Shown in pieces: positions 1 to 33,184 of a stretch of 33,184 nucleotides of DNA. The notes under the pieces are model-generated. The model made no database searches, was not told the DNA's origin, and worked only from the letters and a program-made list of their open reading frames with translations. The first letter of the stretch is position 1. The number at the start of each line of letters is the position of its first letter. Origin of the DNA: Promethearchaeota archaeon (GTDB lineage Archaea; Asgardarchaeota; Lokiarchaeia; Sigyniarchaeales; SOKP01); NCBI GenBank assembly GCA_004375715.1, contig SOKP01000121.1, positions 1 through 33,184 of the forward strand. Reading direction: 5' to 3'. A program made the position numbers and the translations under genes.

Positions 1-12
1 AAATTTATTCTT

Positions 13-67
13 GTATTATTGAGCTTTACTGATTAGATCGCGATAATATGACTAGTAATTTTAAAAT
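13..67 (+). repeat. Partial duplicate of the promoter and first codons of the radical SAM gene at 1231
   Basis: GTATTATTGAGCTTTACTGATTAGAT...ATGACTAGTAATTTTAAAAT aligns without gaps to 1196-1250 (about 8 mismatches in 55 nt by eye). Confidence 0.75.
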
Positions 68-151
68 TGATTTATTGAATAATAATAAAACTTCAAATTT
101 TTCACTCATAACGTACTTAAATTTAATGAAATACACTTTATCTTGATAAAA

Positions 152-1132
152 ATGTATAGTATAAGTCTTGAAGGATCATATTTTGAAATGGGAATCCAAT
201 ATGGTAAAGAATTAAAAAAATCAGGATTCAAGATCCCAAGAATTTCTGATAAAACTAAAAACCTTGCTATTAAATGTAGAAATTACGTCAACTCTTTCTT
301 TCCAGAATTTCTCGAAGAATTGAGTGGTATTGCTGAATCTGCTGCACTAAATTATGACCAATTATGTGCTTTTACGTTGGTTATTCCAAATATTCCTAAT
401 TGTACGATTTTTGCTGTGAATAATAACAAAACTATATGGATTGGGAGGAATTATGATATGTACTATAGTTTTAAAAATAATCTCGAAACAACTCTGTGTG
501 AACCTTCAGGAGGATATAAAAATGTAGGTCACAGTGATATTTTTGTTGGAAGGGAAGATGGAATAAATGAAAAAGGCTTAGGAGTTGCTCAAGCAGGAAT
601 TACTGCCTTTAATAAACCAGGATTATCTTTTTGGGTGATTATTAGATATCTTCTTGATAAATGCGCAAATGTTAACGAAGCTGTTGATTTTATTTCTAAA
701 ATTCCTCACTATTGTACCATGTCTAATTTATTAGCTGATAAATCAGGTAAAATTTTAATTGTTGAAGTTGGTCCAAGTGATAAAATTGCCATAAGAAAAC
801 CGATAAATGGCTTTCTGATCTCTACTAATCACTTCAATCATCCTGATATGCAGAATATTAAAATTTATGAGCCCCCCGATTCTCGAACCCGCTACAACAA
901 GATTTTTAAGTCATTAAAAAATAGACCTGCAATTTTAACTGAAGATTATTTTAAAAATTTACTAAAAGATCATAATGGTTTAATTTGTAGTCATCGGGAT
1001 GAAATCAATTTAGGCACCATTTGGTCAGTAATATTTAATCTAAATAGTCTTCAAATTTGGCGTGTTGATGGCCATCCGTGTTCAAATCTATATAAAGAAG
1101 ATCTAAGATTACTTAAAGCTATAGGAAGATGA
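152..1132 (+). CDS. C45-type autoproteolytic acyltransferase/peptidase (acyl-CoA:6-aminopenicillanate acyltransferase-like, Ntn hydrolase)
   Basis: ORF 143..1132; ATG at 152 preferred over TTG at 143. Internal Asn-Cys candidate nucleophile in PNIPNCTIFAV followed by WIGRNYDM, typical of C45 proteins. Confidence 0.7.
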   Translation: MYSISLEGSYFEMGIQYGKELKKSGFKIPRISDKTKNLAIKCRNYVNSFFPEFLEELSGIAESAALNYDQLCAFTLVIPNIPNCTIFAVNNNKTIWIGRNYDMYYSFKNNLETTLCEPSGGYKNVGHSDIFVGREDGINEKGLGVAQAGITAFNKPGLSFWVIIRYLLDKCANVNEAVDFISKIPHYCTMSNLLADKSGKILIVEVGPSDKIAIRKPINGFLISTNHFNHPDMQNIKIYEPPDSRTRYNKIFKSLKNRPAILTEDYFKNLLKDHNGLICSHRDEINLGTIWSVIFNLNSLQIWRVDGHPCSNLYKEDLRLLKAIGR

Positions 1133-1230
1133 TCTTTGGTCACAATTTTTATTTAAAACTCCATATAAGGAGTAATTAATCTTAAATTTTGTATTGTATT
1201 ATTGAGCTTGACTGATTGGATTACCTTAAG

Positions 1231-2379
1231 ATGACTAGCAATTTTAAAATCATTAATAAAGAATTTAAGACGGCGCTAAATAAGCTAAAGTATCCCGATT
1301 CTTGGTTCTGGTGTCGATATACCATAAATCCTTACTCTGGATGTGCTCATACTTGCATTTATTGTGACGCTCGAAGCCAAAGGTATTACTTAAATCAAGA
1401 TTTTGAACGCGAGGTAATTGTTAAAACTAACATGGATAAAATACTGGACAAAAGAATAAAAAACTCGCGAACATTACTTCCAGATGTTATAGGCCCTGGT
1501 GGAGTTTGCGACGCATACCAACCAATAGAATTAGAAGTAGAAAATACGTTAAAAATTCTAAAAGTGATTGAAAAACATAGATTTCCGGTAAACATCGCAA
1601 CAAAATCAGACCTAATAATTAGGGACGCAGAAATTTTAAACAGAATTGCAAAAGATACCTGGTGTACTGTTGGTTTTTCTATCACTACTATGAATGAAGA
1701 ATTAGCACAGTTTTTAGAACCTCATTCTTCATCCCCTAAGGAACGGCTTGCTGCCCTATCACAGATTAAAAAAAAAGCACCCAATGTTCAAGTTGGGACG
1801 TATTTCATGCCAATAATCCCCTTTTTAGAAGATACCGACGAAAATTTAGACGCTGTAATTAAAAAATCAAAAGAAGCCGGAGCCGATTTTATTATATTTT
1901 CTCCAGGGTTAACTCTTCGCGATGCCCAAGCAGATTTCTTTTTTAAGAAATTAAAGGAAAGTAAATACAACCATGTTGTTAAGCCATTGTTGAATTTATA
2001 TAAAGGTCAGTTGAGCCCTCCCAAGGATTATGTTGATAATATGTATCAAAAATTGTTGGCGTTATGTCAAAAATATGAGGTTGCTGTTAAAGTAAAGAGA
2101 TGGATTCCGAAAGACTATAGGAAATGGAATTATAAAATCTCAGAATTACTGCTGGTAAAAGATTATATGGACAAATTGACATCGGGAAAATCAAATAAAT
2201 CGTTTTATTGGGCGGGATTACATCTTAACAACTTGGAGGAATCAATCATAAATGTTTATAAACGAGGAGAGTTAGTAACACTTAAAAATTTTAACTCAAA
2301 AGTAATAAAATTTGTAGAACCTTATTTAAAGAGAAGTAAAGAAATGAATGAGAAAACAGGGATGGATAAATTTATATGA
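1231..2379 (+). CDS. SplB-like radical SAM protein (DNA repair photolyase family, COG1533-type)
   Basis: ORF 1216..2379; ATG at 1231. NPYSGCAHTCIYCDAR radical SAM CxxxCxxC motif in the SPL/Rv2578c-like context. Confidence 0.85.
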   Translation: MTSNFKIINKEFKTALNKLKYPDSWFWCRYTINPYSGCAHTCIYCDARSQRYYLNQDFEREVIVKTNMDKILDKRIKNSRTLLPDVIGPGGVCDAYQPIELEVENTLKILKVIEKHRFPVNIATKSDLIIRDAEILNRIAKDTWCTVGFSITTMNEELAQFLEPHSSSPKERLAALSQIKKKAPNVQVGTYFMPIIPFLEDTDENLDAVIKKSKEAGADFIIFSPGLTLRDAQADFFFKKLKESKYNHVVKPLLNLYKGQLSPPKDYVDNMYQKLLALCQKYEVAVKVKRWIPKDYRKWNYKISELLLVKDYMDKLTSGKSNKSFYWAGLHLNNLEESIINVYKRGELVTLKNFNSKVIKFVEPYLKRSKEMNEKTGMDKFI

Positions 2380-3125
2380 TAGATTCGATCGTAAAGGATA
2401 TTTCAAATTTACTATTAAAAAACACACCTCAGCAATCTGAAAATCAAAAAAACAGAATGTATAGAATCCTAAATCCGGATGTTTCTGATTATGTTATCTA
2501 TGGCGTTCGAATGCCCGAAATAGAGAAAATAGTAAAGTCAGTTCACGCTAAATTTGATTGCAGGTATGATGACGCAGTTGAAGTCTTTAGAAAATTAACA
2601 AGAACAAATGTTGAGGAAAAAAAATTTGCCGGATTTTTCTTCTTAAATCGGTTCAAGAATCAATTCAATGAAGAAACTGTTGATCTAATTAGAAAAGAAT
2701 ACTCTGAACATTGCCACACATGGAGTCACTGCGATTCTACTTGCGTAAGACTTTTAGGTCCGTTTTTAGGAAAAAAAGGTAATGAGGTCTTAGCAAAAAA
2801 AACTATAAATATATGGTCTAATTCGGATAATCTATGGATTAAAAGAGCTTCCATGGTAATATTGCTAAAAATTACGATGATAAGAAAAGACTTTGACGAG
2901 GAGGATGTTTTTAGATTAGTGGAAAAAATGTTAAAGTATTCTGAAGCAAATTATATCGAAAAAGGAATAGGATGGCTCTTAAAAACGTGCTCAAAATATA
3001 AACCTGAAGTAATTATTGATTATTTATCAAAGAACAAAAAAAACTTATCTCGGTTAATCCTAAGATACGCTAGCGAAAAATTACCTAAAGAAAAACGAAC
3101 AGAAATTCTTAATAAGAGAAGTTAA
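2376..3125 (+). CDS. DNA alkylation repeat protein (AlkD-like)
   Basis: HEAT-like helical repeats with TWSHCDSTCVRLLGPFL...NLWIKRASMVILL, typical of AlkD-like proteins; start overlaps upstream stop (ATGA). Confidence 0.8.
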   Translation: MIDSIVKDISNLLLKNTPQQSENQKNRMYRILNPDVSDYVIYGVRMPEIEKIVKSVHAKFDCRYDDAVEVFRKLTRTNVEEKKFAGFFFLNRFKNQFNEETVDLIRKEYSEHCHTWSHCDSTCVRLLGPFLGKKGNEVLAKKTINIWSNSDNLWIKRASMVILLKITMIRKDFDEEDVFRLVEKMLKYSEANYIEKGIGWLLKTCSKYKPEVIIDYLSKNKKNLSRLILRYASEKLPKEKRTEILNKRS

Positions 3126-3170
3126 TTATTGCTCAATTTAGATACATTGTATTAAGATATCATTTTATCA

Positions 3171-3300
3171 TTTCTACTATTCTACTACTATTATCGTAAA
3201 ATTTAAAAAGTTGATTTTTTTCTGATTTCACTACTATTATTCTACTTCTATTAAAATTTCTACTACAAAGATTTAAATATATAAATTGTTTATAGTAGTA
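3171..3300. promoter_or_regulatory. Repeated CTACTA/TACTAYTA tract around a TATA box upstream of the HTH-LRR gene
   Basis: CTACTATT, CTACTACTATTA, CTACTATTATT, CTACTTCTATTA, CTACTAC and inverted TAGTAGTA flank TTTAAATATATAAA at about 3272-3285. Confidence 0.5.
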
Positions 3301-3312
3301 ACAGTGATTAAT

Positions 3313-4485
3313 ATGACAAGAGAGCCTAACAAACAAAAATATGAGCGTATACTTGAACGCCTTGCGAATGGTGATAAACAATCTTCGATTATAATAACCG
3401 AAAAATGTTCCTATGGTACAATTTCAGCCGCAAAACAGTGGGAAAAGAATGGAAGACCTATTACGGTTACCACTACAAGAAGTACATCAACAAATAGAAC
3501 TAAAATTGTGCTTTCAGTGCCAAACTTTTGGCTTGAACGTTTAAATGGAGATATAATGTCAGGAATTTGGAATGATTATTCTGATGCGATTGTTGACATT
3601 ATAAGGAATTATTTCCGAAGCCAAATGGAACCTCATACTCATGTTCAGATAGAAACCCCTAGAGGTGGTAGAGGACCTACAAGTCTAAGAAAGGAGATAA
3701 TGGGGGAACTTAAAGATTCCTTTTCACAGGTTCAAGAGCACCTCAGACCATATGAAGTTTCAATAGAAAGAGCAAAACGTATAAAGGAGAGTAAAGATAT
3801 ATTAGAAAAAAGGAGAGAGAGAATTCTTTCAATATTGGATCAAAAATCAGAGGCATATATTTTTAAAAATTATCACGGGGAACCATTAATAGAAGAAGAA
3901 TATGATGTTTTAATAGAGTTAGAACGGCAAATTGGGAGAATTCCTAAATGGGAGGGGGATTTTACTCGAGGAGATTATACACCTACACCAACTGACATAA
4001 AATCATATAAATTCAGTTATGTCCTTTTAGGAAACCATGTAATTAAACTTAATTTATATGATAAAGGATTAAACTATTTACCAGAATCGATTAGTCAATT
4101 AAAATTTTTGCAAATCCTTGATTTAAGAAACAACAATCTTACCGAACTTCCCGAATCTATTGGAAATTTAGAATTTCTTGAAGAGCTTATTCTCCATGAT
4201 AATGCACTTAAATCCGTTCCTGAATCAATAGGGAACCTTAAAAATCTTGTAGTACTCCATTTGGACAATAACGAACTTACAACTTTGCCTGACACGATTT
4301 GTAACCTTAAAACATGGTATCCTATTGGATTATCTAACAATAAAATAGATTCACTCAGCGAGAAAATTCTAAAAATGTGTATACCGCAAACAAAGGTTAC
4401 TATATACGCGAAGGCGCACGGGATAAGAAAGAAGCGGTGTGAATTAGATTTGGTAGGAAATCCTATAATGGAAGCAAAAAAATAA
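3313..4485 (+). CDS. HTH-like N-terminus fused to C-terminal leucine-rich repeats
   Basis: ORF 3286..4485; ATG at 3313 (MTREPNKQKYERIL). N-terminal HTH-like stretch; at least four LRR units (LPESISQLKFLQILDLRNNNLTELPESIGNLEFLEELILHDNALKSVPESIGNL). Confidence 0.75.
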   Translation: MTREPNKQKYERILERLANGDKQSSIIITEKCSYGTISAAKQWEKNGRPITVTTTRSTSTNRTKIVLSVPNFWLERLNGDIMSGIWNDYSDAIVDIIRNYFRSQMEPHTHVQIETPRGGRGPTSLRKEIMGELKDSFSQVQEHLRPYEVSIERAKRIKESKDILEKRRERILSILDQKSEAYIFKNYHGEPLIEEEYDVLIELERQIGRIPKWEGDFTRGDYTPTPTDIKSYKFSYVLLGNHVIKLNLYDKGLNYLPESISQLKFLQILDLRNNNLTELPESIGNLEFLEELILHDNALKSVPESIGNLKNLVVLHLDNNELTTLPDTICNLKTWYPIGLSNNKIDSLSEKILKMCIPQTKVTIYAKAHGIRKKRCELDLVGNPIMEAKK

Positions 4486-4589
4486 GATGTAAAGTCAGAG
4501 TCTGATTTCAATGAAAATTAAGATTTAAAAAAAATAATAAAATCCGTTAGAATATCTAAATCTTTAAACAAAAACCATGATGGTAGAAT

Positions 4590-5345
4590 TTACTCTAATT
4601 TCATCTTAAATTCTTGTAATTTATCTGGGGGCCATGCTCGCGGAGTTGTCCCCTTTTTCAAAAACGTATGATCACATATCGGATCGCCATTTCCGATGGT
4701 CTGAGTTCGAGTAAATCCAAATCCATATACATTGCCCATAGCGAAATCGGACAAACATAAGAAAGGAACATATTTTTCAGCCCCTAATCTCTTGAATACT
4801 TTATAAATTCCACATTCAGTGAATTTATTACCGTAATCGAATGTTTTACCATCACCTTCTACATACTCCATAACCCAATCGTCTGGATATTTTCTCAGTT
4901 GTGTGGTTTTTGCGAGATTTTTAGAAAAAGTGAGATATACATCATTAAAATATTGATCAATAGGATTTTGTCCCAATTTTTCTAATTTATGAACTCTAAT
5001 CTTGTTAATTTTTTCAAAAAATCCATAATTAAATTCGCCAATTTCACTGTAAGACAAGCCCTCATTTTCAAGAGTATGAAAAAACGCTAGCAGAGAAACA
5101 CAATCAACGAGCATGGATGTAAATGGATTTCTTCTACCCCCGATATATGGTATTTCTGGGATCAACTTCTCATAGTCTTTTCGCATTTTATCGAATATTA
5201 CTTCCAGCTGCGATTCATTAAATTGTTTTAACAATAAATCTTTTGAAATGTGAATGAATTTATCGAACTGAGCCATTAGTTTTGCTTTTTTTTTCATATA
5301 ATAATCTTTTACAACTTTTACCGACATAATTAGATTTTCCTCCAA
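4590..5345 (-). CDS. L-2-amino-thiazoline-4-carboxylic acid hydrolase-like protein
   Basis: C-terminal pattern FTECGIYKVFKRLGAEKYVPFLCLSDFAMGNVYGFGFTRTQTIGNGDPICDHTF matches the ATC hydrolase-like family. Confidence 0.7.
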   Translation of the reverse strand: MEENLIMSVKVVKDYYMKKKAKLMAQFDKFIHISKDLLLKQFNESQLEVIFDKMRKDYEKLIPEIPYIGGRRNPFTSMLVDCVSLLAFFHTLENEGLSYSEIGEFNYGFFEKINKIRVHKLEKLGQNPIDQYFNDVYLTFSKNLAKTTQLRKYPDDWVMEYVEGDGKTFDYGNKFTECGIYKVFKRLGAEKYVPFLCLSDFAMGNVYGFGFTRTQTIGNGDPICDHTFLKKGTTPRAWPPDKLQEFKMKLE

Positions 5346-5478
5346 TTTTGATTTTTTATATGGATTAAACCTAAATCAGAAGTAGGATAGTTTCACTTTT
5401 ATTTTTTTCCCAATTATGTAAAATTATTTAGTTTGTCATCGAGAGAAGGTTATGCTGTACGGATTTTACAAAAAATTA

Positions 5479-5796
5479 TTACTTTCCCGCTTGGGAGAGC
5501 TCTATTGCGTTGCCGTTAGTGCAATAATACTCCCAGCGGAGGCTCATTGTTTTAGTAATTGGGCATTTGCTACATAAACAACCCTTCTTCTCAGTTATTA
5601 CCGAGCTCTTCCCCACCATACAAAAAGCAAGAGACTCTTCTCCAGTTCCCTCGTGATTTGGACATTTTCCGCAATAATCCTTACACATATAAATAACTTG
5701 TTCAATACTATCCTTCGCTTGTTTTTCGGTCATCTTGCCATAAAACATTTCCAACTTTTCTTCAAAAGTAACAGTTTTGAAATTTTCTTCCGACAT
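5479..5796 (-). CDS. DUF2769-like small cysteine-rich protein
   Basis: CKDYCGKCPNHEGTGEESLAFCMVGKS...KKGCLCSKCPITKTMSLRWEYYCTNG cysteine pattern. Confidence 0.65.
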   Translation of the reverse strand: MSEENFKTVTFEEKLEMFYGKMTEKQAKDSIEQVIYMCKDYCGKCPNHEGTGEESLAFCMVGKSSVITEKKGCLCSKCPITKTMSLRWEYYCTNGNAIELSQAGK

Positions 5797-5853
5797 TTAT
5801 TTCATATCACTTCTTTTTTTTTGATTCTGATGTAACTATCAATCAAGATTAAA

Positions 5854-6606
5854 TTAAAGTGTTTTTTTAATTTCATCAGTCAGGAACTCAACCATTTTTT
5901 CGATATAGATTTTCCCGTGTTCTTTGCTTGCTTTAGTCGGATCTCCAAGAACGCCAATATCAGTTAAGGAAGGCATTCCTTTCTCAAAAAGCATTTCGAT
6001 TTCTTCCTTTCCTAAAATTCCAAGATATCCTGGTTGGAATCTTTCCTTTTTTACAAGATTTTCAGCGAGAAATAAAATTTGCGATGTTTCTACCTCACCT
6101 GCATGACCTCCCGCTTCTTCTATAGTTATATTAAAGTTTGCGGCAATTTTATCTTGAGTATCTACATATCTCATCAAATCTGTAAATGCCAGAATCTTTA
6201 TATTAGGATGTTTTTCTTGAGCTTCTTCAACGACTTCCTTTAATGGGGCAAAATTACCGCCATGTGTAGGTATAAAAACAATAGTTTCAAAACCATGCCT
6301 TTGAAGACTCTCTATATAGTCATGAATTATTGCCTTCAAAGTAAGCTTTTTTAGCGAAATTGTTCCTGAAAAGGGTAAGTGATGATCTGAGCACCCCACT
6401 CTTATAGTTTGTGCTTGTAATGCGTTCTTCAAATTTCGAGTAATTAAATTAACCATGACATCCGCGATTAAAGCGTCCGTTTGAGTTGGCAAGTGAGGTC
6501 CATGCTGTTCAGTCGAGCCTACACCAATTACGACCGTTTTAAAACCATCGTTTATCGCTTTTTTAATATCAACCCAATTCATTTCCTCCATTCTGAGTGT
6601 TTTCAT
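5854..6606 (-). CDS. Creatininase family protein
   Basis: VVIGVGSTEQHGPHLPTQTDALIADVM and FIPTHGGNFAPL motifs of the creatininase/creatinine amidohydrolase family. Confidence 0.85.
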   Translation of the reverse strand: MKTLRMEEMNWVDIKKAINDGFKTVVIGVGSTEQHGPHLPTQTDALIADVMVNLITRNLKNALQAQTIRVGCSDHHLPFSGTISLKKLTLKAIIHDYIESLQRHGFETIVFIPTHGGNFAPLKEVVEEAQEKHPNIKILAFTDLMRYVDTQDKIAANFNITIEEAGGHAGEVETSQILFLAENLVKKERFQPGYLGILGKEEIEMLFEKGMPSLTDIGVLGDPTKASKEHGKIYIEKMVEFLTDEIKKTL

Positions 6607-6865
6607 TTATAATCTCTTACCTTTTAACTGTTTAATTATTGAATTGCGTTCATATCATAATAAAATTGTCTAGAAATTGATTAAAAAATAAATTGACCAC
6701 ATAATTTTTATTTTAAAAGCAACATTAGTCTAATAAGCCAGGAATTATAGAATTTAAAATTAAAAATAAAATTCAATGGCGAAATCATCAAAGAACATTG
6801 GCATTAATCTCTTTACTTTTCCCCGGTCTCATTATGAAAGGATTAAGTAAAAAGGACATGCTTAA

Positions 6866-7765
6866 ATGGTGATCATTAAAATGCTTGACAAAATGGAACC
6901 AAAGGAAAAAAGGATATTACAAGGAGTCGTCTTAAATTTTATCGGAACATTTATCATAGCAATTCTTTTATTCCCATTGTTTTCCATGATGGGTCTTCCA
7001 TTTACCTTTTGTACGGTGCGAGTGATAAATTATGTGATCCTTGGAATAGCCTTCATTCTTGTCGGTACCTTCACTTTAAAACCACGGAGAACGAGGAAGG
7101 GAATTATTGTGCTAGGTTCAATTTCAACCATTATAGGGGGGATACTAATTCTTTCTACCATGCAAATAATAGTTGATCTCGTGGTAAGATTTGGGGGAAC
7201 TTCAATCATCTATATATTTTGGAACGATATTCCAATCTTGGCTACTTTTATGATATCAGGAACGGTTTTACTCTTACACGGACTAATCCTAATCATCACA
7301 AAACGAAAAAATATGAAGCTCATTTGGGGAGTAATTTTTGCTTCGATTGGAATAACAGTAGTCGTTTGGGTGTCCCGCCCATTATACATGTCAATCATAT
7401 CTTCAACCTTATACCCCTTTTTTAATACGGCAATTTACTTAAACCTTATAATTGTTGGTGTCTCATCACTACTTATTGGTTTTTTTTATTTTAATCCTCC
7501 CGAAAAAAGGCGCATTAAATTGCTCGCTGGGATGATTTCAATAATTTTCGGTGGCGTAATCGTTATTTCCTCGCTTTTTGGCATTTTAAGTTTTACCATG
7601 TACTTGGACGGATTGGAATCAGAAGGAATACCTGCAAGCGTGATGAACTTGAACTTAATTTTTGTGGTATTTATTTTGGTGGGGGTTGGATTAATAATTC
7701 ACGGTGTATTTATGATAAAAAAGAGAGATATTGAAAAGGATCGCTATCATCCCACGGACGAGTAG
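6866..7765 (+). CDS. Multi-spanning membrane protein with internal duplication, function unknown
   Basis: About eight hydrophobic segments; VILGIAFILVGTFTLKPRRTRKGIIVLGSISTIIGGILILS resembles LIIVGVSSLLIGFFYFNPPEKRRIKLLAGMISIIFGGVIVIS. Confidence 0.6.
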   Translation: MVIIKMLDKMEPKEKRILQGVVLNFIGTFIIAILLFPLFSMMGLPFTFCTVRVINYVILGIAFILVGTFTLKPRRTRKGIIVLGSISTIIGGILILSTMQIIVDLVVRFGGTSIIYIFWNDIPILATFMISGTVLLLHGLILIITKRKNMKLIWGVIFASIGITVVVWVSRPLYMSIISSTLYPFFNTAIYLNLIIVGVSSLLIGFFYFNPPEKRRIKLLAGMISIIFGGVIVISSLFGILSFTMYLDGLESEGIPASVMNLNLIFVVFILVGVGLIIHGVFMIKKRDIEKDRYHPTDE

Positions 7766-7892
7766 CATCAATCAAATAATTTTTATTTCCTAATTATTCT
7801 AAATTTCTTCAAACAAAAGTAAATCATCACCACAATATTTATTAGGTTGTGAAGAGGAATATTAAACAAAGCACCACCATGAGATCAAGATT

Positions 7893-8939
7893 ATGCTCAA
7901 AGGGCGAAGAACTAAAGTCGTTATTCTAATTATCGCGTGTCTGCTAATTGTTTCAGTATCAAATATTTTATTGTATAAAATAAGAGAACATTTTGATGAG
8001 CAAGAAAATAACCCAGACAGTTTTGACTCTAGCATAGTACTCATAAGTTTATGGACATCGAATTCAATTATGGGTTTCTCATATGAAGATGTTGATCCCT
8101 TCAATGCGGAATGTAGTAGTTTTAATAATTTAGATATAGAAATTAACCAAGAAATAAAGATTTCTCTCATAGTTTTAGTTGGGACTACCGTAGGAATTTT
8201 AATATTCGATTTAATTAAGAAAGATCATCAAAAAAGAGCTCAGGAGGAGGAAAATTCCTCAGTTTCCGTCTTACTGGACTTATCAAATGAGGAATCTGAA
8301 GTTTTAACTCTTGTTGAGGAATTTGTAAATCAAAATAGAGTATGCTATAGACCAGATTTGGTTTCTTTTATCAAAAATAGAATGTTTCAAGGAGCTAATG
8401 GGTTAAATCATAATGGAATTATGCATATCCTCGATTCATTGGTAGCAAAATATGTGATAGTAGAAGGCTCAAAAATTACAAAAAATACCTCTCTATCCAA
8501 TTTAAACCGTAGGATTATTTACGAGGAGATAAAGAATAACCCTGGGATATACTTAAACAAGTTATCGACTAATCTGGGAATAAGCATCTTTTTGACAAAT
8601 TGGCATCTAAATATTCTACTTAAATTTAATATGATAAGAAAACAAGAAATTAATAACCATATCGTATATTTTGACTCGGAACTGCCCACAGAAAATGACT
8701 ATATATTACACATCATTTCAAGAGTAAAATGCAGCGACCTAATCGAATATTTGAAATTAAATTCGGAAGGTTGTACAAAATCCCAAATTGCTAAAACCTT
8801 GAGAATGCATCATACGACCGTAAGTAAATATCTGGAGATTTTAATTGATATTGAACTTGTGAATCTTAGAATTTATGGTAATAAAAACTTATATTGTTTA
8901 AATATTGATAGATTAAGTCGATTAAAGATTTTTAAGTAG
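7893..8939 (+). CDS. Membrane-anchored winged-helix transcriptional regulator
   Basis: Two N-terminal TM segments around a ~75-residue polar loop, then winged-helix-like segments (NNPGIYLNKLSTNLGISIFLTNWHLNILLKFNMI; SEGCTKSQIAKTLRMHHTTVSKYLEILIDIELV). Confidence 0.65.
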   Translation: MLKGRRTKVVILIIACLLIVSVSNILLYKIREHFDEQENNPDSFDSSIVLISLWTSNSIMGFSYEDVDPFNAECSSFNNLDIEINQEIKISLIVLVGTTVGILIFDLIKKDHQKRAQEEENSSVSVLLDLSNEESEVLTLVEEFVNQNRVCYRPDLVSFIKNRMFQGANGLNHNGIMHILDSLVAKYVIVEGSKITKNTSLSNLNRRIIYEEIKNNPGIYLNKLSTNLGISIFLTNWHLNILLKFNMIRKQEINNHIVYFDSELPTENDYILHIISRVKCSDLIEYLKLNSEGCTKSQIAKTLRMHHTTVSKYLEILIDIELVNLRIYGNKNLYCLNIDRLSRLKIFK

Positions 8940-8954
8940 AAGACATTCGATTTT

Positions 8955-9003
8955 CTATCGTATTTTTTTTTAGTGTCACTTCTTTTATTGATGGTTATAA
9001 ATT
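8955..9003 (+). repeat. Left arm of a ~49-bp inverted repeat
   Basis: CTATCGTATTTTTTTTTAGTGTCACTTCTTTTATTGATGGTTATAAAT matches the reverse complement of 9915-9963 with few mismatches. Confidence 0.8.
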
Positions 9004-9026
9004 TGAAAAAATAAAACAATCATTTA

Positions 9027-9263
9027 ATGGAGAATAAAAAAATTTCTGTAATCCTCTTTATTTTTGGATTCATATCCATCGCGTTATTTTTCGTTATTCC
9101 AATTAGAGATTCAGTGAATTGATTTATATATTCTTTTGGTTTAATTGTTCAATTAACACTTTACCCGACCTTAGTTCCTTATTTGCTTCCGGTATTCTTT
9201 CTTCTACCTTTTTCATTAGCTATATTCATAGTAAGCTTGATGTCGATGATATACAATCTGTAA
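9027..9263 (+). pseudogene. Small two-to-three-TM ORF interrupted by one in-frame TGA at 9120-9122
   Basis: MENKKISVILFIFGFISIALFFVIPIRDSVN-TGA-FIYSFGLIVQLTLYPTLVPYLLPVFFLLPFSLAIFIVSLMSMIYNL-stop, one frame. Confidence 0.45.
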
Positions 9264-9289
9264 TGTATTACTTAATTAAAACTCAATTA

Positions 9290-9847
9290 TCATAAGAGTG
9301 GAGGAGGTTGTGGTGATACACTAAATGTATTAGCAATCAAAACAATTAAATAGAACAACATTATTAATCCAAGGTGAATGATAATTACAGTGATTATTAT
9401 TATATTTGACTCCTTTGATTTATCAACAGGTTCCTCTTTATTTAAGGATATACTTAAATAAATAATTTTTATTGAAAATGAAGTTACTGCTACACTTGAA
9501 ATGAACAACATTATTTCCGGTATTGTATGTCTGGGATCGAGAACTAACCAGAGTGGAAACATATTATTTAAAAAAAATCCAAAGATAGCGAACCCAATGC
9601 CTATTGTGCTTAAAACTAATAAAACATAAAATAATTGTGAGGCTTTTTTTACAATTTTTAGAAAAAACCAAAAAACTACTAGTATGACTCCATGTAATAC
9701 TATAAATAGTACTCTAAGATAATAGACATCAAGAAAGCTCCATGGAAGAGGGTAGAATAGTCGTATGCAAATTCCTACAATCAAAATTAAAATTCCTAAA
9801 ATTAATGAAGATTTCATTAGAGCCTTTTTTCGAATTATTACTTTCAC
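9290..9847 (-). CDS. Small multi-TM membrane protein, function unknown
   Basis: 185-aa ORF with about five hydrophobic segments. Confidence 0.5.
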   Translation of the reverse strand: MKVIIRKKALMKSSLILGILILIVGICIRLFYPLPWSFLDVYYLRVLFIVLHGVILVVFWFFLKIVKKASQLFYVLLVLSTIGIGFAIFGFFLNNMFPLWLVLDPRHTIPEIMLFISSVAVTSFSIKIIYLSISLNKEEPVDKSKESNIIIITVIIIHLGLIMLFYLIVLIANTFSVSPQPPPLL

Positions 9848-9914
9848 CCGATTCTTAATGATTTAAATAGCATTCCTTAGTATATTTAGATATAAGGTAA
9901 TACTAATTTCTCTG

Positions 9915-9963
9915 TATTTAAAGCCATCAATAACAAAAGTGACACTAAAAAAAGATAGGATAG
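9915..9963 (-). repeat. Right arm of a ~49-bp inverted repeat
   Basis: Reverse complement reads CTATCCTATCTTTTTTTAGTGTCACTTTTGTTATTGATGGCTTTAAAT, matching 8955-9003. Confidence 0.8.
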
Positions 9964-10105
9964 GAATTTTCATGAAACTTGACTGAATAATTTTTAATTA
10001 TTAGAATAGATCTTTCTTCCTTAATGGAGAATAATAAGGTTTAACAACAAAATGACACTAACTTTTGGATATTTCCAATACTATCCCGATATGATCTTTA
10101 TTATG

Positions 10106-10300
10106 TTACCTGCGTTTCTTCAGAAATTGTACCCATTCTCTTAAATATAATTTTTGACTTTCAAATTTGTTCCTATTATAATATAGATCTAATAAATTTA
10201 TTATTCTTTTCTTCACATTCTCTCTCCCCCCGTGGTGCCCCCTCCTAAAAAAGTAAGTATTGAAAGATCTTAGATCATAAAATATTGAAAACTTGTGAGA
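10106..10300 (-). pseudogene. Probable gene fragment or small protein without a clear start codon
   Basis: Open frame translates SHKFSIFYDLRSFNTYFFRRGHHGGRENVKKRIINLLDLYYNRNKFESQKLYLREWVQFLKKRR-stop; protein-like composition; only GTG near the middle is a possible start. Confidence 0.35.
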
Positions 10301-10582
10301 TTAATACTAAAAATAATATATCTCACTATAGTCTTGAGTGCTGTTAATTAGATGAAATTCAATAAAACAAAAGCCTTGTTAAGAAGTGTTTTCATTCTTC
10401 TTCCCTCACTTAGATACTTTTATATTTTAATTTGCTTATGTGAGTTCTCGAATATATATAGAATTTACTGAGGTGCTCGATCGAAAACTAAAAAGATTTT
10501 TATGACATTCCATACTTTTATTTCTATCTTAATTAGGATTAAAAGAGTATTTTCAATTCCAAGTTAAGAGTAGCACTAATCT

Positions 10583-10717
10583 GCCAAGGTGGCGTAGCCC
10601 GGAACATGCTGGAAACTTCCAGCAGTGGGTAAGAACGCACTAGACTGAAGATCTAGGTATCGAGGGTTCAAAATACCCTTTGCGAATCGCAACGGTATGG
10701 AAGTCCCTCTCTTGGCA
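10583..10717 (+). tRNA. tRNA-Phe (GAA) with two probable non-canonical introns in the D-loop and T-loop
   Basis: Acceptor GCCAAGG/TCTTGGC (10583-10589/10710-10716), D-stem GCGT/ACGC (10592-10595/10635-10638), anticodon stem CTAGA/TCTAG with loop CTGAAGA (GAA at 10647-10649), T-stem GAGGG/CCCTC (10662-10666/10705-10709). D-loop and T-loop are 39 and 38 nt unless ~27- and ~31-nt insertions are removed. Confidence 0.85.
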
Positions 10718-10804
10718 TTTTTTTTCACTTGATAAACTATCACTTGATAAACTTCTCCCTAAGTTTAAATTTTTCGAAGCTTTAATAATATAGGAGATGA
10801 TTTA

Positions 10805-11941
10805 ATGAAGTGTCTTGTGTTAGGAGCAGGTCTTGTTGGGAGCACTATCGCCCTTGATTTAGCAATGGATCGAGATATGGATGTAACAGTTGCAGATGTC
10901 AACCAGTCTTCCTTAGATAAATTGAAACAACAGCATATTAACGTGATACACGCTGATTTATCTAACTCACAAACTTTGAAGAGCACGGTAATGGACTTTG
11001 ATATTATTGTTGGGGCATTACCGGGTTTCATGGGTTTTGAAACGCTTAAATCTATTATAGAAACCGGTAAAAACGTCGTAGATATCGCATTTTTTCCTGA
11101 AGATGCTTTTAAACTTGATAAACTCGCTAAAGAAAATAATGTAACCGCAATAGTGGACTGTGGGGTTGCTCCTGGACTTAGTAGTATCATACTAGGCCAT
11201 CTCCATAGTTCCTTAGAGAAAATCGATTCTTACATTTGCTACGTTGGAGGTCTTCCAGTAATAAGAGAGTGGCCTCTTGAATACAAGACTCTTTTTTCAC
11301 CCATTGATGTGATCGAAGATTATACAACGCCAGCAAGATTTGTTGTAGAAGGTAATCTTGTTATCCGACCAGCATTATCTGATCCTGAAATAATAGATTT
11401 CCCTGGAATTGGTTCTCTTGAAGCCTTTAATATGGATGGATTAAGAACCTTGACAAAGACATTCCCTGACATTCCTGACAAGATAGAGAAAACATTACGT
11501 TATCCTGGCCATATAGAAAAGATGAAACTACTAATGGATCTAGGTTTATTTTCCCACGAAACCATTGAAGTCAAAGGGGTAAAAATCAAGCCCATAGATC
11601 TCACCACGAAATTGATACTTCCAAAGTGGAAACTCAAGGAGGGTGAAGAAGATCTCACTGTAATGCAAATAATCGTTAAAGGAGAGAAACAAGGTAGGAA
11701 AGTTACTTACTGTTATGATATGCTTGACCGTTACGATAGAAACTCAAAAACACTATCCATGGCCCGTACTACAGGTTATACCTGTTCCATAGTTACCCGT
11801 CTCGTCGCTAAGGGGTTTTATAATAGGAAAGGGATATCTCCACCAGAGTATATAGGACAAAATAGCACATGTTACAATACACTACTGAAAGAACTGGAGA
11901 AAAGAGATGTTACTCTCACAGAAACCATAGAAGAGCTGTAA
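10805..11941 (+). CDS. Saccharopine dehydrogenase-like oxidoreductase
   Basis: N-terminal Rossmann motif MKCLVLGAGLVGSTIALDL, then DIAFFPEDAF...VDCGVAPGLSSIILG, typical of the saccharopine dehydrogenase-like family; GGAGATG upstream. Confidence 0.85.
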   Translation: MKCLVLGAGLVGSTIALDLAMDRDMDVTVADVNQSSLDKLKQQHINVIHADLSNSQTLKSTVMDFDIIVGALPGFMGFETLKSIIETGKNVVDIAFFPEDAFKLDKLAKENNVTAIVDCGVAPGLSSIILGHLHSSLEKIDSYICYVGGLPVIREWPLEYKTLFSPIDVIEDYTTPARFVVEGNLVIRPALSDPEIIDFPGIGSLEAFNMDGLRTLTKTFPDIPDKIEKTLRYPGHIEKMKLLMDLGLFSHETIEVKGVKIKPIDLTTKLILPKWKLKEGEEDLTVMQIIVKGEKQGRKVTYCYDMLDRYDRNSKTLSMARTTGYTCSIVTRLVAKGFYNRKGISPPEYIGQNSTCYNTLLKELEKRDVTLTETIEEL

Positions 11942-11945
11942 AATA

Positions 11946-11986
11946 TTTGAATCATTCTTGTAAAATAAAGCCAAAAACCTTGTAAA
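11946..11986 (+). pseudogene. Remnant of a zinc-finger tail paralogous to the downstream GTPase-finger gene
   Basis: TTGAATCATTCTTGTAAAATAAAGCCAAAAACCTTGTAA reads LNHSCKIKPKTL-stop; near-identical DNA encodes YNHSCKIKPED in the gene at 12113 (near 12920). Confidence 0.6.
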
Positions 11987-12112
11987 TTATTGTTTAATCT
12001 TGTATAAATTGGTTCTTTTCACAATAACGTAAAACTTATATGCTCGCATTTTTTTGTAATTATCGCGAATAGAAATAATTGTGTTTATTTTTAATATGTT
12101 GAGAGGTTTAAA

Positions 12113-13537
12113 ATGAAGGGGTACGACGACACGATTAAAATAATGGTTTTTGGAGATAATAGTGGCGAAACAACATCTCTTAGTGTTAGGTACATTTCTG
12201 GATTGTTTTTGGACGATTTGAGACTTACGATTGGCGTAGATTTTTATTCTAAGACCCTAAATCTTGACGATAAAAAAATAAAGCTACAAATATGGGATTT
12301 TGGTGGAGGAGAGAGATTTCGTTTTTTACTTCCAACTTATGCCAGAGGTGCTTGTGGTGGTTTATTTGTTTATGATATCACAAACTCTTCATCGATCGCT
12401 CATATTGACGATTGGTTGAGCGCTCTTAGGCAAGAAATTAGAGCAGAAGATATTTTTCCCATTTTAGCAGTGGGGATTAAACCCGATGAAATTTGTGAGC
12501 GACAAATCACAGCAGAAGAGGGTATAAAAATCGCCAAGTCGAGGAATCTAAATGGCTTTATCGAGTGCAATCTTAAAACAGGAGAGAATGTTGAAAAGGT
12601 TTTCGAGGCTTTAATAAGACTGATATTAGCGGATAAAAACTATAACATAAAGAAAGCTAAAAGGATGTTTGAATTTTCTGTAATTGATTTCGAATTAAAA
12701 AAGAGAAATAGAAAATCTTATCCAAAGAAGCTCTCTAAGCCACCAATACCATCTCCACCTCTACCTCTAAAACCGCCCGGAGCCCCAGCAATGGACCCTC
12801 AAGGTAAAGAATCTTATCCATATCCAATTTTCAATTCACGCTTTTTAAACTGGTCTAGAGGTGCTCGATGGACACGTTGCCCGAATTGTATGAAGAAATT
12901 TTCAAAAGAGAAGTTCTATAATCATTCCTGTAAAATAAAGCCAGAGGATCCTGTGAACCAGCATCGAAAAAGTTCAGTGAGATTGAGTGGAGCTAAAAAG
13001 GGAGAGTTAAAACATCTATTTTCAAGAAGAGCGCTATCAAGAAAAAAATCAAGATCTGCTTCAGATTCTCAATCAGGGAGAATAAATAGATCTACCGCTA
13101 TAGTTGGAGTTAGTATCGACCCCCAATTAAAAGGTGAAGTCCAGGCTTTCATAGAATGGATTAAAGATAGCGAGGGTCTTTCGGGATACATCAATTATTA
13201 TCTTTCGCAAAACAATCAATCTATAATTTCAGAGCTTTCAAAAATATATGCTGAGTTAAGGCAAATAATCGAAGAATCTTTAAAGAGCTCAAAGTCCTTT
13301 AATTTTAATGATTCTGAGAACATTGGAGATGAAAATTATGACGGTGATGATTATTTACCATATCCTTATATCTTCACTCATCCAAAACCCCCTGACGATT
13401 TCGAACCGGCACCTCAATCACAACTTCGTGCCCCCTTAAAAGAAAAAGACTCTAAAGATGAAATTAGTTGTCAGTATTGCGGGAGGGAGCTTACGAAAGA
13501 AGAACAATTAACCCATTCCTGTCAAAAGAAGCCATAA
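12113..13537 (+). CDS. Degenerate Ras/Rab-like GTPase domain with two C-terminal CxxC...HxC zinc-finger-like motifs
   Basis: LTIGVDFYSKTL, LQIWDFGGGERFRFLLPTYARGACGGLFVYDIT and ECNLKTGENVEKVF match Rab-like signatures; P-loop GDNSGETTSL; fingers CPNCMKKFSKEKFYNHSC and CQYCGRELTKEEQLTHSC. Confidence 0.85.
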   Translation: MKGYDDTIKIMVFGDNSGETTSLSVRYISGLFLDDLRLTIGVDFYSKTLNLDDKKIKLQIWDFGGGERFRFLLPTYARGACGGLFVYDITNSSSIAHIDDWLSALRQEIRAEDIFPILAVGIKPDEICERQITAEEGIKIAKSRNLNGFIECNLKTGENVEKVFEALIRLILADKNYNIKKAKRMFEFSVIDFELKKRNRKSYPKKLSKPPIPSPPLPLKPPGAPAMDPQGKESYPYPIFNSRFLNWSRGARWTRCPNCMKKFSKEKFYNHSCKIKPEDPVNQHRKSSVRLSGAKKGELKHLFSRRALSRKKSRSASDSQSGRINRSTAIVGVSIDPQLKGEVQAFIEWIKDSEGLSGYINYYLSQNNQSIISELSKIYAELRQIIEESLKSSKSFNFNDSENIGDENYDGDDYLPYPYIFTHPKPPDDFEPAPQSQLRAPLKEKDSKDEISCQYCGRELTKEEQLTHSCQKKP

Positions 13538-13629
13538 AATAAAAATATAAAATTAGTGTTTATAATAACATAAATATGAAGTGCCTTAAGGCACTAAATC
13601 AAATTATAAAAAATTGTAAAGAATCATTC

Positions 13630-14169
13630 TCAATCAATCTTAAGTTTAAGTTTTATTCTTCTCTTATCCTTACTAATAAAATCTTTAAATTCAGAATTAT
13701 TATCGCCAATGAATTCCCAAAACTCATTATAAATATCTTTTAGACTTCTTTTACTACCAGGTTTCTTACTTTCTTGTGATTTTTGCTTCAAAACATTATT
13801 CTTCTTCAAATCAGGCTGATATCCAACATAATTACCTTCCACAATTAAGTGATCAAATAGCTCGTCCTCATTTTCGCTAAATAGTTGTATATCTGTGTGT
13901 TTCTTTTGATCTTTCTTGTTTTCAAATTCAAAATCCACTTTTTGATATCCGCGCACAGCAAAGTTTTTATCAAGAAAAGCTTGAAAGTGATGGTCGCATA
14001 TTAATCCTTTTGGCAACGAGATTGTAGTTAAGTGCCGAGCTTTGTTAATTACTGATTTAGGGAATTTCATAACTTTACTTGCTTTACATATCGGACAATC
14101 AATTTTAACGTCAGAATATTCGTTGAGCTCGCCAATTTGAGTAGTAAGGTTTTGTTCTAAAATAGCCAT
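13630..14169 (-). CDS. Putative zinc-binding protein, function unknown
   Basis: CPICKASK plus LICDHHFQAFLD suggest a metal site; charged C-terminal tail. Confidence 0.5.
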   Translation of the reverse strand: MAILEQNLTTQIGELNEYSDVKIDCPICKASKVMKFPKSVINKARHLTTISLPKGLICDHHFQAFLDKNFAVRGYQKVDFEFENKKDQKKHTDIQLFSENEDELFDHLIVEGNYVGYQPDLKKNNVLKQKSQESKKPGSKRSLKDIYNEFWEFIGDNNSEFKDFISKDKRRIKLKLKID

Positions 14170-14182
14170 AGTTACAACACCC

Positions 14183-14204
14183 GCTTAGTTGTTAAAAACT
14201 AAGC
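14183..14204. promoter_or_regulatory. Perfect 8-bp inverted repeat (hairpin) upstream of the 13630..14169 gene
   Basis: GCTTAGTT-GTTAAA-AACTAAGC. Confidence 0.6.
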
Positions 14205-14216
14205 ATAAAAACTCCC

Positions 14217-14237
14217 CTAATAATTTATTATTATTAG
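14217..14237. terminator. 7-bp inverted repeat between two minus-strand genes
   Basis: CTAATAA-TTTATTA-TTATTAG; lies downstream of the gene at 14290..14841 on its strand. Confidence 0.3.
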
Positions 14238-14289
14238 ATAAACATAGAAACAAACATAAACGAGTCTAGAAAAAGAGGGTGTGTTACAA

Positions 14290-14841
14290 TTATTTTGGAT
14301 CAAATTTCTGATTTAAGTTTTCTGGTCCTAATTCGAAGTTAAATTCAAGAGTAGGAATAATTTCTGATTTAAACTTAAATGTGTGCTTTCCTTCCGAAAA
14401 TTTCTCTAAACCTTCTTCATCAATTTTAATTAAAATGCTTATAGTATCTCCTAAAGCTATCATTTTTCCAGCAAGTTTTCCGTCCAATAAATCATCAACA
14501 GTAAATTCCTCAGCTTTCAGAAAAAATCTGAAGTGTCCTTTCAGTTTCTCGACATCGAAATCCTTCTTTGAAACATTTATAGGAAAGTCATCGAGATACA
14601 TTTTTCCATAATCAGAAAGATCAAAATTATTGATATCGAAATTTTTCGTGCTGAATCCACCGAGCTCAATATGCTTAGGAACAAAGATCGGCATTATTAG
14701 ATTCAATACTTTAATAAGAAGAGAATCTGCTTTTCCGTCGTCGTTTGTGTCAACGGTGTATATGGACTTCTTTGGCGGAAAGATTTTTTTAAAAAACACT
14801 TTAAGAGCGGAAATATCGATAGGCATAATTATTCTTACCAA
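14290..14841 (-). CDS. Hypothetical protein
   Basis: 183-aa ORF with TVDTNDDGKADSLLIKV (EF-hand/dockerin-like Asp-rich loop); no family recognised. Confidence 0.5.
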   Translation of the reverse strand: MVRIIMPIDISALKVFFKKIFPPKKSIYTVDTNDDGKADSLLIKVLNLIMPIFVPKHIELGGFSTKNFDINNFDLSDYGKMYLDDFPINVSKKDFDVEKLKGHFRFFLKAEEFTVDDLLDGKLAGKMIALGDTISILIKIDEEGLEKFSEGKHTFKFKSEIIPTLEFNFELGPENLNQKFDPK

Positions 14842-14905
14842 TAATATGATAATTTTTTATCTTTGTGTTAAATAATCATTATTTAATTAAAAAGTTATGA
14901 TACGA

Positions 14906-15955
14906 TTAAGGTGTTGTAATGATTTTTACGCACTTTCTTTCTTTCATTAGGTTAAAACCAGTTGAGATTAATTTCTCTAAAGGAATGACTTTAGTAATGA
15001 GTTTATCGACTTCTATGGCATTATTTGCGATAAGTTCAATTGCATCTAAGAAATCTTCGGCATAGCCTATATACGATCCTAAGATTTGTCTTTGGTATCT
15101 TACGATTTCATTTGGTTTTATTTTTGCTTCAGCCCGATAATCCTGTCCAAAACAAATGAGTCGAGCACCAGGAGCCCAAAAATTAGTTGCCATTTCAAAT
15201 GTCTTGGAAATCCCAACAGCATCAATTATAACATCCGCTCCCTCGTTGTTAGTAACTTTCATGATTTCTTTCTGCACATTCGTAGTATCTGGATTGATCA
15301 AGAAATCCGCTCCTAATTCTAATGCCTTTTGACCACGCCATTCATCAATTTCTATACTAATAAGTCTTTTGATTGGATGCTTTCTTATAACCGATTCGAT
15401 TATTAATCCCATAGGACCGGCTCCAATTATAGCCACATTATCGGATTCCTTGACATTTGCGATATTATGGCAGTGAACTGCACAAGAAAGAGGTTCTATT
15501 AAAGAAGCAGCAACTAAGTCAATTTTTTCAGGCAGTTTAAAGATGGTGCTTCTTGGCACCACGCAGAATTTCGCAAAACCTCCGTTTTGAAAGATTCCAA
15601 ATGTTGTTCCTAGAACCATATATTCGCATAGATTTGACAACCCCCTCCTACAATTAATACAATACCCACATTTTTCATTTGGATCAACAACAACTTTGTC
15701 ACCGGGTTTTAAATCTTGGATATTTTCACCAATTTCTTTAACTATCCCAACAAATTCATGCCCTAAAATGGTGTTATCAGTAGCAGGATGCCCTCCTTCC
15801 ACTATTTTTAAATCAGTTCCACAAATACCACAGGCTTTTACTTCAATTAAAACTTGGTCACTTTTTGTAATTTGTGGAATATTAACTTCTTCTAATTCTA
15901 TCTTGCCGCCATTATTTTCACTTTTATGAAAAACGGCTGCTAACATCTTTTCCAT
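14906..15955 (-). CDS. Zinc-dependent medium-chain alcohol/polyol dehydrogenase
   Basis: CGICGTDLKIVEGGHP, GHEFVGIVKEIG, CGYCINCRRGLSNLCE structural-zinc motif and GAGPMGL Rossmann motif. Confidence 0.9.
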   Translation of the reverse strand: MEKMLAAVFHKSENNGGKIELEEVNIPQITKSDQVLIEVKACGICGTDLKIVEGGHPATDNTILGHEFVGIVKEIGENIQDLKPGDKVVVDPNEKCGYCINCRRGLSNLCEYMVLGTTFGIFQNGGFAKFCVVPRSTIFKLPEKIDLVAASLIEPLSCAVHCHNIANVKESDNVAIIGAGPMGLIIESVIRKHPIKRLISIEIDEWRGQKALELGADFLINPDTTNVQKEIMKVTNNEGADVIIDAVGISKTFEMATNFWAPGARLICFGQDYRAEAKIKPNEIVRYQRQILGSYIGYAEDFLDAIELIANNAIEVDKLITKVIPLEKLISTGFNLMKERKCVKIITTP

Positions 15956-16163
15956 TTAGTTCTCCTCAGTTTATTCCTAGAATATCGATTTAGAACAGAA
16001 TTTACAGTATAACTATATGTTTCAATAATTAACTTTCCTTAATGAACTAAGGTATTAAATATGAAAAACCCCAATTCATAATACACTATACTAATTTTAT
16101 TGTTTGTAAATATGAGATAAAGATTAGATTAAAAAAAATAGATTGTTTAATTTTATAGGTTAA

Positions 16164-16658
16164 TTACAATTTAGCTCCGCAGTAAGCGCAATAAACTGCG
16201 GTTCCATCACGTTTTACAGAAGTTCCACAGTTAGAGCAATATAACCCTTTCTCTTGAGTCGGTGGTTGGTTGGAAGTTGTAACTTCTATATGTTTTGCCT
16301 CGCCAGTTTTAGTAGAGAATTTACCTCTCAATTCTCCCCTTGCCTTGAGATCTAATACTATTGCTCGAGCATCTTTAGTTGTTATCCCTGTGTTAGTAGC
16401 GATTTGTTCAATCGAAGCCGTAGGATTTTCTTCAAATTCGAGCTTAACAATGGTTCTTAACTTGCTTCTGCTTGTAAGCTTATAAATTTGGCTCGATATT
16501 ATTGATAATCCAATCGCAATCCAGATAAATCCAAGCCACCACAACCAGTTAAATATATTTTCAAGGAGAGTATTAAATCCCCAATAAAGAAACATACCGG
16601 CTATGATGAGAGAACAGATGCTAAAACCGTTCGAATATTGGTTTGATTCATATTTCAT
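16164..16658 (-). CDS. Membrane protein with cytosolic HTH-like segment and C-terminal zinc ribbon
   Basis: Two N-terminal TM segments, ENPTASIEQIATNTGITTKDARAIVLDLKARGEL (HTH-like), YCSNCGTSVKRDGTAVYCAYCGAKL zinc ribbon. Confidence 0.6.
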   Translation of the reverse strand: MKYESNQYSNGFSICSLIIAGMFLYWGFNTLLENIFNWLWWLGFIWIAIGLSIISSQIYKLTSRSKLRTIVKLEFEENPTASIEQIATNTGITTKDARAIVLDLKARGELRGKFSTKTGEAKHIEVTTSNQPPTQEKGLYCSNCGTSVKRDGTAVYCAYCGAKL

Positions 16659-16848
16659 GATTTATCAAATTTACATTTATAATTTTCAATAATTTTATAC
16701 AAATAATTCTTACAATATCAAAATGGATGCAATATATATGAGTCAAAGAGACCAATATTTAATTTTTCCTTCTAAAATAAAAATAAATGTTGATTTTAAT
16801 AGGAATCTATTGGGTAAGGTTTAAAATGAAAGGGCAAAAATTTACGTC

Positions 16849-17205
16849 CTAAGGAGGATTTACTGACTGATTTATGATTCTAAAAACATCTTTCACTTCG
16901 ACTTGGTCTTCAGTTAAAAGGATAACCAAATGTTCAAGTATTTTTATTGAAAGGATGTAATAGTTATCAGAATGAGTTATATTAAAATCTGGACTGTGTA
17001 GTCCTATATCTTCGGCAGTTTCTTCTGCTAATTCATAAAGCTGAGATATATTTAGTGAGATCGAGGCTTTATTAAATTCGTCCTCATTTATATATGATTT
17101 CATGATTACTCCATTCAGAGAAGAAATCAAGATGAAGTAAACTGACGGTCCTAATTCACTTACTAAATTGTTTAGAATCATGTCCAAATCTATTGTCAGC
17201 GTCAT
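16849..17205 (-). CDS. Roadblock/LC7-like domain protein
   Basis: 118-aa single-domain pattern: VYFILISSLNGVIMKSYI...FNITHSDNYYILSIKILEHLVILLTEDQVEVKDVFRII. Confidence 0.5.
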   Translation of the reverse strand: MTLTIDLDMILNNLVSELGPSVYFILISSLNGVIMKSYINEDEFNKASISLNISQLYELAEETAEDIGLHSPDFNITHSDNYYILSIKILEHLVILLTEDQVEVKDVFRIINQSVNPP

Positions 17206-17306
17206 CTATATTATTTTATAAATTTGAATTATAAATATGTTTGTGTGAGATTAATTTAGAGTACTAGTATCTCGTATAGTTTTTTTTATATCTTAAGATG
17301 AGCCGA

Positions 17307-18104
17307 CTATAAGAAGTATTTATCAACTACCAACTTGAAGTTATGAAACTGGTTCAGATCTCCATTAAAATTTTTTACGCTATCACTGAATTGATCTAAA
17401 AACTCCTCTGCAATCAAATCCGTATATCGCTCAAAATTATCCGTTTTCGGCGAGTTATCAATAAGATAAGCAAAAATTATGTCCTCTTTAACAGATATGA
17501 TAAATTGCTGACCTCCAAAATTGATCGCCTGAAGTGTATCTCCAGAGTTTTTTGCAATAATTTCGTTTGAAAACATTAAAATAGCTGAAAGAAAACCTCC
17601 AATTTGAATGTGATTTTCAGATATTGATACTTTATCGTCTCTAATTTTGGTAAATAATGTGTGTCCCGACGTGCTAACTACAAAAAGAGCAGACAACCCT
17701 TCAAAATTTGGAATTATTTTATTGCATGTTTTATTAATCAAAGATAAAGGTGCATTAGAACAATACATTTGGGCTAATGTTCTTGAAGCTGAACACATGG
17801 CATCGTAATCTGTGAGAGTATCCTTTTCAATGAGGTAGAAAATTGCAATACTTTCCGTATCAAGAGAATAGAAATGAATAGAAACAGTTAAAATTCCAAG
17901 AAGATCAATTATTTTTCCTTCTTTCTTTTCTAAAATATCAGGGCGATAAAGTTTTATTAGATCCTTCATAAGAGAACGGCTGATTCCTTTGTTGTAGATT
18001 AAATTAGAATTCTTTTCAGTTATCGATACTATTCCAACACCTAATATATCCATTGCGATTGGACTGTCCAATAATTTCTGATGACCTTTCTCTAATACTA
18101 TCAT
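17307..18104 (-). CDS. Longin-like/roadblock-like regulatory protein, probably two domains
   Basis: C-terminal half LSALFVVSTSGHTLFTKI...IQIGGFLSAILMFSNEIIAKNSGDTLQAINFGGQQFIISVKEDIIFAYLID resembles archaeal longin-like domains. Confidence 0.45.
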   Translation of the reverse strand: MIVLEKGHQKLLDSPIAMDILGVGIVSITEKNSNLIYNKGISRSLMKDLIKLYRPDILEKKEGKIIDLLGILTVSIHFYSLDTESIAIFYLIEKDTLTDYDAMCSASRTLAQMYCSNAPLSLINKTCNKIIPNFEGLSALFVVSTSGHTLFTKIRDDKVSISENHIQIGGFLSAILMFSNEIIAKNSGDTLQAINFGGQQFIISVKEDIIFAYLIDNSPKTDNFERYTDLIAEEFLDQFSDSVKNFNGDLNQFHNFKLVVDKYFL

Positions 18105-18546
18105 TTTTTATTTTTTTTGTGGTCAAAATTTTTTTATTTGAACTAAAAAATAATATGAACCATAATATTTGAGGTAAAAATCCTATTTAAATGTTTGTGT
18201 TTTGTTATCAAAAATTTCAAACAAAAAAGATCGATTATTTCCAAATAATAAGTTTAATCCCTACTAAAAATTGATATTTCTTAATTTAATCTTTTATATC
18301 AAGACATATTTTTTTGCATAACAAATAAAAATTTTTACACCCAAATATATATTAATTTTGTTAACAAATTTTTAAGTTGGTTTTTTAAAGATATTTATTA
18401 AAATTATGACTTTGGGTCAATGGAAATTTCCCCCTAACATTCAAGTCCAGTTATTGGTATACATCGAAATATTATATAAAAATATTAACTAATAATAATA
18501 ATAGTAATAATAAACCGTAAATGTTTTCAGAATACTCAAACTCGGC

Positions 18547-18975
18547 ATGATTGACTCAAATACCATTTTAATGATATTGAATTCCCTGGAATCGCCAAGG
18601 ACTTCCTTTAAGGTTACGCTAGATAAATTTATTAAGGAAGCAATCAAAATCGCTAATGTATCCGAGGACTTTAAAGACGAATTAGAATTATACGATGACA
18701 TTATTTATCATATCTACATCTATGATATAGATTATAACATCTGGATTAAGAAAAAAGGAACCTCCTTATCGTTTAATAACTCGTTCTATGAGGAAAACTC
18801 AGAAAATATCGATATTCTTCATTGCATTCTTACAAGAAGTATTATGAGGAAAATTTTAATCCGAAAAATGCAGGCATCTGATGCGTATATGAGAGGTTTG
18901 ATTGAGATCAAAGGTAATCTATCTGGAGCCATCCATGCAAGAAATTTATGGAAAACATTTCTCGCTTGTATGTAA
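18547..18975 (+). CDS. SCP2-like sterol/lipid-binding domain protein
   Basis: ASDAYMRGLIEIKGNLSGAIHARNLWKTF matches the SCP2 C-terminal signature shared with 20069, 21116 and 21851. Confidence 0.6.
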   Translation: MIDSNTILMILNSLESPRTSFKVTLDKFIKEAIKIANVSEDFKDELELYDDIIYHIYIYDIDYNIWIKKKGTSLSFNNSFYEENSENIDILHCILTRSIMRKILIRKMQASDAYMRGLIEIKGNLSGAIHARNLWKTFLACM

Positions 18976-19062
18976 AAATTCTCTCCTCTCCTCTAGCGTT
19001 TTAGTAAAATTATTTAGAAACACATAATTAATTTATCTTAGACACGATTTTATCATTTTTAA

Positions 19063-19137
19063 GGGCCTATAATCTAGCCTGGATAGGGTACCCGCCTTCG
19101 GAGCGGGATTTCGCAGGTTCGAATCCTGCTAGGCTCA
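19063..19137 (+). tRNA. tRNA-Arg (TCG)
   Basis: Acceptor GGGCCTA/TAGGCTC, anticodon stem CCCGC/GCGGG with loop CTTCGGA, T-arm GCAGGTTCGAATCCTGC; no intron. Confidence 0.9.
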
Positions 19138-19227
19138 CTTTTAAATAGTATCATTATCGTATCATTAATTTGTTCAAATTTGGATAAACTCTTAAATTGA
19201 CAGAACAATCTAATTACGGTTTAAAAA

Positions 19228-20037
19228 ATGGAATGGAAATCTGATTATTTTATCTACGATGAAAACAAAATTCATTACTTTCATGGTAATGAAAATGGAA
19301 ATAAAAACCCACTAATTCTCTTACATGGTGCAATGGATAACGGTTTATGCTGGTCTCCTGTGGCTCAGAAATTATCTGAAAACTATCGTGTCATCATGCC
19401 CGATGCAAGAAGTCATGGTTTAACGGAAATTTTTGATAATTCTTTATCGATTGATTTGATGGCGAAAGATATTGCAATGTTAATTCAGAACCTTAAACTA
19501 GAGAACTCCCAAATAATGGGGCATTCGATGGGAGCTCAAATGACAGCACTGATCGCCTCGAAATATCCCGAATTAGTGAGTAGAATTGTATTAGAAGATC
19601 CTGCTATTAGGCTCAAAAAAATTCCAAAACTAAGAAAGGGATTATTTAAATTTATAGCAAAGATAGTTGTCTCTATTTTACTTAAAGGTTCATACGAAAA
19701 ATTAATAGAAAGAGCTCACAAACGGAATCCCAAGTGGTCTGACGAGGAATTACAGCCATGGGCGGAATCTAAAATCCTTTTTAGAGAAAATAATCCAAAA
19801 ATGCTCCTGGGAATTCTTGATACTTCTCCTGATTGGAAGGATGTCATTTCAAAAATCTCGTGTCCCATTCTTTTGATTACTTCAGATAAAGGGATGACCT
19901 CAGATGAAACGGCACGAGATATAGTAGAATTAAGTAAAGATTGCAAATGGATCAAAATTGAGGGCGCGGGCCATAATATCCGTCGCGAGCAGTATGAGCG
20001 ATTCATGCAAGAAATTCAAGACTTCTTCATACCATAA
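19228..20037 (+). CDS. Alpha/beta hydrolase fold protein
   Basis: LILLHGAMDNGLCW, MGHSMGAQMTALIA nucleophile elbow, ITSDKGM and GAGHNIRREQ. Confidence 0.9.
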   Translation: MEWKSDYFIYDENKIHYFHGNENGNKNPLILLHGAMDNGLCWSPVAQKLSENYRVIMPDARSHGLTEIFDNSLSIDLMAKDIAMLIQNLKLENSQIMGHSMGAQMTALIASKYPELVSRIVLEDPAIRLKKIPKLRKGLFKFIAKIVVSILLKGSYEKLIERAHKRNPKWSDEELQPWAESKILFRENNPKMLLGILDTSPDWKDVISKISCPILLITSDKGMTSDETARDIVELSKDCKWIKIEGAGHNIRREQYERFMQEIQDFFIP

Positions 20038-20068
20038 TTAGTTTTTGAATAAGTCGTCAAGAAACTGT

Positions 20069-20506
20069 TCACTTAGAACCGTTTCTTTTTCTTAAATATT
20101 TTTCAAAAATGCGAAAAAGCTTTATATATCTTAAACCTTGGGAGAGAGATCCTTCAACCTTAATTTTTCCTTTCATAAAAGCAGCAGTACCGCTTATTTC
20201 TTCTTTTAAAATTTTTATGATTAAATCCTTAGTAAAATTGATCTTAAATAACGCTTGAGGATTGACCCCTTTTTCGTAATAAAGTCTGCCGTCTGATACT
20301 TCCAACCAATAATTAAAATCTGCATCAACTACATATGTTTGATAAATATCATCGTAACCCATTAATTCCTCCTTGAGTTCTTCAGTGTTATTCATGATTT
20401 TTACAACCCCCTTAATGATTTTGTCTAAAACATATTCAAATTTACCACCGTTGTTCTCCAAATTTTCCAAAATCGAAATAATAGGGTTATGATTCGACAT
20501 TAGCAT
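20069..20506 (-). CDS. SCP2-like sterol/lipid-binding domain protein
   Basis: GTAAFMKGKIKVEGSLSQGLRYIKLFRIF SCP2 signature. Confidence 0.65.
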   Translation of the reverse strand: MLMSNHNPIISILENLENNGGKFEYVLDKIIKGVVKIMNNTEELKEELMGYDDIYQTYVVDADFNYWLEVSDGRLYYEKGVNPQALFKINFTKDLIIKILKEEISGTAAFMKGKIKVEGSLSQGLRYIKLFRIFEKYLRKRNGSK

Positions 20507-20805
20507 AAACGAGTTGCTGATACCTCTATTAAAAAAGCCTTATTCCCATAATCTAGAAGTAATAGGACAGCTATATATTTGTTTTTATTCAGATAGAAGA
20601 GGATAATAATAATAAGACAGGACTTTATTCATCTTGAAAAACTGCTTATATGAAAAATAACCTCCCTATTCAAAAAACTTCTTCCCAAAAATTCTTGTCT
20701 TTTCGTAGGATAGTAGCAAAGAGCGTAATTTAAATAAAATTTTTAAATCTGGAATCACTTTTTTTGTTATAGTAATATAGATTCAATCTGTTTTCTATTA
20801 AAATA

Positions 20806-20879
20806 GCCCATATAGTGTAGTACGGTTAGCATTAGGGACTGTCACTCCTTCGACCCGGGTTCAACTCCCGGTGTGGGCG
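20806..20879 (+). tRNA. tRNA-Asp (GTC); CCA follows in the DNA
   Basis: Acceptor GCCCATA/TGTGGGC, anticodon loop CTGTCAC, T-arm CCGGGTTCAACTCCCGG, then G-CCA. Confidence 0.9.
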
Positions 20880-21115
20880 CCATTTTTTAACCTATAATAT
20901 CAATTATTTATAACCAGCACTTTTTAATATTGTCGAAAAACTGACAAAATTATTCAAATCGAAGCCAGAATCCCCAAAGGCGTATAAAAACTTTACGATG
21001 TTTGTAGAGAAAACGATTAAAGGTTTTTATATCAAAATATCTTATCTATAATCATAATTTAATTTAATACTGAATTATAAAAAGAAATTAAAATTTAAAA
21101 AGAGGTTTAACAATA

Positions 21116-21550
21116 ATGGTTGATAAAGCATTATTAAAAGAAATTAAAGACGCTATAGGTGCTGGCGCTGCCGCGTCTGATGTGAAAGATACTCTAAAAG
21201 TTTACGAGCTCTTTAAGCAAGTAGCTGAAGAGAACGAGGACTTAAAAGAGGAATTAGAGGATATGGATATCACAATCCAGATGAATATAACTGATGCCGA
21301 CGCTAAGTTTTGGTTAAAAGCTCACGACGGCACTTTGGAATTTGGTGAGGGTGATGTGGAAAACCCATCGTTTACATTCTCTGCCACGAAAGAAATCGGT
21401 GCCGGAATGTTATTCGGCGAAGTTGACGCAACTAGCGCATATATGGCCGGTGATATCACCGTTGAAGGTAATTTACAAGACGCTATGGCCTTTCAGGAGA
21501 TAATTGAACTTGCCTTAGAAGCTCTTGAAGATATGTTTGAAGAATTATAA
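21116..21550 (+). CDS. SCP2-like sterol/lipid-binding domain protein
   Basis: SAYMAGDITVEGNLQDAMAFQEIIELALEAL; GAGGT Shine-Dalgarno upstream. Confidence 0.85.
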   Translation: MVDKALLKEIKDAIGAGAAASDVKDTLKVYELFKQVAEENEDLKEELEDMDITIQMNITDADAKFWLKAHDGTLEFGEGDVENPSFTFSATKEIGAGMLFGEVDATSAYMAGDITVEGNLQDAMAFQEIIELALEALEDMFEEL

Positions 21551-21850
21551 AAATCCAACATTTCCTTCAATTTTATACCAAAATTTACTTTTTCTTTTAT
21601 ATTTTATATTCAATTTTTTTTTTCTAATATAAGTTAAATCTAAAATTGGCTAATTTACCATTTGAAATGCGACAAATTTTGTAAACTAATTCTATGGTAA
21701 ACTGCTATAAATTCGTATTTCGCACTATAAATAATAAGAGAAATAAAACCTTTTTATATAGTAAAGAGTTATACATTATAGTATTTGTTTAATCGATCAA
21801 AATCATAAATAAAATACTAAACCAAAAAGTAAAATAAAGGTTGAAAAATC

Positions 21851-22285
21851 ATGGTTGATGAAGCATTAATAAAAGAAATGAAAGGAAAATTTGACGCCGG
21901 AGCAGCTGCCTCGGACGTAATGGATTCGTTAAAAGTATTCGAGTTATTCAAACAGATTGCTGTAGAAAATGAAGACTTGAAGGAAGAGTTAGAAGACATG
22001 GATATTACTATCCAAATGAAAATTACGGACGAAGATAAAAAGTTTTGGTTAAAGGCAAAAGAAGGTAAGCTAGAATACGGTGAAGGTGACGTAGAAAATC
22101 CATCGTTTACATTCTCCGCTACAAAAGAAGTAGGTTCTGGTATGTTGTTCGGCGAAGTTGACGCAACTAGCGCTTATATGGCTGGTGACATTACCGTTGA
22201 AGGTAATCTTCAAGATGCAATGGCCTTTCAAGAGATTATTGAATTAGCTTTAGAAGCGTACGAAGATTTAGCTGAAGATTTATAA
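21851..22285 (+). CDS. SCP2-like sterol/lipid-binding domain protein, tandem paralogue of 21116
   Basis: Very similar to the 21116 product; strong BRE/TATA-like AAACCTTTTTATATAG near 21748. Confidence 0.85.
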   Translation: MVDEALIKEMKGKFDAGAAASDVMDSLKVFELFKQIAVENEDLKEELEDMDITIQMKITDEDKKFWLKAKEGKLEYGEGDVENPSFTFSATKEVGSGMLFGEVDATSAYMAGDITVEGNLQDAMAFQEIIELALEAYEDLAEDL

Positions 22286-22372
22286 AAAGGCTATAATCTA
22301 ACCAATGTAAAACCTTACGCGAAATCATTATCTATTTTTTTTTATATTTATATTTTAATTCTTTTAATAAAT

Positions 22373-23635
22373 TCAATTTTTATTCTCTCTAGCCTCAATT
22401 CTAAAGACTTTATCATTTTTTTTTACCGGCTTATCCACTAGAATACCCAACGTTAATCGGTCGTTTTTTGTTTTAATTTGTGGTGTTTCTGTCAAGTGTT
22501 TTTTTTGCTTTATTTGTAATGAGGTAATTTTTTGTCTCAAATATGTATCCGTATGAGTGCCAATTATAAATATTTCGTCGTTTAATTTTAAGCTTCCTTT
22601 TGTTAACAAGATTTTCGCTGCTTTTTTATCGGGAAAGTAAGAGAGTACTTTTCCAATTTCAACTTTTTTAAAATCGGAAATGTTACCGTCATGTTCTCTT
22701 TGAATTTCGCTTCCCTTAGGTAGCCCAAAATAAAAACCCGTTGAAAATCCTCGGTTATAAACTTTACTTAAACGTTTTACCCATTCATTGACTTTATCTT
22801 GTGTAAAGGACTTCTCGTAGTAAGCATCAATCGCTTCTTTGTAGCACGAAGTCGCTTCTTCTACGTATATTGGGTCCCGCATTCGCCCTTCGATTTTAAA
22901 AGCGTCAATACCGGCTTCAATTAATTGGGGGATATATTTTATCATGCATAAGTCTTTGGCATTAATGAAAAAAACTCCATCGTAGAGGAATTCGTTTGAC
23001 TGATCGTCAAATACTCGCCACCTTCTCCTACATGGCTGAACGCATCTACCTCTATTAGCTGAATATTCTTGAGATTCACAAACTTCAGCCGAAAAGTAAC
23101 ATCTTCCTGAAATAGACGTACATTGTGCACCATGAACAAACGTTTCAATTTCAGCCTTGTGAATTTTACTTTTTATATCTTTGATTTGATCCAGGGATAA
23201 CTCTCTAGCAAGAATTAGCCGTTCCGCTCCTAGATTTTCGTAAAATTGGGCGGTTCGAGAGTTTGAAATATTTGCTTGAGTTGAGATGTGGAAAGATAAT
23301 CCCTTTTCTTTAATCAACTCAATTACCCCAATGTCGTGAACAATAATAGCGTCAATGTTTGCTTTAGCAGCAGTATCTAAAACTTTGTTAAGGAGGTCAA
23401 ATTCGTTTTCATATATTATTACATTCGTGGTCATGTAAGCTTTAATATTGTTTTGGTGACATTTTTTGACTATGTTTTCTAAATCTTCGAGTCTGAAATT
23501 ATCGCTAAACATTCTCATGTTAAAGGCTTCAACACCGAAATAAACTGCATCAGCTTTACCCAGAACTGCGTTTAAAGATTTGGCATTCTTTAGTGGTGCC
23601 ATTAGTTCTACTTTCTTTTGTTTGATTTCTGGCAT
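22373..23635 (-). CDS. U32 family peptidase-like protein (possible tRNA hydroxylation type)
   Basis: FVHGAQCTSISGRCYFSAEVCESQEYSANRGRCVQPCRRRW and DAFKIEGRMRDPIYVEEAT are U32 signatures. Confidence 0.9.
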   Translation of the reverse strand: MPEIKQKKVELMAPLKNAKSLNAVLGKADAVYFGVEAFNMRMFSDNFRLEDLENIVKKCHQNNIKAYMTTNVIIYENEFDLLNKVLDTAAKANIDAIIVHDIGVIELIKEKGLSFHISTQANISNSRTAQFYENLGAERLILARELSLDQIKDIKSKIHKAEIETFVHGAQCTSISGRCYFSAEVCESQEYSANRGRCVQPCRRRWRVFDDQSNEFLYDGVFFINAKDLCMIKYIPQLIEAGIDAFKIEGRMRDPIYVEEATSCYKEAIDAYYEKSFTQDKVNEWVKRLSKVYNRGFSTGFYFGLPKGSEIQREHDGNISDFKKVEIGKVLSYFPDKKAAKILLTKGSLKLNDEIFIIGTHTDTYLRQKITSLQIKQKKHLTETPQIKTKNDRLTLGILVDKPVKKNDKVFRIEARENKN

Positions 23636-23743
23636 TTTATTGTTGTGATCAGTTACAATATACTAATTGAAATTAGAATTAAATTAATTTACACTCCATA
23701 CAAATAAATGATAAAAAGAATAAAAAAAAATTGCTTGTATTTA

Positions 23744-25462
23744 TTAAAGAACGGTAAACCATAGATAGAAGAGGAAAACACCGATTATAAAGAACAGTAC
23801 TGCTGAAATGTAAGTCATGTGCTTAGAGTAGTTACGAAACCTTCGGCCTGATTCTGTCCAAATTGTGTCTACTTGAAAGTATGGGCTTGGACCTCGTCTG
23901 TACCATCCTTGAATTTTTACTTTTTGCCCTACTAATTGATCTGCTCTCCTGAGTGCCCACCAGAAATCCATAAGTCTAAACCCAAATCGGTAATCGATAT
24001 ACATTAATCCCGTATTGTCCTGAAAGTACAAGTCTTCAGACAACCAATATCCTGCTATGCCTTTTCCTACGATTACGCCTTCAATAATGGAGGGTCTGGG
24101 TCGTACTGGAGACACATTTATAGTAGTAATTAATTCTACGACATTATCAGGTTCAAATCCGCTCCGATACATAAAGGATGTTCTAGCAATAACCCCAAAT
24201 CCCATAACGAAAAATCCGATGGCCCATAGAAGGACTATGGTGTTAATTGTAGCTAATGTTCCAAGGGGTAAAAAACCTAGAAATCCAAAAATCCATCCAG
24301 CTGAAAGCGCGATTAATATTATGAATATTAGAGTAGGTAATTTATATACGAAAAGATCGGTAATAAATTCGCCAGCCATAGATTTACCTACTTGTTGTTC
24401 TTTAATTTTTCTTGCTCCGGAAAAATCGTATTCAATAGGAACACCATATGTTGCACATTGTTCGTTTAATCGTTGAATCCTTTTTGCTGGTAAAGGATGG
24501 GTGCTAAAGGTTTGAAAGTATTTTGCCCACGGATTAAAGAGGTCCCACCCTGCGGCGGCTTCAACTGAGTGCTTTGAAAGTTTACCGTTGCGATCCATAG
24601 TTTGAACAGCTACATCTTTGGCTTTTTTTGGATCAAAAATTCCTAAACCTCGTAGTGCTCTCACTTTAGATTTTTGGTGCTGTTTAATCTCTTTTTTGGT
24701 TCCATTAGCTAACAGACCGTACGCGATTTTCACGAGCGCTGTTGATAAATAATTTGGATTTTCAGTTAATTCTGCGGCATGTTGATCTGCAAAGTATTCA
24801 CGGATTCGGCTTACGAATAAAGATATTAAAAATCCAATCCAATAAGAAATGTAAGAAACGACAGCAACAACAATTAAAGCTAAACCAATATAACTTCCTG
24901 CGTCGTCATCTTTAGAGCTTCTGAAGCTTGAAAACCGTGCTGTATAGTAAGACCATCTGGCTATCGTTAACAATACTAAAGGAATTGCAAATACTACCGT
25001 CATCAAAATAAAATCATTATGTACAATATGACCTAGCTCGTGAGCTACGACAGCTCTTTGCTCGTTATCGTCTAAATAGTGTAAGATACCATCCGTAATT
25101 ACTAGTCTTGCGCTATTCTTAGTCCACCCAAATGTAAAAGCCTGAGGGTTGAGATCGTGAATTATTCCCAATTTTGGGGGTTTAATTTCCCTAATTGCTA
25201 CGACTTTTTCTACCGCATCAGCTAAATGAGGGTATCTGTTGGCATACTCCTCGTATTCGATCCAATCGATTCTGTAAATCCACCCAACTATTAAAGGTGA
25301 AATGCCATATTGTAATAATACGATCCCAACAGTAAATGCAATCATTAAAAGAAGCCCAAAAAGATTACTAGGTAAAAACCAGACGCCTATTGTAAAAACT
25401 ACGGCATACATGAGTGCAAATAGAAACATAACTGCTAATGTAGATGCTAATTTTAATCCCAT
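23744..25462 (-). CDS. M48 family zinc metallopeptidase (HtpX-like) with C-terminal membrane extension
   Basis: VVAHELGHIVHND (HExxH), REYFADQHAAELTENP, THPLPAKRIQRL; multiple TM segments. Confidence 0.9.
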   Translation of the reverse strand: MGLKLASTLAVMFLFALMYAVVFTIGVWFLPSNLFGLLLMIAFTVGIVLLQYGISPLIVGWIYRIDWIEYEEYANRYPHLADAVEKVVAIREIKPPKLGIIHDLNPQAFTFGWTKNSARLVITDGILHYLDDNEQRAVVAHELGHIVHNDFILMTVVFAIPLVLLTIARWSYYTARFSSFRSSKDDDAGSYIGLALIVVAVVSYISYWIGFLISLFVSRIREYFADQHAAELTENPNYLSTALVKIAYGLLANGTKKEIKQHQKSKVRALRGLGIFDPKKAKDVAVQTMDRNGKLSKHSVEAAAGWDLFNPWAKYFQTFSTHPLPAKRIQRLNEQCATYGVPIEYDFSGARKIKEQQVGKSMAGEFITDLFVYKLPTLIFIILIALSAGWIFGFLGFLPLGTLATINTIVLLWAIGFFVMGFGVIARTSFMYRSGFEPDNVVELITTINVSPVRPRPSIIEGVIVGKGIAGYWLSEDLYFQDNTGLMYIDYRFGFRLMDFWWALRRADQLVGQKVKIQGWYRRGPSPYFQVDTIWTESGRRFRNYSKHMTYISAVLFFIIGVFLFYLWFTVL

Positions 25463-25635
25463 TACGATTCACTAATTATTTTTATTATGTTATTATTTTT
25501 ATGGAAAATTTTCTAATTGTTAAATTACATGCAGTTCTTAATAAATAATTTTATCTATTAGAATTTGAAAGTGCTGTATTTTTGGACAGATTTCGAAAAG
25601 AATAAAATAGATTATTTTATTGTTACTTCAACTAA

Positions 25636-26301
25636 ATTTTCAATTATCGTTTAGGTGGTTCTACTATAGATGCTAAGCTGAAGCTTTTATGCGAAGCAAC
25701 AGACAATCTTATAAAACAACAGTTTTATCAGAGCGGTAGCGATGTTATTATAGGGAGAACACCAGAAATTTCAATCAAAATAAAGAACTCGGGTCAAATT
25801 ATTAAGAAATACGAGAATCTATTTAATGAAAACCTTCATTATTTCTTAGAGGGTCAATACATGAATTTTTTTAAGCCTTTTATGAAAATAAAAGGAATAG
25901 ATGCGAATCACATAAGCGAAATATATCAAGACATTCAAATTAAACTAGCAGCAATGCATGGTACCGAATTTGATGTTGTACTTATGTATACCATCGTCGT
26001 TAGTTCATTAACAACAAGTATCCGAGAGATTCAGTTTAATTATTCACTCCAGGAAATTATTGTGAGAGCGAAGAAACAATCTGCTAACTTGAGTAAAAAA
26101 CAAATTCAGGATGAATTAGAAAAACTCTTCATGCGTAATAATGAAAATGTGTCGATATTGTACAACTTATCATATATTGATGCTTTAGCAGAGTCATTTA
26201 ACTATTTAAAAACAGCTCGTATCTGTAAAATTCAAAAAAGTAAATATATTAACCGTATTGTAGATATAGTAGTGAAATCAAACGATAAAATCTCTAAATA
26301 G
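25636..26301 (+). CDS. Hypothetical protein; start codon uncertain (ORF track shows only 25861..26301)
   Basis: Frame is open from 25636 to the TAG at 26299-26301. AGGTGG at 25653-25658 precedes an in-frame ATA at 25666. Confidence 0.45.
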   Translation: MFNYRLGGSTIDAKLKLLCEATDNLIKQQFYQSGSDVIIGRTPEISIKIKNSGQIIKKYENLFNENLHYFLEGQYMNFFKPFMKIKGIDANHISEIYQDIQIKLAAMHGTEFDVVLMYTIVVSSLTTSIREIQFNYSLQEIIVRAKKQSANLSKKQIQDELEKLFMRNNENVSILYNLSYIDALAESFNYLKTARICKIQKSKYINRIVDIVVKSNDKISK

Positions 26302-27171
26302 AATAGGTGCCAACATATTCTAATTACCGAATTCCATCAATTTTATAAGAAGAAAGGATTAAACCAAGAAGTCGTAAAAACGTTTCAATCGTTTATTTTT
26401 TCATATTTCAAGCAATCCGGACGAGACTTTCCTTTTAGACAAGATATTACACCTTACAATGTGCTTGTTTCCGAAATGATGCTGCAACAAACCCAAACTA
26501 ATAGAGTTAGCGAAAAATTTCTAGAATTCATTAAGAAATTCCCTGATTTTAAGGCACTGGATAATGCACCTCTTAACGAAATTCTCAAACTTTGGCAAGG
26601 TTTAGGTTATAATCGCAGAGCTGTTGCTCTCAAAAATATAGCTGAAAAGGTAGTGAACGAATTTGATGGAATTTTACCTGCTGATGTTGAAATATTGAAA
26701 TCGTTTCCCCAAATTGGCCATAATACTGCCTCTTCAATAGTTGCTTTTGCGTTTAATTTACCTACCTTTTTTGTTGAGGTAAATGTCAGACGTGTTTATA
26801 TCTATTTCTTTTTTCCGGGTAAAACTTTAGTTAATGACAAAGATATCATGCCACTTGTACGAAAAACACTAGACCTATCTAATGTGCGTAATTGGTATTA
26901 TGCTCTTATGGATTACGGAGTTATGTTAAAAAAAACACATCCCGAATTGAACAAAAGGAGCGCCCATTATCGAAAACAGTCAAAGTTTAAAGGATCGAAC
27001 AGGGAATCAAGGGGTAAGATTTTAAAGCTCATAATCGAAAGAAAACTTTTAACCGAAGTTGAGATTCTCAAGTATTTGCGTATTGAACCTAAAAGAGTAG
27101 GATTAATATTAAATCAATTAACACAAGAAGGCTTCATTAATTGTAATGAGGATGGATATTCCATAGCTTAA
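26302..27171 (+). CDS. MutY/endonuclease III-like A/G-specific adenine glycosylase, short form lacking the FeS loop
   Basis: Track starts at an internal GTG (26461), but the upstream frame encodes conserved FKQSGRDFPFRQDITPYNVLVSEMMLQQTQTNRV; HhH FPQIGHNTASSIVAF; VEVNVRRV. True start between 26302 and about 26330, no ATG. Confidence 0.75.
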   Translation, partial: NRCQHILITEFHQFYKKKGLNQEVVKTFQSFIFSYFKQSGRDFPFRQDITPYNVLVSEMMLQQTQTNRVSEKFLEFIKKFPDFKALDNAPLNEILKLWQGLGYNRRAVALKNIAEKVVNEFDGILPADVEILKSFPQIGHNTASSIVAFAFNLPTFFVEVNVRRVYIYFFFPGKTLVNDKDIMPLVRKTLDLSNVRNWYYALMDYGVMLKKTHPELNKRSAHYRKQSKFKGSNRESRGKILKLIIERKLLTEVEILKYLRIEPKRVGLILNQLTQEGFINCNEDGYSIA

Positions 27172-28454
27172 TTCATTTTCTTTAAGTAATTAGAGATATT
27201 CTTTGCGATTTTTTCTTGTTTTTTCCATTTACCATAAGCAAGGCCTTGTGAACTTAATTTTGAAATTGTTTTTATTATTTTCTCGTTGACATCTTTAACT
27301 TCTTCGTAGGCAAATCTTGTAAGTGGCAAAGGCATGAATGTGTGGGAATGAATTTTTGCTCCCATGTCAGATATCTTATACATAAAATCTATAGTAAGAT
27401 CGATATCTTCTTCCGTTTCATTTGGTAGGTTGAAAATAAAATCTACATTTGGAATAAGTCCTGCTTCCAATGTTAATTTAACTGCGTTGTAAACATCTCT
27501 GGTGGTATGACCTCTGTTGCATGAATCCAGTACCTTTTGACTTCCAGATTGGGCACCTAATACGATGTTATCGTTAGCAGCATATTTTAGTATTAATCCT
27601 AATGTTTCTTTCGTTACATGCTCGGGACGAACTTCTGACGGGAAGGATCCAAGGTAAATCTTTCCTTTCGGTTTTATTATTTTTGTTATTTCGATCAGCA
27701 ACTTTTCTAAAAGAGGTATTTTAAGTGATTTCCCATCAGGTGAGCCGTAAGAAAACGCATTTGGAGTAATAAATCTAATATCTGTTTTACCATATGTTTT
27801 CATGACAGTAACTGCATTACAAATTGATTTGATACTTCTATGTCTGGGACGCGTCCCTAAAATATAAGGCGTTTGGCAAAAATAGCAAGCAAACGGACAA
27901 CCTCTCGTTATTTCAATTGCTCCAAACTTTACATTTTTGATCGGAAGAGGAGGATACTTATCAAGATCGATCCATCTTCTCTTTTTTGTTGTAATTAAAA
28001 TTTTATCTTTGTTAAAATAAGCGATGCCCATAATTGCATCGAAATTTTCATTATTTTTAACGTTATAAAGAATCTCGATTAATGTTTCTTCACCTTCCCC
28101 CACTACAACTATATCAAATCCCATTTTGAGAGTCCCCTTTGGATCACCAGTTGGATGTGGGCCTCCTGCAATAAATAAAACTCTTTCTTTATATTTAGCT
28201 CGTAATAGTTTGAGTAAATCTTTAATTTCCCATAATTGCGTAGTGAAAAAGGAGATACCTAACACTACCTTTTGGTGATTTTCACAAATTCTTTCCAATT
28301 CATTCTCCAGATTCTCAGAACCCCTAATAAAGTAAATCTTAATATCTTCTAATTCTTCTACTGTTTCTAATGCTCCTATCAAAGCATTGAAACTGTAAAT
28401 ATTTTTTTTTTGATAGAAGACAACAAATGCAATTTTTTCACGCAAAGCTAACAC
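27168..28454 (-). CDS. B12-binding domain radical SAM protein
   Basis: N-terminal cobalamin-binding-like domain (LFIAGGPHPTGDP) and CPFACYFCQ radical SAM motif. Confidence 0.85.
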   Translation of the reverse strand: MLALREKIAFVVFYQKKNIYSFNALIGALETVEELEDIKIYFIRGSENLENELERICENHQKVVLGISFFTTQLWEIKDLLKLLRAKYKERVLFIAGGPHPTGDPKGTLKMGFDIVVVGEGEETLIEILYNVKNNENFDAIMGIAYFNKDKILITTKKRRWIDLDKYPPLPIKNVKFGAIEITRGCPFACYFCQTPYILGTRPRHRSIKSICNAVTVMKTYGKTDIRFITPNAFSYGSPDGKSLKIPLLEKLLIEITKIIKPKGKIYLGSFPSEVRPEHVTKETLGLILKYAANDNIVLGAQSGSQKVLDSCNRGHTTRDVYNAVKLTLEAGLIPNVDFIFNLPNETEEDIDLTIDFMYKISDMGAKIHSHTFMPLPLTRFAYEEVKDVNEKIIKTISKLSSQGLAYGKWKKQEKIAKNISNYLKKMN

Positions 28455-28554
28455 ATAATAATATTATATTTGATTTTATATTTAGAATATAGATTTTATC
28501 ACAAATTAAAATAATATTACAAAACTAAAATAATAAAAAAAACATGAGAACATT

Positions 28555-29004
28555 ATGCTTTTTACAGATTTATTCGCAACAGATCCTTCTATGGTTGGTA
28601 TCGCTTGGTTTGATTTTTATTCGATTGGGCATCTTTGCTTTGGAATAGGTGTGTTCCTTTTTTTTAGCTTATTTTATACAATTCCAAAACATAAGGGAAA
28701 AATACCCATTTTTTCATTACTCTTTGTATTCATCTTAACTTTGGGAATTCTGATACTATGGGAGGTTTTAGAGCATTTTTTATTTATGGATCTTGGTTGG
28801 AAGTTCGAAGGGCGCCCGGATAGTTGGGAAAATATTACAACAGATCTTTTAATAGGTACATTTGGGGGAATTGTATCGTGGATCTTTTGCCACGAGGTCT
28901 TTGTAAAGGACAAAAATATTTGGTCTTACTATATTTTCGGTATTTTAGGATTTACAGTGTGGCTTGTTGTGTTTATGATACTACGCGCTCTTACAATAAC
29001 ATAA
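28555..29004 (+). CDS. Small integral membrane protein
   Basis: About four TM segments; LWEVLEHFLF and DSWENITTDLLIGTFGGIVSW. Confidence 0.5.
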   Translation: MLFTDLFATDPSMVGIAWFDFYSIGHLCFGIGVFLFFSLFYTIPKHKGKIPIFSLLFVFILTLGILILWEVLEHFLFMDLGWKFEGRPDSWENITTDLLIGTFGGIVSWIFCHEVFVKDKNIWSYYIFGILGFTVWLVVFMILRALTIT

Positions 29005-29072
29005 TTTACTTTATTCTATTTTTTTATACTTTATTTCTTTTTTTACTATAAATATTACAAACTGAACCAGAG

Positions 29073-29840
29073 GTGAATATTGTTAATATCCAAGATTGTT
29101 TTGATTATGAAAGGGGCAGAATTCCTTTGATTTTCTCAGTTCCTCACGGTGGGACTTACCAATTTGAAAACATTCCTGATAGGACCTCTGGTATTTATGG
29201 AGTGGACAAGGATACGGTTAGGTTAGCAATAGATTTAATGGAAAATATTAACGAACTTTTCCAATTAAACTCCAAAGATAATAGGACTCCTTCCTATATA
29301 ATATCTAAAATTCAGAGGGTGAAAATAGATTTTAATAGAAAAGAATCAGAAGCTTTTAATATTAAATCTAGTTTGGCAAGAGATATATACCAATATTATC
29401 ATAATAAGATTCATGAGTTAATTTCATTCAATTTAGACAAATTTAAGAGATCATTATTGATTGATATTCACGGGTTTGATAAAGCAAATAGACCAAGAGG
29501 ATTTCGAGATGTAGAATTAGTTTTAGGTACTAACAATTTAGAAACAATGTTTAAAGATAAGATATCAAAGCAGGATAGAGACAAAAATTTCCGTGGAAAG
29601 ATAGTCAAGAAATTCAATGAGTTAAACATCCCAATCGCTCCAGGTCATCCCAGAAGGAGAGAATATGTTTTAACGGGTGGATATATAGTACAGAAATATG
29701 GAGCAAGTCGAATTACCAATAGTCAGGCGATACAAATAGAATTTTCAGATACAATTCGTCTTTATGATGAAGATTTAAGAGAAAAAACATTAAATTCTTT
29801 AGCACACCTATTTTTTGAAGAATCTAATTTGGAGCAATAA
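29073..29840 (+). CDS. N-formylglutamate amidohydrolase-like protein
   Basis: FSVPHGGTYQFENIPDR, VKIDFNRKE, LIDIHGF and IQIEFSDTIR; start uncertain because the GTG lies inside GAGGTG. Confidence 0.75.
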   Translation: MNIVNIQDCFDYERGRIPLIFSVPHGGTYQFENIPDRTSGIYGVDKDTVRLAIDLMENINELFQLNSKDNRTPSYIISKIQRVKIDFNRKESEAFNIKSSLARDIYQYYHNKIHELISFNLDKFKRSLLIDIHGFDKANRPRGFRDVELVLGTNNLETMFKDKISKQDRDKNFRGKIVKKFNELNIPIAPGHPRRREYVLTGGYIVQKYGASRITNSQAIQIEFSDTIRLYDEDLREKTLNSLAHLFFEESNLEQ

Positions 29841-29924
29841 AAGGATTTCTCCTTAGAATCGTTTTTAAATAATAACTCTTTCTAGGATATATAAAAATTA
29901 ACCCTTCCATTTTGACTTATTTTT

Positions 29925-30260
29925 ATGACCGAAGATAGGATTGACATTAGCGATTTAGAATCGTTTATCAACGGTTTAAAAACGTCTCTAGATATGCTTG
30001 ATGGAGCTGATCCATCTCAATCAAAAGGTTTTCAAGCTTCGTTAGCTAAAACGATCTCTGCTTTAAGGATAAAAAGAACTGAAAAATTTGAACCATTACC
30101 TAAAATTTTGGGTAATGTGACTAAAGACGATATAAAGAATTACTTGTTAAAGGAATTAGAACAATTAATGGATTATTTAGATAATCAAAAATATCCTAAG
30201 GGTAAATTTGATTTAGTGAAAAAAATCGTTCATTTAAGAGCTGAAATAAATCGAATGTAA
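29925..30260 (+). CDS. Small hypothetical protein
   Basis: 111-aa ORF with charged helical composition. Confidence 0.45.
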   Translation: MTEDRIDISDLESFINGLKTSLDMLDGADPSQSKGFQASLAKTISALRIKRTEKFEPLPKILGNVTKDDIKNYLLKELEQLMDYLDNQKYPKGKFDLVKKIVHLRAEINRM

Positions 30261-30304
30261 AATTACTTTATTTTTTATTGTAATCTACATCAGAGGTGAT
30301 TTAT

Positions 30305-31060
30305 ATTTTAATAGATGTTCATTGCCATGCTAATCTTTTCTTAACAATAGATAAAGTTATTGAAAACGCTAAAAAAGTTGGAGTTGAGAAAATAGTCGCT
30401 GTAGCAATGAGTTCCATAAGCCAAGAGAGAGTTTTAGAGATCGCTAAAAAAAATTCTGAGGTTTATGCTTCATTAGGAATCCATCCTGAAGAAGTGAAAA
30501 TGAACGAGAAAATAGAACAACAATTAGATTCAATAATTGACTTAATTAAACAAAATAAACAAAGTATATGTGCTATTGGTGAGATTGGTCTAGATCATCA
30601 CTTCGTTAAAGATAAGAAGCTATATCCTCTTCAAAAGACTATTTTTAATAAAATGTTATTGCTTGCTCAAGATTTGGAACTCCCAGTTAATCTCCACACA
30701 AAAGGTGCTGAAAAGATAGTTTTTGATACCTTACTCTCTTATAAAATCCCCAATGTCAACATTCATTGGTATTCAGGACCAGAGAATTTTTTAAAACTTG
30801 GTATGGATAGAGGATATTATTTCTCAATTACACCAGCAATTAGTTATTCACCAGTTGTAAAGAAAGTCGTTTTAAATGTTGATAAAGAACATCTTCTTTT
30901 GGAAAGCGATGGTCCAGTGAAATATTCCGGAAAAATTGGCGTTCCGGCATTGATTAAAAATGTGTTAAATTCTATTTCAACATTAAAAGAAATTAATTTA
31001 GATGAATTAGAAAAACAAATTGAAGAAAATACAAGAAAGATTTTTCCTAAAATTTTCTAA
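30305..31060 (+). CDS. TatD family metal-dependent hydrolase
   Basis: LIDVHCHANLF, SLGIHPEEVK, AIGEIGLDHHF, LESDGP. Track start is GTG at 30296 inside the Shine-Dalgarno; ATT at 30305 gives (M)LIDVHCH. Confidence 0.85.
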   Translation: MLIDVHCHANLFLTIDKVIENAKKVGVEKIVAVAMSSISQERVLEIAKKNSEVYASLGIHPEEVKMNEKIEQQLDSIIDLIKQNKQSICAIGEIGLDHHFVKDKKLYPLQKTIFNKMLLLAQDLELPVNLHTKGAEKIVFDTLLSYKIPNVNIHWYSGPENFLKLGMDRGYYFSITPAISYSPVVKKVVLNVDKEHLLLESDGPVKYSGKIGVPALIKNVLNSISTLKEINLDELEKQIEENTRKIFPKIF

Positions 31061-31170
31061 ATTTAACACTTATATTTGCGTTGTTATTGATTTAAATAAC
31101 GATTAATTAGACTTTTATAACAAAGAATCATTATTCAGATCTATATATTATAAAAAAAGAAGTGAAATGG

Positions 31171-33184
31171 ATGAGTAAAAAAGGTGCAAGAATAAAAATC
31201 GATGAATATAAAGGACCTTTTGGTTCAATTAAAGGCTTTGAATTAACTACTGGGAAAATAAGCTGGGGAGACGAAACCGAATGGGAACCAATGGGACCAA
31301 CCCCAAAACCTCATATTCCCACATTGCGAGACTGGTTCTTTAAACTCATGGATAGATATCCTCCATACTACATGCCTATTTGCGACATGTGTTGTCTTTG
31401 TACGTATGGGAAGTGTAATCTTTCGAAGGGTAGAACAGGTGCTTGCGGAATTAACATGGAAACACAGCAAGCAAGGATAGTAGAAATTGCTTGTTGTATA
31501 GGTGCTTCATGTCATTCTGCGCACGGAGATCACTTACTTCACTGGCTCAAAGAAAAATATGGTAATATTCCAATAAATTTTGGTAATAATATTGCCGTAG
31601 AAATGCCACATACTCGACTTGTTGTAGGTATGAAGCCTGAAACTCTTGAAGATTTAGAAACGGCAATGGAATGGGTTCAATATACAATCACTCATTTATT
31701 AGCCTCAGGGCACACAGGTCAAGAGTCATCTTATCTAGATTACGAGGCCAAAAGTTTCCTTGCAGGATTAGCAGATTCGGTAGGAATGGAGATATCAGAT
31801 GCCATTCAAATTGCTGCTTATGGATTCCCTGCTGGAGAAGCAGACGTACCTATAGTAGAATTGGGCATGGGAACTATGGACACCGAAAATAAAGCAACGA
31901 TATTAATGATAGGGCACAATGTTGCGCCTGGAATAGAATTAGTAGATTACATCAGAGAGAAGGGAATTGAAGAAAAAGTTGATATTGGAGCGATTTGTTG
32001 TACTGCTCACGATTTAACCAGGTATTATGCTGGGGCCAAAGTCATTGGATCAATGTCTAGACAAATGCACTTTATCCGCTCTGGTTTGGCGGATGTAATC
32101 ATGGTCGATGAACAATGCGTTAATCTTCGAAGTTTTGAGCAAGCCCAACTAGTAGGAGCTCCATTTATTGCTACTAACGAAAAAAATATGGGGGGTTTAC
32201 CAAATAGAACAAACGATCCTGCAGAAGAAATAATAGACGATTTAGTTAGTGGTAAATTTCCTGGGGTCCTAATCTTAGACCCGGTTAAAGCCGGTACAGT
32301 TGCTGCTGAAACTGCAATTAAAGTCCACCCAATTAGAAAATCTCGAAGCGCTGTTCCCGACGAGGAAGGTTGCATCCAAATGGCCTACAATTGTAATGGA
32401 TGTGGTAACTGTCAACGCAATTGCCCTAACGATTTACCCATCGTTGAAGGAGTCCGATTAGCGAAAGATGGTGATTTTTCATTATTAGAGTGTGTTTTTG
32501 ACGATTGTTTAGATTGTGGGCGTTGTGAAGCCGATTGTATGAAAAATGTATCTCCATTAACGCTTATAATGCATGCGGGAAGGGATAAAATCAGAAATGA
32601 GAAGTTTAACGTTCGAGTAGGCCGAGGACCTATACAAGATACAGAGATTCGAAATGTTGGCGCCCCGATCGTACTAGGAGAAATACCTGGGATAATTGCG
32701 ATTATTGGATGTGCGGTTTATGGAAAGGATATTCAAGAACTATATAAACTCGCTGAAGAATTCTGCATAAGAAATTACATTGTAGTAGTTTCCGGTTGTG
32801 GGGCTATGGATATCGGTTTAGTAAAGGATGAAGATGGAAAGACTCTCTATGATAGATTTCCTGGGGACTTTGATAGAGGATGTCTGGTTAATGTTGGTTC
32901 TTGCGTTGCAAATCCACACATTACTGGTGCTGCGATGAAAGTAGCAAATATTTTTGCAAGACGTCCATTACGAGGTAACTTCGAAGAAATTGCCGATTAC
33001 ATCTTACATAGAGTTGGAGCTGTCGGCGTTGCTTGGGGCGCTATGTCTCAAAAAGCTGCCAGTATAGCCAGTATGGCTAATGGATTGGGTGTTCCAGCCG
33101 TAGTGGGTCCACATGCAGCAGAATATCGGCGTATGTATGTCGGTCGATCTGACAACGAAGATTCGTGGAAAGTATATAACGCAA
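31171..33184 (+). CDS. cdhA: CO dehydrogenase/acetyl-CoA synthase complex alpha subunit, truncated by window end
   Basis: Manual translation from ATG 31171 is open to the window end: CDMCCLCTYGKCNLSKGRTGACGI, CCIGASCHSAHGDH, NCNGCGNCQRNCPNDLP, CVFDDCLDCGRCEADC, GCGAMDIGLVKDEDG, NVGSCVANPHITGAAMKVANIFA. Absent from the ORF track. Confidence 0.9.
   Translation, partial: MSKKGARIKIDEYKGPFGSIKGFELTTGKISWGDETEWEPMGPTPKPHIPTLRDWFFKLMDRYPPYYMPICDMCCLCTYGKCNLSKGRTGACGINMETQQARIVEIACCIGASCHSAHGDHLLHWLKEKYGNIPINFGNNIAVEMPHTRLVVGMKPETLEDLETAMEWVQYTITHLLASGHTGQESSYLDYEAKSFLAGLADSVGMEISDAIQIAAYGFPAGEADVPIVELGMGTMDTENKATILMIGHNVAPGIELVDYIREKGIEEKVDIGAICCTAHDLTRYYAGAKVIGSMSRQMHFIRSGLADVIMVDEQCVNLRSFEQAQLVGAPFIATNEKNMGGLPNRTNDPAEEIIDDLVSGKFPGVLILDPVKAGTVAAETAIKVHPIRKSRSAVPDEEGCIQMAYNCNGCGNCQRNCPNDLPIVEGVRLAKDGDFSLLECVFDDCLDCGRCEADCMKNVSPLTLIMHAGRDKIRNEKFNVRVGRGPIQDTEIRNVGAPIVLGEIPGIIAIIGCAVYGKDIQELYKLAEEFCIRNYIVVVSGCGAMDIGLVKDEDGKTLYDRFPGDFDRGCLVNVGSCVANPHITGAAMKVANIFARRPLRGNFEEIADYILHRVGAVGVAWGAMSQKAASIASMANGLGVPAVVGPHAAEYRRMYVGRSDNEDSWKVYNA

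Follow-up and report, generated by a model that had tools for sequence, protein, structure and literature searches.

A Lokiarchaeia tRNA-Phe gene interrupted in its D-loop and T-loop at two predicted bulge-helix-bulge junctions

A tRNA-Phe(GAA) locus interrupted in both its D-loop and its T-loop raises the question of whether it is a working gene whose inserts are removed from the precursor, or a damaged or unusually shaped copy. The locus lies at positions 10583-10717 (+ strand) of contig SOKP01000121.1 from Promethearchaeota archaeon (GCA_004375715.1), within the 33,184-nucleotide stretch of DNA that was analysed as a whole (hereafter, the window). The interrupted tRNA-Phe is confirmed as a real feature of this DNA. 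Indeed, the four stems, the GAA anticodon (10647-10649), a 39-nt D-loop region and a 38-nt T-loop region described in the original prediction are all present in the sequence, as is the uninterrupted canonical site 37/38. The source genome comprises 3.07 Mb in 320 contigs (the window is contig C172) and is 83.7% complete, and every named genome with the same tRNA-Phe core carries the label Candidatus Lokiarchaeota or Lokiarchaeia. Searches of this incomplete assembly with both the unspliced and the spliced sequence matched this single locus; no second tRNA-Phe was found with either query, including the second intact tRNA-Phe(GAA) gene that had been named as evidence against the original prediction.

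Some orthologues have no intron at the first site and some have none at the second; where uninterrupted, their D-arm reads GTAGCCCGGGAACGC and their T-arm GTTCAAATCCC. Comparison with them fixed the exon ends of the window gene exactly, giving the following anatomy:

10583 to 10602, + strand: exon 1, with the 5' acceptor strand, the 5' strand of the D-stem and the D-loop as far as G19
10603 to 10632, + strand: intron 1, 30 nt, D-loop site 19/20, AACATGCTGGAAACTTCCAGCAGTGGGTAA (from intronless orthologues, the MFE fold and a shuffle test)
10633 to 10672, + strand: exon 2, with the remainder of the D-arm, the anticodon arm, the variable loop, the 5' strand of the T-stem and T-loop bases TTCAAA
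10673 to 10703, + strand: intron 2, 31 nt, T-loop site 59/60, ATACCCTTTGCGAATCGCAACGGTATGGAAG (from orthologues without an intron here and a shuffle test)
10704 to 10717, + strand: exon 3, with T60, the 3' strands of the T-stem and acceptor stem and the discriminator A
10718 to 10725, + strand: a run of eight T directly 3' of the tRNA (from the sequence)

Exon 1 is identical to the spliced consensus over its 20 nt, in agreement with the comparative alignment; exon 2, which carries the GAA anticodon, matches it at 100% over 40 nt, and exon 3 is likewise an exact match. The T run is plausibly an archaeal transcription terminator, as predicted from its sequence. The spliced product would be 74 nt long, with D-loop AGCCCGGGA and T-loop TTCAAAT, and it agrees with the intronless segments of the orthologues; that is, removal of the introns restores a standard tRNA. 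These comparisons also revise several details of the original prediction. Its D-loop intron of 27 nt fell short by 3 nt, its T-loop intron had the right length (31 nt) with a cut position off by 1 nt, and its 77-nt product with T-loop TTCAAGT becomes the 74-nt molecule given above.

By the standard rule, the splicing endonuclease EndA cleaves between the second and third bases of both 3-nt bulges in a bulge-helix-bulge (BHB) motif. At the corrected boundaries both window junctions form a strict 3-4-3 BHB, and the relaxed motif previously thought necessary is not required. Around intron 1, the central helix is GCCC/GGGT, the bulges are GG^A and AA^G, and the intron helix consists of AC/GT and TGCTGGA/TCCAGCA. 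Around intron 2, the central helix is TTCA/TGGA, the bulges are AA^A and AG^T, and the intron helices are TACC/GGTA and TTGCG/CGCAA. When the introns were shuffled, a central helix together with the observed inner helix arose at P = 3.5e-4 (intron 1) and P = 2.5e-4 (intron 2). The unconstrained fold of the precursor contains the cloverleaf and both extra helices (-50.9 kcal/mol, z = -3.9, none of 200 shuffles being as good). The D-loop BHB forms in this free (MFE) fold, whereas the T-arm prefers an open internal loop, the strict BHB lying 2.3 kcal/mol above the MFE. For this reason the T-loop junction, with its energetically weak TTCA/TGGA helix, looks like the weaker predicted EndA substrate.

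The same geometry was found beyond the window. A full 4-bp central helix in register was present in 43 of 59 distinct tRNA-Phe introns, falling to 0-3 when the register was shifted by 1-5 nt, and shuffled introns gave a mean of 0.86 and a maximum of 4. The alignment that placed the introns of relatives gave a bonus to central helices, so that ambiguous boundaries lean slightly towards this outcome; nevertheless, the contrast between 43 and 0-3 was judged too large to be explained by the bonus alone.

The genome also encodes candidate splicing machinery, namely two PF01974 (EndA) genes and a PF01139 RtcB ligase. The EndA alpha subunit (200 aa) aligns to Aeropyrum pernix EndA (3p1z) with the Tyr/His/Lys catalytic regions kept, and its Crenarchaea-specific loop (CSL) reads FFGAPLGISKPR, compared with YYGQPLDVEKPR in A. 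pernix, with a Lys at the K44 position by counting. In the second EndA subunit, the sequence of which ends at the contig end, the catalytic His is absent by inspection. A CSL-like motif was recognised in 26 of the 30 EndA loci examined, the other four being unmatched by the ORF pattern used. Crenarchaeal EndA is an (alpha-beta)2 enzyme with a CSL, the function of which has been described (PMC6379350). The splicing endonuclease, the type of which the original prediction had proposed to check, proved to include a catalytic alpha subunit with a crenarchaeal-type loop and Lys, and by its sequence it matches the type credited with broad intron specificity.

Taken together, the orthologues, the BHB geometry and the splicing genes support the core of the original prediction, a tRNA-Phe interrupted once in the D-loop, once in the T-loop and not at 37/38. 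The locus is most probably (probability about 0.95) a functional, essential tRNA-Phe(GAA) gene with a 135-nt precursor, whose two BHB introns would be cut by EndA and whose exons would be joined by RtcB. The computed basis of this reading comprises sequence anatomy, comparative exon boundaries, BHB geometry and the presence of EndA and RtcB genes, from which we infer transcription, cutting and ligation. The locus would be transcribed as the 135-nt precursor; EndA, presumably an alpha-beta heterotetramer, would recognise the D-loop and T-loop BHBs, cut their bulges at the positions given by the rule above and set free introns of 30 and 31 nt; ligation of the three exons by RtcB would yield the 74-nt tRNA. 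A split or permuted tRNA gene was also considered and rejected, the three exons being colinear within 135 nt.

Standard finders do not recognise the unspliced gene, which was missed by ARAGORN and scored below threshold with the Rfam tRNA model (18.8 bits). After removal of both candidate BHB introns, ARAGORN reported tRNA-Phe(gaa); a few other intron pairs also satisfied the program, and the boundaries therefore rest on the comparative evidence. To these two tools a likely functional tRNA is invisible, and default tools will undercount Asgard tRNA inventories. The failure of standard finders, together with the incompleteness of the genome (83.7%), is what one would expect of a tRNA pseudogene with insertions accompanied by an intact tRNA-Phe elsewhere. 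Such a reading is nonetheless very unlikely: the stems and the anticodon are all intact, the searches turned up no second copy, the inserts sit in BHBs, and every located orthologue in the family carries inserts while the exons are still about 94% identical.

A gene interrupted in both arms is also typical of its own genome, as indicated by D- and T-arm introns in other tRNAs. A search with the Rfam tRNA model, which is biased against interrupted genes, yielded 26 tRNA loci including that of the window, of which 13 look intronless and 13 interrupted, a division made partly by inspection. Among them, tRNA-Lys(TTT) has an intron at 59/60, as in the window tRNA-Phe, and the D-arm is interrupted by introns in the Leu(TAA), Ser(GCT), Pro(CGG) and Gly genes. 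At another locus (L007, G000:C285:16862-16951), ARAGORN calls tRNA-Arg(tcg), and removal of an 18-nt BHB intron at 37/38 yields tRNA-Thr(cgt). Downstream of tRNA-Phe in the window, at 12113-13537, a 474-aa protein with a Ras-type small GTPase-like domain and C-terminal Cys/His motifs was recognised by eye, of a type that we take to be typical of Asgard genomes.

In its Lokiarchaeia family, all 19 genomes in which tRNA-Phe was located have one to four introns in each gene, mostly non-canonical, and most have two to four at sites other than 37/38. The sites used are 15/16, 19/20, 22/23, 30/31, 37/38, 51/52, 52/53, 53/54, 58/59 and 59/60 (standard numbers, converted here from the mature index by subtracting one beyond position 17). 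A tRNA-Phe without introns was seen only in G037 (L041), which lies outside the family. The canonical 37/38 site is occupied in only two of the 19 genomes (G030 and G031), and the view that two non-canonical introns without one at 37/38 would be unusual does not hold: such a gene is ordinary in this lineage, not a new kind.

Exons and introns differ in their conservation. Exon identity between species is 0.93-0.94, and intron identity is 0.58 at 15/16, 0.60 at 19/20 and 0.57 at 59/60, with shuffled controls at 0.47-0.51; the 30/31 intron is better conserved (0.72). These patterns bear on the idea that the inserts are retained in the mature RNA, unspliced, as extended D and T arms. The stable hairpins into which they fold, stacked on the arms, would suit such a molecule, but intron positions and sequences vary freely among sister species while exons do not, and the junctions fit the EndA substrate geometry in register. 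Moreover, the D-loop and T-loop together make the tRNA elbow, which would be disrupted, and retention is accordingly rated as even less probable than a pseudogene. Self-splicing introns of the group I type, known in some RNA genes and conceivable inside a tRNA gene, can be practically dismissed, as 30-31 nt is far below the few hundred nucleotides of the conserved group I core, with its catalytic function, and the window has BHB geometry and no Rfam intron match.

Several further observations were made on the family genes. Two tRNA-Phe genes, L039 (G024:C378) and L050 (G031:C200), appear to hold four introns each, one above the maximum of three per archaeal tRNA gene given in the tRNAscan-SE 2.0 paper (PMC8450103). 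One of the L039 introns interrupts the T-stem on which the next BHB depends, which suggests that its introns may be spliced in order. One genome has two tRNA-Phe genes (G007:C61 and G007:C71), each with a 15/16 and a 59/60 intron, the intron sequences differing. The 13-mer TTGCGAWTCGCAA (window 10680-10692) was, among the family genomes searched, confined to T-arm introns of tRNA-Phe: it lies at site 59/60 in the window's genome (G000) and in both G007 genes, and at 53/54 in G034:C6:516037. Such related hairpin cores at different T-arm sites raise the possibility that introns could move or slide between sites. A speculative interpretation, which we consider rather unlikely, is that the tRNA-Phe gene of this family is a hot spot at which introns are still being gained and lost, with about 10 sites, combinations varying by species and up to four introns per gene. 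Within the archaea nearest to eukaryotes, the differing intron sets of close relatives offer a natural system for measuring how tRNA introns are gained and lost.

Same-genus genomes without an exon-1 match were searched by an anticodon-arm pattern, the mature sequence, an upstream motif and conserved gene order next to the adjoining 179-aa gene (synteny), and tRNA-Phe was found by these means only in G022. The contig stops within the 179-aa gene in G012 and about 320 nt past it in G010, and breaks within tRNA-Phe in G017, so that assembly breaks are a likely cause of the missing gene in these three genomes. In G002, G003 and G008, which are 97-100% complete, tRNA-Phe was not found by sequence, pattern or synteny, and assembly breaks at the locus do not account for its absence; a more heavily split gene, divergence or an assembly gap may be involved.

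A literature search found no paper on these Lokiarchaeia tRNA-Phe introns, supplements and subscription journals being outside its reach; three known systems offer comparisons. In the red alga Cyanidioschyzon merolae, tRNA-Ile(UAU) has introns in the D-, anticodon and T-arms (PMC9602550) and thus shares with the window gene the combination of D-arm and T-arm introns within one tRNA, but it is a eukaryotic gene, and the EndA of this alga reportedly has no CSL (PMC6379350). Non-canonical tRNA introns are also known from the Thermoproteales (Crenarchaeota), where, as here, several short BHB introns occupy non-canonical sites of one tRNA (PMC8450103, PMC4090602), although the organism of the window belongs to an unrelated phylum. 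The closest likeness is with Atabeyarchaeia and Freyarchaeia, in which 92-95% of tRNA genes contain introns, non-canonical and often several per gene (PMC11291895). The window tRNA-Phe resembles these in having multiple introns at non-canonical positions; it comes, however, from a different Asgard lineage, and site variation within Lokiarchaeia and the EndA type were examined here. Our results thus extend the published dense non-canonical tRNA introns of Asgard archaea to a Lokiarchaeia genus, alongside an EndA of the type credited with broad specificity.
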